Assembly (NCBI GenBank): GCA_938034415.1
Contig: CALHLE010000040.1
Location: 1 to 64,000, forward strand
From: an uncultured Anaerolineae bacterium
GTDB taxonomy: Bacteria > Chloroflexota > Anaerolineae > J036 > Brachytrichaceae
Reading direction: 5' to 3'
Length of the DNA: 64,000 nucleotides
Shown here: piece by piece, positions 1 through 64,000 of the stretch
Position numbering within the stretch: position 1 is the first letter of the stretch
Layout of the letters: the number at the start of each line of letters is the position of its first letter
Made by a program: the position numbers and the translations under genes
The notes under the pieces: model-generated
Databases searched by the model: none
What the model was told of the DNA's origin: nothing
What the model saw: the letters and a program-made list of their open reading frames with translations, nothing else

Positions 1-233
1 TTCTCGTAGAGGCCGACGGGGTCGGCGTTCTCCGTCACGTTGACGATTTGCAGCGCCGCCGGCTGCAACGGCGCTGCGCGAACGCCGTCGCCGCGACCGG
101 TCTCACCTGGGCGAACGGCAGGCGAGGCGTAGCCATCTCCCGGCGTCCAGAGCGGATGCGCCAGCGGGGAGGCGCCGATGAGCCAGAGAGCAAGCGTTGT
201 CATTGCCAGCCAGAGTATGGGTGATCGTTTCAT
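1..233 (-). CDS. Secreted protein, N-terminal part only (runs off the window)
   Basis: An ATG at 233 reads leftwards without a stop to base 1, so only about the first 77 residues are visible. A GGAGG sequence 7 nt upstream of the ATG fixes the start. The product begins with MKRSPILWLAMTTLALWLIG, a classic signal peptide, and continues into a Pro/Gly-rich linker and then a segment reading NVTENADPVGLYE. That last segment resembles the opening of an extracellular beta-sandwich domain, but too little is present to name a family. The gene lies just downstream of another secreted-protein gene on the same strand (34 nt gap), so the two may be cotranscribed. Function unknown. Confidence 0.6.
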   Translation of the reverse strand, partial: MKRSPILWLAMTTLALWLIGASPLAHPLWTPGDGYASPAVRPGETGRGDGVRAAPLQPAALQIVNVTENADPVGLYE

Positions 234-267
234 GCCGCAACCTCCGGGAGATTTGCTATGATGGGCT

Positions 268-3200
268 TCAAAACCGTTTGGTCATTGCGTCGTAGGTCGG
301 CCCGTTGTTCGGCCCACCGACGCGCCGCTGGCCGTGGCTGGGGCCGCCGGGAGCGCCGGAACTGTCCAGCACGGCCGTCCCGATGCCTTCGTCAAAATGG
401 TACAGACCGACGGTGTTGGCGTCCGGCGTAAAGGGCGCGTTCGGCGGCGTGAAGGCCGCGCTGTAGCGCACGATGTTGGAGATGCGCACCTCGTCCACCC
501 AGCCGCTGAACGACGGATAGGTGCTGGGGTCGTAGTCGTGCTTTTCCGCGCCGATGACCAGGTAGGGCTCGTTGGGCCAGGGGACGCTGCGCCCGACGCG
601 ATAGGAGATGTTCCCGGCCGGACCGTTGTACTGGCGGTCCAGCGCGCCGTCCACGAAAATGCGCATCTCGCCGGTGATGCGGCGCGTGACGGCGATGTGA
701 TGCCACTGGTTGGGCGTCAGCGTGGTGTTCCCACAGATGGTGGTGCCGCTCGTGCCGTTATGGACGCCGAAGGCGATGCGTCCGCCGTAGAGCGAGATGC
801 CGAAATCGCCGTAGTCGGGCGCGCCGAAGATGTCGCGGTCAAAGATGATGTTGCCGTAAATCCAGGTATCCTCACCCTCGGTGCAGGAGCCGCTATTGTT
901 TTCCCCAGGGACAAAGCGCAGCCAGAACTCCAGGGTGAAATCGGTCGCGCCGATGTTGACAGGCAACGAGATGCCCAGGGTGTTGCTCATCGGGATTTTG
1001 ACCCGGTCAATGTCGTTCGTGCCGGTGCCGTAGAAGCGCAATGAGTAGGAGGTGGGCGTTGGTGTTGGCGTGGGCGTGTTGGTCGGCGTGGGGGTTGGGG
1101 TGGGCGTGTTAGTCGGCGTCGGCGTAGGTGTTGGCGTGTTGGTCGGCGTGGGCGTCGGGGTGGGCGTGTTAGTCGGCGTCGGCGTAGGTGTTGGCGTGTT
1201 AGTCGGCGTCGGCGTAGGTGTTGGCGTGTTGGTCGGCGTCGGCGTAGGTGTTGGCGCGTTGGTCGGCGTCGGTGTCGGGGTGGGCGATGATGCGCCGGAG
1301 CCGCGCAGCACCATCGGCAGCCAGACACGCGGAGTGAGCGGGGCGTCCTGCGGCGCTTGAATCGCCGCGACCAGTTTCTGGATGGAGTACAGGTCGCCCT
1401 TGCCCCAGGGCCGGTCGAGCCAGCGGCGCAACTGCTGCTGGCTGTCGCCCAGGATGTAGGCGTGCGCCAAGAAGTGCGACCAGGCCGCGTAGGGCATCAG
1501 GTAGGAGGTCTCGCCCTCTTCGCCGTGCATGCCGGCGCGGGTGAGATACCACCAGGGCATGGCGTCCGGGCCTTCGCTTTCTATCACCAGGGAAGCGGCG
1601 CGCCCGCCGGTCTGCTCGCGCAAGTACAGCCCCACTTCGGGCGTCAGGCCATAGAACACGGGCAGGTTCCAACCGCGGAAGTAGCCCCACTCCGGCTGAT
1701 CATCGCGCGGCGCCCAGTATTGGGTGATGGATTTGGCAAAGTCAATGTAGGGCGTGATGACCCGGCCGGCCTCCAGCGCGCTCACCGCTGCGTTGAGCGC
1801 CTGCGTGTAGGTGGGCGCGCTGCTGCCGAACAGTTGGCGCGCCATGCGCGCGTAGCCGATGGGGCCGGCAAAGTCGGCGTAGTAGGGCAGGTTGTTCACC
1901 CGCGCGTTGTAGAGCTGCGTCAGCCCGGCCCAGTTGTCTTGCACCAGCGCCCAGTCGCCGGTGTGCCGGGCCCACAGCCAGACAGCGTAGAGCGAGATCG
2001 GGCTGGCGGCCGGCGGCGGCCAGTTGTTCAGGTTGCTGCGAATTTCCTCGGGCACGGGGTACAACTCGCGCGGGGCGCTGCTGTCCAGCCAGTCGCCGCC
2101 CCAGGGCATGTTCTCCCAGGGCGGATACAGCGCAATGACGTTGGAGACGTATTGCGTGGTGCTGAGCTGCAGGGCCGGGTCCAGATAGGGGTAGGCCATC
2201 GCCAGCGTCAGCAGCAGCTCGCCCGAATCGTGCCACACTGCGTTGCCGCTGCCGTTGTAGGTGACGCTGGGCGGCTCCGGGTCGTTGACGGCGTTATGCG
2301 GCCACATGGCGGGGTTGCTGAAGCCGCGCTGCAAGTAATACGGCATCGGGTAGGGCGTCAGGCTGATCAGGGTGCGCACTTCATCGCGCAGGCGTCCCAC
2401 CAGGTCGGCCGGCGGGTTGGCGACCGGCGCGTTCAGGTCCAGCGTCACGTAGTCGGTGAGCGGGCGCGCGCTGCTGAAGGCTGGCGGCGTGGGCGGCGGC
2501 GGAGGCGGCAGCGTCTGCGTGTAGACCAGCGGTGGCGGACAGGTACTGCCCTGCCGCGTGGCGATGCCGGCCAGGCCGGCGCCGAGCACGCGCCAGTAAA
2601 TCATATTGTTGGCGATCACCGCCCCCGCGCGCGCGTGGCCTTCGCCGGAGCGCGGCGAGGGGAAGGGGTAGGCTGGGTCGGCCGGGTTGCCGCTGAGCGG
2701 GAAGTATGGGTTCGGGCCGTATGGGCCGCAGCTCGAGGTCGGGCCGCCGCCGCACTCCGGCCACAGGTTAGACACGTGGCCGATGTGCCACAGCGAGCCG
2801 CTGATGTTGTCCGTCAGGCTGATGACGCCGATGCGCTCCCAGTTATCCACTATAAGGATATTCCCGCCCATGCTGAGCACGCCCGGCTCGTCCGAGGTCA
2901 GGCGGAACTCGTAGTTGAAGGCGGAACCTGGGTGATTCGCCGTGCGCAGGCCGGTGATCTGGTTCAGGTTGGCGGTGTTCAGCAGGCCAAGCTCGGCGTC
3001 GTACTGGGTGGCCACGTGCACGGAAGTGGGGCTATCGGTCTGAATGCCGTGCCGGGCGCGGTACACCACATAGGCCGTGTAGGGTGCGCCGGCGCGCACC
3101 ACCGGCGCCGCCGCCGGGTCGTTGTCGCCGAAGGTGTACAGCACCGGCGCGACGCCGCGCGTGAGGCCGGTCGCCGCGTCCAGCGCGAAGAAGGTCTGCT

Positions 3201-4146
3201 TGTGCGGGTTCGCGCTCAGGTAGTTCACGATATAGGGGCGGATCGCGCTCCAATCGGCGTCCCAGTCAGGGTTGAGCGCGCCGGCCTGGTTCATAGCGCT
3301 ATCCCCTTCGTCCAACAACTGCCACTGTCGGTAGAGCGGCTGGGAGCGATAGATCACGGTGTCGCTCAGCACCACCGGATGGCGGTCGCTGAGGCTCTGG
3401 CCGTACAAACGAGTGCGCCAGACCAGGGCGCCGGTATCGGCGTTGATGGCGAAGGCGTAGATGGCTTCGTCCCCGGCGAAGACCAGCGAACCGTCGCGGC
3501 TGAGCGCCGGTGTAGTCAGGATCGGCGCGTCGGACTGGTGCTGCCACATCGCCGCGCCATCGCTCAGGCGCAGGGCAGTGAGCGCGCCACCGGTGGAAGC
3601 GACGAAGGCCCAGCCGCGCGCGGCGTCCATCAGCGGCGCGGTGGCGCTGGGGCCGGTGAAGCGCTGCCAGCGCAGGCTGCCGCTGGCGGCATCCAGCGCG
3701 AAGGTGTTGCCCAGATGCGTGCTGAACAGCACCGTGTCGCCCAGCACGCCGGCGGAATGGCGGATCGGGCTGCCGTCGCCGGCGAACGTCCAAAGCGAGG
3801 CGCCGGTGGCGGCGTCCCGCGCGTAGAGCACGCCGTTCATGCTGCCCATGAACAGCCGGCCGCCGGCGACGACCGGCTGCGCGCGCGAGGCGAAAGGCGC
3901 CTCGTGCCACTTCCAGACGTAGCAATACGGCGGATTGACTTGTAGCGGGGTGTAGTTGCTGCGCTGCGCGTCGCGCCCAAACTGCGGCCAGTCCTGCGCG
4001 GGGATGCTGGCCGGGCCGTGAGCGGCGCCGACTGCGCGCGACGCCAGCCAGGCGTCACGCCCTGTGACGCTCAGGGTCAGCCCGGCGAAGGAGGCCAAAG
4101 ATGCGAACACGATAGCGCCTGCGAATGCGCGGACTTTCATAATCAT
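268..4146 (-). CDS. Large secreted protein: PQQ-like beta-propeller, helical glycosidase-like middle, Pro/Thr repeats and C-terminal LamG domain
   Basis: The chosen start is ATG 4146 (MIMKVRAF...), 5 nt after GAGGAG; an ATG at 4140 is also possible, and the longer open frame to 4230 adds a non-signal extension. The product is about 1292 residues. A signal peptide comes first, then roughly residues 50-480 with PQQ-like propeller blades ([30 protein letters not shown]). A Trp/Tyr-rich stretch follows (about 570-950, [24 protein letters not shown]) that resembles alpha-helical toroid glycosidases, a weak assignment. Then come RVWLPMVLR, a ([10 protein letters not shown]) linker and a C-terminal concanavalin/LamG domain ([26 protein letters not shown]). 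The protein is probably extracellular and carbohydrate-related. No catalytic residue can be assigned with confidence. Confidence 0.7.
1050..1285 (-). repeat. 30-bp tandem repeat encoding a Pro/Thr linker
   Basis: About eight blocks of PTPTPTPT separated by Asn-Thr (six times) or Asn-Ala (once) are encoded by a 30-bp unit with silent variation between copies. The array lies in frame inside the propeller/LamG gene and separates the RVWLPMVLR segment from the LamG domain. Such linkers are common in secreted Chloroflexota proteins and are prone to slippage. Confidence 0.85.
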
Positions 4147-4160
4147 ACATGCTCCTCTCC

Positions 4161-4180
4161 GCAATGCCGACCAGCATTGC
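4161..4180 (-). other. Inverted repeat upstream of the propeller/LamG gene
   Basis: GCAATGC and GCATTGC are separated by 6 nt and end just upstream of the GAGGAG ribosome site of the gene starting at 4146. The repeat could be an operator or a small 5'-UTR hairpin. No regulator can be named. Confidence 0.35.
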
Positions 4181-4299
4181 CGGACTGACGCGCACACGTC
4201 AAGGGTGAGCGGTGTAGGACGATTTGTCAAGAGGTTTTTGATCGAGTTTTGATAATTGGCAAGTCGAACGCCCGGGGAATGACGCAGGCGGCGGAGTGA

Positions 4300-5061
4300 T
4301 TAGGGGTTCGATACGTTCATCCAATGCCGGTCGAGCTTGACCTCCTCGAGCGCTTCGAGCTGGTCTTTGAGCATGCGCGATTGTTCGTCTACTTCGGCGG
4401 ATAGGTGGCTGTAGTCGGCTGCTCGGTCGGTGGACTGCATCGCGAGCGCCTGCGAGTAAATTGTGCCGAGCGCGGCGATGGTGTTCTCCAACTGCACTTC
4501 GGCTTGGCGGATGAGGCTCTGCACCTTCTGCAGCGATTGCATCTGCTCGGTGCGCGCGGCCAGCGCGCGCTCAATGCTGGCGCGCACGCGCGGCTCGGTC
4601 TCGGTCTCCAGTTGCGCTCTCAGTGTCTCAATAGCCTGCGGCACATTCACCAAGTCGCTTTGGATGACCTCGTTGCGCTTGAATTCCTCAACGCGGCGCG
4701 ACATTGCCTCAACCTCTTTTACCCAAATGTCGACCTTATCGGCTAGCTCGCGCAGCTTGTCCCTGCGCACTGGGTCGCCAGTCGCGTTCATCAGCTCGTC
4801 TATCCGACGCTTGTAGAGCCGCGCACTATGCAACGCTCCCTGGCTCTGCGCCGCGCGCTTGGCAAGGTTATCCTCCTTTTCGCTGGCGAGAAAGATCCTA
4901 GATGCAGTGGCCAGCACCGAAATCAGTATCCCGCCGATTGGGAAGATGGCCCACGGGAAGTCCGGACTGGTGACGATGTTGATCATAGCTAAGAAGAGTA
5001 TGACCGCGAGCTGCGTCGTCGTCTCCTGAAGAAATCGCCTGAGTTTGGGGAATATGTTCAT
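4300..5061 (-). CDS. 2TM-domain membrane protein with long coiled coil
   Basis: The start ATG 5061 (MNIFPKLRRFLQETTTQLAV) was chosen because it begins directly before the membrane segment; the open frame extends to 5250 but that part crosses a perfect hairpin and looks non-coding. The 253-residue product has two closely spaced hydrophobic helices (about residues 15-33 and 38-60, with SPDFPWAIFPIGGIL between them), matching the '2TM' pattern. About 190 residues rich in Glu, Arg, Gln and Leu follow, predicted as coiled coil. It is likely an inner-membrane protein with a cytoplasmic coiled-coil stalk. Its role is unknown. It lies alone between two secreted-protein genes on the same strand. Confidence 0.6.
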   Translation of the reverse strand: MNIFPKLRRFLQETTTQLAVILFLAMINIVTSPDFPWAIFPIGGILISVLATASRIFLASEKEDNLAKRAAQSQGALHSARLYKRRIDELMNATGDPVRRDKLRELADKVDIWVKEVEAMSRRVEEFKRNEVIQSDLVNVPQAIETLRAQLETETEPRVRASIERALAARTEQMQSLQKVQSLIRQAEVQLENTIAALGTIYSQALAMQSTDRAADYSHLSAEVDEQSRMLKDQLEALEEVKLDRHWMNVSNP

Positions 5062-5097
5062 GTCGCTCGGGCTATTGTAGTATTGCCGTTGTGGTTG

Positions 5098-5128
5098 GGA
5101 TAGGCGCAGGCATTGCCTGCGCCTATCC
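5098..5128. terminator. Perfect 31-nt palindrome (15-bp stem, 1-nt loop), probable terminator
   Basis: GGATAGGCGCAGGCA, a single T, then the exact reverse complement. It lies downstream of the minus-strand gene 5187-5669 and upstream of the start at 5061. There is no T tract, so termination is inferred from position and stem strength. A second copy with compensatory base changes lies at 30989-31019. Confidence 0.55.
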
Positions 5129-5186
5129 TCGTTGGGACGAGGCAACGTGCTAGATGCGCGACCGCTCTCTCCATGTGACGACGCGC

Positions 5187-5669
5187 TCATTCGCCTACTC
5201 GACGAGCTGTGGCCAGCACCTGCTCGGCAGTATAGCGGCAATAGCGCCAAGACCGCTGCACGTTGTTCGGCGGCGTCAGCCGCACCCCCTCGCTGTTGAG
5301 GTAATCGAGATTATTCGGGCGCGTGTAGCGATAGACCGCGAACTGGATGCGCCATCGGGAATCGTAGTATGTCGTGCGGATCATGCGGGTTGCGCCGCGC
5401 GCGATGATTACTCTGCGCTGCTTCCAGCCCTCCGGGATGCCGCTGCCGGCGTGGAGCGACAAGGCGCAGCCGGGCGCGGCTTTGCTTTGCAACTGGTTCG
5501 CCTCAGAATCAGCGCGCCAAAGTTTATCGTTGTAGCTGAGGCGTATCCCCGGCGCAATCTCCCAGTCCAGACGCGGTGTTGCCGTCGGTGACAAAGCTGC
5601 GCCGTCTGCCGCCGGCAGCAGTAGCGCGATGGCAGCGATCAGCAGGATATGAGCAAATGTTCTCCTCAT
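5187..5669 (-). CDS. Small secreted protein of unknown function
   Basis: The start ATG 5669 is supported by AAGGAGGAGG about 8 nt upstream. The 160-residue product begins with MRRTFAHILLIAAIALLLPA, a signal peptide cleaved probably near residue 24. The mature part contains WEIAPGIRLSYNDKLW, a Cys near residue 69 and another near residue 143 that could form a disulfide outside the membrane, and DYLNSEGVRL near the C-terminus. I do not recognise a family. A strong hairpin follows the stop. The next gene upstream is divergent, so this gene is probably transcribed alone. Confidence 0.6.
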   Translation of the reverse strand: MRRTFAHILLIAAIALLLPAADGAALSPTATPRLDWEIAPGIRLSYNDKLWRADSEANQLQSKAAPGCALSLHAGSGIPEGWKQRRVIIARGATRMIRTTYYDSRWRIQFAVYRYTRPNNLDYLNSEGVRLTPPNNVQRSWRYCRYTAEQVLATARRVGE

Positions 5670-5755
5670 GCCGTGTTCCTCCTCCTTGTCATCTCACTGC
5701 TATCTCATTGTACGCAGCGCGCGCTCGCTCATGTCTTGCCGTATGCGCTTCACTC

Positions 5756-5761
5756 TATAAT
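5756..5761 (+). promoter_or_regulatory. -10 box TATAAT, near-leaderless start
   Basis: A perfect TATAAT lies 9 nt before GTG 5771 (15 nt before ATG 5777), with no Shine-Dalgarno. A weak TTGCCG lies further upstream with short spacing. Confidence 0.5.
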
Positions 5762-5770
5762 TCTCAAATA

Positions 5771-8476
5771 GTGAGTATGTGGCGTCGCACGGCGCGCGCC
5801 GTTGTGCGCGCCGCGATCTGTGTGATCTTTGCTGCGGCTGTGTCGGGATTTGCCGCGCCGGCTGTCCTGTTCGCTGCGTCTCGTCAGCCGGCGCCGGCGC
5901 CCCAAGAGCGGCGCGTCGTCCTCAGCGGCGTGCCCGACGACATCGTCCCGCGCGCCAGCAACGTCTGGCAGTGCGCGTGCGATAACGACGGCTGCTGGCC
6001 GGGTTGCTTCACCATCGCCTCGGCGGCCCTTCTGAAATACTGGTCTGAGCGCGGTTATCCGGCGCTGTGGGACGGCAACGAGAACGCCACTTTGCAACGC
6101 CTGCGCGAGCTTTTCCCCAACCTGTTTTGCTACAACAACGTAGATGACGACGGGAAGATTAGCGACAGCGGTTACGATGCAGCCGACGTCGCCAAAGGAC
6201 TCGACTGGTTCACGCGCGAGCGCGGCTATCAGTTCAGCGTCCGGGCGATCTATGCGCCGACGTTCGAGCAAATCGTCGAGCAGATAGATGCCGGCCGGCC
6301 GGTCATCGGCGCATTCGGCACTTCGCCCTGGGGCAGCCACGCCGGCACCATCATCGGCTACGACGCGACCAACGGCCGGCGGGCGATGATCGTGCGCCCC
6401 AATTTGCCCAACAAGCCCGATGCCGAGTTGGAGTGGGGCGTCGGCTACGGCGAATTCGCCATCGTCGTCGTCGTCCCGCAAGGCGCGCGGGAGGGGTTGG
6501 AGATCGGCGGCGGCCCGTCGCTCAGCGTCGAGGTCATCGTCAACGATGCCGATCCTGGCTTTGTGGCTCAGGGCGAGTGGATTCCATATCCGGTTGGATT
6601 TGCGGGCGAATCGCGTTTTGCGGTCACGACCGATCCATCCAACCTCGGCCCCGGCGACGATACCGCCGTCGCGCGTTGGACGCCGAACTTGCCCTTCGAC
6701 GGCATCTGGGAGGTGTTCGCCTGGGTGCCGCGCGAGGATGCCGACGACAGCGCGGCACCGGTGGCCACTTATCGCGTCGTGCACGCCGAAGGCATGAGCC
6801 TTGTGCGGCGCTCGCAGAACAAGGCGCGGCCGGGCTGGATGGCGCTGGGCGCGTATCCCTTCGCGCGCGGCGACGCCGGCTACGTCCTGTTGGGCAATCA
6901 CACCGGCGACAATCCGCTGCGCAAAGTGTGGGCCGACGCATTGAAGTTCGTCTGGCGCGCGCCGCTCATCGTCCGCTCCGAATCGGGCGGGCCGGAGGCG
7001 CTTGTCATCAACGGCCAGCGATACATCATTCCCGATGCGCAGACGTTCGAAGCCCTGCGGCTGAATCCGGCGCATGTGCGCGCAGTTTCGCCTTTGGCAT
7101 TGGCGCAATATGGCCCAGAAAAGATCTTGCCTTCGGTAATGAGCGCGTGGATCGGCCAGTATTTCAACAACACGCTGCTCTCCCCACCGGCTTCACTGGT
7201 CAGGGCCGATTCGACGCTGAACTTTCGCTGGAGCGGCACCGCGCCGGCGGCCAACATGGGCGCGCGCGACTTTTCGGCGCGCTGGACGCGCTACCTGGCG
7301 CTGAATGAAGGCGTCTATCCTTTCCGCATCGAAGCCGTGGGCGGCGTGCGGCTTTGGGTGGACGGCAAATTGGAGATGGACGCCTGGGATGCGGACTCCA
7401 ACGTGTATGTTGCCCACGACAAAGAGGTGCGCGTGACCGCCGGCTTGCATCGCGTGGATATTGAGTACGTCAATCGCGGGGGCAACGCGCAGATTCGCCT
7501 GGGCAACCTGCCGCCCAACATGCCCATCGTGCCGGAGGAACCGGCGCAATGGCGCGCGTCGCCCACGGCGACCTTGCGCTGGTCCGACGCCGGCGACCCT
7601 GACGACCTCTCCGGCGAAAAGCTGCGCCGTTTCTTCGTGACGCTGTGGCGCGAAAGCGATGGCTGGCGCGCGACCAGTGGTTGGATCACGGAGACGCAGT
7701 GGACGGCGACCCTGCCGGCGGATGGGCGTTACCTGTGGAGTGTGCTGGCGAGCGATGGCACGGCCAACAGCGAGGCCACGCCGCCGCGCGAGATCCTGGT
7801 GGATCGTACGCCGCCATGGGCGCAGATGCTCGATGCGACAACCGCCATCAGCCTGAGCGCAGTGCTCAGCGCCACGGCCAGCACACCGGTGGATGCCTAC
7901 CGGCTGATCACCGACGCGAACGGCAATCCGGTCGTCGAGAGCGTGGCGCTGGACGAGGCTGGCGCGCCGCCGGTATGGCCGGCGGACGCGGCGTCGAAGC
8001 CGATGGGCAACCTGCCGGCGGTGTATCTGCGCTGGTTCGGCAAAGATATGCCGCGCGATTCGGACGAGGGCTTGACCTACGACGTGCAAGCCCGCGAGAT
8101 CATGCGTGCGCGCACCAGCTATACGATCACGACCGAAGAGGTGGCCGTGCCGCGCATCGCCTACGAGCTGATCCTGTCGGGCACGGAGGAGATTACGGCG
8201 CCAGTGGTGTTAACGGAGGTCGTCGTTGTGACGACCGTCGCGCCCTTGATCACGTTCCAGCCGATCACCGATAGCGCCTGGGTCACGGTTGCGACCGGCC
8301 TAAAGGAGACATCCATGATTTTCATCGGCGATCCCGGCAGCACCTACGAATTCCGCGTGCGCGCCGTGGACGCCGCCGGCAACGAGCAGAAATGGTACGA
8401 CGGCTACTCCGTACAGGCCATGATTGACCCACGCAGCACGCTGCATCGGCGCTATTTGCCGATTGTGGTGCGGTGA
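5771..8476 (+). CDS. Secreted C39-like cysteine protease-type protein with golvesin-like and PA14 domains
   Basis: Starts are GTG 5771 or ATG 5777; longer frames run back over the divergent gene. The roughly 900-residue product has a signal peptide followed by a papain-like C39-type domain. Numbered from ATG 5777, a candidate nucleophile Cys77 lies in CFTIASAALLKYW and His188 in GSHAGTIIGYD, matching the Peptidase_C39_2 layout. A golvesin-like beta domain follows (about 250-400, GIWEVFAWVP, RKVWADALKFVW). Then come a PA14 domain (about 455-580, IGQYFNNTLL, GGVRLWVDGKLEMDAW), fibronectin-like repeats and the terminal motif RRYLPIVVR. It is probably exported and attached to or released from the surface. 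Proteolytic activity is plausible but not proven, since the domain is often degenerate. Confidence 0.7.
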   Translation: MSMWRRTARAVVRAAICVIFAAAVSGFAAPAVLFAASRQPAPAPQERRVVLSGVPDDIVPRASNVWQCACDNDGCWPGCFTIASAALLKYWSERGYPALWDGNENATLQRLRELFPNLFCYNNVDDDGKISDSGYDAADVAKGLDWFTRERGYQFSVRAIYAPTFEQIVEQIDAGRPVIGAFGTSPWGSHAGTIIGYDATNGRRAMIVRPNLPNKPDAELEWGVGYGEFAIVVVVPQGAREGLEIGGGPSLSVEVIVNDADPGFVAQGEWIPYPVGFAGESRFAVTTDPSNLGPGDDTAVARWTPNLPFDGIWEVFAWVPREDADDSAAPVATYRVVHAEGMSLVRRSQNKARPGWMALGAYPFARGDAGYVLLGNHTGDNPLRKVWADALKFVWRAPLIVRSESGGPEALVINGQRYIIPDAQTFEALRLNPAHVRAVSPLALAQYGPEKILPSVMSAWIGQYFNNTLLSPPASLVRADSTLNFRWSGTAPAANMGARDFSARWTRYLALNEGVYPFRIEAVGGVRLWVDGKLEMDAWDADSNVYVAHDKEVRVTAGLHRVDIEYVNRGGNAQIRLGNLPPNMPIVPEEPAQWRASPTATLRWSDAGDPDDLSGEKLRRFFVTLWRESDGWRATSGWITETQWTATLPADGRYLWSVLASDGTANSEATPPREILVDRTPPWAQMLDATTAISLSAVLSATASTPVDAYRLITDANGNPVVESVALDEAGAPPVWPADAASKPMGNLPAVYLRWFGKDMPRDSDEGLTYDVQAREIMRARTSYTITTEEVAVPRIAYELILSGTEEITAPVVLTEVVVVTTVAPLITFQPITDSAWVTVATGLKETSMIFIGDPGSTYEFRVRAVDAAGNEQKWYDGYSVQAMIDPRSTLHRRYLPIVVR

Positions 8477-8500
8477 TCGCCGGAGCGAAGGGGAAGTGCT

Positions 8501-9346
8501 GTGGGCAGATGGGTGATGGCTAAGGCGCGCGCGGCGCTGCGCGGGGCTAGGCTGTATGTCGTGCTCGTCGTCGCCGCTGTCGCGCTGTTCTACTTGGCCG
8601 CCAACTTGTCGCGCCTCGGGCCGTTGACGCTCTTTGCGGCCGCCGTCGTCTTCGCGTGCCTGGTCATTTTGTTCATCGCGGCGCAGGTGCTGCCCGAGCC
8701 GCAGCCGGCGCAGCCCAGCGCGGCGACTACGCTGCTCGCCCCCTCCGTCGTCGTGAGTGAAGTGCGTGCGGCGGCGTTGGTCACCTATAGCCAGGTCGGC
8801 ACGGTCACCGTCAAGAAGGAGCGCGGGCGCGCGCCACCTGACTCGCTCATCAAGCCGCTGCACGACAAGTTGCTGGGCGAGGAGTTGGTGATGGATGTGG
8901 GGGTGCGCGTGGTCGCCGGCGTCAACCTCAAGCATCTGCGCGAGGAGGATGTGCGCGTGTCCGGCGGCGCCGTCGAGATCACGCTGCCGCCCACCAAGGT
9001 GCTGATGGTCTATGTGGACGAGTCGCTCACCCGCGCGGTGTCGCACAAGGCCGGCTGGCTCACCGGGCGCGACATCACGCTGATGGACGCGGCGCGGCGC
9101 GACGCGATGGAGGCGCTGGTCAACGCCGCCATCGAGAAGGGCCTGCTGGAGAAGGCTGGCCAGCAAGCCGCCGCGGCTGTAGCTGCGCTGGCGCGCGGCC
9201 TCGGCTTCGAGCAAGTGAACGTCCATCCCACATTGCCGCCGCCCGGCGCGCATTTCGAGGAGTTGCAAGACCCGGCCATGATCGCGCGCATCAAGGCCGA
9301 GCCGGCGCCCCTGCTGCCGCGCGACGACCAGGCCGGCGATGCATGA
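8501..9346 (+). CDS. DUF4230-family membrane-anchored protein
   Basis: The start GTG 8501 follows an AAGGGG motif by about 7 nt; ATG 8516 is the alternative. The 281-residue product has two N-terminal hydrophobic helices (VVLVVAAVALFYLAANL and LFAAAVVFACLVILFIA), then an exported or cytoplasmic domain. That domain carries the DUF4230 pattern: ALVTYSQVGTVTV, MDVGVRVVAGVNLKHL, VEITLPPTKVL, and a helical tail with many Ala residues. Proteins of this family have no established function. It begins 24 nt after the C39/PA14 gene and is probably cotranscribed with it, which could mean a role in envelope biology. Confidence 0.7.
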   Translation: MGRWVMAKARAALRGARLYVVLVVAAVALFYLAANLSRLGPLTLFAAAVVFACLVILFIAAQVLPEPQPAQPSAATTLLAPSVVVSEVRAAALVTYSQVGTVTVKKERGRAPPDSLIKPLHDKLLGEELVMDVGVRVVAGVNLKHLREEDVRVSGGAVEITLPPTKVLMVYVDESLTRAVSHKAGWLTGRDITLMDAARRDAMEALVNAAIEKGLLEKAGQQAAAAVAALARGLGFEQVNVHPTLPPPGAHFEELQDPAMIARIKAEPAPLLPRDDQAGDA

Positions 9347-9352
9347 GCGCGG

Positions 9353-10129
9353 TCAATCCAACAGGCCGAAGCGCCGGCGCGCCAGCAGCCGGAAGGTCTG
9401 AACGATCGTCCGCTTGACCGGCATCTTGGTTGCGCCCGGCTTGCGGTCGTAGCGCAGGATCATCGGCGCTTCGTTCACCGTCGCGCCGGCTAGGTGCATC
9501 TTGATCAGGATGTCCACCATGCACGCGAACCCGCGCTCGACGAACAGCAGGTCGCCGAAACGGTCGAACGCCTCGCGCAGCGCGCCGGCGCGGTAGGCGC
9601 GATAGCCGCACGAGTAGTCGCGCGCGCCGGGGATCGGATACACGATGCGGAACAGCCAGCTCAAGCCGGCGCTCAGCAGTTGGCGGTAGCGCGGGATGCC
9701 GAGCATGCGCGACCCGTGCTGGTAGCGCGAGGCGATCACCAGGTCGTTCCCCTCCTCGATCATCATGACCATGCGCGGGATCAAGCCGGGCAGATGCGTG
9801 TCGTCGGAGTCCATCGTGATAATCACGTCGTCGTCGCTCGCGGCGCGCGCCAGGGCGCCTTTCAGTCCGGTTTTGATTGCTTCGCCCAACCCCCGGTTCA
9901 CTTCGTGGCTGAGGATGTCGAGGCGGAGGCGGTGCGCATCTGCCGCCGCGCGGGCCAGTTCCGGTGTGCCGTCTGTGCTGCCGTCGTTGGCCAGGATGAC
10001 GCGCAATCCGCCGCCAAAGTGGGCGTCGGACACGGCCGCGATGCGGGCGAGCAACCGAGGGAGCGCGGCGGCCTCGTTGTAGGCAGGAAGGACGACGAAG
10101 ATCACGAAGTTTGGTTGCGGCGAAGCCAC
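9353..10129 (-). CDS. Family 2 glycosyltransferase, dolichyl-phosphate-mannose-synthase-like
   Basis: No ATG lies near the conserved start. GTG 10129 (VASPQPNFVIFVVLPAYNEA) gives a 258-residue protein of normal length for a DPM1-type GT2; the open frame to 10363 overlaps the divergent gene. Seen motifs are VVLPAYNEA near the N-terminus, LANDGSTDGT, MDSDDTHLPG (the DxD metal/nucleotide site) and CGYRAYR in the acceptor region. There is no C-terminal membrane anchor. It likely loads a sugar onto a polyprenyl phosphate. The divergent neighbour is a GT39-type transferase that uses polyprenyl-phosphate sugars, so the two could be donor-maker and user. Confidence 0.7.
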   Translation of the reverse strand: MASPQPNFVIFVVLPAYNEAAALPRLLARIAAVSDAHFGGGLRVILANDGSTDGTPELARAAADAHRLRLDILSHEVNRGLGEAIKTGLKGALARAASDDDVIITMDSDDTHLPGLIPRMVMMIEEGNDLVIASRYQHGSRMLGIPRYRQLLSAGLSWLFRIVYPIPGARDYSCGYRAYRAGALREAFDRFGDLLFVERGFACMVDILIKMHLAGATVNEAPMILRYDRKPGATKMPVKRTIVQTFRLLARRRFGLLD

Positions 10130-10148
10130 AGGCTGATTGCCGGAGCGA

Positions 10149-10154
10149 ATTCTA
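10149..10154 (-). promoter_or_regulatory. -10 box TAGAAT for the GT2 gene
   Basis: TAGAAT on the minus strand lies 19 nt before GTG 10129. It overlaps the short divergent control region shared with the GT39 gene. No clear -35 element is seen. Confidence 0.35.
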
Positions 10155-10167
10155 ACATCGCGGGTGC

Positions 10168-10173
10168 TATCAT
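10168..10173 (+). promoter_or_regulatory. -10 box TATCAT, leaderless start of the GT39 gene
   Basis: TATCAT ends 7 nt before GTG 10181, so the transcript would start at or within a few bases of the start codon. No Shine-Dalgarno is present. Confidence 0.4.
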
Positions 10174-10180
10174 CGTGCGG

Positions 10181-12127
10181 GTGATGACGCATCGGCAGGC
10201 GCGCGTCGCGGCATGCGCGTGTTGCGCCCTGGCATTTCTGCTGGCAACGTGGACGTTGGACGCGCGCGGCTTGTGGGGAGACGAGGCGTTCTCGGTGTGG
10301 GCAAGCAAACAGCCGGCTACGGCGCTCATCGCCGGCCTCGACGCGCAACCCCCGCTGTATCACCTATTGCTCGGCGCGGGTCGCCTGCTGTGGGGCGAGT
10401 CGGTCTTCGCGCTGCGCTACCTGTCGGTGTGTTGCGGCGTCTTGCTGGTGGCCGTGGGCGCGCAGCTGGGTCGGCTGATCGGCGGATCGAGCGCCTCGGC
10501 GTTTGCGGCGCTGTGGCTGGCCGTCTCGCCGATCTCGCTGTACTTTGCCCAGGAAGCGCGCATGTATGCGCCGGCCGCGCTTTTTGCCGGCGGCGCGATG
10601 TTGCTGGCCGTTGCGTCCCTCAAGCGCCGGGCGAGGACCGCAGGATGCGCTGCGCAGGGCGGGAGACGCGACGCGTCCTACGTCCTGCTCTCGCTCGGCG
10701 CGCTGTTCACGCATTACTACGTCGCCGGCGTGTTGCTCGTGAACGCGCTGGCGCTGGGGCTGGCGGCGTTGCGTTCGCGGGATGCTCGGCGCATTGTGGC
10801 CTGGTTGATTGCCCATCTTCTCATCGCGCTCGTCTTTGGCGCGTGGTTCCTAGGGCTGCAATCGCGCTATGCGTCGCGCGCCATCGCCGGGCGCGCGCGC
10901 ATCGTGCCGGCCTTCGAGGACATCGTGAGCGACTTCGGCGTGGGCGTCAACGGCCTGCTGTTCGGGATGCGCGCCGACGGCAGCCTGACGGCTGCGGCGC
11001 TCGCTTTGTTCGCGTTGGCCGTGGTCGGCGTGATCGGCTACTGGCGACGCGGGCAACGCGGCGACACCCGGCTTATCCTGGGCTGGATCGTCGCCTCGCT
11101 CGGCGTAGTGGCCGCGACGGCGGGGCGCTCCGGCATCGTGGGTGACTTCAACCCACGCTACTACCTCTTCGCGCTGTTGCCCCTGGCGCTGGCCGCTGCC
11201 GGCTGGGTCGTGCTGATCGAGGATGCCCTCCGGCGCGCCGTGCGCACGCCTGTCTCGCGTCGTGCGGTGCTCCCCTTCGCCTTTGTCATCCTCATCGCGC
11301 TTGCGCCGGCTGTTGTCGGCGATCTGCAATTGTTCGATCTGAGCTGGCAGAAGAGCCGCTACGATGCGATGGTCGGCGCTATTCGCGCGCGCGCGCAACC
11401 GAATGATGGCGCAGTGCTGGTCAACAGCGATCAGTTCCCGCTCCTGGCGTATTACGGGCCGCTCGACATGCCGGTGTGGATCGTCGGCAACGATACGCTC
11501 AACCGCGACCCGGCTTCGGTCGAGGCAGAGCTGTCGCGCTTTGCCGAGGGCAAGTCGCGCCTGTGGCTGGTGAACTATGGCTGGGCGATGGCGCTGCAAC
11601 CGCCCTCGGTGGTTGAGCAGGCGCTCAACCAGCGCGGCGCGCGCACCTATGCCCAGGGGTTTCAAGATGTGTCGTTGGCGCTCTATGACCTGCGCTTCGC
11701 CGCCGGAGATGCACCGGTGCGGCCGCAGCGCGTCCGCTTCGGCGGGCAGATTGCGCTGGTGGGCGTGCGTGGGCGCGCGCGGCTGTATCATCCTGGCGAG
11801 GCAGTCACGCTCGATCTCATCTGGCGGGCCGACCAAGCGCCGCGCGCCGATTACACCGTGTTCATGCATCTGCGCCGCGCCGATGACGGCAGCCAGATCG
11901 CCGCGTTCGACAGCCCGCCGGTGAATGGCGCTGCGCCGACCTCGCGCTGGACGCCGGGCCAGATCGTCACCGACACGCGCGCTGTGCCGATCCCTGCCGA
12001 CGCGCCGCCGGGCGAATACAACGTCGTGATCGGCTTATACCTGTATCCGACCTTCGAGCGCCTGACAATGGACGGCGGAGAGGCGACTGAACACATCGTC
12101 GAGCGCGTGACCATCCGCTTGCCCTGA
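10181..12127 (+). CDS. GT39-family (ArnT/PMT-like) membrane glycosyltransferase
   Basis: Starts are GTG 10181 or ATG 10184 (MTHRQARVAAC); the much longer frame to 9494 is antisense to the neighbour. The product is about 648 residues with roughly ten membrane helices in the first 400. The motif DARGLWGDEAFSVW near residue 27 contains the acidic pair typical of the first periplasmic loop in GT39 enzymes. FAQEARMYA near residue 120 is typical of this group in Chloroflexota. The last 150 residues form a soluble beta-rich domain (GEAVTLDLIW, YTVFMHLRR). It is predicted to move a sugar from a polyprenyl-phosphate donor to an outer-surface acceptor, with the substrate unknown. Confidence 0.75.
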   Translation: MMTHRQARVAACACCALAFLLATWTLDARGLWGDEAFSVWASKQPATALIAGLDAQPPLYHLLLGAGRLLWGESVFALRYLSVCCGVLLVAVGAQLGRLIGGSSASAFAALWLAVSPISLYFAQEARMYAPAALFAGGAMLLAVASLKRRARTAGCAAQGGRRDASYVLLSLGALFTHYYVAGVLLVNALALGLAALRSRDARRIVAWLIAHLLIALVFGAWFLGLQSRYASRAIAGRARIVPAFEDIVSDFGVGVNGLLFGMRADGSLTAAALALFALAVVGVIGYWRRGQRGDTRLILGWIVASLGVVAATAGRSGIVGDFNPRYYLFALLPLALAAAGWVVLIEDALRRAVRTPVSRRAVLPFAFVILIALAPAVVGDLQLFDLSWQKSRYDAMVGAIRARAQPNDGAVLVNSDQFPLLAYYGPLDMPVWIVGNDTLNRDPASVEAELSRFAEGKSRLWLVNYGWAMALQPPSVVEQALNQRGARTYAQGFQDVSLALYDLRFAAGDAPVRPQRVRFGGQIALVGVRGRARLYHPGEAVTLDLIWRADQAPRADYTVFMHLRRADDGSQIAAFDSPPVNGAAPTSRWTPGQIVTDTRAVPIPADAPPGEYNVVIGLYLYPTFERLTMDGGEATEHIVERVTIRLP

Positions 12128-12166
12128 GTGCTGGCCGCCTGTTATATTGGCGGCTTGCTCGCAGCT

Positions 12167-14131
12167 ATGTCGCGCATCAACCTTGCCTGGCTCGTCGCGC
12201 TCGTCTTCGCCTTGTCCATGTGGGCGGGTGCTCTCCCTCAGTCGTCACAACTTGCGCCGGCGCCGCCCGAATGGCGCTATCGCCGCCCGGTCACCCTCGC
12301 CAACGCCGGGCCGACCGACCTGCGCGACTTTCAGACGCGGGTGGCGCTCGACGCGCAGAATTTTGACTTTGACCTGGCGCGGCCCGACGGCGGCGACCTG
12401 CGCTTCGCCGATGAGGACGGCCGGCGTTACCTGCCGCACTGGGTCGAGCGCTACGATGCCGCCGCGCGGCGGGCGGTCGTCTGGGTCAAAACGCCCCACA
12501 TCCCGGCAGTGGGCCAACGAACCATCTACCTCTACTACGGCAGCGCGACGGCGGATGACCTCTCCGGCGGCGGGCGCACCTTCGAGATGTTCGACGACTT
12601 CGGCCGGCCCGGACTGGGCTACTACACTTTTGGCCCGCCGGTCACGGTCATGACGCGCACCGAAGCCTGGGAGACCGAGGCGCCGCACACCTTGAGCGTG
12701 GTGGAACTAAACCGCGACGGCTACCGCTACTGGGGCTACTACGGCCTGGCCGATTGCGGCGGCATTGGGCTGGCGCGCAGCAACGATTTGGTGAACTGGG
12801 TGAAGTGGCCCGAGCCGCTCTTGAATCGCGACGGCGAGCGCTGGCCGTCGGCGCAAAAGGTGGGCGATCGGATATACATGATCTACGACCGCGACCACTG
12901 CGGAGTGAGCCACCTGGTGATGCGCACCAGCGCCGACGGTGTTCACTTCGACTCGGCGTATCGCGTCGTCGTGCCTCAGGAGGCGGGCGTGCGCAACCAG
13001 AATCCGGCCCTGTTCCGCGACCCGCGGACCGGTATGTTCTACCTATACTGGTTTCGCGGCGGCAGCGAGGCCGGCTTCTGGCAGATCAAGATGCGCCGGG
13101 CTTGGAGCGTGGAAGGCCTGGTCAACCCGGCGTCCGAGCGGGTCTTGCTCGATGTGCCGTATGAGCTGGCCGCGCCCAACATGATGTTCCACGACGGCGC
13201 CTACTTCCTCTCCACCGAGGTGAACGAAAACGCTTGGAAGACAAAGATCTACGTCGGCCCATCGCCCGCCGGCCCGTTCGCCCCGCTGCCCGACGCGCCG
13301 CAGCTCAGCGACAACCAGGCCTGTTTGTTCCAGCACATCTTCGCGACGACGTTACACGCCTACATCTGCAAGGACACCGGCGCCGGCTGGGTGCTGAACC
13401 ATCGCAGCGCCGATTTGTCCGCCGGGCGCAGCGCCCGCCGTCAGCTCGACCCCGGCGTGTGGACTGCGCTGGGCGGGGCGTGGGCACCGATTGAGATAGA
13501 CGAGGCCATCGGCGCGCGCGTCGCGCTCGGCGCGAGCGGCGAAGGCCTGCTGATGACCGCGCTGCCGGGCAGCGACTACGTCTTTGAGGCGCGCGGCCGC
13601 CTGCGAGATCCCGCCGGCAAATGGGGCCTGGCGGTGCGCGTGCAAGATGCGCATAACCACTACCGCGTCGAAGTCGAGCGCGCCGCGGACGGCAACGCGC
13701 TCGCGCGCGTCTATCGCGTCGTGAACGGCGCGCGCGAGGTCGAGCTGGCCGGCGCATCGAACTTCGGCCTCGATCCGCTGGACTGGCTCAAGCTCAGCGT
13801 GGCCATTCGGGGGAACGAAATGTGGGTCAGGTTGAACGACGGGGACGAGTTCGCGGCAGCCGATCCTCAGGCGCGCTTTGCCGCGGGCCGCAGCGGGCTG
13901 TGGGTCGCCGGCAGCGCCCAGTTCGATGACGTCGTCTGGCGCAAGGTGGCCGCGCCTGAACCCGAAGCGGTGATCGGCGCGCGTGAACAAAACGATGCGT
14001 CTTCGTCCAACTGGTTGGGGCGCGATGAGGCTGCGTTGCGCGTCGTGGCCGATGCGAGCCATCGGCGCCTTACCTGGCTTGCCGCGTTGCTGATGCTGGC
14101 CACGCTGGGCTTCCGCCGCAGCCGGCGATAA
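12167..14131 (+). CDS. DUF2341/GH43-like five-bladed propeller surface protein with C-terminal anchor
   Basis: ATG 12167 was chosen because it starts directly before the signal peptide MSRINLAWLVALVFALSMW. GTG 12128 and an in-frame TTG 12155, which lies 6 nt after TATATT, are alternatives. The 654-residue product shows a DUF2341 region (about 35-135, WRYRRPVTLAN, TIYLYYGSA). A glycoside-hydrolase-like propeller follows (about 150-430, ARSNDLVNWVKWPEP, NPALFRDPRTGMFYLYWF). Then come a concanavalin-like domain and a terminal hydrophobic helix plus RRSRR, which should anchor it with its bulk outside. It is likely a polysaccharide-binding or polysaccharide-cleaving protein. It follows the GT39 gene by 39 nt. 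Confidence 0.65.
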   Translation: MSRINLAWLVALVFALSMWAGALPQSSQLAPAPPEWRYRRPVTLANAGPTDLRDFQTRVALDAQNFDFDLARPDGGDLRFADEDGRRYLPHWVERYDAAARRAVVWVKTPHIPAVGQRTIYLYYGSATADDLSGGGRTFEMFDDFGRPGLGYYTFGPPVTVMTRTEAWETEAPHTLSVVELNRDGYRYWGYYGLADCGGIGLARSNDLVNWVKWPEPLLNRDGERWPSAQKVGDRIYMIYDRDHCGVSHLVMRTSADGVHFDSAYRVVVPQEAGVRNQNPALFRDPRTGMFYLYWFRGGSEAGFWQIKMRRAWSVEGLVNPASERVLLDVPYELAAPNMMFHDGAYFLSTEVNENAWKTKIYVGPSPAGPFAPLPDAPQLSDNQACLFQHIFATTLHAYICKDTGAGWVLNHRSADLSAGRSARRQLDPGVWTALGGAWAPIEIDEAIGARVALGASGEGLLMTALPGSDYVFEARGRLRDPAGKWGLAVRVQDAHNHYRVEVERAADGNALARVYRVVNGAREVELAGASNFGLDPLDWLKLSVAIRGNEMWVRLNDGDEFAAADPQARFAAGRSGLWVAGSAQFDDVVWRKVAAPEPEAVIGAREQNDASSSNWLGRDEAALRVVADASHRRLTWLAALLMLATLGFRRSRR

Positions 14132-14148
14132 TTCCGAAGCGTCGCATC

Positions 14149-15057
14149 ATGGAAGAGCACAATGGAATGCCGTCGTTGCCGCGACCGGATGCCCGCCCGC
14201 CGGAGGGATTGTGGCCGGAGCTGATCATCAACGGCGTTGAGCGCATCCATAACCACGTGATATCGCCCGACGGCCGGCGCGTTGCGTTCTACCGCGATCA
14301 CAACGGGCAGAGCGATCGGTTCACCATCGAACTGGACGCGAGCGGCGCGCCCAACTGGCCGAGCCGGCTGACGTTCGAGCGCGCCCACGTCAATTGGTGG
14401 GAGGACGAACCGCCGGCCTGGACGCCGGACAGCCATTTCATCATTTATGGCGCATACGATGATGACGTGAGCAACTTTTACGTCGTGCCCGCCGACGGTG
14501 GACAGCCGCGCCAATTGACCGAGCTGCGCTACGACGCATCCGAGCCGGCCGTGTCGCCCGATGGTCGGTTGGTCGCCTTCAGCACCTACAAAGATGGCGC
14601 ATCGCAGATCGCCATCGTGCTGTTTGAGGGCGGGTGGGTGACTGGGTTGACATACGGTGCCGATGAGTGCGGATCGCCGGCCTGGATGCCAGACGGATCG
14701 CGCATCATCTATCAGGCCTCGCCGCAGCATCAGATCAAGCAGACCGATGTTTATGCTGTCTCGCCGCAGGGCGGCGCGCCGGTGCGACTGACGCCGGGCG
14801 ACGGCGCGCAGTACTGGGCGCCCAGCACTTCGCCGGATGGGTCGCTCATCGCCATGTTGTGCAACCGCAGCGGCTACGACGAGGTGTGGCTGATGGCCGC
14901 CGACGGCTCTCGCCTGACCCAGCTCACCCACATCGGCCAGGACGTCGAGGACTTTGCGTGGGCAGCGGATGGCAAACGTATAGTAATCGTCGGCGGCGAG
15001 CAGGGCAACGATCCGCTCTGTTTGTTAATATTGATGACCGTAGAACAACGCGGTTGA
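14149..15057 (+). CDS. S9 prolyl-oligopeptidase family, N-terminal propeller part of a frameshifted gene
   Basis: This segment encodes the beta-propeller of an S9-type peptidase (acylaminoacyl-peptidase/DPP-like): repeated WD40-like blades such as VSPDGRRVAFYRD, WTPDSHFIIYGAYDDD, VSPDGRLVAFSTYKDGAS and TSPDGSLIAML. In this frame it stops at 15057. Homologous sequence continues in the next frame from about 15020 (FVNIDDRRTTRLSRPAG) to about 15168. It then returns to the original frame for the catalytic half at 15170-16020. One base is therefore missing near 15015-15025 and one extra base is present in the GGGGG run at 15165-15169. The intact protein would be about 624 residues, normal for the family. 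Either a recent pseudogene or two sequence errors. Confidence 0.75.
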   Translation: MEEHNGMPSLPRPDARPPEGLWPELIINGVERIHNHVISPDGRRVAFYRDHNGQSDRFTIELDASGAPNWPSRLTFERAHVNWWEDEPPAWTPDSHFIIYGAYDDDVSNFYVVPADGGQPRQLTELRYDASEPAVSPDGRLVAFSTYKDGASQIAIVLFEGGWVTGLTYGADECGSPAWMPDGSRIIYQASPQHQIKQTDVYAVSPQGGAPVRLTPGDGAQYWAPSTSPDGSLIAMLCNRSGYDEVWLMAADGSRLTQLTHIGQDVEDFAWAADGKRIVIVGGEQGNDPLCLLILMTVEQRG

Positions 15058-15169
15058 GTCGGCCGGCGGGGAATCACAGCGCGCCGCGATGGGTGCCCGG
15101 CAGAGATGCGTTCGTGATCGGATTTGACAGCCCCAGCCAGCCGCCCGATTTGTATCTGTGCGCCGGGGG

Positions 15170-16020
15170 CAGGCGAGGAGCGCGCGCTGACCGACAGCGC
15201 GCCGCCGGCGCTGAAGAACTATCCGTTCGTTATGCCGATGCACATCGAATTCACCAGCTACGACGGATGGCCGATCCCGGGGTTTCTCTACTGGCCCGGC
15301 GCGCCGGATGAGAAGCAGGAGCGCGTGCGCGGCTTGGCGGCGATCGTCTATCCTCACGGCGGCCCAAAAAACGCTCAGTGTGACTTAGCGTGGGATCCCG
15401 TGCGGCAGTACTTCGTCGCCAAGGGCTATGTTATCCTATGCCCGAACTACCGAGGCTCGACCGGCTACGGCAAACACTTTAAGGAAGGCAACTTGTTCAA
15501 TTGGGGAGTTGGCGATCTACAGGATTGCCTGGCGGCGGCCGATGTGTTGATGCGCACGCCGGGGGTTGACCCCGAAAGGTTGGCGAGCTGGGGACAAAGC
15601 TACGGCGGCTATCTAACGTTGTTGGCGTTGGTGAAAGATCCGCAATATCGTTTCAAATGCGGTGTATGCTTATACGGCGATAGCCATTTGAAGACATCCT
15701 GGGCGTTGGGCGATCATTCAGGCCGCCAAGATTTGGAGTGGCAGATGGGACTGCCGAGCGATCGCGCGCGCGCGTATGAGATCGGTTCTCCGCTGAACTA
15801 CGTCAAACATATGCGCGCCCCCGTGCTGATCATTCACGGCGAGCGCGACGCGCGCGTGCATCTCAACGAGTCCGCGCAGTTCGTCGCCGCGCTGAAGCGC
15901 GAAGGCAAAGCGTTCGAGTACAAAACGTATCCCGACGAGGGTCACGGTTTCGCCAACCCGGCCAATGCGCTCGACGCCCTGCGGCGCATTGAGCGCTTCC
16001 TGGATTGGCATTTGATGTAA
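15170..16020 (+). CDS. S9 prolyl-oligopeptidase family, C-terminal catalytic part of the same frameshifted gene
   Basis: This half carries the alpha/beta-hydrolase domain. The nucleophile Ser lies in WGQSYGGY (GxSxGG), the acid in IIHGERDARVH and the catalytic His in DEGHGFANP. The oxyanion region reads YPHGGPKNAQ and is followed by NYRGSTGYG, typical of S9C enzymes. All three catalytic residues are present, so the domain itself is not degraded. No proper start codon lies at the beginning; the first in-frame ATG is near 15234 and would give a propeller-less fragment. The expected activity is cleavage of short peptides or removal of acyl-amino acids in the cytoplasm. See the N-terminal part for the frameshift evidence. 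Confidence 0.75.
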
Positions 16021-16057
16021 AGAACCAACAGAATCAAGAACCAAACCAAGAGCGAAG

Positions 16058-18013
16058 ATGAAGAAGAGAACCTTTGGTAACCCACCGGGCCTTCTCTGGC
16101 GTTTGGTCGCTGTCGGCTCAATCGGCCTGTTCACGCTGACGGCCTGCTTGGGCGGCGCGGCCAAGACGCCCGAGATTAAGATCACGGCTCCCGAACCGAA
16201 CGCTCAGTTGAGCGTAGGACAGAGCATTGCGATCGTCGGCACGGCGACCGGTGATGCGATCTCACGCGTGGATGTGATCATTGACGGCACGACCTACGCC
16301 ACGCTCAACGCGCCCGATAAGTCAAAAGGCGTGCCCAGCTTCCCCATCAACGTGCCGTGGACGCCACTTTCGGCCGGCACGCACGCCATTCAGCTTAAGG
16401 CGTACGGCCCGCCGGACGACAAGCTGCTCACGCAGTCCGAGCCGCTCGTGCTGATCGCGCAAGCCGCAGCGGTGCCTGAGCCTCCGGCGGCGCCCGAGCC
16501 GACCCAGCCGGCGGCCATTCCGACGCAAGCGCCGCCTCCGCCCACGGCTGTGCCGAGCCAGCCCCAGCCGACGCCCAACGCCGGTGCCGCGACCGGCCAG
16601 CAACCCGCCCCGAGCGACGCCGGCGCGCCCAGCTTGACGGTGACCAATGAGTTCGTCAACGTGCGCACCGGCCCGGACGTGGTCTATCCCAAGATCGGCG
16701 AACTGAAGCAGGGCGAGGTGGCACCCGTGCGGGGCAAGAGCGCGGATGGCCGCTGGTGGCAAATCTCTTATCCGTCCGGCCCAGGGGGCGTGGGTTGGGT
16801 CATCAACGACTACGTGCAAGCCAACAGCGCCGCCGCCAATGTGCCCGTGGCTGCCGCGCCGCCGCGTCCGACATCGCCGCCGGTCGTCGTCCAGCCGCCG
16901 GCGACGCCGGTGCTGGTGCCAATCGTGACCCTGCCGCCACAACAACCTACCGCTCCGCCGCAAGGCCAGTTGGTGGGCGATAAGGGCGTGCTGCGTGTCA
17001 ACGCCAACCCGGTGCCGTCGGGCGCGACCGTCTTTGCGAGCTGGAACATCCCGAACTTCAAGAGCGGCGAATTCGACCGCGGCGACGGCCAGGGCTATCG
17101 CGGGCCGGTGGCCCAGGTCATGCAGGTGGACGTGCCCGCCGTCATCGGCCCGCGCACCATCCGCCTGCGCTGGGTGGACTTGAACAACCAGGTGTTCGAG
17201 GACGCCATCAACCTGAACGTCATCGGCGCGCCGCCGCAAGGCCAGTTGGTGGGCGATAAGGGCGTGCTGCGCGTCAACGCCAACCCGGTGCCGTCGGGCG
17301 CGACCGTCTTCGCGAGCTGGAACATCCCGAACTTCAAGAGCGGCGAATTCGACCGCGGCGACGGCCAGGGCTATCGTGGGCCGGTGGCCCAGGTCATGCA
17401 GGTGGATGTGCCCGCCGTCGTCGTTCCGCGCACCATCCGCCTGCGTTGGGTGGACCTGAACAACCAGGTGATCGAGGACAGCATCACCATCAACGTCATC
17501 GGCCAGGGGGCCCCGAGCACGAGCGGGTATCCGGACTGCAACCCCAGCAATCCCGACTGGCAGGCCAACAAGCCCGGCAACCCGAGCAACTGGACGTTCT
17601 GCAAGCGCAAAGATCCGGAGTATGTGGGCGAATCGCCGGGCAACATCGCCTATGTGCCGCGCAACGATAAGGTGTACACCATGGCCTGGGAAGTCTACGG
17701 CGCGCGGGCGATCTACTTGGTGTTCGAGCCGAATAGCAGCCGAGGGCCGGCGGGTCCGCTGGATCAGCCCAACCTGTCGCGCCCGACCACCGGCACCGGC
17801 CCGGTCTCGTTCCGCAGCAACGAATTTGCCGATGGCTGCTACAAGATCACCCTGCGCATTGACACCAACGCCGGCGACCGCGCCGACTTTGGGGAGAAAT
17901 TCTTCTGCGTCAATGTCGGCCCGCCCGGCGGCGGAGGAGGTGGAGGAGGCGGCGGCGGCCCGACGCCGACCCCATCCCCGACGCCGACCCAAGGCCCGAC
18001 AGCAATGCCATAA
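16058..18013 (+). CDS. Lipoprotein with Ig-like domain, bacterial SH3 domain and two near-identical tandem domains
   Basis: ATG 16058 follows GAGCGAAG closely. The 651-residue product has a lipoprotein signal with lipobox LTAC (Cys at about residue 29), so it should be lipid-anchored on the outer face. An Ig-like domain follows (about 35-135, NAQLSVGQSIAIVGTA), then a Pro/Ala linker and an SH3b domain (about 190-245, FVNVRTGPDVVYPKIGEL, GRWWQISYP). Two about 92-residue domains (GVLRVNANPVPSGATVFASW...) are almost identical to each other. A Cys-containing domain and a Gly then Pro/Thr tail end the protein. SH3b domains often bind peptidoglycan. A perfect palindrome lies just after the stop. 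Confidence 0.7.
   Translation: MKKRTFGNPPGLLWRLVAVGSIGLFTLTACLGGAAKTPEIKITAPEPNAQLSVGQSIAIVGTATGDAISRVDVIIDGTTYATLNAPDKSKGVPSFPINVPWTPLSAGTHAIQLKAYGPPDDKLLTQSEPLVLIAQAAAVPEPPAAPEPTQPAAIPTQAPPPPTAVPSQPQPTPNAGAATGQQPAPSDAGAPSLTVTNEFVNVRTGPDVVYPKIGELKQGEVAPVRGKSADGRWWQISYPSGPGGVGWVINDYVQANSAAANVPVAAAPPRPTSPPVVVQPPATPVLVPIVTLPPQQPTAPPQGQLVGDKGVLRVNANPVPSGATVFASWNIPNFKSGEFDRGDGQGYRGPVAQVMQVDVPAVIGPRTIRLRWVDLNNQVFEDAINLNVIGAPPQGQLVGDKGVLRVNANPVPSGATVFASWNIPNFKSGEFDRGDGQGYRGPVAQVMQVDVPAVVVPRTIRLRWVDLNNQVIEDSITINVIGQGAPSTSGYPDCNPSNPDWQANKPGNPSNWTFCKRKDPEYVGESPGNIAYVPRNDKVYTMAWEVYGARAIYLVFEPNSSRGPAGPLDQPNLSRPTTGTGPVSFRSNEFADGCYKITLRIDTNAGDRADFGEKFFCVNVGPPGGGGGGGGGGGPTPTPSPTPTQGPTAMP
16955..17506 (+). 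repeat. 276-bp direct tandem duplication inside the SH3 lipoprotein gene
   Basis: Two copies, starting at 16955 and 17231, share long identical runs in DNA, for example the segment from CCGCCGCAAGGCCAGTTGG onward. They differ mainly in their last third, where VIGPR becomes VVVPR and FEDAINLNV becomes IEDSITINV. The period of 92 codons keeps the frame. This is a recent in-frame domain duplication. Confidence 0.9.
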
Positions 18014-18027
18014 AGCGTAGTAGGAAA

Positions 18028-18063
18028 GCTACTGGCGGGTGGGGCGCCCCACCCGCCAGTAGC
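18028..18063. terminator. Perfect 36-nt palindrome between two secreted-protein genes
   Basis: GCTACTGGCGGGTGGGGC is followed directly by its exact reverse complement. It lies 15 nt after the lipoprotein stop and before the ribosome site of the next gene. The strong GC stem suggests a terminator or mRNA-end stabiliser, although no T tract follows. Confidence 0.5.
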
Positions 18064-18104
18064 GATGCCGCAAGCGCCCCATTCCGCATGAGAGGAAGCA
18101 TGTG

Positions 18105-19856
18105 ATGATGCGAAACGCAACTACTCAGCGCCTGAGTATAGTGGTCGCCGTGGCCCTTGCGCTGGCGGCCACTCTGCCCACGCCCTGGCGGGCCATGGCG
18201 CAGGACGAAGCGCCGGGCGGCCCGGCGCAGCCACAGGCCGTGGACGGCGGCGAGATTTGGACGCCCGGCGCCGGCACAAGCTTCAACGTGTTGCAAAGCC
18301 CGCACGTCGTCGTCCGCGTGGACGCGCCCTATACGCTGACCAACGCCGGCAGCTATTTCATCTACGACCCGAACAACGGCTACGGGCCGGCGGTGCCCGT
18401 CAGCGCTGAGCTATCGCTGGGCGGCAAGCGCGCCGTGATGACGGCTACGCTGAACGCCAGCGCGGTGGTCAGCGGCTCGATGATCTACTTTGAGCTTCCG
18501 GCTGCGTCCGGCCCTCAGGTGGCCTCCAGCCCGACGTATCTTCTGACCAAGCAAGGCAAAGCCTATCTCCCGTTCGTCGCGCGCGTCCCGCCTGACCCGC
18601 AGCCGCTGAGCAGCACGGGCACGTCGGCCTGCGACGCCGCTAACGGGCCGAAAGGCGGGCCGTTGCAACCCGACAAGGGCTATCAGGTGTTGAATCCGAC
18701 CACCGATGGCTGGATGTTCGCCAACAACGCCACCCCCAGCGCCACCATCGTCGTCTCGCTGACCAACTACACGGCCGTCACCGGCCAACTGCAGGTATTC
18801 GCCGACCAGGGCAACTGCACCGCGCTGACGCCGTTGATGGGCTGGGGAACCAATCCCAATCCTGTGGTCACTGTGTACAACGTGCCGGTGGGGCGGGTGT
18901 ACTTCCGCGTGGTCAGCGGCAGCGGCCAGCCGGCCCCGCCGCCTTACATCATCCGCTGGCGATACAGCACGGCGCCGGGGCCGCACGAGCCGAACAACAA
19001 CCCGTGCGAAGCGCCGCTGTTGCAGCACGACACGCTGCTGGATACGCGCAGCGAAGATCAATACGACTTCTTCAAGCTGAACATCACCGGCGCGGTTCAA
19101 ATTCGCGTTCAGGTGTTGGGACACGCCATTGGCGGCGCGCAGGTGCAGGTGCGCAGCCCGCTGAAATCCGGCTACGTCTGCCCCGGCAGCGGCGCCGATC
19201 CGATCAACAGCACCGATCGAATAGACCCGTTCGGCGCGATTCCCAGCGGCGGCGGCGACGCGACCTTCACGGTGACTTTGCCCGCAAGCGGCACGTACTA
19301 CCTGCGGGTGAGCCTGCCTCCCGGCGCGCCGGCGTATGGCCAACCCTACCGCATTCGTTGGAGCTACGCCGGGCTGGCCGGCGGCACGGCCGGGCCGATC
19401 TTCACCAGCAACCCGAACCAGCCGCCCACGTGCGACAGTCGCGTGCCGGGCAACACCTGCAATGGGGACATCCTCTTCAACATCAACGCCGGCCAGACGG
19501 CCACTTATTACTGGTTCGGCCTGCAGGCGTTGCAGCCCTACGACTCCGTTCAGGTGCAGGTGATCGGCGTGAGCAACCTGGCGGGCTGCGGCTTGGGCAA
19601 TCCGTCCACGACTAACCCGAATACCTTTGCCAATACTTGGGCCTCGGTGGGCACGACCGCGCCGAGCGGCTCGGTCGGCATCCAGTTCAACACCACGGGT
19701 GGCTACAACATCCAGTTCCGCGTCATGCAGGGAGGCACCCAGAAGTACTACGACGCCAAGCCGCTGAAGGTGAGCTGTGGCACGTTGATGGCCGCCGGCG
19801 AACGCCCAGGCGCGCCGGACGATCCGTCGGGGCTTGGCGTCGAACCGCACCCGTAA
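18105..19856 (+). CDS. Secreted protein with pre-peptidase C-terminal (PPC)-like domains
   Basis: ATG 18105 lies 8 nt after AGAGGA; GTG 18102 and ATG 18108 are alternatives. The product, about 583 residues, has a signal peptide ending near AMAQDE. Its N-terminal region ends in KAYLPFVAR (about residue 150-160), the same Leu-Pro motif found at the C-termini of two neighbouring secreted proteins. After it come PPC-like beta domains: a first one with GYQVLNPTTDGWMF, and a clear one with PHEPNNNPCEAP, DQYDFFKLNITG and LPASGTYYLRVSLP. A Cys-rich domain closes the protein. No catalytic domain is present, so it is likely a structural or binding surface protein. An intrinsic terminator follows. Confidence 0.65.
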   Translation: MMRNATTQRLSIVVAVALALAATLPTPWRAMAQDEAPGGPAQPQAVDGGEIWTPGAGTSFNVLQSPHVVVRVDAPYTLTNAGSYFIYDPNNGYGPAVPVSAELSLGGKRAVMTATLNASAVVSGSMIYFELPAASGPQVASSPTYLLTKQGKAYLPFVARVPPDPQPLSSTGTSACDAANGPKGGPLQPDKGYQVLNPTTDGWMFANNATPSATIVVSLTNYTAVTGQLQVFADQGNCTALTPLMGWGTNPNPVVTVYNVPVGRVYFRVVSGSGQPAPPPYIIRWRYSTAPGPHEPNNNPCEAPLLQHDTLLDTRSEDQYDFFKLNITGAVQIRVQVLGHAIGGAQVQVRSPLKSGYVCPGSGADPINSTDRIDPFGAIPSGGGDATFTVTLPASGTYYLRVSLPPGAPAYGQPYRIRWSYAGLAGGTAGPIFTSNPNQPPTCDSRVPGNTCNGDILFNINAGQTATYYWFGLQALQPYDSVQVQVIGVSNLAGCGLGNPSTTNPNTFANTWASVGTTAPSGSVGIQFNTTGGYNIQFRVMQGGTQKYYDAKPLKVSCGTLMAAGERPGAPDDPSGLGVEPHP

Positions 19857-19881
19857 CCCGGCTTCAGGGATAGGTGCGAAC

Positions 19882-19920
19882 AAGGGCGGGCTTTGCGAAG
19901 GCAAGGCCCGCCTTCTTTTC
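19882..19920 (+). terminator. Rho-independent terminator before dnaG
   Basis: A GC-rich imperfect hairpin (AAGGGCGGGCTTTGC pairing with GCAAGGCCCGCCTT) is followed by TTCTTTT. It closes the PPC-protein transcript and separates it from dnaG. Confidence 0.75.
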
Positions 19921-19927
19921 AGGCGGT

Positions 19928-19933
19928 TACAAT
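19928..19933 (+). promoter_or_regulatory. -10 box TACAAT, leaderless start of dnaG-rpoD
   Basis: TACAAT ends 7 nt before the ATG of dnaG. There is no usable Shine-Dalgarno spacing, so the transcript probably begins at the start codon. Confidence 0.5.
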
Positions 19934-19940
19934 CCGAGGC

Positions 19941-21887
19941 ATGTCCGTGGTCGAAGAGGTCAAGCGCCGCGTAGATATCGTCGAGGTGATCGGCGGCTAC
20001 GTGAAGCTCTCGCGCAGCGGCCGGAACTACAAAGGCTTGTCGCCGTTCCAGAGTGAGCGCACGCCGTCCTTCTTCGTCTTTCCCGACACGCAAACGTTCA
20101 AGGACTTCTCCAGCGGCGAGCAGGGCGACGTGTTCTCGTTCCTCATGAAGAAGGAGGGATGGACGTTCGGCGAGGCGCTGCGCGAGCTGGCCCGACGCGC
20201 CGGCGTGCAACTGGATGAGCGCACGCCGGAGCAGCAGCAATTCGCCGACTACGCAGCGCGTTTGCGCGATGCGCTGGCGCAGGCGGCGGCCTACTTCCAT
20301 CACCTGCTGCTCACGGCGCCCCAGGCGGCGGCCTGCCGGGCATACCTGCGCGAGAAGCGCCGGCTCACCGACGAGACGCTCGCGACCTGGCAAATCGGCT
20401 ACAGCCTGGCCGACTATCACGCCCTGACGCACCACCTGACGGCGCGCGGCTTCAGCGTGCCGGAGCTGATTGACGCCGGCCTGGTGGTCGAGAACGAGGA
20501 GGGCCGCCGCTACGACCGCTTCCGCGGCCGGCTGATGATTCCGATTCACGATGCCAAGGGGCAGGTGGTCGGTTTCGGCTCGCGCTCGCTCGACGGCAGC
20601 GAACCGAAATACATGAACTCGCCGCAGACCGCCGTCTTCGACAAGGGCCGCTTGCTGTTCGGCCTACACCGCGCCCGCTCGGCGATTCGCAGCGAGCAGG
20701 TGGCGGTGTTGGTCGAGGGCTACATGGACGTGATCGGCTGCCACCAGGCTGGCTTTGCCAACGTCGTCGCCGGCATGGGCACATCGCTCAGCGAGGACCA
20801 GTTTCGCATGCTGAAGCGCCTGGCTGCGCGCATTGTGCTGGCGCTAGACGCCGATGCCGCCGGCGACCGCGCCGTCCTGCGCGGCGTGGAGGTCGCACGC
20901 GAGGCCATGGATCGCGAAGCGCAGCCGATCTTCGACCCGCGCGGCGCGATCCGCTGCGAATCGAAGCTCAAAGCGGACATCCGGGTGGCCGTGTTGCCGC
21001 AAGGCAAGGACCCTGATGAGCTGGTGTTGGAATCGCCGGAGCGCTGGCGCGAGGTCGTCGCCAACGCCCGACCGGTGGTCGAGCACGTGATAGACGTCAT
21101 CCTGCGCAGCCGGGATATCTCCGAGCCGCATGCCAAGTCGCAGGCGGCGCGGGCCGTCGCCCCGGTCTTACTGGACACATCCGACCCGGTGCAGCGCGAT
21201 TTCTACGTTCAGCTTCTGGCGCGTCGCCTGCAAGTCAGCCCGCGCGCCGTGCTGGCGGTGGTCAGCGAGGTGGCGCGCGAGGCGCGATCCAAGGTGGGGG
21301 GATCCGGGATGCGCGGTCAGGGGGGGCAGGGCGCGGATCGGGCGCAAGGAGGGCCGGGCAGCGCAGGCCACGCGCCGAGCCAGGAGCGCCGCAGCGCCGA
21401 TAAGGTTGACCTGGAGACGCATCTGATCGCTGCGCTGTGGCGACGCCCGCAGTTGCTGTTGGATGCTAACGTCGCCCTAACCCGCGCGAAACTAGACGTG
21501 CTGGACGAGCGCGACTTCACGAACCCGGCGCTGCGCGCGGGGTTTCGCCAGCTCAGCCGCTTGGCGATGGGCGCGCCGCTGTCGCCGTCGGAAGGGGAGG
21601 CGGCGGAGGAGGACTGGCTGGCGATCATCGCCGATTACGATGCGCTCGACCTGTTGGCGGCGGATGAAGCGCTGCTGCGCGAAGAGGTCGTGCGCACGGC
21701 GCTGCGCTTGCGCGAGCGCAACCTGTTCCGCGACCGGATCGGCATCAATGCGATGATCGAAGAAGCAAAGCGCGCCCATGAGGCCGATGTCGCTGCACGG
21801 TATAATCTTGAACTACATCGCGTGCTCACGCAACATCTGCGGGCACAAAAAGCGCTGCAGTTGCGCAGCGCGCTCAACGTGACCTGA
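19941..21887 (+). CDS. dnaG: DNA primase DnaG with replaced zinc-site residues
   Basis: ATG 19941 gives MSVVEEVKRRVDIVEVI, the standard DnaG opening, and 648 residues, a normal length. DnaG makes RNA primers at the replication fork and works with the replicative helicase. The N-terminal CHC2 zinc-ribbon region (about 28-95) is present, but its metal ligands are replaced: Ser34, Gln37, Asp55 and Ser58 stand where Cys, His, Cys and Cys are usual (SPFQ and DFSSG). The TOPRIM core is intact, with the EGYMD acidic motif near residue 260 and LALDADAAGDRA. A C-terminal helicase-binding-type helical region follows after a Gly/Gln-rich linker (about 450-490). rpoD begins 15 nt after the stop, the classic macromolecular-synthesis pairing. 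Confidence 0.92.
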   Translation: MSVVEEVKRRVDIVEVIGGYVKLSRSGRNYKGLSPFQSERTPSFFVFPDTQTFKDFSSGEQGDVFSFLMKKEGWTFGEALRELARRAGVQLDERTPEQQQFADYAARLRDALAQAAAYFHHLLLTAPQAAACRAYLREKRRLTDETLATWQIGYSLADYHALTHHLTARGFSVPELIDAGLVVENEEGRRYDRFRGRLMIPIHDAKGQVVGFGSRSLDGSEPKYMNSPQTAVFDKGRLLFGLHRARSAIRSEQVAVLVEGYMDVIGCHQAGFANVVAGMGTSLSEDQFRMLKRLAARIVLALDADAAGDRAVLRGVEVAREAMDREAQPIFDPRGAIRCESKLKADIRVAVLPQGKDPDELVLESPERWREVVANARPVVEHVIDVILRSRDISEPHAKSQAARAVAPVLLDTSDPVQRDFYVQLLARRLQVSPRAVLAVVSEVAREARSKVGGSGMRGQGGQGADRAQGGPGSAGHAPSQERRSADKVDLETHLIAALWRRPQLLLDANVALTRAKLDVLDERDFTNPALRAGFRQLSRLAMGAPLSPSEGEAAEEDWLAIIADYDALDLLAADEALLREEVVRTALRLRERNLFRDRIGINAMIEEAKRAHEADVAARYNLELHRVLTQHLRAQKALQLRSALNVT

Positions 21888-21902
21888 TCGCGCTCGAGAG
21901 GG

Positions 21903-23603
<1,701 letters not shown>

Positions 23604-23618
<15 letters not shown>

Positions 23619-23975
23619 CCTGCCGCCCGAATCGGCGGTTGCGCCGCGCAAGGCGCGGGCGCGACTCAACTTCCGGTGAACGATGGCCTCGGCGTCGAAC
23701 AAGCGCATGTCCACGCGCATCTGATCGTTGACCACGACGCCTTCGGCCTCTAATCGGCGTCGCTGTTCGTCCGGCGCGTATTGGTTGGAGATGCGTCCCT
23801 GCGCGTTGATCACGCGCCACCACGGCACGCGCGTGTGGGCCGGTAGGGCATGCAACGCAAAGCCGACGTAGCGCGCCGAGCGCGGGCTACCGCACTGGCG
23901 AGCTACGCCGCTGTAGCTCATCACCATGCCTTTGGGGATGAGCTTCACCACGCGATACACGTCCTGGAATTTCAC
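23604..23975 (-). CDS. MGMT-related alkyltransferase-like protein (ATL), Cys replaced by Trp
   Basis: GTG 23975 gives [21 protein letters not shown], the normal opening of the short ATL/MGMT-like family; 123 residues, slightly long because of a basic tail. The alkyl-acceptor motif PCHRV of O6-methylguanine methyltransferases reads [13 protein letters not shown], so the protein cannot accept alkyl groups. Such ATL proteins bind O6-alkylguanine in DNA and hand the lesion to nucleotide excision repair. The DNA-binding helix contains SARYVGFAL with the Arg finger. The gene converges on rpoD and overlaps its last 15 nt, so the two mRNAs are antisense at their ends. Confidence 0.8.
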
Positions 23976-23998
23976 TGCCGCTAAGAGGCTGGGGGAAG

Positions 23999-25606
<1,608 letters not shown>

Positions 25607-25712
25607 TGTTCTACCAACCTTACTTTCTCGATGTCTGATAAACATTCTCCCCCGCATTTTGAAGAGCAGGCTGAGTGAACGCGCGCTGACGGACGCTGCG
25701 CGGCGCGTCCAC

Positions 25713-27302
25713 TCACAGCGTGATCTGCTTCACCCAGACCACCTCCGGGAGGTCGTGCAACGCCTTAAGGGCATAGTCCGGCACGGGGTTGTCCAGGTTG
25801 ATGAAGGACAAAGCGCGGTCGCCGGGTTTGGTGCGGCCCAGCCGGTATTCGGCGATGTTCACGTAGTGCGCGCCGAGGATGGTGCCGACGCGGCCGATCA
25901 CGCCGGGCACATCGAGCGAAGAGATCACCAGCACCAGCCCCTCCGGCACAGCGTCAATGCGGAAGTGGTCTATCTGCACGATGCGCGGTTCGACGCCGTC
26001 GAACAGCGTGCCGGCGATGGTGCGCTCTCCTTGGTCGGTGGTGACGCGGCAGGAGACCAGGTTGGTGTAGTCGCTGCTGGTCAGATTCAACGCCTGGGTC
26101 ACAACGATGCCGCGCTCGTTGGCGATGACCGGCGCGTTGACGTAGTTCACCTTTTCGCCGCCCAGGATCGGCTCCAGCAGGCCGCGCAGCAGCGCGACGG
26201 TCAGCGGCTTGACGTGGGGCGCGACGTCGGCGCCGCGATATTCGACCTCGATGCGCGCGAGCCGTCCCTCCATCAGCCCGGCTTGCAGCCGGCCCAGCTT
26301 CTCCGCCAGCTTGAGGTATGGGCGGATGATCGGCCAGGCCGCCGGATCGATCGGCGGGAAGTTCACCGCATTGCGCACGTCGCGCTCGTGCAGGGCGTCC
26401 AGCACCTGTTCCGCAATCTGGATCGAGACGTCGCGCTGCGCCTCGGCGGTGCTCGCGCCCAGGTGCGGCGTCAGGACGACGTTTGGCAGCTTGAGCAGCG
26501 GCGAGTCGGCAGGCAGGGGTTCTTCCTCGAACACATCCAGCGCCGCGCCGGCCAGCTTGCCGCTCGCCAGCGCCTCGTAGAGTGCTTGCGCGTCCACCAA
26601 TGCGCCGCGGGCGACGTTGATCACGCGCGCGCCGGGCTTCATCTTGGCGATGGCAGCGGCGTCCAGCAGGCCGCGGCTGCCCTGGGTGAGCGAGGAGTGC
26701 AACGTGACGAAATCGCTCTGCGCCAGCAGCTCGTCGAGCGAGACCAGGATCACCTTGTTCGCGCGCGCGGCTTCTTCGCTGACGTAGGGATCGTAGGCGA
26801 TGACCTCCATGCCGAAACACTGGGCGCGCTTGGCGACCTGCGTCCCGATGCGGCCCAGGCCGATTATGCCCAGCGTCTTGCCTTGCAACTGCACGCCCAT
26901 GAACTTGCTGCGCGTCCACTCGCCGCGGCGCAGCGAGGCGTCGGCCTGGGGGATGTGGCGGGCGAGCGCCAGCATCATGGCGAGGGTATGCTCGCAGGTG
27001 GCCGTGGTGTTCGCCTGTGGCGTGTTCATCACGATGATGCCGCGATGGGTAGCCGCCTCCACGTCAATGGTATCCACGCCGATGCCGGCGCGTCCGATCA
27101 CGCGCAGCTTGCTGCCGCGCGCGATCACCTCGGCGTCCACCTTGGTCTCGCTGCGGACGATCAGTGCGTGGTATTCAGGGATGCGCTCGAGCAGCTCGGC
27201 GCGCGGCATCTTCTTCACCACGTCCACGCGCACAGAGGGGTCGTTGTGCAACAGTTCCAGGCCGGCCGCGGAGAGGTCGTCTGGGATCAGGATGTTGAAC
27301 AT
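25713..27302 (-). CDS. serA: D-3-phosphoglycerate dehydrogenase
   Basis: ATG 27302, 529 residues, the long 'type 1' form. It oxidises 3-phosphoglycerate to 3-phosphohydroxypyruvate, the first step of serine synthesis. The split N-terminal substrate domain contains [14 protein letters not shown] and [15 protein letters not shown]. The NAD fold reads [15 protein letters not shown], and the catalytic His lies in [13 protein letters not shown]. An ASB regulatory domain (about 320-450, IAEQVLDAL to TSSDYTNLV) and a C-terminal ACT domain (about 455-529, [14 protein letters not shown]) follow, consistent with serine feedback. Transcription diverges from recO across only 34 bp, with a perfect TATAAT 10 nt before the start. 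Confidence 0.93.
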
Positions 27303-27312
27303 GGCGAGCGCG

Positions 27313-27328
27313 ATTATAGGAGTACACT
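27313..27328. promoter_or_regulatory. Abutting divergent -10 boxes for serA and recO
   Basis: On the minus strand TATAAT (27313-27318) lies 10 nt before the serA ATG. On the plus strand TACACT (27323-27328) lies 8 nt before the recO ATG. Both genes must share the same 34-bp spacer, and each promoter's -35 region lies inside the other gene. Near-leaderless mRNAs are implied. Confidence 0.45.
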
Positions 27329-27336
27329 ATGCCCGC

Positions 27337-28113
27337 ATGAACAGGTCGCGCGCTTATATGACCGAGGCGATCGTGATGCGCCGCGACGACTACGGCGAGG
27401 CCGACCGGCTCGTCACCTTGCTGACGCCGGATTACGGCAAGTTGCGCGTCTTGGCCAAAGGGGCGCGCAAGCCGACGTCGCGCAAGGCCGGCCACATCGA
27501 GCTGTTCACCCGCACGCGGCTGCTGTTGGCGAAGGGGCGGGCCTTCGACCTGATCACCCAGGCCGAATTAGTGGAGGCGCATCGCCCCCTGCGCGAGGAG
27601 ATCCAGCGCGGCGCGCCGGCGCATTACCTATGCGAGTTGACCGAGCGATTCGCGCCCGAAGGCAGCGACGCTGCGCCGCTGTATGACCTGCTGGCCGAGG
27701 GGCTGAGTTGGCTGTGCGAGGCGCGCGATCCTCGCTTGGCGACGCGCTATTTCGAGTTGCGTTTGCTCACCCTAGAGGGGTATCGGCCGGAGCTGTTCCG
27801 CTGCGCGCGCACGCAATTGCCGTTGGCGGACGACGCGCGCGGCGCGCCGGTCGCCTTTTCGCCGTCGGAAGGCGGCGTGCTCTCCGATGAGGCGGCGCGG
27901 CTGGCGCGCGATGTCTTTCCTTTGAGTCGCAGTGGTCTGGCGCTGTTGCGCGTGATGCAGACGCAGCCGTTTGAGGCCGTGCAGGCGCTCGACGTTTCGC
28001 GCGAATTACACGCGCACGTCGAGCGGGCGCTGCAGCTCTACATCGGCGCCATCCTGGAGCGCCGGCCGCGCACGACGACCTTCCTCAATCGGTTGGCGCG
28101 CGAGATGCGCTAG
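27337..28113 (+). CDS. recO: DNA repair protein RecO
   Basis: ATG 27337 (MNRSRAYMTEAIVMRRDDYGEADRLV) starts directly before the OB-fold; the longer frame to 26800 is antisense to serA. At 258 residues it is typical of RecO. The OB-fold motifs EADRLVTLLTPDYGKLRVLAKGARK and GHIELFTRTRLLLAKG are clear, followed by the helical domain. RecO anneals single strands and loads RecA with RecR on SSB-coated DNA. The C-terminal zinc motif is largely lost: one Cys remains (FRCARTQ), while the usual second pair reads GGVLSDEA. A tRNA-Arg gene follows 33 nt after the stop. Confidence 0.85.
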   Translation: MNRSRAYMTEAIVMRRDDYGEADRLVTLLTPDYGKLRVLAKGARKPTSRKAGHIELFTRTRLLLAKGRAFDLITQAELVEAHRPLREEIQRGAPAHYLCELTERFAPEGSDAAPLYDLLAEGLSWLCEARDPRLATRYFELRLLTLEGYRPELFRCARTQLPLADDARGAPVAFSPSEGGVLSDEAARLARDVFPLSRSGLALLRVMQTQPFEAVQALDVSRELHAHVERALQLYIGAILERRPRTTTFLNRLAREMR

Positions 28114-28146
28114 AATGAGCAGCGAGCGCAGCGCAACCGCTCGTTA

Positions 28147-28220
28147 GCCCGCGTAGTTCAATCGGATAGAACAGCGCCGTCCTAAGGCGCGTGTTGTGGG
28201 TTCGAGTCCTGCCGCGGGCG
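28147..28220 (+). tRNA. tRNA-Arg (anticodon CCT)
   Basis: Cloverleaf read by eye. The acceptor stem GCCCGCG pairs with CGCGGGC (28213-28219). The D arm is GTTC...GAAC. The anticodon stem GCGCC/GGCGC holds the loop GTCCTAA, so the anticodon is CCT and it reads AGG. The T arm contains TTCGAGT. G at 28220 is the discriminator base, and CCA is not encoded. Confidence 0.92.
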
Positions 28221-28252
28221 TCTGAACCAGACCGGCGCAATGCCGGTTCAGA
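28221..28252. terminator. Hairpin after the tRNA, overlapping the end of the PhyH-family gene
   Basis: TCTGAACC and GGTTCAGA flank an inner CCGG...CCGG pairing. It sits directly after the tRNA and covers the stop codon of the convergent PhyH gene, so it could serve both transcripts. Confidence 0.5.
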
Positions 28253-29159
28253 AATTCTGCACCGCCGCGGCCTGGCCTAGCCGCTTCGCTTCCTCCTCTA
28301 GCATTTGCTGCTGAATGCGCACGCGCTCCGGCACGATCTTCTCGCGCGGGGCGGTTGGCCGGAAGTCGTAGCCTTGCTCTGGGCTGACGCCCAACCCACG
28401 CAGCACGGCCAGCTCCACCGGCGAGTAGTCGGCCGGGTTGTCGCGCTTGAAGCGCATCGGCTCCTTCAGCGCGATGGGTGGGTTCGTGATAATGCGCACG
28501 CGGTCGGAGTGGTTGAACGATGCGGCGTGGATCATGTAGGGGTGCATCAGATAGACATCGCCCACCTGACCGGTGGCTTCTATGAAGTCCTTGCACTGGG
28601 CGACGAACGAGTCGGTGGGGAACTTGAAGGGGTGCACGCCCTCCGGATGATCGGCCAGATAGCGCGCGACGTGCGGCACTGAGTCGCAAGCCAGGAAGGT
28701 GCCGCCGCCTTTCGGCTCGATGTCGCTCCACAAGACGATGGTCAGCAGCGCCTGTTCGGGGCTATCGAGGAAGTGCAGGAAGAAGTCGCCGTCCTTGTGC
28801 CAGCCCGGGGCTGCCGGGGAAGGCGGGATCCACGGCTGATCGGCGCCATCGTTGAAGTTGACGACGAAGGCATCCGACCACTGGGCCGGCTGGGCGATGC
28901 GCTCCTCGCCGCCGCACAGGAAGCACATGGCTTCCCAGGCTTTGGGCGCGAAGTCTTTGACCTCGAAGCGCCGGCGGGCCGGCATGTGCACGCGGGACTG
29001 CTGCCACGTGCGGCGATCGTCGCGGTCGTAGCCCAGTCGCGCCCAAATTTGGTCGGTGAGCTGCGCGGCGGCCTCGCGGCTGAAGCAGTCATGCAGCACG
29101 ACGAAGCCGCGCGTGAGGAAATGTTCGACTTGTTCAGGGGTGAGTGGGTTGGTCGCCAT
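28248..29159 (-). CDS. Phytanoyl-CoA dioxygenase (PhyH) family oxygenase
   Basis: ATG 29159 (MATNPLTPEQVEHFLTRGFVV) gives 303 residues and lies 6 nt after TACAAT; the longer frame is unlikely. PhyH proteins are Fe(II)/2-oxoglutarate dioxygenases. The iron ligands are seen as His and Asp in GWHKDGDFF and a distal His in LMHPYMIHAAS, with the 2-oxoglutarate-binding Arg in RVRIITNPPIAL. An acidic/aromatic insert (DQPWIPPSPAAPG) precedes the first His. Bacterial members hydroxylate diverse small molecules, so the substrate cannot be named. The gene stands alone, with decayed sequence upstream. Confidence 0.8.
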   Translation of the reverse strand: MATNPLTPEQVEHFLTRGFVVLHDCFSREAAAQLTDQIWARLGYDRDDRRTWQQSRVHMPARRRFEVKDFAPKAWEAMCFLCGGEERIAQPAQWSDAFVVNFNDGADQPWIPPSPAAPGWHKDGDFFLHFLDSPEQALLTIVLWSDIEPKGGGTFLACDSVPHVARYLADHPEGVHPFKFPTDSFVAQCKDFIEATGQVGDVYLMHPYMIHAASFNHSDRVRIITNPPIALKEPMRFKRDNPADYSPVELAVLRGLGVSPEQGYDFRPTAPREKIVPERVRIQQQMLEEEAKRLGQAAAVQNF

Positions 29160-29163
29160 GCGC

Positions 29164-29530
29164 CTATTGTATGCAGCGGACGATGGTTTGCGCCAGCGTT
29201 GCTCGAAAGGGCGTGAGCGTATCTTCGCCTGTTCGCCCGTAGCAGACATGATTGGTCAGGCAGGCGAAGACCAAAGCGCGCGTGGGGTCTATCCGCAGCG
29301 GGTTGGGGTAGGGGGCGATCTTTCGCCGTCCGCCGAACTCCGGCAGCACTGCTGCGACCGGCTGATCTAGCCTAACGCGGCCTTCCTCGACCAGCGTCAT
29401 GAATGCGACGACGGTGAGAAGTTTAGAGACCGAGGCGAGGTCGAAGCGCGTTGTGGTTGTAGTCGGGCGCGTCCGCGCCTCAGGGGCGAGGAAACCGGAG
29501 CTGGCGTCGTAGGCGATGATGACGCTGCCG
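29164..29530 (-). pseudogene. Remnant of a beta-lactamase/serine hydrolase (class C-like) gene with internal deletion
   Basis: The frame encodes FDLASVSKLLTVVAFMTL, containing the SxxK catalytic motif of class C beta-lactamase-like esterases, and VRLDQPVAAVLPEFGG. It then jumps to NPLRIDPTRALVFACLTNHV, which is the extreme C-terminal strand region of the same family. About 200 residues that normally lie between them, including the Tyr-x-Asn and HTG motifs, are missing. The 5' end runs into a palindromic repeat at 29531-29565 instead of a start region. An ancestral hydrolase gene therefore lost its middle and its 5' end. No function is expected. Confidence 0.7.
29166..29171 (-). promoter_or_regulatory. 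-10 box TACAAT, leaderless start of the PhyH-family gene
   Basis: TACAAT on the minus strand lies 6 nt before ATG 29159, without a Shine-Dalgarno. It overlaps the tail of the decayed hydrolase frame. Confidence 0.45.
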
Positions 29531-29565
29531 AAGAGAAACCAGGTTTCTCCAAGAGACCTGGCTTC
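29531..29565. repeat. Palindromic dispersed-type repeat
   Basis: GAGAAACC-A-GGTTTCTC forms a perfect 17-nt palindrome (29533-29549), and CCAGG...CCTGG overlaps it as a second, imperfect hairpin. It marks the broken 5' edge of the hydrolase remnant. It looks like a small mobile or REP-type element, but only one copy is seen here. Confidence 0.5.
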
Positions 29566-29637
29566 GGGTGTAGCGCAGAAAAGTGGGCGAGTTTTTTGCG
29601 CAGCAGGGGCAAAATAGAGGGCACGAAGACATCCACT

Positions 29638-29760
29638 GTGATCAGCCACGCGCAGCGGCGCGAAAGGTTACTGAGCCTGGCCGCCCAGGCCTATGATGAG
29701 TTGGAGACATGGTACGACCAGCATCCGGACGAAAGGTCGGCGCGCCGCGCAGGCGTATGA
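29638..29760 (+). pseudogene. Short transposase-like N-terminal scrap
   Basis: From GTG 29638 a 40-codon frame reads SHAQRRERLLSLAAQAYDEL followed by ETWYDQHPD, then a stop at 29758-29760. This resembles the helical N-terminus of some insertion-sequence transposases (ISKra4-like, from memory), cut off after DQHPD. The following 150 bases to 29914 hold no convincing gene. The whole 29.16-29.9 kb stretch looks like decayed DNA. Confidence 0.35.
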
Positions 29761-29914
29761 GGTGACGACGAGATGGCGCATATCGGGGACAGCGCGCGGC
29801 GCATCAGCGAAGGCGAGGGGGCGAGGACTCATGCAACGCGCCAGGCTGAAGCCTCCTGCCCGCATGGCCGCGCGCGTCGAATGAGTTGCGAGTCAAAGGG
29901 GTGACAGCGCCGCT

Positions 29915-30964
29915 ATGGTCGAGATCGTTGCGAATCTGCACATGCACACGCCGTATTCCGACGGCTGCCTTTACCACCGGGAAATCGCCGCTGCGGCAGC
30001 CCGCGCCGGCCTGGACGCCATCATCATCACCGATCACAACGTCTGGGTGTGCGGCAAAGATGGCTATGTGGATGGCGTGCTGGTGCTGGTGGGCGAGGAA
30101 GTGCATGATGCGCAGCGCCGGCCGCAGGCCAACCACTGCCTAGTATATAACGCCAACGCGGAAGTCGCCCTGCTTGCGGCGAATCCGCATAAGCTGACGC
30201 GCGAGATCGCCCGGCGCGGCGGACTGACGTTCTTTGCGCACCCGGTCGAGCGCGGCAGCCCCCTGAGCGACGACTTCGCCGCCATCCCGTGGGTGGACTG
30301 GGATGTGTCAGACAACACCGGCATCGAGATTTGGAACTACATGACCGAATTCAAAGCCCGGCTGTGGAGTTGGCCGGCGGCGCTGTTCAGCGCGTTCTTC
30401 CCTTCGCTGGTGATCTGTGGCCCGTTCACAGCCACGCTGCGCCGGTGGGATGAGCTGTTGCGCAATGGCCGACGCGTCGTCGCCATCGGCAATGCCGACG
30501 CGCACGGCACGCCCTTCCAGATCGGCCCCTTCCGGAAGATCATCTTCCCGTACGATTACCTGTTCCGCTGCGTCAACACGCACCTGCTCATCGAGCGGCC
30601 GTTGACACAGGATGTTGCGCAAGACAAACGCATGATCTACGACGCGCTGCGGGCCGGGCGGTGCTTCGTCGCCTACGACCTAGCCGGCCGCGCGAAAGGC
30701 TTCACGTTCACGGCGCGCAGCAGCGCGGCGCAAGCGATGATGGGCGAAACGTTGCAGCGACACGGCGCGACGCGCTTCGAGGTGCGCTGCCCGGGCATCG
30801 GTTTCATCACCCTGAAACACAACGGGCGAACCGTAGCAAGGAAGCTGGGCAAGTCGTTAGCGCACACCAGCATCGCGCCGGGCGCCTACCGCGTCGAAGT
30901 GCGGCGCTTCTTCCGCGGCTGGTGGCGCGGCTGGATTTACAGCAATCCGATCTACGTTCGCTGA
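29915..30964 (+). CDS. PHP-domain metal-dependent phosphoesterase
   Basis: ATG 29915, 349 residues. The metal-binding motifs of the PHP superfamily are seen in order: HMHTPYSDG (about residue 9), ITDHNVW (about 38), an acidic GEEVH, FFAHPVERG (about 110) and GNADAHG (about 193). The C-terminal 100 residues form a small beta domain ending in WRGWIYSNPIYVR. Stand-alone PHP proteins hydrolyse phosphoesters such as nucleotides or sugar phosphates; the substrate here is unknown. It converges on gltB, with a strong palindrome between the two stops. Confidence 0.8.
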   Translation: MVEIVANLHMHTPYSDGCLYHREIAAAAARAGLDAIIITDHNVWVCGKDGYVDGVLVLVGEEVHDAQRRPQANHCLVYNANAEVALLAANPHKLTREIARRGGLTFFAHPVERGSPLSDDFAAIPWVDWDVSDNTGIEIWNYMTEFKARLWSWPAALFSAFFPSLVICGPFTATLRRWDELLRNGRRVVAIGNADAHGTPFQIGPFRKIIFPYDYLFRCVNTHLLIERPLTQDVAQDKRMIYDALRAGRCFVAYDLAGRAKGFTFTARSSAAQAMMGETLQRHGATRFEVRCPGIGFITLKHNGRTVARKLGKSLAHTSIAPGAYRVEVRRFFRGWWRGWIYSNPIYVR

Positions 30965-30988
30965 ACGCCGATTCAGGCAGGGCTGATC

Positions 30989-31019
30989 GGGTAGGCAAAG
31001 GCAATGCCTGTGCCTACCC
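30989..31019. terminator. 31-nt palindrome, bidirectional terminator between PHP gene and gltB
   Basis: A 15-bp stem (GGGTAGGCAAAGGCA with one mismatch), a 1-nt loop and the complement. It is the same design and length as the element at 5098-5128, with paired substitutions keeping the stem. It lies between two convergent genes. Confidence 0.6.
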
Positions 31020-31027
31020 CCTGCGCA

Positions 31028-34000
31028 TCATGTCTGTTGAAAGTCCGAGAACTCGTTGATGGCCTCAATCTCGGCGACGCGATCCTTGGGGAGCACGCGC
31101 CGGAACGACAAGGACGCTTCTTCCCAGTTGGTCAGCAGTTCGCGGGCGCGCGGGCTATTGGTCAGCTCGTAGTGTCGGCGCAGCAGACTCTTCACCAGCT
31201 TCTTCATGCCGGGGTGCGTCAGGCGATCCACATCCACCAGTTCGGTGTTGCAACGGTTGACGAAGGTGCCGTCGGGGTCATAGACGAAGGCCATGCCGCC
31301 GGTCATGCCGGCGGCGAAGTTGCGCCCGGTCGTCCCCAGCACCACGACGACCCCGCCGGTCATGTATTCGCAGGCATGTTCGCCCACGCCCTCCACCACG
31401 CCGCACGCGCCGCTGTTGCGCACTGCGAAGCGCTCGCCGGCGCGACCGGCGGCGAACAGCGCGCCGCCCGTCGCGCCGTAGAGCGCTGTATTCCCTAGGA
31501 TATGGTTATCGGCCCAGACGTAAGTCACTTCAGGGAAGGGACGAATCGAGATTTCGCCGCCGCGCATACCTTTGCCGACGTAGTCGTTGGCCGCGCCGAC
31601 TAGGTGCAGACGCATACCGTTGGTGGTGAACGCCCCGAAGCTCTGGCCGGCGTAGCCCCGGAAGCTGATCTCGATCGTGCCGGGCGGCAGTCCGCCGTCG
31701 TAGTATTTCTTTGTGATCTCGCCGCTCAACCGCGCGCCGATGCTGCGATCCTGATTGCGGATGGTGTAATGCAGCTTGATCGGCCACTGATGGTCAATCG
31801 CGGTGCGCGCGTCCTGCACGATCATCTCGTTCAGCACATTGCGCGGATATTGCGGCGCCCGCTCGCTGTGGCGCAGCGAACGATCCTTCGGCGGCGCGAC
31901 GCTCAAGCTGCGCAGGGTGAGCATCTCCTCGCGGTGGCGCACCGGCGGCGCTTCATCCGGCGAGGGAGAGCGCTTGGCGATCAAGTCGGATCGGCCGATG
32001 ATCTCGTCGAGCGAGCGATAGCCCATCTGCGCCAGGCGCTCGCGCACGTCCTGCGCGACATACAGCAGATACGCCATAACATGCTCCGGCTTCCCCTCAA
32101 ACTTGAGGCGCAACTCCGGCTTCTGGGTCGCCACGCCCGTCGGACAGGTATTCAGGTGGCACACCCGCGCCATGATGCAACCTTCGGCGATGAGCGCGGC
32201 AGTGCCGAACGAATACTCGTCCGCGCCCAGCAACGCCGCAATGATCACATCGCGCCCAGTGCGCATGCCGCCGTCGGCGCGCAGACGCACGCGGCTGCGC
32301 AGGTTATTCTCCAGCAGCGTCTGCTGCGTTTCGGCCAGACCGATCTCCCACGGCATGCCGGCGTTTTTGATCGAGCTGAGCGGCGAAGCGCCGGTGCCGC
32401 CGCTGTGGCCGCTGATCAGCACGATGTCGGCCATCGCTTTGACGACGCCAGCGGCGATGGTGCCCACGCCGGCCTGCGCCACCAGCTTCACGCTCACTTT
32501 GGCGTCCGGGTTGATCTGCTTCAGATCGTAGATGAGCTGCGCCAGGTCCTCAATCGAGTAGATGTCATGGTGGGGCGGCGGCGAGATCAGCGCCACGCCG
32601 GGCACGGTGTGGCGCACGCGGGCGATCAGGTCGGTCACCTTGTGGCCGGGGATCTGGCCGCCCTCGCCGGGCTTGCTGCCTTGCGCCATTTTGATCTGCA
32701 ACTCGGTTGCGCTGAGCAGATAAGCCGGCGTCACGCCGAAGCGGCCGGACGCCACCTGCTTGATGCCGCTGTTGCTCTCCTCCGTGAAGCGCCGCGCTTC
32801 CTCGCCACCCTCGCCGCTGTTGCTGAGGCCGCCCAGCCGCGTCATTGCGATTGCCAACGTCTCATGCGCCTCTGGCGAGAGCGCGCCGAGGGACATCGCC
32901 GCCGTGCTGAAGCGCGCCAGGATGCTGCCGAGCGGCTCCACTTCATCAATCGGAATCGGCGCGCGGTCGGAGCAGATCGCCATCAAATCGCGCGGCTCAA
33001 TCGGCTGGCCGTTCGGCTCGAACAGGCTGGCAAATTCCTTATAAAGCGCGTAGCCTTGCTGAAAGTTCCCGTTGAGCGCGAAGGTCTTGACTTTGGTGCG
33101 CGCAATGCCAGTGACCAGCTCGGTCTCGCCGGTGTAGTCAAAGATGTTGCCCAGGCGCACCGCTTTCTGAAGGGCATGCACTGCTTTCTGCGAGTAACCA
33201 TGCGGCTCCCCGCCGGCGCGCTCCTTGTAGAAGCCGGGGTGATCCAGCTTCAACTGCGAATGAGAAGCTGAGGATTCAGATTCGGCGCTGACAGCAGCCG
33301 TCTCATCCTCGGCGCGACGATAGGCGTTGGCGTGCCATTGCAGCACGGTCTGCTCGATCTCCGCATAGCAAATGCCGCCGATGCGCGATGGCGTGCCGGT
33401 AAAGCATTCTTCGATCAGCTTGGGCGCCAGGCCGACCGCTTCAAAGATCTGCGCGCCGGTGTAGGCGTCCACGCTGGCGATGCCCATCTTGGACATCACT
33501 TTGAGGATGCCCTTTTCGACGGCCTTGATGTAGCGCTTGACCACTTCGCTTTCGCTCAACGACTTATCGCGCACGCGACCGCGTTGTACGGCTTCGCGCG
33601 CCGTGTCCAGCGCCAAATAAGGGTTGATCGCGCTGGCGCCGTAGCCGAGCAGCACGGCGAAGTGATGCACTTCGCGCGCCTCGCCGCTCTCCACGACCAG
33701 GCTGGCCCGGCTGCGCAGACCCCTGCGCGTGAGGTGGTGGTGAACGGCGCCGACGGCCAACAACGCCGGGATAACGGCGCGGTGGGGGCCGGCCTTCTTG
33801 TCGCTCAGGATCAGGATGCTGGCGCCGAACTGGACGGCGCGCTCGGCGTCGTCGCACAGCCGGCGGACTGCGCGCTCAAGGGAGCACGCCTCTTCCCCGT
33901 TCGCGTTGAAGTCCCAGCGTCGTTCACCGGCAGTCGGCACAGGGAACGTCGCGTCGAGCACAACCGAACGGAACGCTGGGTCGTCCAGGTTCTGCAGCGC

Positions 34001-35776
34001 TTTGAGTTCTTCGTTGGAGAGCACCGGGCTGTTCAACCGGACGAGGTGAGCTAGCTCTTCGGTCTCGGCCAGCAGGTTGCCGCGCCGGCCCAGCAGCACG
34101 CGCAGGCTCATCACCTGGTCTTCGCGCAGGTGATCAATGGGCGGGTTGGTCACCTCGGCGAAGCGCTGCTTGAAGTAGTTGAAGAGCGGGCGCGGCTTGG
34201 GTGAGAGCACGGCATGCGGCGTGTCGTCGCCCATCGAGCCGACCGGCTCGGTGCCGTCCTCGAACATGGTCTTGATCACCAACGTTAGCTCTTCGCTAGT
34301 CCAACCGAACTGCGCCTGTTTGACGAGCAGCGCCTCGGAGTTGACCGCCGGCTGTTCGATGACGATCTGCGCCACTTCCTCCAGGCGCACGCGTTGGCGC
34401 GAAGCCCATTCGCGATAGGGTTTGCGCGAGGCAAGCTCTTTGAGGATTTCGTCGTTGGTGAACAACCGGCGCGCGCGCAAATCGGCGCAGATCATCTGGC
34501 CGGGGCCAAGTTTGCCGTTGACGAGGATGCGCTCCGGCTCCACATCCAGCGCGCCGATCTCGCTGCCGGCATAGACCAACCCGTCCTTGGTCTGCAAGTA
34601 GCGCGCTGGGCGCAGGCCGTTCCGATCGAGCGCCAAACCGATCAGCGTCCCATCGCTGAAGACGATGGAGGCCGGGCCATCCCACGGCTCCATGAGCGCA
34701 GCGTGATAGCGGAAGAAGCCCTTCACCGCCGGCGAGAGGTCGGGATCCTTCTCCCACGCTTGCGGAATGCACATCTTGACCGCGTGGCGAATGTCCCGCC
34801 CGCCCAGGGTGAGCAACTCGATCACGTTATCCAGCCGGCCGGTGTCGCTGCTGGTCACATCCACGATCGGCTTGAGGTGCTCGATCTCGCTGCCCCAGAT
34901 CGGCGAGTTCAGCTCCGGCTCGCGCGCGCGCATCCAGTTCTGATTGCCTTCCACCGTGTTGATCTCGCCGTTGTGACACAGGAAGCGGAACGGCTGCGCC
35001 TTCTCCCAACTCGGAAAGGTGTTGGTGGAATAGCGTTGGTGGAAGATCACATGCGAGACCTTGAAGTCGGGATCGTTCAGGTCAATGTAGAAGCGGCGCA
35101 GTTGGGTGGCCGACACGAGCGCTTTGTATACCAACGTCTGGCACGAGAACGAACAGATGTAGAACCCCTCGATGCCGGCGGCTTTGACGGCGTTTTCGAT
35201 GCGGCGCCGCACCAGGTAAAGCTGCTGATCGAACTCGAGTTCGGTGCGGAAGCCATAGGGACGCTCAACGATGACTTGTTGGATGTCGGGCAGCATCTCT
35301 AACGCGCGCTTGCCCAACACATTGGGTTCGTGCATCACGGTGCGCCACATCAGCACGCGCAGCTCGCGCCGCTCCAACTCCGCCGCGATGATCTCTCGAG
35401 CGCGTGCGTTGGCGCTCGCGTCGCGTGGCAGAAACATCATGCCCACGGCCACGTCGCCGGGGCGATGCGCCTGTTGGCCGACGCGCTCCAGCTCGCGATT
35501 GATCAGCGTGCTGGGGATTGAGCACAGCACGCCGGCGCCGTCGCCGCTCTTGCCGTCGGCATCCAGCGCGCCGCGATGCGCCAGGCGCTCCAGGCACTTC
35601 AACCCGTCATCGAGGATCCTGTGGGTGGGGCGGCCGGAGAGGTCGGCCAGGAAGCCGATGCCGCATGCGTCATGCTCGAAGCGCGCATCGTAAAGCGGCG
35701 CAGATGATCCCTCACGGTCGCCTCCCATCGCGTATGGGCGCCTACACGGCGTACACTGATCACCCTGATTGTCCAT
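31028..35776 (-). CDS. gltB: Glutamate synthase, large (alpha) subunit
   Basis: ATG 35776 follows AAGGGA by about 8 nt. It gives a 37-residue propeptide before Cys38 in HDACGIGF, the glutaminase nucleophile exposed on processing. The open frame to 35848 would run through an intrinsic terminator and is rejected. The 1582-residue product shows the class II amidotransferase domain (about 38-420), the central domain, the FMN barrel with PGEGGQIPGHKV, and the [3Fe-4S] cysteines in CIMARVCHLNTCPTG. The C-terminal glxB-like beta-helix is also present. It converts glutamine plus 2-oxoglutarate to two glutamates. No gltD is present in the window, so the electron donor may be ferredoxin or a distant small subunit. 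Confidence 0.93.
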   Translation of the reverse strand: MDNQGDQCTPCRRPYAMGGDREGSSAPLYDARFEHDACGIGFLADLSGRPTHRILDDGLKCLERLAHRGALDADGKSGDGAGVLCSIPSTLINRELERVGQQAHRPGDVAVGMMFLPRDASANARAREIIAAELERRELRVLMWRTVMHEPNVLGKRALEMLPDIQQVIVERPYGFRTELEFDQQLYLVRRRIENAVKAAGIEGFYICSFSCQTLVYKALVSATQLRRFYIDLNDPDFKVSHVIFHQRYSTNTFPSWEKAQPFRFLCHNGEINTVEGNQNWMRAREPELNSPIWGSEIEHLKPIVDVTSSDTGRLDNVIELLTLGGRDIRHAVKMCIPQAWEKDPDLSPAVKGFFRYHAALMEPWDGPASIVFSDGTLIGLALDRNGLRPARYLQTKDGLVYAGSEIGALDVEPERILVNGKLGPGQMICADLRARRLFTNDEILKELASRKPYREWASRQRVRLEEVAQIVIEQPAVNSEALLVKQAQFGWTSEELTLVIKTMFEDGTEPVGSMGDDTPHAVLSPKPRPLFNYFKQRFAEVTNPPIDHLREDQVMSLRVLLGRRGNLLAETEELAHLVRLNSPVLSNEELKALQNLDDPAFRSVVLDATFPVPTAGERRWDFNANGEEACSLERAVRRLCDDAERAVQFGASILILSDKKAGPHRAVIPALLAVGAVHHHLTRRGLRSRASLVVESGEAREVHHFAVLLGYGASAINPYLALDTAREAVQRGRVRDKSLSESEVVKRYIKAVEKGILKVMSKMGIASVDAYTGAQIFEAVGLAPKLIEECFTGTPSRIGGICYAEIEQTVLQWHANAYRRAEDETAAVSAESESSASHSQLKLDHPGFYKERAGGEPHGYSQKAVHALQKAVRLGNIFDYTGETELVTGIARTKVKTFALNGNFQQGYALYKEFASLFEPNGQPIEPRDLMAICSDRAPIPIDEVEPLGSILARFSTAAMSLGALSPEAHETLAIAMTRLGGLSNSGEGGEEARRFTEESNSGIKQVASGRFGVTPAYLLSATELQIKMAQGSKPGEGGQIPGHKVTDLIARVRHTVPGVALISPPPHHDIYSIEDLAQLIYDLKQINPDAKVSVKLVAQAGVGTIAAGVVKAMADIVLISGHSGGTGASPLSSIKNAGMPWEIGLAETQQTLLENNLRSRVRLRADGGMRTGRDVIIAALLGADEYSFGTAALIAEGCIMARVCHLNTCPTGVATQKPELRLKFEGKPEHVMAYLLYVAQDVRERLAQMGYRSLDEIIGRSDLIAKRSPSPDEAPPVRHREEMLTLRSLSVAPPKDRSLRHSERAPQYPRNVLNEMIVQDARTAIDHQWPIKLHYTIRNQDRSIGARLSGEITKKYYDGGLPPGTIEISFRGYAGQSFGAFTTNGMRLHLVGAANDYVGKGMRGGEISIRPFPEVTYVWADNHILGNTALYGATGGALFAAGRAGERFAVRNSGACGVVEGVGEHACEYMTGGVVVVLGTTGRNFAAGMTGGMAFVYDPDGTFVNRCNTELVDVDRLTHPGMKKLVKSLLRRHYELTNSPRARELLTNWEEASLSFRRVLPKDRVAEIEAINEFSDFQQT

Positions 35777-35798
35777 CCTAGTTCCCTTTTGAGATAAC

Positions 35799-35823
35799 AA
35801 AAAGAGCGACGTTTGCGCCGCTC
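35799..35823 (-). terminator. Intrinsic terminator inside the gltB leader
   Basis: Read on the minus strand, GAGCGGCG-CAAA-CGTCGCTC followed by TTTTT. The gltB ATG starts 23 nt further on, so transcripts must read past it to express gltB. Confidence 0.7.
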
Positions 35824-35847
35824 CTTTGCCCGTGTCACGCATGGACA

Positions 35848-35994
35848 CTATGCGATGAAGTCTGCTGCGCTACGGTTCGGCCATGTCCCGATGAGCCAAA
35901 CCGCGGACGACGCACACAAGTCGCGAATATGCGAAACAGCCGTCACCCGCATCGTGGGAGCGACGGCCATGATGAACCGCTTCGTGGCGTTCAT
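35848..35994 (-). CDS. Possible leader peptide upstream of gltB
   Basis: A 48-codon frame starts with ATG 35994, about 13 nt after the predicted transcription start, and stops at TAG 35848-35850, before the leader terminator. A second in-frame ATG (MAVAPTMRV...) occurs at codon 9. It contains HIRDLCASSAVWL. There is no Shine-Dalgarno and no run of Glu or Gln codons, so ribosome stalling by glutamate/glutamine starvation is not obvious. It may be a chance frame within a structured RNA. Confidence 0.25.
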   Translation of the reverse strand: MNATKRFIMAVAPTMRVTAVSHIRDLCASSAVWLIGTWPNRSAADFIA

Positions 35995-36013
35995 ACACTA
36001 AGTGTTTTGCAAA

Positions 36014-36041
36014 AGCATACGCGATAACCCTGCGTTGTCAA
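36014..36041 (-). promoter_or_regulatory. gltB promoter, TTGACA-16-TATGCT
   Basis: On the minus strand a perfect -35 TTGACA (36041-36036) is followed after 16 nt by TATGCT (36019-36014). Transcription would start near 36007. It is the only full -35 consensus with a fitting -10 found in this window. Confidence 0.6.
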
Positions 36042-36144
36042 GAGACCCGCAGCAAGATTTTCTGGAGGCGAGTGGGGACACAAGTCGAGTGAGGAGCTTC
36101 TAAGCTGCTTTGGCGAGTCAGGAGCTATCAGAGAAATGCGCGCT

Positions 36145-36182
36145 AGGCGCGGGGCAGGACGGGTTTGCCCTGCCCCACGCCT
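36145..36182. terminator. Hairpin after the large nuclease gene
   Basis: AGGCGCGGGGCAGG and CCTGCCCCACGCCT pair over 14 bp with one wobble around a 10-nt loop. It lies 10 nt beyond the stop of the minus-strand gene 36193-41613. Confidence 0.5.
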
Positions 36183-36192
36183 GCGCAGCCCA

Positions 36193-39100
36193 TCATGGCT
36201 TCGCCGCAATCGGCAGGTAAATGCGCAGTGCCTCTACATCCACAACGCTGCTCAACACGATGCCCGTGTCCACGTTGTCCACGAACACCTTCGGCTCGTT
36301 GGTGATCCGCCCCTCCAAAATCTGCGCCTGCACGGCGTAGATCAGCACGTGCGATTCGCCCGGCGCGAGGCTGCCGCTCCACACCACGCCGGCCAGCGTC
36401 GCCAGCGGGCCGAGGGCGAGGCTGCCAAAGTAGCTACCGCCGGTGGCGCTGCCCGCCACGTAGGTCGTGCCAGACGGGATCGGCGCATACAACAGGATGT
36501 TGTTCACCACGCCGCTGCCGTTGTTGGTGAGCACCACCGTGTAGGTGATGATGTCGCCTTTGCGCACGACGCCCAGCGTGTTGGTGACGGTGGTGAGGTT
36601 GCCGCCCAGGCCGGTGTCCGGCGCAGGCGGTTGGACGTAGGTCACCATCGCGCCGCCGCTCAAGCTGCCCGCCGTCCCATACACCATCTCAGAACCTGGA
36701 ACCGTTGAGGTCAGCGTGACGGTCACTCGTCCGGTGGCGTCCGTCGTCCCGCTGTTTGGGCTGAAGTTGCCGATGCCGGCCAAGAACAGCACCGGCACGC
36801 CGGGCACCGGGTTGCCGAACGCATCGGTGACCTGCGCCACCACCACGCTCTGGCTGATGCCGTTCGCCAGGATGAGGTTCGGCGTGGCGGTGAGCGCGAG
36901 GCTCGCCGGCGCGCCTACGGTGAACGTCACCAGCGCCGTGGCGTCCACGCCGACAGCGGTCGCCGTCACCAACGCCGTCCCCGCAAGCGTGGAGCTGACC
37001 GTAGCGGTTGCGACGCCGCCAAGCGTGGTCGCTGTCGCGGGCGCAACGCTGCCCAGCGAGGTGGCGAAGCTCACCGCTGTACCGTCCGGCACCGGCGCGC
37101 CGCTCAGGTCGGTGACCGTCGCCGTCAGCAGCGCCGACGTGCCGACGGGGGTCGTGCTGGGGTCAGTCGTGAGCGCGACGCTCACGTTGGCGTTCACCTG
37201 CAAGCGCACCAGGCCAAAATCGGTCTGATCGCCGTCGCCAGCAGTGACCGAGATCACCACCGTGTCGCTCACGCCGATAGTCGGCGTGAAGACGAGCGTC
37301 GCCAGCGAGGCGTTCACGTCGGTGATCGTGCCGCTGATGGCGTAGCTGCCCAGCGCCGGCGCAAAGCTGCCGGTTGCGCCGCCCACCAGGCTGAGGCCCA
37401 ACATCCCCTGCGCTGCATCCGCAAGCTGGAGCGTGACGCTGATCACATCAGCCAGATCGGGGTCGAGCACCTGGAGGTCGTGCAAGGGGAAGCCGCCCGC
37501 GCCGACATGCCGCTGCGTGAAGATGTGCTGGCCGACCGGCACGCGCGCGATGGTCAACGTGCCGCTCACCTCATTGGCCGCCAGCACGTACAGCGCGTCG
37601 TTGCGCTCAGCCAGCTTCACGCCCTCCGGCGCGGCGCCGGTGGGGATCAGGCCGAAAACCACCGGCTCGGTGACCACCGTCATGTCCACCAAGGCGACCG
37701 CATTGGCGCGCTCCAGGCCGACGGCGACGATTGCGCGGCCCTCGAAGATCGCGGCATCGAGCACCTCCGGCTCGCTGCCGCCGCGATTGCTGCGAGTGTC
37801 CGGGTAGCGCCCCCAGCGGGCTGCCGTGTCATCCAACTGGCCGGCGGTGTCCGCGACCAGCGCGCCGTTGTCAGAGCGGAAGATGCTCACCGTGCGGCCG
37901 CCGCGCACGCCGGCGCTGCTGGGGCTGGGGCGCGTGTCGCCCTCATCCGCCGTGACGAAGTAGGATGTGCCGCCAACCTCGATGACGGCGATGCCGTCTG
38001 GCTCGCGCCACGCCGTCAGCACCTCCACCGGCTGGTAACCGCCGCCGTTGGTGAGATCGGCCTGATGGGTTGTGGAATACAGGCCAAAGAACGTGAGCGT
38101 GTAGGGCGGCGTCAGCTCCACGCGTACCACGCCGTTGTTCTCCTGCAAGCTGACGTAGGCGAATTGGGAGTTGGCGGAGAAGGCGATGCTCTCCGGCTCC
38201 AGCGTGTTCGGCGCGTTGTCAATCAGCAAGCGCCCGACGTCATCGTAGCGCCCCGCGCTAAAGCCGGGCGTGCTCGCCTGCGAGGGGAGCGAGAGGGTAA
38301 TCACGTTCAGCGGCGTTGGGGCGTCGGGGTCGAAGCTGCTGAGGTCCACAATGGAGAGCGAGCCGGGGCCGCCGTTATCACCCGTTCCTGGCGCCTCGGC
38401 CTCGTTAGCGACCACCGCGAAGTTTCCGTCCGGCGAGATAGCGATGGCGTCGGGCTGGATGCCCACCAGCGCCTCGGTGATGTAGGCGCCGCTGCTCAGG
38501 CGATAGGCGATCACCTTGCCGTGCACCGGTGATGCCGCAGGCGCCGCGCCGCCTGCCACGGCGAGGATCAAGTCCTTGGTGGGGTGGATCGCCAGCGAAT
38601 TCAGCCCGCTCAGCACGGCGGTTGGGCCGACGCGGCCTACCAGCGTGGGCGAGAGGATGTCGCTCAGGTCGAGGCGGTCAAAGCTCTTGTCGCCCGCATT
38701 GGTCAGCGCGCCCCAGTCGCCGCGGACGGCGATGATCTCCGCGCCGTTGTTGCCCAGGCCGGTGTCGTAGGTGGCGATGGCGGTGAGCTTCGGTGCGACG
38801 TTAAGCAGCAAGTCCACCAGCAGTAAGTCGTGGTCAGACGAGCGGTAAGCGTCGGGGGCGTAGAAGTAACTCTGCTGAGCAGGCGACTTGAACTCGGTGT
38901 TGTAGTCGAGCACGACCGGCTCATCGGCGTTGACGTGCCATTCGTGTGCGCCGATGATCTGCGCGTCCAGCGTTGGCGAAGCCAGCGCGTGATCCAGCGC
39001 GCCCCACTGGCCGCGGAACGAATAGGAGTAGAACTGCTCCCCCATGCGCGACTCGGTCACATGGACGTAGCCGGCGTCCTTCAAGGCGCGGATCGGATCT

Positions 39101-41613
39101 TCCTGCAGATAAGAGTTCAGGTCGCCGATGATGAGGATGTCGGGGTCGGCGATGCCGGTAGGATCTGTGGCCAACCAAGCGGCCAGCTCCTGAGCGGCGA
39201 CCGTGCGCGTGCGATTGCAGTTGCCCTGGCCGTCGTTGGCGTCGTCGTCGTTTGGCGCGGGGCTGCTAGTACCGTTGTTGGCGCAGGAGCTGCCCTTGGA
39301 CTTCAGGTGATTGACCACCACGGTAAAGCGCTCGCCGCTGATGCGCTCCTCGAAGCTCTGCGCCAACGGCGGACGGTTACGCTGAATGGTCGTGGTGTCG
39401 GTGAGGACAAACAATCCGAACGCGCCGGTGGTGAGCACGGCGGTCGCGCCCACCGGCTTTACCTTCTCCGGCTTGTAGATGAGGCCCACCTTGATCGCGT
39501 CCGTGCCCAGCGCATTGGTGGCGCCGGTGTTTGCGTCTGCGTCTATGAAGGCGAACGTACCGGGCGCGGTCGCCGCGTTCAGGCGATCCACCAAGTCCTG
39601 GATGGCGCTGTTGGCGCGATAGCCGTCGTTCTCCAGCTCTTGCACCGCGATGATGTCGGCGCGCGAACCCAGCAGGGCAGCGACGGTCTTAGAGATTTGG
39701 CGCTGGAACTCGGCCGCGTTACTCGCGCCACGGCAGTCCGTCGGCGCGCCGCCCACGCCGTTGGTGCAGTTGCCCGCGCCGAAGGTGTTGAAGTAGTTGA
39801 GCAGGTTCGCGTTGGCGACGCGCAGCGCTCCCGCCCGTGGCACGGGCGCAGGGCGGGGGTTGGCGGCGACAAAAGTGACCGGCTCGGTCGGCCGCACGCG
39901 ATAGGCGTTTGGGCTGGCCGACGCGCCGCCCCAGCCGTAGGTCAGCACACCCACCACGTTGCTCACCGTGTCGCCGCCGCGCAGCGTGTTGGCCGCAGTG
40001 AGGGTGAGGCCGTTGCGCGCGAAGATGACCGGATCGGGGTTCTGCTGGTTAGTCGCGTCGTCCAGGATGATGGTGTTGAGCGCATTCTGCGCTTGGAGCG
40101 CGAGCGCAGGCGCGCCGGGCGTGATCACCTGCGTCGGCTGCCATAGGCGTCCACCGAACGCAAGGCTCACCTGGCCGAAGCGGCCCAGGTAATAGTTGTC
40201 CGTCACCACAAGCTCCTGCGGTAAGCGCACGCGCATGCCCTCGAATCGCTCCAAATCGTCCGCCGAGGTCAGCGGCAGGGTGATGTACACCGGCGTAGGC
40301 AGCGACGCGCTGCCGCAGTCCACGATGGGCTGCGAGAGGGTGCGGGTGATTTGCGTCTGCCCGAAGAACTCGCCCACCGTGCCGGTCAGCACGACGCGCT
40401 GCCCGATGGAGACATCATTGTTGTTGTGGTTGAAGACAAACACGCCGTCGGAGGTGGACGGGTCGCCGTCACCGACCTCCTCCTGCAGATAAAAGCCGCG
40501 CAGCGCCGGCGCGGGGCCTTCAAAGTCGCCGACGACCACGCCGCGCACCGTCACTACGTCGCCGACGAGGGGGGAGGTGGCCCCGTTGCCCTGGATGGTA
40601 TAGATTGGCGTGAACACCCCGCTCGCGCAAATCGCCGGCGGACCGGATGAGACGGTGGTGAACGACGAGACGAAGTCCGCCGCCATGTTGTCCGGCGGGT
40701 CGTTGGTGTCTTGGTCGGCGACCTGCGCGGCATACACGGTGAGCGTGCAAGTCTCGCCGGGATCGAAGTCCGTGTTCGGGTCCAACGTAAAGACCGTCGG
40801 CCCGCCGGTCACTGTGGTGTTGCTAGGGTCGCGCGCGCCGCTTGACGGGCAGGTGATCTGAAACCATGTGCCGCTGACGTTGACCGGCTCGCTGAAGGTG
40901 ATCACGACGTTGCTATCCAGCGGCACGTTGGTTGCGCTGTTTGGCGGCGACACTGCGCTCACGCTCGGCGCGAGGTCGCCCGATAGCGTGCCGTAGATGG
41001 TCACGTTGTCGAAGCGCACCGTGCCGCTCGCTCTATACGATGAGTTTGGACTGGCCGCGTAGTACTGACTCGTGGTTGGGCTGAACGCCGTGACCACCCG
41101 GATGCGCAAGTCGGGCACGGAGACGCTGTAGCTGCTCAGGTCTACCGTCGGCGTCACCCAGATGTCGCCTTGAAAGACGGTGTCGGTGTAAACATCGGTA
41201 AAGCTCGCGCCGCCGTCGGTGGAGAACTGCACCACCACCGTGTTGGCGGCTGTGTTGCTGCGGCGCACGGCGAAGGACATGGTGATGTTGGTGTAGCTGG
41301 AGGCGTCCACCTGAAACTGCGCGCCGGCCGTCTTGTTGCCGCTGCCCTGCGCTGGGTAATTAGTGGTGTTCCAGCCGCCGTTTGATTCGCCGCCCACCCC
41401 TGTGGCAAAGCTGGCGGTCGTCCCGCCCACCAGCGAGGCGGTACCGCTGCCGACCGCAGGTGTGATTGTGCCGCCGTCGAACGTCCATTGGGTGATGATC
41501 GACGAAGCGTGGACAACGCGCGGCGCGCTGCTCGTCCATGAGAAAACTAGCGAGGAGAGGAGCATTACTCCGCTCATGAAGAGACGGAATGTTTGCCTGA
41601 GCAATTGTTGCAT
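36193..41613 (-). CDS. Very large secreted ExeM/NucH-type nuclease with choice-of-anchor propeller and Ig-like domains
   Basis: ATG 41613 (MQQLLRQTFRLFMSGVMLL) begins the signal peptide; the frame to 41646 starts at a TTG. The product has 1806 residues. In order it contains a carbohydrate-binding-like beta domain (about 40-215), an Ig-like Big_5 domain (SAVSPPNSATNVPLDSNV), and an OB-fold as in ExeM nucleases (GDVVTVRGVVVGDFEG). An endonuclease/exonuclease/phosphatase domain follows (IIAVQELEN, VVNHLKSKG, IIGDLNSYLQEDP, SSDHDLLLVDL). A choice-of-anchor-I propeller (YDTGLGNNGAEIIAV, TADEGDTRPS), two invasin-like Ig domains, a DUF11 domain and the terminal RIYLPIAAKP complete it. It probably degrades extracellular DNA at or near the cell surface. 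Confidence 0.8.
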   Translation of the reverse strand: MQQLLRQTFRLFMSGVMLLSSLVFSWTSSAPRVVHASSIITQWTFDGGTITPAVGSGTASLVGGTTASFATGVGGESNGGWNTTNYPAQGSGNKTAGAQFQVDASSYTNITMSFAVRRSNTAANTVVVQFSTDGGASFTDVYTDTVFQGDIWVTPTVDLSSYSVSVPDLRIRVVTAFSPTTSQYYAASPNSSYRASGTVRFDNVTIYGTLSGDLAPSVSAVSPPNSATNVPLDSNVVITFSEPVNVSGTWFQITCPSSGARDPSNTTVTGGPTVFTLDPNTDFDPGETCTLTVYAAQVADQDTNDPPDNMAADFVSSFTTVSSGPPAICASGVFTPIYTIQGNGATSPLVGDVVTVRGVVVGDFEGPAPALRGFYLQEEVGDGDPSTSDGVFVFNHNNNDVSIGQRVVLTGTVGEFFGQTQITRTLSQPIVDCGSASLPTPVYITLPLTSADDLERFEGMRVRLPQELVVTDNYYLGRFGQVSLAFGGRLWQPTQVITPGAPALALQAQNALNTIILDDATNQQNPDPVIFARNGLTLTAANTLRGGDTVSNVVGVLTYGWGGASASPNAYRVRPTEPVTFVAANPRPAPVPRAGALRVANANLLNYFNTFGAGNCTNGVGGAPTDCRGASNAAEFQRQISKTVAALLGSRADIIAVQELENDGYRANSAIQDLVDRLNAATAPGTFAFIDADANTGATNALGTDAIKVGLIYKPEKVKPVGATAVLTTGAFGLFVLTDTTTIQRNRPPLAQSFEERISGERFTVVVNHLKSKGSSCANNGTSSPAPNDDDANDGQGNCNRTRTVAAQELAAWLATDPTGIADPDILIIGDLNSYLQEDPIRALKDAGYVHVTESRMGEQFYSYSFRGQWGALDHALASPTLDAQIIGAHEWHVNADEPVVLDYNTEFKSPAQQSYFYAPDAYRSSDHDLLLVDLLLNVAPKLTAIATYDTGLGNNGAEIIAVRGDWGALTNAGDKSFDRLDLSDILSPTLVGRVGPTAVLSGLNSLAIHPTKDLILAVAGGAAPAASPVHGKVIAYRLSSGAYITEALVGIQPDAIAISPDGNFAVVANEAEAPGTGDNGGPGSLSIVDLSSFDPDAPTPLNVITLSLPSQASTPGFSAGRYDDVGRLLIDNAPNTLEPESIAFSANSQFAYVSLQENNGVVRVELTPPYTLTFFGLYSTTHQADLTNGGGYQPVEVLTAWREPDGIAVIEVGGTSYFVTADEGDTRPSPSSAGVRGGRTVSIFRSDNGALVADTAGQLDDTAARWGRYPDTRSNRGGSEPEVLDAAIFEGRAIVAVGLERANAVALVDMTVVTEPVVFGLIPTGAAPEGVKLAERNDALYVLAANEVSGTLTIARVPVGQHIFTQRHVGAGGFPLHDLQVLDPDLADVISVTLQLADAAQGMLGLSLVGGATGSFAPALGSYAISGTITDVNASLATLVFTPTIGVSDTVVISVTAGDGDQTDFGLVRLQVNANVSVALTTDPSTTPVGTSALLTATVTDLSGAPVPDGTAVSFATSLGSVAPATATTLGGVATATVSSTLAGTALVTATAVGVDATALVTFTVGAPASLALTATPNLILANGISQSVVVAQVTDAFGNPVPGVPVLFLAGIGNFSPNSGTTDATGRVTVTLTSTVPGSEMVYGTAGSLSGGAMVTYVQPPAPDTGLGGNLTTVTNTLGVVRKGDIITYTVVLTNNGSGVVNNILLYAPIPSGTTYVAGSATGGSYFGSLALGPLATLAGVVWSGSLAPGESHVLIYAVQAQILEGRITNEPKVFVDNVDTGIVLSSVVDVEALRIYLPIAAKP

Positions 41614-41779
41614 AGCGAAAGACCTCGTTAACCGAATAAAGTCCAACCCTGCTATCTAAGCGACTTTTGTTAAGCGAGCTTTAGCCTCACTTCAAGTTCT
41701 CATAAAGCGCTGTGGGGTGGGGATTTGTATCCGTGTGGCACAATGCCCCGTAGCGCACAGGCAGCATGAAGGAGAAGGA

Positions 41780-43411
41780 ATGAGCGAGTGTGATTCTCAG
41801 GGGTCACCTTCCTCGGCTGTGACCTCACTCGGCAAAATTGGCCTACCGGAGTCGGTTAAAGCGATTGCGGCGCGCGCATGGGATGTGATTGTCGTCGGCG
41901 CAGGGCACAACGGTCTAGCCTGCGCCGCTTACCTCGCCCGCGCCGGCAAGCGCGTGCTGGTGCTAGAGGCGCGCGAGCGCGTCGGCGGGGCGTGTACCCT
42001 GGAGGAAGCCTGGCCCGGCGTGCGCATGTCTCCGTGCGCCTATCTGGCCGGCCTGCTCCACCCGTTAGTGATCCAAGAGCTGAACTTCGCCAAGTATGGC
42101 TACAAGTGGGTGCCGGCCACGAACGGCTTGTTTGTGCCGTTTGAAGACGGCAGCAGCGTCCAGCTCTACGACAACCCTGAGCGATGCGAAGCGGAGATCC
42201 GCCGCTTTGCGCCGGACGACGTGGCCGGCTGGCGGGCCATGCAAGCGGTGATGACCCGCGCGCGCGACCTGCTCCGGCCCGTCGGGCCGGAGGACTTGTG
42301 GCTCAGCCTCTCGCCTTCGCGCGAGCGGATCGAGGCGCGCATCGGCGGCGATGAGGAAGTGCGCGGCTTGCTCTTCGAGTGGAGCATGGCGGAATACGTC
42401 GAGCGCTACCTGCGCGACGAGCGGTTACAGATGGCCTACCTCGGCCAGGGTGTGATCGGCACGAACGCCAGCCCGTTCGACCCCGGCACGGCTTCCATCC
42501 ACTTCCATCACAGCTCAGGTCGGCTGGGCGGCTATCCGGGCGTATGGGGCTACGTTAAAGGTGGGATGGGCATCGTGTCGTTCATCCTGTGTGATGTGGC
42601 GCGAGAGGCCGGCGCCGTCGTGGCGACCGGCACGCCGGTCGCGCGCATCTACCCCGGCGAAGGCGTGGCGCTGGAGGGCGGCGAGGTGATTCACGCGCCC
42701 ATCGTCGTGAGCAACGCCGACCCAAGGTCCACGTTGCGTCTGCTGGGCGACGATGCCGACCCTCACTGGCGCGAGCAAGTGCAGCGCATCCCAATGGAAG
42801 GTTGCACCGTCAAGCTGAACTTCCTGTTGCGCGAGCTGCCCGACTACGCCGCTCGACCCGGCCAATATCAGCCTCATCACTTCGCGCAGATCAACACGCC
42901 ACTGACCAAGGCGGAATGGCAGGCCGGCTTTGCGGCGGCGCGGCGCGGCGAGCTGCCGCAGCGGCTCTGGACCGAGCAATACTTCCAGACCGTCCACGAC
43001 ACCACCGTGATCGCGCCCGACTCGCCTTATCGCGGCTGCCACACGATGAGCGTATTCGCCCAGTACGCGCCGTATGCCTTCGCCGACGGTCGCTCCTGGG
43101 ACGAACGTCGCGACGAGGTGAAGCAGCTCGGCATGGCGTCCATCGCGCGCTTTGTGTCCAACTTCCCGGACGCCGTGATTGATGTCGAAGTGCTTGGCCC
43201 GCCCGACATCGAGCAGCGCACCGGCTTAACAGGCGGACACATCTTTCAAGGCGAATGCCTACCCGATTTCATGTGGGATAGGCGCCTGAGCTATCAAACG
43301 CCGATGCCGGGCGTCTATTTGTGCGGCGCGTGCACGCATCCCGGCGGCAGCGTCATCGCCGTCAACGGGCGCAACGCAGCCATGGCTATCCTCAGCCGCA
43401 GCAGTGGATAG
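41780..43411 (+). CDS. PYROXD2-like FAD-dependent oxidoreductase (phytoene-desaturase superfamily)
   Basis: ATG 41780 lies after GAAGGAGAAGG, a good ribosome site. The 543-residue product has a 35-residue N-terminal extension, then the FAD fold WDVIVVGAGHNGLACAAYLA, the signature ERVGGACTLEE, and the C-terminal FAD motif GVYLCGACTHPGGSVIAVNG. The features YVKGGMGIVSFIL and GQYQPHHFAQIN are typical of the PYROXD2 branch rather than of true CrtI desaturases. The substrate is unknown. The gene stands alone between the nuclease gene, which is divergent, and the polysaccharide locus, which converges. Confidence 0.75.
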   Translation: MSECDSQGSPSSAVTSLGKIGLPESVKAIAARAWDVIVVGAGHNGLACAAYLARAGKRVLVLEARERVGGACTLEEAWPGVRMSPCAYLAGLLHPLVIQELNFAKYGYKWVPATNGLFVPFEDGSSVQLYDNPERCEAEIRRFAPDDVAGWRAMQAVMTRARDLLRPVGPEDLWLSLSPSRERIEARIGGDEEVRGLLFEWSMAEYVERYLRDERLQMAYLGQGVIGTNASPFDPGTASIHFHHSSGRLGGYPGVWGYVKGGMGIVSFILCDVAREAGAVVATGTPVARIYPGEGVALEGGEVIHAPIVVSNADPRSTLRLLGDDADPHWREQVQRIPMEGCTVKLNFLLRELPDYAARPGQYQPHHFAQINTPLTKAEWQAGFAAARRGELPQRLWTEQYFQTVHDTTVIAPDSPYRGCHTMSVFAQYAPYAFADGRSWDERRDEVKQLGMASIARFVSNFPDAVIDVEVLGPPDIEQRTGLTGGHIFQGECLPDFMWDRRLSYQTPMPGVYLCGACTHPGGSVIAVNGRNAAMAILSRSSG

Positions 43412-43486
43412 CGTGGGGCTCCCGCCGCAATGACCCTGAGCCACAAACTCGCGCGGCGGGCCGTGCTCGGGCATGTGCGTTTGCCC

Positions 43487-44617
43487 TTACACACCGCGCG
43501 CCGCTTGCCGCAACGCCTGCGCAACCTGCGCCTGCTGCTCCTCGCCTAGCTCAGGGTAGATCGGCAGCGAGAGAATGTGTTGCGCTGCCGCTTCGGTGTG
43601 GGGCAGGTCGCCGGGGCGATAGCCGAGGAAGGCAAAGCTCTTCTGCAGGTGCAAGGGAATGGGATAGTGAATGCCGGTTTCGATGCCCTGGGCCGACAAA
43701 CGCGCTTGTATCTCGGCGCGCTGCTGGACGCGCACGACAAACAGGTGCCACACGGACTGCCGATCATCTGGCGTGAATGGCAGTTCCACCGGCGCGTCGG
43801 CCAACAACGCCAGATAGCGCTGAGCCATGTCCTGCCGGCGCGCTGTCCATTCCGGCAAGTGCCGCAGCTTGGCGCGGAGGATGGCAGCCTGGATCGTGTC
43901 CATGCGCTCGCCATAGCCGACAATCGCGTGAGCATACTTGGGTCGTTTGCCATCGGGGCCGGGCATACGTCCGTGATCGCGCAGCGCGCGCACCTGCCGG
44001 GCGATGTCGGCGTCATTCGTGACGACGGCGCCGGCGTCGCCGTAGGCCCCCAGGTTCTTGCCGGGGTAAAAGCTGAAGCAGGCGGCGTGCCCCAGCGTAC
44101 CAACCGGCCGGCCTTTGTACAGCGCGCCATGCGCCTGCGCTGCATCCTCGATCACGAACAGGCCGTGCTGTCGGGCAATTGCATTAATGGCGTCCATATC
44201 CGCCGGCATGCCATACAGATGCACCGGCACAATGGCCTTTGTGCGCGGCGTGACCGCACGCGCGACTGCGTCGGGAGCGATGGTGTAGGTGTGCGGATCA
44301 ATGTCCACGAACACCGGCCGCGCGCGGACGTGAACCACCGCCTCCGCAGTGGCGCAAAATGTGTGGGCCGGCACGATGACTTCATCGCCTGCGCCCACGC
44401 CACAAGCCTGAAGGGCAAACTGGAGCGCCACCGTGCCGGAGGCGACGCCGACGGCATGCTCCGCCCCACAGAACTGAGCAAACTCCTGCTCAAACGCGGC
44501 GACATCCGGCCCGTTGATAAACGCCGTCGTCTCGATCACGCGCCGGATCGCCGCATCAATCTCAGGCTGAATGGACAAGTATTGCGCCTTCAGGTCAATC
44601 AGCGGAATCTTGCTCAT
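43487..44617 (-). CDS. DegT/DnrJ/EryC1/StrS sugar aminotransferase, WbpE/WlbC-like
   Basis: ATG 44617 ([17 protein letters not shown]) gives 376 residues, normal for the family. The PLP-binding Lys lies in [15 protein letters not shown], and the phosphate/ring contacts include [10 protein letters not shown] and [11 protein letters not shown]. These enzymes transfer an amino group from glutamate to a keto-sugar nucleotide. The two genes upstream encode a Gfo/Idh dehydrogenase and a left-handed beta-helix acetyltransferase. This is the WbpB-WbpE-WbpD set that builds UDP-2,3-diacetamido-2,3-dideoxy-glucuronate, so C3 amination of a 3-keto-uronate is inferred. Its start overlaps the acetyltransferase end by 23 nt. 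It is the last gene of the long minus-strand locus. Confidence 0.82.
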
Positions 44618-45230
44618 CGAAATAGTCAGGGATGCGCTCCACCGTGTTGATGATGCGCGCCGGGTTGCCGACCACGACTGCTTGAGGCGGAACATCGCGG
44701 GTGACGACAGCGCCGGCCCCCACCAGCGCCTCTGCCCCGATCCGCACGCCCGGCAGCAGCACCGCGCCGGCGCCAATGCGCGCGCGACGCTCTACATGGA
44801 CGCCTTTCAGGCTGGACTTCGCGCGAGGCGACTGCGGATAGCGCGCATTGGTGATCACCACACATGGGCCGATCCAGCATCCCGCTTCCAAAACGGAGAA
44901 TTCCGGCACGAAGGCGTTGGAGTGAATGCGCGCATCGTCTTCGATGACCACATGATGCTCGACGACGGTGTGGCTGCCGATGCTGACGCGATGGCCGATG
45001 CAGCTGTCCTCGCGGATCAGCACGCCGTGACCGGTCTGAAAATCGTCGCCAATGTGGTTGCCGTCGTAAATGACTGTGTGCGAGCGAATGATGGCGCGGT
45101 CGCTGATGTAAGTGGATGCCTCGCCGGGCAATCGTCCACGCGCCGGCTCGCCGATCACTACGAAGGCGCCAATTTGCGCGTCCTTGCCCAGGCGCACGCC
45201 CGGGTAGATTAAATAGGCGCGTTCACTCAT
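44595..45230 (-). CDS. Left-handed beta-helix acetyltransferase, WbpD/WlbB-like
   Basis: ATG 45230 ([20 protein letters not shown]) or ATG 45236; 211 residues. Hexapeptide repeats run through the protein ([61 protein letters not shown]). The terminal VVGNPARII is typical of sugar-nucleotide N-acetyltransferases that use acetyl-CoA. In the WbpD role it would acetylate the new C3 amine. The ATG overlaps the stop of the dehydrogenase by 8 nt, and its own end overlaps the aminotransferase start, indicating coupled translation. Confidence 0.82.
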
Positions 45231-46293
45231 GGCCATCGGATAGCTCACAGGCCATAGCCTCGATTTCCTCCAACGTGACCTCGGCGCGGCGCGCCATGGA
45301 CTCATACATCGCCAGCACCAGCGCCAACGAGCGACGCCCCTCGTTGCCGTTGGTCTGCGGCGGTCGCCCTTCGCGGATGGCGCGGATCGTGTCGGCCAAC
45401 ACTGCGCGGTGGCTCGTGCCATACACGGACGGCGGATCGACAGCCTGAACGCTGAGGAGATGCTTCTCCTCTTCGAGCATCCCATCCACCTTCCACATCA
45501 CGATGCGGTTGAGGGCTGTGCCGCCCACTTTGACCGAGCCGCGTTCGCCAAAGATGGCGACTGAGCCTTCCAGGTTCTCCGGCCAGGTGAGCGTAGAGCC
45601 TTCGACGACGCCCAGCGCTCCGGACGCAAAGCGCCAAACGGCCACGCCCGCGTCTTCGCACTCCATGCGGTGCGCCAGGGTTGCGCCATAGGCAAAGACG
45701 CTCTGCACGTCGCCCATGAGCCACTGTAAGGCGTCAATGTGATGAATGGACTGGTTCATCAGCGCGCCGCCGTCCATTGCGCGTGTGCCGTGCCAGCCAT
45801 CCTCATAGTAGCTCTGCGGGCGATACCAGCGCACGGTGGCGTTGCCCAACAGCAGCCGGCCCATGCGCCCCGATTCGACCAGGCGCTTCAAGTCCTGCAT
45901 GGGCGGGTTGTAGCGGTTTTGCAGCACCACGGTCAACGTCACGCCGGCCTGTGCGCAGGCAGCAATTAGGGCATCGGCATCGCGTAGCGAGAGCGCGATG
46001 GGCTTCTCCACCACCACGTGTTTGCCATGTTGGGCTGCCTCGATCCCCATCCGAGCGTGTAGGCCGCTCGGCGCGCAAATGCACACCACGTCAACGTCTT
46101 TGCGTTCCAAAACGCGCCGGTAGTCAGTCAGCGCATCGGCGCCGAATTGTTGCGCGAGACGCGCTGCGCGCGATTCGATCACATCCGCCACAGCAACAAG
46201 CTTTGCTTCAGGGCGCAAGTCCGCCAGTGAGTCGGCATGGCGCGGCGCCACGCGCCCACAACCGATGATGGCGAAACGAAGAGGGGCCGACAT
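45223..46293 (-). CDS. Gfo/Idh/MocA-family sugar dehydrogenase, WbpB/WlbA-like
   Basis: ATG 46293 (MSAPLRFAIIGCGRVAPRHAD) gives 356 residues. The Rossmann motif IIGCGRVAPRHA and the family motif HVVVEKPIAL (catalytic Lys) are present, as is NQSIHHIDALQWLMGD with the His pair near the active site. By context it would oxidise C3 of UDP-GlcNAc-uronate before amination. The UDP-GlcNAc 6-dehydrogenase (WbpA) that supplies this substrate is not in the window. It overlaps the acetyltransferase and starts 4 nt before the end of the upstream glycosyltransferase gene. Confidence 0.82.
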   Translation of the reverse strand: MSAPLRFAIIGCGRVAPRHADSLADLRPEAKLVAVADVIESRAARLAQQFGADALTDYRRVLERKDVDVVCICAPSGLHARMGIEAAQHGKHVVVEKPIALSLRDADALIAACAQAGVTLTVVLQNRYNPPMQDLKRLVESGRMGRLLLGNATVRWYRPQSYYEDGWHGTRAMDGGALMNQSIHHIDALQWLMGDVQSVFAYGATLAHRMECEDAGVAVWRFASGALGVVEGSTLTWPENLEGSVAIFGERGSVKVGGTALNRIVMWKVDGMLEEEKHLLSVQAVDPPSVYGTSHRAVLADTIRAIREGRPPQTNGNEGRRSLALVLAMYESMARRAEVTLEEIEAMACELSDGHE

Positions 46294-46297
46294 GCTT

Positions 46298-47458
46298 CTA
46301 TTCACCGTTGCGTGATTGTAACGGCATGGCGCGCCGGTATACGGCGAGCGTGCGCTCCGCCATGACTTCGGGCGTGAACTGCGCTGCTGCGCGACGCGCT
46401 GCTTGACAAAATCGCTCGCGCGTCTCATGGGCCATGCCCAGCATAGCGAGCAGTGCATGAGCCAGTGCTTGGCTGTCGGCTGGTGCCACCAGCAGGCCGT
46501 TCTCGCCGGATGTCACAATCTCCGGAATGCCGCCCACTCGCGTTGCAACGACAGGTAATCCGGCTGCCAGCGCCTCGATGACGGACAAGGGCATTCCTTC
46601 GGCTAAAGATGGCAGCGCGAAAAGGTCGCTGGCGGCAAGCAGTCGCGCCGTGTCAGTCCGGAAACCCAACAGATGCACATGGCCACGCACGTTTAGCTGG
46701 GCAGCGAGCCGCTCGATGGTAGCTCCATCGTCCTGCGCGCCGGCGAAGAGAAAGTGCGTATTGGGGAATCGCTCGATGACGCTTGGCGCGGCTGCCACCA
46801 GGTAACGATGCCCTTTGTTCGGCGCAAGCCGAGCCAGCGTGAGCACCAGGCGATCATCCATGGCCAATCCCAGCTCGGCTCGCACGGCTGACCTCTCACG
46901 CGCCACGTAACCGACCGGCATCTCGGGAAGTTGCGCCGCATTGTGGACGACCTCGATTTGATGAGGCGGGATGCCATAGAGCCGCGTGAGCAATTCGGCG
47001 TTCTCGCGCGAGACGGCGATGATGCACGCTGCCCCGCGCCGCGACAGGCGAAAGAACGCCGGCAAAACGGGCGTCAGCGCGCGTGGCGCGCGGATGTCAT
47101 TTAGCGGCGAGGCGCGTTGTTCCACGCAGACCAGCGGAGCCGGCAGGCCGGACAGGGCGAAGCCGAACACAATCCCCAGCCGGCTGCCGGGGTGGTTCGA
47201 GTTCAGGTGAATCACGTCGTGCGCGCGCGCCAGCCGGCGCAGGACCGGGGTCACCCTCGCCCACTGCGCCGGTTGATCGAGCGGTAGCGGGCGCATTTCG
47301 GCGATCGCGCTCAAGCGCTCGGTGAAAGCGCGCAGGTTCGGGTGATCGGGCAGGACGATGGTGAATTGCGCGCGCCCCTGCAAGGCGCGCGCCAGATGCT
47401 CCACGTAAAGTTCTGCGCCGCCCACTTCGCGGGCGGTCATCACCAACAGGACGCGCAT
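46298..47458 (-). CDS. Family 4 (GT-B) glycosyltransferase
   Basis: ATG 47458 (MRVLLVMTAREVGGAELYVEHLARAL) gives 386 residues; the frame further upstream is antisense-like. The N-terminal GT-B domain shows VGGAELYVEHLA and the C-terminal domain shows LARLAPNKGHRYLV. The donor-binding motif EGMPLSVIEALAAGLPVVA contains the E-x7-E pair of GT4 enzymes. It should add one sugar of the repeat unit on the cytoplasmic side. Substrate unknown. It follows the methyltransferase by 7 nt. Confidence 0.82.
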   Translation of the reverse strand: MRVLLVMTAREVGGAELYVEHLARALQGRAQFTIVLPDHPNLRAFTERLSAIAEMRPLPLDQPAQWARVTPVLRRLARAHDVIHLNSNHPGSRLGIVFGFALSGLPAPLVCVEQRASPLNDIRAPRALTPVLPAFFRLSRRGAACIIAVSRENAELLTRLYGIPPHQIEVVHNAAQLPEMPVGYVARERSAVRAELGLAMDDRLVLTLARLAPNKGHRYLVAAAPSVIERFPNTHFLFAGAQDDGATIERLAAQLNVRGHVHLLGFRTDTARLLAASDLFALPSLAEGMPLSVIEALAAGLPVVATRVGGIPEIVTSGENGLLVAPADSQALAHALLAMLGMAHETRERFCQAARRAAAQFTPEVMAERTLAVYRRAMPLQSRNGE

Positions 47459-47465
47459 GACAGAT

Positions 47466-48242
47466 TCACGCCGGCCGACATCGCACAAACACGCGATAAC
47501 CCAGCCCAATCCAGCCCAGACAGGAGACGGCTTGATCGAGCGCGCGCCATATGTGAGGAGGATTGGGCTTGCGCGCGAACTTGTAGAGGAACTCCAGGAG
47601 ATAAGGGAAGGTCTCCCGGCAGGCTCGCCGGGTGATTTTAAGGCCGGCGCGCCGAAGCAGCGCAAAAACTTCGCGATGAGAAAAGACGGTGTCAATCGGC
47701 TGCTCTGTGCGCAGCGGATGCTCATGGGGCAGGAAGCCGCGCAACGGGCGAATGAACGGCGCCAGCACTGCTGCCGGCCACGAAAAGGGCAGCCATGCCG
47801 CCCCGTTTGGGAAGGTGATGATAAATTCTCCGCCGGGGCGCAACAGCGGCGTCAGGTGGCGCAAGGTTTGTTCCGGCGCCTTCAAATGCTCGATCACCTC
47901 TGTCAGAATCACCACGTCAAAAGAGGCTGGAGGAAAGACGAGCGGGCCGGCCAGGCTGCCTTGAACAATCTGTGCGCCTTTGCCCAGCCGCCGGCGCGCG
48001 CTGGCGACGCTCTCCGCTGACATCTCCAGGCCATACAGCTCCGCGTCGGGCGAACGGCGGCGCAACTCTGCTAACAGGTAGCCGGGGCCGCAGCCGGCGT
48101 CAAGCACGCGTTGACCACTGACATCGCCGATGAACTCGGCAACCGCAGGATAGAAGTAAGGGCGCATCGCCAGCTCGCCCTGAAAGATGTCGTATCGGGC
48201 AGCGATTTCCGCGTCGCTGAGATGATGCCCGGTTTTGATCAT
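47466..48242 (-). CDS. Class I SAM-dependent methyltransferase
   Basis: ATG 48242 overlaps the stop of the upstream gene by 4 nt (ATGA). The 258-residue product has the SAM-binding motif VLDAGCGPGYLLAEL at about residue 43, an acidic LYGLEMSAESV, and the motif LTEVIEHLKAPEQTLRHL, as in UbiG/type 11 methyltransferases. The C-terminal part (HEHPLRTEQPIDTVF) is typical of polysaccharide-locus methyltransferases. It may methylate a sugar hydroxyl of the repeat unit or cap the chain. Confidence 0.78.
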   Translation of the reverse strand: MIKTGHHLSDAEIAARYDIFQGELAMRPYFYPAVAEFIGDVSGQRVLDAGCGPGYLLAELRRRSPDAELYGLEMSAESVASARRRLGKGAQIVQGSLAGPLVFPPASFDVVILTEVIEHLKAPEQTLRHLTPLLRPGGEFIITFPNGAAWLPFSWPAAVLAPFIRPLRGFLPHEHPLRTEQPIDTVFSHREVFALLRRAGLKITRRACRETFPYLLEFLYKFARKPNPPHIWRALDQAVSCLGWIGLGYRVFVRCRPA

Positions 48243-49366
48243 GTCCGCGCCTCCTTCATCAGTTGCGCCATCACACGCACGCGTTGCTGCCAAGTGTGGT
48301 CGCGCAGCACGCGCTGCCGCGCCGCGTCGGCGATGCGCTGCCGCTCGTCATCATGACCTAAGTAGTAGCGAATCTTATCCAGCATCTCTTCCCGGGTCTC
48401 GAAGCAAACGATCTCTTTACCTTCCTCGAAAAACTCATTCACGCCGGGGACACGCTGGAGCAATTGAAACACGCCGCAAGCGGCCAGCTCGAAAGCGCGC
48501 AAATTCAAGCCGCGCTCCAGTTCGCCGGCCTGATGATCGACGTGAAAGTTCAAGCCGATTTTAGCGGCGCACAATGCCTTGACCTGCTCCTCGCCCCAGA
48601 TCTGGCCCTGCCACACCTCCAGGATCGGGCTGCCGATAAAGTGCTCGCGGTAGCCACCCCACACTTTGATATTGACGCCCTGCGTGATGGCATATTCGAT
48701 CATCTGCCGGCGGGCCTGATGAAAGCGGCTGCTCAGCCCGCCGATGAAGCACACATCGCTGCCGTAGCGGGCGCGCTCGGCTTCTGTGAGCGGGACAGGT
48801 CGATGGATTTCAGGGTCAATCCCGATCGGCACATACGCAATGCGCCCGGTCGCGCCGGCGGCGCGCAGCCCGGCTTCCAGATTGGCCGGCTGAAAGATCA
48901 AATCGAAATACGGCAAGTTGATGCGGTCGCGCGCCAGCATCGTGCCTGCCGGCAGCCCGCACCACTGCACTAACAACTGGCCGCGTTGCTTGAGCGCGCG
49001 CAGGGTAGATGCCCAGATGCTGCTGCCCAGTGGAACAAAGACCACGTCCGGCCTGAACCGATCAATCCGACGCAGGATGCTGCGCTGTAACAGCCACACA
49101 TCCAGGCGCGTCCCCCACAGCGCCGCGCGAACTGCTTGCGCGAGCGGCAGTGGCAAGCGCGCGCGCAGGTGCTGCGGCAGCAGCGCGCTGCTGCGCATGT
49201 CCACAACAACATGGCACCCCAGTTTCTCAAACTCGCGCTTCCAGCTATAGAGCGTGTGTTGGGTGCGCAGCAGGTGCGCGTTGAAGTCGCCGCCTTGCCC
49301 GCGCCATGTCGCGTACGCCGACTCGTAGTAGCCGCGATCAACTTTGTAGTACAGGTAGATTCGCAT
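48239..49366 (-). CDS. CgeB-like glycosyltransferase (GT-B fold)
   Basis: ATG 49366 gives 375 residues and overlaps the asnB-like gene by 29 nt. The N-terminal half reads MRIYLYYKVDRGYYESAY. The C-terminal half carries the Glyco_trans_1_2 pattern of CgeB/YkvP proteins: SDVCFIGGLSSRF, KIGLNFHVDHQ, GLNLRAFELAACGVFQLLQ and VNEFFEEGKEIVCFETREEM. Such proteins act in polysaccharide loci and spore-coat glycosylation. The donor and acceptor are unknown. Confidence 0.72.
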   Translation of the reverse strand: MRIYLYYKVDRGYYESAYATWRGQGGDFNAHLLRTQHTLYSWKREFEKLGCHVVVDMRSSALLPQHLRARLPLPLAQAVRAALWGTRLDVWLLQRSILRRIDRFRPDVVFVPLGSSIWASTLRALKQRGQLLVQWCGLPAGTMLARDRINLPYFDLIFQPANLEAGLRAAGATGRIAYVPIGIDPEIHRPVPLTEAERARYGSDVCFIGGLSSRFHQARRQMIEYAITQGVNIKVWGGYREHFIGSPILEVWQGQIWGEEQVKALCAAKIGLNFHVDHQAGELERGLNLRAFELAACGVFQLLQRVPGVNEFFEEGKEIVCFETREEMLDKIRYYLGHDDERQRIADAARQRVLRDHTWQQRVRVMAQLMKEART

Positions 49367-51341
49367 GCGAGCTTTCCAGCAAACGCAGCCAAGTTTCAGC
49401 CGCTATCCAGCGCCACATCGCTGCGCTGGCCAGCCTGTTGGGAGACGGATTCTCCTCGGTGAGCGCCCTGCGCACAACGGCTAGATCGAACCAAGGGCCT
49501 ATGCGGGGGTTGTCATCGAACAGTCTAACCGCCTGTGGACGCAGGGCTTGCATCCATTGTTGTTCAGGCGTGGCAAAGCCTTTCTTGTCGCGCCGCCACG
49601 TGATGGCCGGCGGCAGCACACCCTCCAGCGCGCAGCGCAGAGCATACTTCGACCAGCCGGCGTGCAGCCGATAGACCGCCGGCAACTGGCTGACATACTC
49701 CGCCAGCCGCACGTCGAGAAACGGCGTGCGCGCCTCGATGGAAAATGCCATCGAGTTGCGATCTTCCGCGCGCAGCAGGCGCGGCAGGTTCCAGGCTGCC
49801 AACTGGGCCAGATGGCGCGGCAGGTTGACGCGCGCATCGCTGCCGAAGATGTCTTGATGGCGCTGGATGGCGCGTTGCGCGACATCGGGGCGCAGCCCCA
49901 GCATTCGGGCGCGCTGCGCATGTTGCAGCCGGCGTTGCGCGGCAGCCGGCAGTTGATAGGCCAGCGCCCGTTGCAACACGTCCATGCTGCTGCGACTGCC
50001 GACGCGCCGGATTGTCAGCAGCTCGCGCAACAGGCGCGCCCACTGCCCGGCGCGCAGTATCTGCGAGAGATACACATCGAACGGCAAATAGCCGGCCCAC
50101 AGTTCATCCGCGCCCTGGCCATCCAGCAGCACGGTCACGCCACGCTCGCGCGCCAGGCGCATCACGCGCCACTGCGCATACATAGACGTGGTGATCGGCG
50201 GCTCGTCATGCTGCCAGATGAAGCGCGCCAGATCAGCTTGCAAGTCTTCGGCGGTTGGGAAGGTGAGATGCCAGTCCGCGCCCGTTTGCTCAACGACCAG
50301 TTGCGCAAATTGCCGCTCATCGCTGTCCGCCTCGGCATACGCAGCAGTGAAAGTTTTCTGACGTTCGCCGAGCTGCGCGCGCGGGATATCGTGTTCGGCC
50401 TGCATCAGCCGGCTGACCAGCGCCACAATCGCGGACGAGTCCAGCCCACCGGACAGGCAGGTGCCGATCGGCACATCGCTGCGCAGGCGCAGGCGCACTG
50501 CGTCGGTCAGCAGCTCCAGCACGCGAGTGGCCACCCCTGGCTCCGGCGTGGACGGCCCCAGTTCCGGGTTGACCGGCAGCGCCCAGTAGCGCCGTCGCGC
50601 AACGCCTGTGGCCTCCACGCTAAGCGCGTGCCCGCCGGGGAGCTGTTGAATCTCTGCAAATAGCGTTTCGTCCAGCCGGCTGGCTTCGTAGCCGGCCAGG
50701 AAATCCTCCAGCAGCGGAACGTTGGGGCGCGGCTGGGCCAGTCTGGCGGCCCACAGCGCCTTCGGCTCGGACGCAAAGGCGAACAGTGTCGGGGTTTGGA
50801 CGTAGTAAAACGGCTTGACGCCGAAGCGGTCGCGGCTGCAAAACAAGCGTCGCCGATTCGCGTCCCAGATGGCAAACGCCCACATGCCGTTGAAACGCTC
50901 GACGCACGCTTCGCCCCATTCACGATAGGCGCTCAGCAACACTTCGGTGTCGCCCGTGCTGTGAAAGGTGTGTCCCAGTCCGCGCAGCACCTCGCGCAAT
51001 TCAACGTAGTTGTAGATTTCGCCGTTGAATACAACGGTCAGCGCGCCGTCCGGCGTGACCATCGGCGTATGGCCGGCCGGGCTGATGTCGAGGATGGCCA
51101 ACCGGCGCTCCGCCAGCCCTAAATCGGCGTGAACCGCCTCCGCGCTGCGAATGTCCGGCAGAGCCAGTCCGGGGGGACTGTCCGGCCCTTTGAAGTGAAC
51201 GGCTTGCCCGCTGCGCGTGTCAAACAGCGCGTATCCCTCGTCATCCGGCCCGCGATGGCGCAGCAGGTCGGCCATGCGCCGCAGTTGGGTCAGGTTGACC
51301 GGCGCGCCGTCGAGATGGTAGATGCCCGCGATGCCGCACAT
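49338..51341 (-). CDS. AsnB-type glutamine amidotransferase (asparagine synthase-like), possible uronamide synthase
   Basis: ATG 51341 gives 667 residues with Cys2 as the glutaminase nucleophile (MCGIAGIYHL). Glutamine-binding segments are RHRGPDDEG, VFNGEIYN and STGDTEVLLSAY. The synthetase half has the ATP PP-loop SGGLDSSAIV near residue 300 and LLDGQGADELWAGY. An extra loop between the RGPDDEG and LAERRLAILD motifs makes it longer than classical AsnB. Its position between glycosyltransferase genes, near the WbpB/D/E-like set, suggests the WbpS-type role: converting a uronate carboxyl to an amide. Plain asparagine synthesis cannot be excluded. Confidence 0.82.
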   Translation of the reverse strand: MCGIAGIYHLDGAPVNLTQLRRMADLLRHRGPDDEGYALFDTRSGQAVHFKGPDSPPGLALPDIRSAEAVHADLGLAERRLAILDISPAGHTPMVTPDGALTVVFNGEIYNYVELREVLRGLGHTFHSTGDTEVLLSAYREWGEACVERFNGMWAFAIWDANRRRLFCSRDRFGVKPFYYVQTPTLFAFASEPKALWAARLAQPRPNVPLLEDFLAGYEASRLDETLFAEIQQLPGGHALSVEATGVARRRYWALPVNPELGPSTPEPGVATRVLELLTDAVRLRLRSDVPIGTCLSGGLDSSAIVALVSRLMQAEHDIPRAQLGERQKTFTAAYAEADSDERQFAQLVVEQTGADWHLTFPTAEDLQADLARFIWQHDEPPITTSMYAQWRVMRLARERGVTVLLDGQGADELWAGYLPFDVYLSQILRAGQWARLLRELLTIRRVGSRSSMDVLQRALAYQLPAAAQRRLQHAQRARMLGLRPDVAQRAIQRHQDIFGSDARVNLPRHLAQLAAWNLPRLLRAEDRNSMAFSIEARTPFLDVRLAEYVSQLPAVYRLHAGWSKYALRCALEGVLPPAITWRRDKKGFATPEQQWMQALRPQAVRLFDDNPRIGPWFDLAVVRRALTEENPSPNRLASAAMWRWIAAETWLRLLESSHANLPVLQS

Positions 51342-51353
51342 GGGGTTGCCTAT

Positions 51354-51977
51354 TTATGGACGCAGCGTCCAGCCGAACACGGCTTCTAGTTCTTCGCGCA
51401 GCAAGGCGCGGCGATGTTCAAGCGTGAGGTTGTCGAGCACGCGTTGCCGGGCCAGCACGCCCTTTTCAGGATGATCGAGCGCCGCGCGCACCGCTTCGGC
51501 CAATGCCTTCGGGTCGTTAAATGGCACCACATAGCCAGTGTCGCCGATCACTTCGGGCATGGCGTAGCGATCGGCAACGACCGGGACGCAGCCGTAAGCC
51601 ATGCCTTCGGCCAGCGACACGCCCATCCCCTCATGGGCAGACGCCTGGACATACACCTGCGCAGCGCGAAATGCTTCGGCGCATTCGGCAGCCGAGTAGC
51701 GCCGCTCGGTGAAGCGCACATTGGGGCCGCACAGCGACCGCAGGTGCGTCAGCGTGTCGTCCACAAACGCGCCGATGACCAGGAATTCGACATCGGGCAG
51801 GAAAGCGGCGGCGCGCACGCACGGCTCGATCCCCTTCTGCAACAGCGCGTCGCGCGAGATGGCGTAGCAGGCCGTCACCGCGCGCCGCGCGCGGGGCTGA
51901 TCGCCGGGTCGGAACAAGTCGGTGTCTATGCCCAGATAGGCTGTGCGCATACGGCGCGGCCGGCCGTAGCGCAGCAC
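51354..51977 (-). pseudogene. 3' half of a family 4 glycosyltransferase (N-terminal half missing)
   Basis: The frame encodes only the C-terminal GT-B domain: YLGIDTDLFRPG, ISRDALLQKGIEPCVRAA, FLVIGAFVDDTL and EGMGVSLAEGMAYGCVPVVA, the last being the E-x7-E donor site. The open frame begins at a GTG (51977), and recognisable sequence (TRRLPRDRP) extends in frame to about 52010. There it abuts the truncated GT2 gene in another frame. The roughly 170-residue acceptor domain is absent. The fragment alone is unlikely to be active. Confidence 0.65.
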
Positions 51978-52523
51978 CGGCCGATCGCGCGGCAGCCGTC
52001 GCGTAGATGTTTGCCGTGATCAGCATCATCCAGTCTTCGTAGATCTCTGCGCATTGTTGAAAGAGGGTGGCGCCTGGGTCAGTGGTGAGATCGCGCTTAA
52101 ACGGATAGACCCCCTCTCTCACGATGGCGCCGTCAGATGTGGCTTTGTTGCCGTTTAAGTGCAAGAATGAAAGCCGACGCTCGCCGGCCAGCCGCTCCAG
52201 CACATGGTTGAGGGTGTGGGGGGCGATGCGGTCGTCATCCGAGACCAGCCAGGTATACGCGCTGCGCGCTTGTTCAATACAGAAGAGCGCATTGCGCACC
52301 AGGCCGAGGTTGCTGGGCTGACGGAACACACCGATTCGATTGCCGCTGCGCTGCCGCCAGTTTTGGCACACATGGGGCGTCTCATCGGGCGAAGCATTGT
52401 CGGAGACGATCAGTTCTATATCGTCCCAACGCCCGTCAATCGCATTCACAGCCCACTCGAGCTGCCTGTCCAACTGCTGCGCGCGGTTGTAAGTGGGGAT
52501 GGCAATTGTCAACAACGGCCGAG

Positions 52524-52527
<4 letters not shown>
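51631..52527 (-). pseudogene. 5' half of a family 2 glycosyltransferase, truncated and running on out of frame
   Basis: ATG 52527 starts [20 protein letters not shown] and overlaps the rfbE-like stop by 4 nt. Up to about residue 173 (YEDWMMLITANIY, near 52008) it is a clear paralogue of the GT2 at 57565-58470, with the DxD-type motif WLVSDDDRIAPHTLN. Downstream the frame continues to a stop at 51631, but only as Arg/Ala-rich nonsense antisense to or out of phase with the GT4 fragment. The missing part is the last 120-130 residues. A deletion that joined two glycosyltransferase genes is the simplest explanation. Confidence 0.65.
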
Positions 52528-53548
<1,021 letters not shown>

Positions 53549-53561
<13 letters not shown>

Positions 53562-54469
53562 CGCGCTTCCTCCTCAAGGTGTGTTTGCCACCAGGCGACC
53601 GCGCGCTGCAACCCCTCTCGCAAGTCAACTTGCGGCGACCAGTTCAACGCGCGCATCGCCGAAAGATCGGCCTGCGACCACATCACCTCATGCGGGCGCT
53701 GCGGCTTTGCGCCGAAGTCCAGCGCGCTGCGCGAATGGGTGAGCGCGTGAATCAGCTCGGCGACTTGGCGCACCGGCGTGGCAACGCCGCTGCCCACGGC
53801 GTAGGTCACAAGCCCGCCCGGAGGTTGTCGCCCCCGCTCAAGCCCGTGAAACTCCACCAGTCGCGCAAAGGCGGCAACCACGTCTTGAATGTAAATAAAG
53901 TCGCGCCGCTGCTCTCCGCTGGTCAGCGCGATGCGTTCGGTGTGCTTCATACAATTGAGGATGAGATAAGGGATGAACTGCTCGGAGTTGTCGTCCTCCC
54001 CATACATCGTTTCCAGCTTGACATCAACGAATTGCACAGGCGCGCGCCGGGCAAGCCATTCCAACCACTGCGAGAATTGAAACTTGCTCAGCGCATAAGG
54101 GCTGACTTCCGGCGGCAGCGCGCTGCCCGCGTTCAAGAAACACGCAGCTTGCGCTTCAATCGCGGCTTCGGCGAGCCGCATGGACCAACACAAGTTGGTC
54201 TCCGCTAATTCAGCCCACGAGCTGCCCCCCCGGCCGTAATGCGTCGCAGTGTGGATGACCGCAGCGACAGGGGCGTGGGCGCGCAGGATCCTCCCCAGGC
54301 TGTCGCCATCCGCCGGCGCCGTATGGATGAGGTCGAGCACGTCTCGTAGCCGCCGCAACGAGCTGTGCGCCCGCACCAGCGCAACGACGCGATGCCCCTC
54401 GCGGGCGAAGTGCCGCGTCAGGTGGCTGCCGAGAAAGCCCGATGCGCCGCTGATGACGATGGTGGCCAT
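53549..54469 (-). CDS. rfbS: CDP-paratose synthase (CDP-3,6-dideoxy-D-glycero-4-hexulose 4-reductase), RfbS-like
   Basis: ATG 54469, 306 residues. The NAD(P) motif reads [16 protein letters not shown]. The Tyr-x3-Lys pair lies in [16 protein letters not shown], and [10 protein letters not shown] plus [13 protein letters not shown] resemble the RfbS/RfbJ reductases of paratose and abequose synthesis. It would reduce the 4-keto group of the CDP-3,6-dideoxyhexulose; the presence of the rfbE-like epimerase favours paratose over abequose. It lies 12 nt after the rfbH-like stop. Confidence 0.75.
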
Positions 54470-54481
54470 GCTGTGCCGGTC

Positions 54482-55837
54482 TTAGTCTGCTACGCTTGCA
54501 GAGCGCCTCTGATGCTGAAGCGCCTGCTCAACGAAGTCATGGAAGGACTCGACAACGAAGTCGAGCATAGCGTCGCTCAGCCCAGGGTAGACGCCAATCC
54601 AGAAGGTGTTGTTCATGACGCGGTCGGTGTTCGTCAAATCCCCAGCGACGCGGAAGGGCCGGCCGAGATAAGCCGGCTGGCGCGCCAGGTTGCCGCCGAA
54701 CAGCAGCCGCGTGCCGATCTTGCGCTGCTCCAGGAAACGCACCAGCGCGTTGCGCGTGAACGGCGCGCCCTCGGCGACGGTGATGGGAAAGCCGAACCAG
54801 CTCGGTTCGGCCTGCGGCGTGGCCCGGGGCAAGATCAAGAACTCCTGAAGGTCGCTCAAGCCCTGCCACAGCCGGTCGAAGTTGCGCCGCCGCGCGGCGA
54901 TGAAACTTGGCAGTTTCTTCAACTGCGCAACGCCGACGGCCGCTTGCATGTCGGTGGCCTTGAGGTTATAGCCGATGTGCGAGTAGGTGTATTTGTGGTC
55001 GTAGCCATGCGGCAGCTCGCCAAGCTGCCAATCGAAGCGCTTGCCGCAGGTATTGTCCTTGCCCGGCTCGCACCAACAATCCCTGCCCCAATCGCGGAAG
55101 GACTCCACCAGCATCTTCAGCCGGCCGTCGCTGGTCAGCACACAGCCGCCTTCCCCCATTGTGATGTGGTGGGCCGGATAAAAGCTCACCGAGGCCAAGT
55201 CGCCGAATGTGCCCACAGGCTGGCCGCGATAGGTCGCCCCGACTGCATCGCAGCAGTCCTCAATCAGCCACAGGTTGTAGCGGCGGACGAAGTCGGCGAC
55301 GGCGTCGAGGTCGAAAGGGTTGCCCAGCGTGTGCGCCATCATCACGGCGCGCGTGCGCTCCGAGCGCGCGGCTTCGAGCTGCGACGTGTCTATGTTGTAC
55401 GTGGGGATGGTCACGTCCACAAACACCGGCGTGAGGTGGTTCTGGAGGATTGGGTTGACTGTCGTTGGGAAGCCGGCGGCGACGGTGATGACCTCATCGC
55501 CGGGGCGCAGCGCGCGCTCGCCCAGTTTGGGCGACGTGAGGCAGCTCAGCGCCAGCAAATTGGCTGATGAGCCTGAGTTCACCAAAACGGCATGACGCGC
55601 GCCCATGAAGCGGGCAAACTCGCGCTCAAATTGCGCCGCAAAGCGGCCGGTGGTCAACCAGAAGTCCAGGCTCGCCTCCACCAGGCGCTGAAGCTCATCG
55701 GCGTCGAACACGCGGCCGGCCACCGGCACCGGCGACACGCCCGGCTCAAACGGGCGCGCCGCAAAGGCTGCAGCATAGTACTCCGCCACCAGGCGCTGTA
55801 TCTCTCCTCGCAGCCGCTCAACGTTGTCACTCGCCAT
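54482..55837 (-). CDS. rfbH: CDP-4-dehydro-6-deoxyglucose 3-dehydrase (E1), RfbH-like
   Basis: ATG 55837 ([17 protein letters not shown]), 451 residues, overlaps the rfbG-like end by 11 nt. It has the aminotransferase fold but the PLP Lys is replaced by His in [14 protein letters not shown], the hallmark of E1 dehydrases. The iron-sulfur cysteines are seen as [18 protein letters not shown], plus a Cys pair in IEDCCDAVG. It removes the C3 hydroxyl of CDP-4-keto-6-deoxyglucose using PMP and electrons from a ferredoxin-type reductase. No RfbI/E3-like reductase gene is nearby, so that partner must be encoded elsewhere. Confidence 0.9.
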
Positions 55838-56804
55838 CAAAGAATCTCCGATACCAGTCAATCGTGCGCTGCAACCCATCCTCCAAACTGAACAGGGGTT
55901 GCCAGCCGAGGACTTGGCGCGCCTTTGCTGCGCTCAAATATTGATGGCGAATTTCGTTGGTGGCCTCGTTGTGGATCTCCGGCGTTGCCGACGATCCCAT
56001 CAGGTTGAGGATGCGCTGCGTTAGCTCAAGCACGGTAATTTGAAGCTCGTTTGAGAAATTGAACGCCTCGCCTCTTAGCACCGGGTTCTGCGCCAGCTTC
56101 TCGGCCAGCAGCATGTAGGCGGCTGCCCCGTCCTCCACGTAAAAGTAATCGCGGATGTAATGCCCATCGGAGCGGATGACCGGCCGCTGGCCGCGCAACA
56201 CGGCGCGGATGGTACCCGGCACGATGCGGTTCCAGTTCAGGTCGCCGCCGCCGTACAAGTTGCCACAACGGGTGACCACGACCGGCAACTGGTAGCTGTG
56301 CGCGTAAGCGTGGGCGATCAGGTCGGCGCAGGACTTGCTCACGTCGTATGGGTGACGCCCTTGCAGCGGTGTGGCCTCATCGTAGGGCAGCTTGGGCTGG
56401 TCGCCGTAGGCCTTATCTGACGAAGCCACGACGATCTGTTTGACAGTTGGGCTGCGGCGACACGCCTCCAGCAAGGCCCATGTGCCCTGGATGTTCGTCT
56501 CAAATGTGGAGACGGGGTTGCGGTTGGCGACGCCGACGATCGTCTGCGCGGCCAGGTGCATCACCGTGTCCACCTCATACTCGCCCAGCGCGCGTTCGAG
56601 CAAAGTCTGGTCGCGCACGTCGCCACGCACGACCTTGACTTGTTCGATCAGCCGGGTGCGCACCAGCTCGCACTGCGGCACCCAGTCGCGCACGAGGCAT
56701 ACCACATTCGCGCCGTGAGCGACGAGGCGCTTGACCAGCCAGCCGCCCAGCAGTCCGGTGGCGCCGGTGACCAGCACGGGGCGATCCTGCCAGAAATTGC
56801 TCAT
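55827..56804 (-). CDS. rfbG: CDP-glucose 4,6-dehydratase, RfbG-like
   Basis: ATG 56804, 325 residues. The NAD motif is [17 protein letters not shown]. The catalytic region has [18 protein letters not shown] and the Tyr-x3-Lys in [36 protein letters not shown] is characteristic of CDP-glucose dehydratases. It forms CDP-4-keto-6-deoxyglucose, the second step toward CDP-tyvelose. It overlaps rfbF by 4 nt and rfbH by 11 nt. Confidence 0.9.
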
Positions 56805-57568
56805 GTCACCTTCCAGGGGGCGCGCCCGCTCTGCCAGATTTCTTCGAGGAGCTGCTTTTCGCGCAGGGTGTCCATGGGTTGCCAGAAGCCGGTGTGGCGA
56901 TAGGCCATCAGCTCGCCGTCCTCGGCCAGTTTCTCCAGCGGCGCGCGCTCCCAGATGGTGTCGTCGCCGGCGATGTAATCAAGCACGCGAGGATGAAGGA
57001 CGAAGAAGCCGGCGTTGATCCAGCCGGCGCCTGCCTGCGGCTTTTCCGCAAAGCGCGCAACCTGATCGCCGTCCAGTTGAATATCGCCAAAGCGCGCCGG
57101 CGGATGCGCGGCAGTGACCGTGGCCAGTTTGCCGTGAGCGCGATGAAACGCAACCAGATCGGCGATGTTGACATCGGCCAGGCCATCGCCGTAGGTCATC
57201 ATGAAGCAGTCGTCGTCCAGCCAGGGCCTCAGGCGCAACAGCCGGCCGCCGGTCATCGTGTGCAGGCCGGTCTCCACCAGGTGAACCGTCCAGTCTTTCT
57301 GGCCACCGTTGTGAAAGGCAACCTCGCCGCTGCTAAGCTTGACCGTGATGTCGCTGTTCAGAGCGTAATAGTTGAGGAAGTACTGCTTGATTACTTCGCC
57401 TTTGTAGCCCAGCGCGATGACGAACTCTTTGAAGCCAAATGCGGCGTACCAATCCATGATATGAGTAAGGATAGGCCGGCCGCCGATCTCCACCATGGGC
57501 TTGGGGCGCAAGACGGTTTCTTCGGCTAGGCGCGTACCCATGCCGCCGGCCAGGATGACGACTTTCAT
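56801..57568 (-). CDS. rfbF: Glucose-1-phosphate cytidylyltransferase, RfbF-like
   Basis: ATG 57568, 255 residues, normal length. The nucleotide-binding motif is [20 protein letters not shown], and [13 protein letters not shown] holds the metal-binding Asp. [11 protein letters not shown] and [15 protein letters not shown] are typical of RfbF. It makes CDP-glucose from CTP and glucose-1-phosphate, the entry to the CDP-3,6-dideoxyhexose route. It overlaps both the upstream GT2 gene and rfbG by 4 nt. Confidence 0.92.
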
Positions 57569-58470
57569 GAAGCGGCTTCCTCCCTTGTCGGCTTCATCCG
57601 AAATGCGCGCAGGTAAAACTTCAGCGAGCTGAGGAACAGGTGGGGGTACCGAAGCATGAACTTAAAAATCACCAGCCGCCCCAGAATTTTAGGGCGGATG
57701 AACTTCGTGGAGTAGCCCTCCCGCGACAGCAGCCAGTAAACCTCTGGCACGTCGTAGTAATCCACAATCGGGCCGAAGGGAATGAAAGAGGACGAATCTT
57801 GAATGCACACTAGCGAAGGTTGGGCGCGCACGATCATCGCGCCGTGCGCAGCCGCGTAGCCGGCTAGATAAGTTGGAAAGGCGAGATTCCTGGCCATGCC
57901 TGGCCATTTTGCCACCGCTTCCCGGGCCACTTGCGACCGATAGGCCGATGAAGAGAGAATCATGGAGATGTCCGCGAGCTTTGAGCATTCCTCGAAGAGC
58001 GGCCTGCCCGGGTCGCTATGCCGGTCCTCGAAGAATGGGTGAACGCGCTCGTGCGCGAACGAGCCATCCTGCCTCTGGATTGTCAAATTAAAATGAACGA
58101 GCGAGAGGTTGGCGCGCGTTGTCGAATTACTCAACAGGTCAATCAACCAGTCGAGTGTGTGGTCGGCGATGATGTCGTCATCGGACACCAGCCAGATGAA
58201 TTCCCCCTGCGCTTCTTGAATGCAGAAAGCCGCATTGCGCGGCAATCCCATGTTTTGAGGTTGCCGAAATACGCGCAGGCGACCCTGAGTTTCCTGATGC
58301 CACTTTTGACAAACGTTTGGGGTGTGGTCGGGTGAGCCGTTGTCCGAGACGATTAGCTCTATCTTCTCCCAGCGATCCCCAATCGCGTTCACAGCCCACG
58401 CAAGCTGTTTGTCCAAGATATTCTCCCTGTTATAAGTCGGTATGGCAATTGTGAGTAGGGGCTGCTTCAT
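57565..58470 (-). CDS. Family 2 glycosyltransferase
   Basis: ATG 58470 has GAGGAG 8 nt upstream, marking the first gene after a promoter region. The 301-residue product opens with TIAIPTYNRENILDKQLAW and has the acidic motif WLVSDDDIIADHTLD and the C-terminal helical tail of short GT2 enzymes. It is the intact paralogue of the truncated GT2 at 52527. By position it may attach tyvelose or a nearby sugar. It overlaps rfbF by 4 nt. Confidence 0.8.
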   Translation of the reverse strand: MKQPLLTIAIPTYNRENILDKQLAWAVNAIGDRWEKIELIVSDNGSPDHTPNVCQKWHQETQGRLRVFRQPQNMGLPRNAAFCIQEAQGEFIWLVSDDDIIADHTLDWLIDLLSNSTTRANLSLVHFNLTIQRQDGSFAHERVHPFFEDRHSDPGRPLFEECSKLADISMILSSSAYRSQVAREAVAKWPGMARNLAFPTYLAGYAAAHGAMIVRAQPSLVCIQDSSSFIPFGPIVDYYDVPEVYWLLSREGYSTKFIRPKILGRLVIFKFMLRYPHLFLSSLKFYLRAFRMKPTREEAAS

Positions 58471-58536
58471 GGCGATGTCTCCTCATAGCCCAATGCTGCG
58501 CCGTCATGTCCGCGCAAGCGGGCATCCAGCGTGTGT

Positions 58537-58570
58537 CTTATCGTCATATCAACTTAACTCGTCAAATCAA
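58537..58570 (-). promoter_or_regulatory. Promoter with direct repeats in front of the GT2-rfb operon
   Basis: On the minus strand TTGACG (58565-58560) and GATAAG (58542-58537) are separated by 17 nt. The 12-nt sequence TTGAT(T/A)TGACGA occurs twice, at 58559-58570 and 58541-58552, 18 bp apart, so a regulator could bind the same face of the helix across the promoter. Confidence 0.45.
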
Positions 58571-58596
58571 CCCGTCAGATTGATGTTGATGGACTA

Positions 58597-59760
58597 CTAA
58601 TGCGAAGGCCGACGATTGCGCAGGCCAGTGTACATAGCCGATAACTGATCCCCATGCTGTTCCCAAGTGAATTGTCTTGCTCTCTCTCTCGCAGCTCGTC
58701 CCATTTCACGCCGCAGTAGTTCATCGGCGCGCAGTTGCTCCATGCGCGTCGCCAGCGCATCAACATCACGTATCGGGACGATGAATCCTTCAACGCCGTC
58801 TCGCGCCACTGCGCCGGCGTTTGGCGTGGTGACAATCGGCAATCCACACGCCATCGCCTCGTAGATGACCAGCGCGCTACCTTCTTCTATCGTGGGGAAC
58901 ACAAAAAGGTCACATTGCCGGTATGTCTCAGCGGGATGGCGCATGAAACCCAACTGATGCACGCCCGGCAGACCAGTGTGCTCGGCCAAAATAGCGCGCG
59001 CCTCCGGCAGTACCCTTCCCACCAGCCAAAGCTCCGCATCGCGCCAACCGAGCTGCTTCCAGGCTTCGAGCAAGTAGGGTATGCCCTTGCGAATGCCTAT
59101 CTGGCCCACAAAAATCACCCGAAAAGGGCGGTCTACATGCTGTTCAACCGGCGCAAACCGCTCAACGTCCACACCAAAGGGCAAAACGAGAAGCTTGCTT
59201 TCTTCTATGCCCTCTTCCAGGCAGCTCCGGCGCACGATATCGGAGGGCACCAGCACGTAGTCAGCGCGCTCAAGCTCGCTCGCCGATCGCCGCAAGCCGG
59301 CCGGCAGCGCTTTCCATGTCTGCCCCCAGCGCGCGTATTCTGCGCTCAAGAGGCGATGCTGATAGTGGGGGTGCGTCGAGACAAGCACCGACACCGTGAG
59401 CATCCCGCGCTGTTTGGCCTTCGTCAGCGAGCGGCTGCCATAGCCGCACCAAACATGAAGCACATCGGCTTTGTCGAGATGGCGCGACGCCCAGAGGTCA
59501 AACCACATCGCCTGAAAGTACCATAACCAGTTGCTGGTGTCGAGGCTGGCCAGCTTCCGAAATCCCCGGTCGGCCAGTCCAATGCTGCGGATCATGTGCG
59601 CAGGAACAGCGCTGGGGCGATATGAGCCGCACAGCACACTGCTCAGCATGTTGCGTCGGTGTAGCCCGACTGCGTCGTGCAGCGCGATCGTGCCCATACC
59701 TGGCCCAGCGAAGTCGTTGCCGAAAGACACGATGACATTAGGCTTCTTAGGCGCGTCCAC
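58597..59760 (-). CDS. Family 4 (GT-B) glycosyltransferase
   Basis: GTG 59760 (DAPKKPNVIVSFGNDFAGPG) overlaps the flippase stop by 14 nt and gives 387 residues; the longer frame is not supported. The C-terminal donor domain has FVGQIGIRKGIPYLLEAWK and EEGSALVIYEAMACGLPIVT with the E-x7-E pair. The N-terminal half carries the HVWCGYGSRSL segment. It is predicted to extend the lipid-linked oligosaccharide in the cytoplasm before the flippase exports it. A 126-bp gap with its own promoter separates it from the GT2-rfb operon. Confidence 0.8.
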   Translation of the reverse strand: MDAPKKPNVIVSFGNDFAGPGMGTIALHDAVGLHRRNMLSSVLCGSYRPSAVPAHMIRSIGLADRGFRKLASLDTSNWLWYFQAMWFDLWASRHLDKADVLHVWCGYGSRSLTKAKQRGMLTVSVLVSTHPHYQHRLLSAEYARWGQTWKALPAGLRRSASELERADYVLVPSDIVRRSCLEEGIEESKLLVLPFGVDVERFAPVEQHVDRPFRVIFVGQIGIRKGIPYLLEAWKQLGWRDAELWLVGRVLPEARAILAEHTGLPGVHQLGFMRHPAETYRQCDLFVFPTIEEGSALVIYEAMACGLPIVTTPNAGAVARDGVEGFIVPIRDVDALATRMEQLRADELLRREMGRAARERARQFTWEQHGDQLSAMYTGLRNRRPSH

Positions 59761-61267
59761 GTAACAACCTCCAGGTGTAGCCGATGCGTGCAGTGAATTG
59801 TCTGGGTTGAACGAGTAGCGAGAAAAGAGCAAATCCGGCCAGCCCCCAGCTCGCCTTCCACACGACAGAGAACCAGAGTGGATGCGCACTGCCGACCAGC
59901 CGCACGAGAAGCAGATAACCGGCCAGTGTCGGCACAGATGCGATCAGCGGGCCGGAGAGCGCCTCGCGGATCTGCAACGACAGACTGCGTCGCAGCACGT
60001 GGTAGGCCGCCATCACCCCGGCGGTGAACATGATCACAACGGCGATCGCCATTCCGGTAGCGGATAGCGCCGCCGAGAGCGCTGTGCCGGCGATGCCGAG
60101 AATTGCCAGTTGAAAGAGAGAAATCTCGATTATCCGTCGCGGTTGGCCGGTGCCGATGAAAATAGCCCAGCTATTCTCCCACAATGCCCTGATGAGAGCG
60201 GCGAGGAGCAGAATGCGCAGCGGCGCGACGGCCGGCAACCACTGCGCGCCGAAGAGGAGTTGCACCAGGTCGGGCGCGCTGATGAACAGCATCAGCGCGA
60301 TCGGCGCGGCAACTTGGGCTGAGATCCACAGCACCATCTCGATCGAACGCTTCAATCGCTGCGCGTCATCGCGCACCTGGGCGTAGGTGAAAGTTGCCGC
60401 TCGTCCGAGCAGCGTGTTCAGCAACAGCGCCGGCCACTGTGCGACGCGATAGGCGCGGTCATAATAGCCCAGCGTGGTTGCGCCGGTCAGTGTACCCAAA
60501 ATGAAGTTGTCAGCTTGGGTTAACAAGCTTGAGGTGAATTGACTCAGGCCGGCTGCCAGCCCGAACTTCACATACTGAGATGCCAGCGCCGGCTTGAAGC
60601 GCCAGCGCATGCGCAGCACGCCGCGCCGCGCATAGAAGAAATACAGCAACGTGGCCGCGATCATTGTCAGTTGATAAGTAACGTTTTGGCTGATCAGGCT
60701 GTACTGACCCAGGCCTTGATGCGCAAGCCAGAAGGCGGGCGCATAAGAAAGCGGCACGGCGACAGATGTCGCGATGCTCAGCGGCTTATAGTGCAGATCG
60801 GCCTCCAGCATGATGCCCAGAGCGGCTGTCCAACTTCCTACGAAGGCGACCCCGCACAGGGTGATAGTGAGCAGCGCAACTTCGGCAGGGTAGCCGGCCA
60901 GGCGCAACGCCGGCGCAGCTAGCAGCCCCAGGACTAGCGTGCCTGTGCCCAGCAGCACGCTGGTCACGAACAGCGTCCCCAGCGTCTCGCCGTTCACTTC
61001 GCGCTGCTGAGCAAAGGCAAAATTCAATCCCACTTTGCTTTGCAGATCGAAGAGGGTATAGAAAAACATCGCCAGCGCGAACTCGCCGTAGATGGACGGT
61101 GTAAGCAGGCGGATCAGCGCGATGTTGGCGACAAAGCCAAACCCGATGACCCAATATGAGCCGAGCGCCACCCACACGCCGTTGCGCACGGCGCGGTAGG
61201 CCAGCGGGGCGGCCGATTGCGACGAGTTTTCGCGCCTATTGCGAGTTGCTGCTTGGGGCTGCTCCAT
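59747..61267 (-). CDS. Oligosaccharide flippase, Wzx/polysaccharide biosynthesis family
   Basis: ATG 61267, 506 residues. A charged N-terminal tail is followed by about 12-14 hydrophobic helices over the whole length, for example YWVIGFGFVANIALIRLLTP and GTLFVTSVLLGTGTLVLGLL. The motif DNFILGTLTGATTLGYYDRAYR is typical of the MATE-like polysaccharide exporters related to Wzx/TuaB. It should flip the undecaprenyl-linked repeat unit across the membrane. It is the first gene of the minus-strand polysaccharide locus. No Wzy polymerase or Wzz is found in the window. Confidence 0.8.
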   Translation of the reverse strand: MEQPQAATRNRRENSSQSAAPLAYRAVRNGVWVALGSYWVIGFGFVANIALIRLLTPSIYGEFALAMFFYTLFDLQSKVGLNFAFAQQREVNGETLGTLFVTSVLLGTGTLVLGLLAAPALRLAGYPAEVALLTITLCGVAFVGSWTAALGIMLEADLHYKPLSIATSVAVPLSYAPAFWLAHQGLGQYSLISQNVTYQLTMIAATLLYFFYARRGVLRMRWRFKPALASQYVKFGLAAGLSQFTSSLLTQADNFILGTLTGATTLGYYDRAYRVAQWPALLLNTLLGRAATFTYAQVRDDAQRLKRSIEMVLWISAQVAAPIALMLFISAPDLVQLLFGAQWLPAVAPLRILLLAALIRALWENSWAIFIGTGQPRRIIEISLFQLAILGIAGTALSAALSATGMAIAVVIMFTAGVMAAYHVLRRSLSLQIREALSGPLIASVPTLAGYLLLVRLVGSAHPLWFSVVWKASWGLAGFALFSLLVQPRQFTARIGYTWRLLRGRA

Positions 61268-61379
61268 CGTGGATTACGGTTTGCAGCGCGCTGCCGTGCT
61301 GGCGGAGATTCATCCGGCGCGTTCAAGGTCAAGCGATTTCGGGTTCACCTGCTGGCCGGGTTGATAGCGCCATCCAAAA

Positions 61380-62075
61380 TCACACCTCACCAACATGGAT
61401 CGCCATCGTCCCCATCCCCAACAGATGATAACGCACGTTGCGATAGCCGGCCTCCTGCATGAGCTGTTTGAGCGACTCGGCCGGTGGGAAGCGCATTAGC
61501 GAGTCGGGCAAATAGCGATACGCATGCAAATCGCCGGCTATCGCGCCGCCGATGATCGGAACCAGCTTGCCGAAATAAATCCAAAAGAGCTGCCTGAAGA
61601 CCGGCGCTTGTGGATGCGTGATCTCCATGCACACCACGCGCCCGCCGGGCTTCACCACGCGCCGCATCTCGCGCAAGCACAGCGGCAAGTCCACCACGTT
61701 GCGCAACAAGAAGGCGTTCGTGCAACCGTCGAAGGTCGCGTCGGGAAAGGGCAAGGCCAGCGCGTCGCCCACGCCCCAGGCGATGCTTCGCGCGTCGCGC
61801 CGACGCGCCTTGCGCGCACCCTCGCGCAGGATAGTCTCCGAGAAGTCTACGGCTACCACGCGCGCGCTGGGATATGCCTCGCAGATGGCAAAAGCCAGGT
61901 CGCCGGTGCCCGTAGCCAGGTCGAGGACAAATCCGCCGGCGCCCAGCCCCAGCGCGCGTGCAGCTATGCGCCGCCAGGCCTGGTCGCGCCCGCCGGTCAT
62001 CACGCGGTTCATCAGGTCGTAGCGCCGCGTGATGCGGGAGAACATCTCCTGCACGCGTTTCGAGCGTTCGTTCAT
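61380..62075 (-). CDS. menG: Demethylmenaquinone methyltransferase (UbiE/MenG)
   Basis: ATG 62075 (MNERSKRVQEMFSRITRRYDLMNRV) is the conserved UbiE/MenG opening; the longer frame crosses menA. At 231 residues it is normal. Motifs are FVLDLATGTGDLAFAI (SAM), VVAVDFSETIL, NAFLLRNVVDL and VCMEITHP. It makes menaquinone from demethylmenaquinone in the last step. The ATG overlaps the menA stop by 4 nt, so the pair is translationally coupled. In a lineage lacking ubiquinone the menaquinone role is the likely one. Confidence 0.9.
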   Translation of the reverse strand: MNERSKRVQEMFSRITRRYDLMNRVMTGGRDQAWRRIAARALGLGAGGFVLDLATGTGDLAFAICEAYPSARVVAVDFSETILREGARKARRRDARSIAWGVGDALALPFPDATFDGCTNAFLLRNVVDLPLCLREMRRVVKPGGRVVCMEITHPQAPVFRQLFWIYFGKLVPIIGGAIAGDLHAYRYLPDSLMRFPPAESLKQLMQEAGYRNVRYHLLGMGTMAIHVGEV

Positions 62076-62962
62076 CCCATCACCAAACCGACTGCAAACA
62101 AGATCGAGAAGATCAGGTTGAGCTGCGCCGTGCGCGCCAAGATGGGGTTGAGCGCGGGGCTGCGCGGCGCGCGCCAAAGCGCCCGTGCCAGCGCCAATGC
62201 AATCGGCGCGCTCGCCCACGGCAGCAGCCAAGCCCACCTTCCTCCCACGGCGCCGACGGCGCTCAGGACGAGCGGAACGAGATATGCGCCGACCAGCATG
62301 AGCGCATACTCGACGCGCGTAGCGCGGTCGCCGATGCGCACAGCCAGCGTGCGTTTGCCGGCTTCGCGGTCGGCATCCAGGTCGCGCAAGTTGTTGACGA
62401 CGATGATGGCCGTGGCAAACAGCGCGTTCGGCAGCGAGACGATGAACGAAACAGTCGTGAACCGCCCGGACTGCAGAAAGTAAGCGCCCGTCACAGCGAC
62501 CACGCCGAAGAAGAGAAACGCAAACAGGTCGCCCAGGCCGCGATAGGCCAGTGGGAAGGGGCCGGCTGTATACGCCACGGCGCAGATGATGGACAGCGCG
62601 CCGATCAACACGATCGGCCAGCCGCCGACGAGCGCCAAGTAAACCCCGACCAAAGCAGCCAGGCCGAATACGACCGCCGTTCCCATCAGCATCTGTCGCG
62701 GGGTGAGCAAGCCGCTTTGCGTGACGCGCATAGGCCCATGCCGTATTCGGTCGGCGCCTTTGAGGTAGTCGAACACGTCATTCGCGTAGTTCGCGCCCAC
62801 CTGCAACAAGATGGCGGCGGCTAACGTGGCGATGAAGGTCAGCGGATCGAACCGGCCCTCGCGCAGCGCCAACGCCGTTCCGACGATCACGGGCGAGACA
62901 GACGCCGGCAGCGTCCGGAGTCGCGCAGCGAGCAGCCAAGGGTTCGGATGAGCCGCGGCCAC
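62072..62962 (-). CDS. menA: 1,4-dihydroxy-2-naphthoate polyprenyltransferase
   Basis: GTG 62962 (MAAAHPNPWLLAARLRTLPASVSPV) gives 296 residues with about eight membrane helices. The two Asp-rich motifs of UbiA-family prenyltransferases are present: NYANDVFDYLKGADR (about residue 58) and NNLRDLDADREAGKRT (about 190). It attaches the polyprenyl tail to 1,4-dihydroxy-2-naphthoate. It directly precedes menG. The family 4 uracil-DNA glycosylase gene ends 27 nt upstream. Confidence 0.9.
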   Translation of the reverse strand: MAAAHPNPWLLAARLRTLPASVSPVIVGTALALREGRFDPLTFIATLAAAILLQVGANYANDVFDYLKGADRIRHGPMRVTQSGLLTPRQMLMGTAVVFGLAALVGVYLALVGGWPIVLIGALSIICAVAYTAGPFPLAYRGLGDLFAFLFFGVVAVTGAYFLQSGRFTTVSFIVSLPNALFATAIIVVNNLRDLDADREAGKRTLAVRIGDRATRVEYALMLVGAYLVPLVLSAVGAVGGRWAWLLPWASAPIALALARALWRAPRSPALNPILARTAQLNLIFSILFAVGLVMG

Positions 62963-62989
62963 GGCGCTATCAGCGTGTCATCTGCGCCA

Positions 62990-63604
62990 TCAAAACAAGC
63001 TGAGCTGTTCGCCCGCGCTGTCGGATGGCTTAGGTGTTGTGCGCGCTTCTTCGGCCAGCGCCGACTCGACGATCTCCGGCAGTCGGCGGAAGTCCTCCTC
63101 GATCAGGCTGCGCAGCGACTGCTGATGCAACGCCGCCGCCGGATGAAACATGGCCACGACCACGCGCCCATCAACGCGCTTGGCTTTGCCATGTATCGCG
63201 GAGATCTTCTGTCCGGGGAACCACCTGGCCATCGAAAACCGCCCCAACGTGACGATGACCTTTGGGTTGATCAATGCGATCTGCCGATCAAGGTACTGAG
63301 AACACGCCTGGATTTCTTCGGGCAGGGGATCGCGGTTGCCAGGCGGACGGCACTTCACCACGTTCGTGATGAACACATGCTCGCGCTTGTAACCGGCGCT
63401 GGCCAGCAGCTCGGTCAAAAACTGTCCCGACGGGCCGACGAACGGCCGGCCTTGTTGATCTTCGTGAAAACCCGGCCCCTCGCCGATCAGCATAACCTCG
63501 GCGCGAGCAGGGCCTTCGCCGGGGACGGCGTTTTTGCGGCTGGCCGACAACCCGCACAACGCGCAAGCGCGCACTTCGCTGGCAACTTTGGAGAGGTCAT
63601 CCAT
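62990..63604 (-). CDS. Family 4 (iron-sulfur) uracil-DNA glycosylase
   Basis: ATG 63604 lies 8 nt after a perfect TATAAT. The 204-residue product has the four [4Fe-4S] cysteines: CALC near residue 14, one in VVKCRPPGNRDP and one in EEIQACSQYL. Motif A reads GEGPGFHEDQQGRPFVGPSG, and motif B contains FHPAAALH. It removes uracil from DNA. The protein ends in QLSLF, matching the QLxLF sliding-clamp-binding motif, which would couple it to the replication fork. Confidence 0.9.
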   Translation of the reverse strand: MDDLSKVASEVRACALCGLSASRKNAVPGEGPARAEVMLIGEGPGFHEDQQGRPFVGPSGQFLTELLASAGYKREHVFITNVVKCRPPGNRDPLPEEIQACSQYLDRQIALINPKVIVTLGRFSMARWFPGQKISAIHGKAKRVDGRVVVAMFHPAAALHQQSLRSLIEEDFRRLPEIVESALAEEARTTPKPSDSAGEQLSLF

Positions 63605-63612
63605 GAGCTGGG

Positions 63613-63618
63613 ATTATA
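63613..63618 (-). promoter_or_regulatory. -10 box TATAAT, leaderless start of the UDG-menA-menG operon
   Basis: A perfect TATAAT on the minus strand lies 8 nt before ATG 63604; no -35 element or Shine-Dalgarno is seen. Confidence 0.5.
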
Positions 63619-63636
63619 TGTGGGCGCCTACAGACC

Positions 63637-64000
63637 CTACGGCCCTGCTGTGATCACGATGATCGCGGGCGTCGGCAGGGGCGACAGAAGCGGCGTGTCG
63701 GTCACCGGCGGGGGAGGAAGCGGCGTCGGCGGGGGCAACGTCGCATCCGACGTGATCGGCGTGAGCGGAATGATCGGCGCGCGCGTCGGCGCCGGCGCTG
63801 GGGGGACGCGCCGGAGCGTGGCGGTCGCAACCGGCGTAGGCAGGCTGGTCGCCATCGGCCTCGGCATGGCCGTAGCCGTCGCCGTCGCCAGTACGCCGGC
63901 CGGCGTGTCAGTCGGTCGAACGGTAAAGATGGATAACGCCGGCCGCGCCGTAGCCTGCGGCAACGCGCGCGTGGGCGTAGGTCGAGGATTGGATCGGCCG
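63637..64000 (-). CDS. Pro/Thr-rich C-terminal part of a protein continuing beyond the window
   Basis: The frame is open to the window end on the minus strand and stops at 63637. It encodes a low-complexity tail full of Pro, Thr, Ala and Val (RPTPTRALPQA, RPTDTPAGVLATATATAMP, LPPPTPLPPPPVTDTP) ending in TPAIIVITAGP. This is typical of linker or wall-spanning tails in secreted Chloroflexota proteins. The functional domain lies outside the window. A TTG at 63963 is not a credible start. Confidence 0.5.
   Translation of the reverse strand, partial: GRSNPRPTPTRALPQATARPALSIFTVRPTDTPAGVLATATATAMPRPMATSLPTPVATATLRRVPPAPAPTRAPIIPLTPITSDATLPPPTPLPPPPVTDTPLLSPLPTPAIIVITAGP

Follow-up and report, generated by a model that had tools for sequence, protein, structure and literature searches.

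The analysed window, a stretch of 64,000 nucleotides, comes from a draft genome; among named organisms, its closest relatives are Candidatus Roseilinea (Thermoflexales, Anaerolineae, Chloroflexota). It contains the gltB gene, which encodes the large subunit of glutamate synthase and whose start codon occupies positions 35776-35774 on the minus strand (Table 1). The promoter found upstream of gltB matches the consensus at 10 of 12 positions, and it is the sole such site between positions 35300 and 36400, where 0.3 sites are expected (consensus scan). Promoter and gene are separated by a structured leader of about 230 nt on the minus strand. The leader holds five hairpins, H1, H2, H3, H4 and an intrinsic terminator, the U run of which ends 22 nt before the start codon. 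Its folding is stronger than that of all 200 dinucleotide-shuffled versions (z = -3.3). The upstream neighbour of gltB (36193-41646, minus strand) is an open frame of 1817 aa with a signal-like start and Ig-like repeats; judged by eye only, it apparently encodes a secreted nuclease-like protein.

Table 1. Features of the gltB locus and the basis of their assignment
Feature	Position	Strand	Basis
Promoter TTGACA-16-TATGCT, sigma-70-like	36014..36041 (36041-36014)	-	consensus scan
CTTAGTG box near the presumed transcript 5' end	35996..36002	-	invariant in the genus; also in G007, G017 and G011
H1, UGAACGC[CACGAA]GC-g-GUUCA, proposed ANTAR docking site	35973..35993 (35993-35973)	-	alignment, covariation, enrichment
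H2, long hairpin	35938..35968	-	11/11 pairs kept in 8 genomes
Conserved UUUCGCAUAUU after H2	35926..35936	-	genus alignment
H3, hairpin GGUUUGGC...GCCGAACC	35874..35902	-	90.6% of cells paired; loop not conserved
H4, GUGUC-[NAYGNN]U-GACAC, directly before the terminator	35832..35848	-	all pairs kept in 8 genomes
Intrinsic terminator AAAGGAGCGGCG-CAAA-CGUCGCUCUUUUU	35799..35827 (35827-35799)	-	scan, fold, genus alignment
gltB, glutamate synthase large subunit, 1582 aa	31028..35776	-	NF008730, 1748 bits

Conservation and structure of the gltB leader

In all nine genomes of the genus, gltB is located behind this promoter. Leader and promoter together show 77-87% identity over nearly their full length in eight of these genomes; in the ninth, the strongly diverged G007, the leader is conserved in part. 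The promoter TTGACA...ATCGCGTATGCTT is retained in all nine and also in G017 and G022, which belong to another genus. Conservation starts with CTCTTGACA and falls off upstream of it. Within the leader, H1 is the most conserved element and is near-invariant in the genus alignment. The first-pass annotation had described the promoter, the leader of about 230 nt ending in a terminator close to gltB, and two further hairpins corresponding to H2 and H3. All of these are present, the promoter is conserved in the genus, and both hairpins are conserved in the gltB upstream regions of relatives (Table 1). The annotation had missed H1 and also H4. Across the eight genomes H2 shows one double change and several single ones; the covariation signal of the whole leader structure within the genus alone is modest to weak. 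At the level of sequence comparison, the gltB leader is confirmed as a real, conserved leader with a predicted cis-regulatory function in transcription attenuation.

The 5' arm of H2, CGUCGCUC (35965-35958), is an exact copy of the 3' arm of the terminator and is thus also able to base-pair with its 5' arm. The complementarity lies above that of shuffled sequences in the genome of the window, G000 (p 0.015), and in G007 (0.002), G013 (0.039) and G021 (0.046), and does not exceed it in G004, G005 and the genera g5 and g7. A long-range antiterminator formed by the two arms was rejected as a general feature and is considered here solely as one possible element of the mechanism.

In genome G013 a truncated copy of the gltB terminator and of the first codons of the gene is fused to the 3' end of a large gene (G013:C9:207146-207207). 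This large gene is the same as the upstream neighbour of gltB in the window, and the arrangement appears to be a rearranged remnant.

Hexaloop hairpins in the gltB, glnA and amtB leaders

The gltB leaders of 28 genomes from eight genera of the family were gathered. In many of them gltB is preceded by a promoter and a long leader with a terminator near the gene; apart from a hairpin whose six-base loop is closed by a C:G pair, their sequences share little. In H1 this hexaloop reads CACGAA. The same loop is carried by the stems GAACGC/GC-GUUC in the genus of the window (g1), CCGC/GCGG in G017 and CGUC/GACG in G016. The loop CAUGAU is found on the stems GCAUC/GAUGC (G021, G009) and CGC/GCG (G018), and the loops CACGCA (G023) and CGCGAA (G019) are found in genus g7. 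The C:G closing pair is present in all nine rows compared across genera, and the G at loop position 4 (G4) is invariant in H1 of nine gltB leaders. Both stay in place between genera while the stem has changed on both sides in five of six pairs, a count that leans towards pairing because the sequences had been selected as hairpins and, in some, a single bulged base had been deleted.

A fairer test than the stem-pair count is a scan for hairpins of the class C[YNNGAN]G with at least three pairs, one bulge or mismatch being allowed. Of 14 gltB leaders of the family, 13 contain such a hairpin, where 1.2 are expected from shuffled sequences, and none of 500 shuffles reaches 13; this figure is not a clean probability, since the leaders are related and the loop class, read mainly from glnA and amtB, had partly been seen in gltB beforehand. 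The background of the class in the window is 0.17 hairpins per 200 nt. Three gltB leaders of genus g8, outside these 14, also carry a hairpin of the class. No intact hexaloop was found in the gltB leader of G013, and the very short gltB leader of G332 has no C[YNNGAN]G hairpin. Canonical ANTAR loops of the form A..G.. occur in gltB leaders at chance level, in 4 of 14 against 3.7 expected. Among 396 genomes of the class, the exact H1 pattern is present once in each of eight genomes of the genus and nowhere else; a looser pattern also recovers the gltB leaders of G007, G017 and G011, together with other sites that look like chance matches. Two of the g8 gltB leaders show no terminator, and their C[YNNGAN]G hairpin covers the ribosome-binding site or lies close to it, suggesting a form of the switch that acts on translation.

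The same class of hairpin is located on the leaders of two other nitrogen genes. Across the family, glnA (in the genus, the type of about 500 aa) is directly preceded by a strong terminator with a hexaloop hairpin over it. The genus leader holds GUGUCACCAGGACGUGACGUUCC, identical in six of seven aligned genomes, and its hairpin GUCAC[CAGGAC]GUGAC shares bases with the 5' arm of a terminator of 15 bp. The 5' arm of this terminator is almost invariant in the genus, and the 3' arm drifts by G-U changes. The glnA loops found across the family are CAGGAC, CGGGAC, UGGGAC, UGAGAC, CGGGAU, CAGGAU and CAAGAC. G4 is invariant in eleven glnA hairpins, both sides of the stem have changed in three of five pairs, and the covariation score exceeds that of all 500 shuffles. 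The amtB leaders contain one or two terminators overlapped by hairpins of the hexaloop class. In G010 the amtB hairpin, GC[CACGAA]GC, has the same loop as H1 of gltB, and in genus g7 two hexaloops joined by a short linker, GCAUUC[CACGGU]GAAUGC and GGC[CUGGAA]GCC, precede amtB. Since the hexaloop hairpin is common to the gltB, glnA and amtB leaders, all three genes are probably switched on together by one regulator.

In the genus, the amtB leaders have two terminators in tandem, each with an overlapping hexaloop hairpin, and a near-invariant UGACCUACCCCGUCGUCGGUC is found about 80 nt before the ATG, which the hexaloop model does not explain.

Near-canonical ANTAR hairpins were also found before gltB in two further families of Anaerolineae that have ANTAR genes; these are single cases outside any statistical test. 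In G037, CUGGC[ACUGAC]GCCAG is followed by GGC[UACGAC]GCC, which overlaps the terminator, and in G046 the hairpin CGGC[AAAGCC]GCUA overlaps the terminator. In the single-contig genome G033 no ANTAR gene was found, and its gltB has no such leader.

A REC-ANTAR regulator as the candidate reader of the leader

Exactly one ANTAR gene is present in 26 of the 28 genomes of the family. In the genome of the window it lies at G000:C29:42108-42263 and flanks and encodes a REC-ANTAR response regulator, which matches Rv1626 (7e-44) and EutV (5.5e-36). No ANTAR gene was found in the drafts G009 and G011, which do have hexaloop leaders. The use of G011 as a natural control lacking the regulator was considered and abandoned, its glnA leader being intact and the gene being possibly just missing from the draft. 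EutW and PdtaS, the partners of such REC-ANTAR regulators, are kinases of the HisKA_2 kind. A HisKA_2 kinase is encoded once in each of the nine genus genomes. The only such gene in the genome of the window, G000:C72:1209-1415, appears by eye to encode two GAF domains in the N-terminal half of the protein. Its product is a candidate partner of the regulator.

According to the structure of EutV bound to RNA, the loop G4 is held by Tyr164, Arg142, Lys149 and Glu160, and Met172 plugs the loop; the minimal EutV binding site is a single hexaloop (PMC8934654). In an alignment to EutV, the ANTAR domains of the family keep the four residues that contact G4. At the loop-plug position all 25 family sequences read have A-R-S or A-R-A, so that Arg replaces Met172 of EutV. 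The middle Met (S-M-N, S-M-D or A-M-D) is found in 10 of 11 ANTAR domains from other families of the class, in EutV and in Rv1626. Against the Pfam ANTAR model the family domains score 57-65 bits, lower than in genomes of the class outside the family, where the top hit of each genome reaches 73-92 bits. The occurrence of Arg for Met in a lineage with altered loops indicates that the change of the plug goes with the change of the loop.

Taken together, the gltB leader is, on balance, probably a variant of the ANTAR-target attenuators and part of a regulon with glnA and amtB. We propose that RNA polymerase normally halts at the terminator before gltB. H1, which starts about 15 nt into the transcript, would be the docking site for the single ANTAR response regulator of the genome. 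Phosphorylation by the HisKA_2 kinase in response to a signal would activate the regulator, and its docking on H1 would promote read-through. The same regulator would act on the glnA and amtB leaders, where the hexaloop hairpins lie over the terminators. As these leaders carry the same hexaloop type, the ammonium transporter, glutamine synthetase and glutamate synthase would form one antitermination regulon. In the leader of the window about 145 nt separate H1 from the terminator, whereas EutV requires a short linker (PMC3369931, PMC8934654) and loses antitermination when the linker is longer by 20 nt (PMC8934654). Two candidate ways of covering this distance can be suggested. H2 and H3 may fold compactly, and H4, which lies beside the terminator at about 125 nt from H1 and has a 7-nt loop with A2 and G4 retained in the genus alignment, may serve as a second contact for the regulator. 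Alternatively, binding to H1 may disturb H2, so that the released 5' arm of H2 pairs with that of the terminator.

A further-reaching proposal is offered tentatively, as one that may well prove wrong. The ANTAR code of this Thermoflexales family would have been rewired, the plug shifting from S-M-N to A-R-S along with a shift of the loop code from A-N-N-G-N-N to Y-N-N-G-A-N in gltB, glnA and amtB, and in the genus the gltB leader would have acquired long-range control, with a hexaloop at its 5' end governing a terminator far away, possibly through strand exchange. An ANTAR regulon of gltB, glnA and amtB would bring the core of ammonium assimilation in a Chloroflexota family, from uptake through glutamine synthetase to glutamate synthase, under one two-component switch acting at the RNA level. 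It would also be a natural case of protein-RNA co-evolution: the residue placed within the RNA loop in the structure of EutV is a different one in the lineage whose target loops differ, which makes the ANTAR specificity code testable by a one-residue swap. No report of ANTAR control in Chloroflexota was found in the literature searched, the coverage of which was incomplete.

It is unlikely that another RNA-binding protein reads the hexaloops of gltB, glnA and amtB and that the ANTAR regulator has other targets. Such a protein would account for a loop lacking the canonical A1, for a gltB layout that differs from known ANTAR targets and for the two drafts that have these leaders and no ANTAR gene. 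However, the C:G closing pair, the hexaloop size, G4 and the terminator overlap in glnA and amtB are ANTAR features (PMC7496416), almost every genome of the family has a single ANTAR gene, and in the sister families gltB is preceded by near-canonical ANTAR hairpins.

The first-pass annotation saw in the leader the layout of a riboswitch or attenuator, possibly one that senses nitrogen status. A conserved attenuator of a nitrogen-assimilation gene it appears to be, but the RNA itself is less likely to be the sensor, since the part kept across genera is a hexaloop hairpin shared with glnA and amtB. As a riboswitch, H1, H2 and UUUCGCAUAUU would form an aptamer for a metabolite such as glutamine or 2-oxoglutarate and would directly set the choice between terminator and antiterminator, which we consider improbable. 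The strong fold, the near-invariant 5' domain in the genus and the ability of the H2 5' arm to pair with the terminator 5' arm are consistent with it. So is a possible pairing of CGAA in the H1 loop with UUCG after H2, for which G013 shows the matching change CAAA/UUUG; this pairing fits the genus and G013 but is absent in g2, g5 and g7, and it is retained only under the riboswitch explanation. Against an aptamer, no larger domain than the hexaloop hairpin is kept outside the genus, the glnA and amtB leaders with the same hexaloop class have another architecture, and there is no Rfam match. A target of the ANTAR regulator is thus the more likely explanation of the gltB leader.

It is very unlikely that the terminator is a constitutive damper, with hairpins that merely stabilise the mRNA and with no regulator involved: the conserved loop of H1 on a covarying stem, the hexaloop class common to glnA and amtB, and the asymmetry of the glnA terminator arms point to a trans-acting reader. 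Attenuation by a leader peptide, in which a short upstream frame (ATG at 35994) is translated and thereby decides between the folds, is extremely unlikely: the frame MNATK[RL]FI opens in H1 in eight genus genomes, but neither start codon nor reading frame is conserved (the ATG is lost in G007 and G017, and the frame breaks early in G002 and G004), no clear ribosome site is seen, and the conserved bases include wobble positions of H1.

Comparison with known regulatory RNAs

The glutamine riboswitch (glnA RNA and Downstream-peptide in Rfam) resembles the present case as a leader of a nitrogen-assimilation gene. It differs in that the conserved unit here is a simple hexaloop hairpin, and that neither the gltB leader nor its vicinity matches it. 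The earlier statement that the glnA riboswitch core is not recognisable agrees with the covariance-model search, which gave no Rfam match for the window at the gathering threshold and, for the leader, nothing noteworthy at E<=10.

Published ANTAR targets contain C:G-closed hexaloops with A1 and G4, and their second hairpin overlaps the terminator (PMC3369931, PMC7496416). Three of their features were looked for in the gltB leader of the genus and not found. Loop position 1 of H1 is C instead of A. One clear hexaloop is present in place of two closely spaced ones (linkers of 5-12 nt in eut and of 2-25 nt in actinobacteria). No conserved hexaloop lies over the 5' arm of the terminator, such an overlap being present in glnA, in amtB and in gltB of G037 and G046. 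The leader is therefore a variant rather than a plain member of the group. In actinobacterial ANTAR targets, A1 and G4 are found in just over half, and versions overlapping the ribosome-binding site exist; these targets are dual hairpins with linkers of 2-25 nt and belong mostly to non-nitrogen genes (PMC8164766), unlike the leaders described here. The variable loop positions are shared with them, as is the overlap with the ribosome-binding site in the two g8 gltB leaders.

Compared with the targets of EutV (Enterococcus faecalis eut), NasR (Klebsiella oxytoca nasF) and AmiR (amiE), the leaders described here have C or U in place of A at loop position 1, commonly with A5, the hexaloop of gltB is placed about 145 nt upstream of the terminator, and the ANTAR loop plug is Arg. 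Most published targets are nitrogen genes, glutamate synthase genes included (PMC3369931), and ANTAR targets have been predicted at the glutamate synthase genes of Desulfotomaculum reducens (PMC3369931, PMC7496416, PMC8934654). With the EutV, NasR and AmiR targets the present leaders have in common their location before nitrogen genes, the C:G-closed hexaloops with G4, the intrinsic terminator in front of the gene, a REC-ANTAR regulator in the genome and, in glnA and amtB, a hexaloop hairpin that overlaps the terminator.
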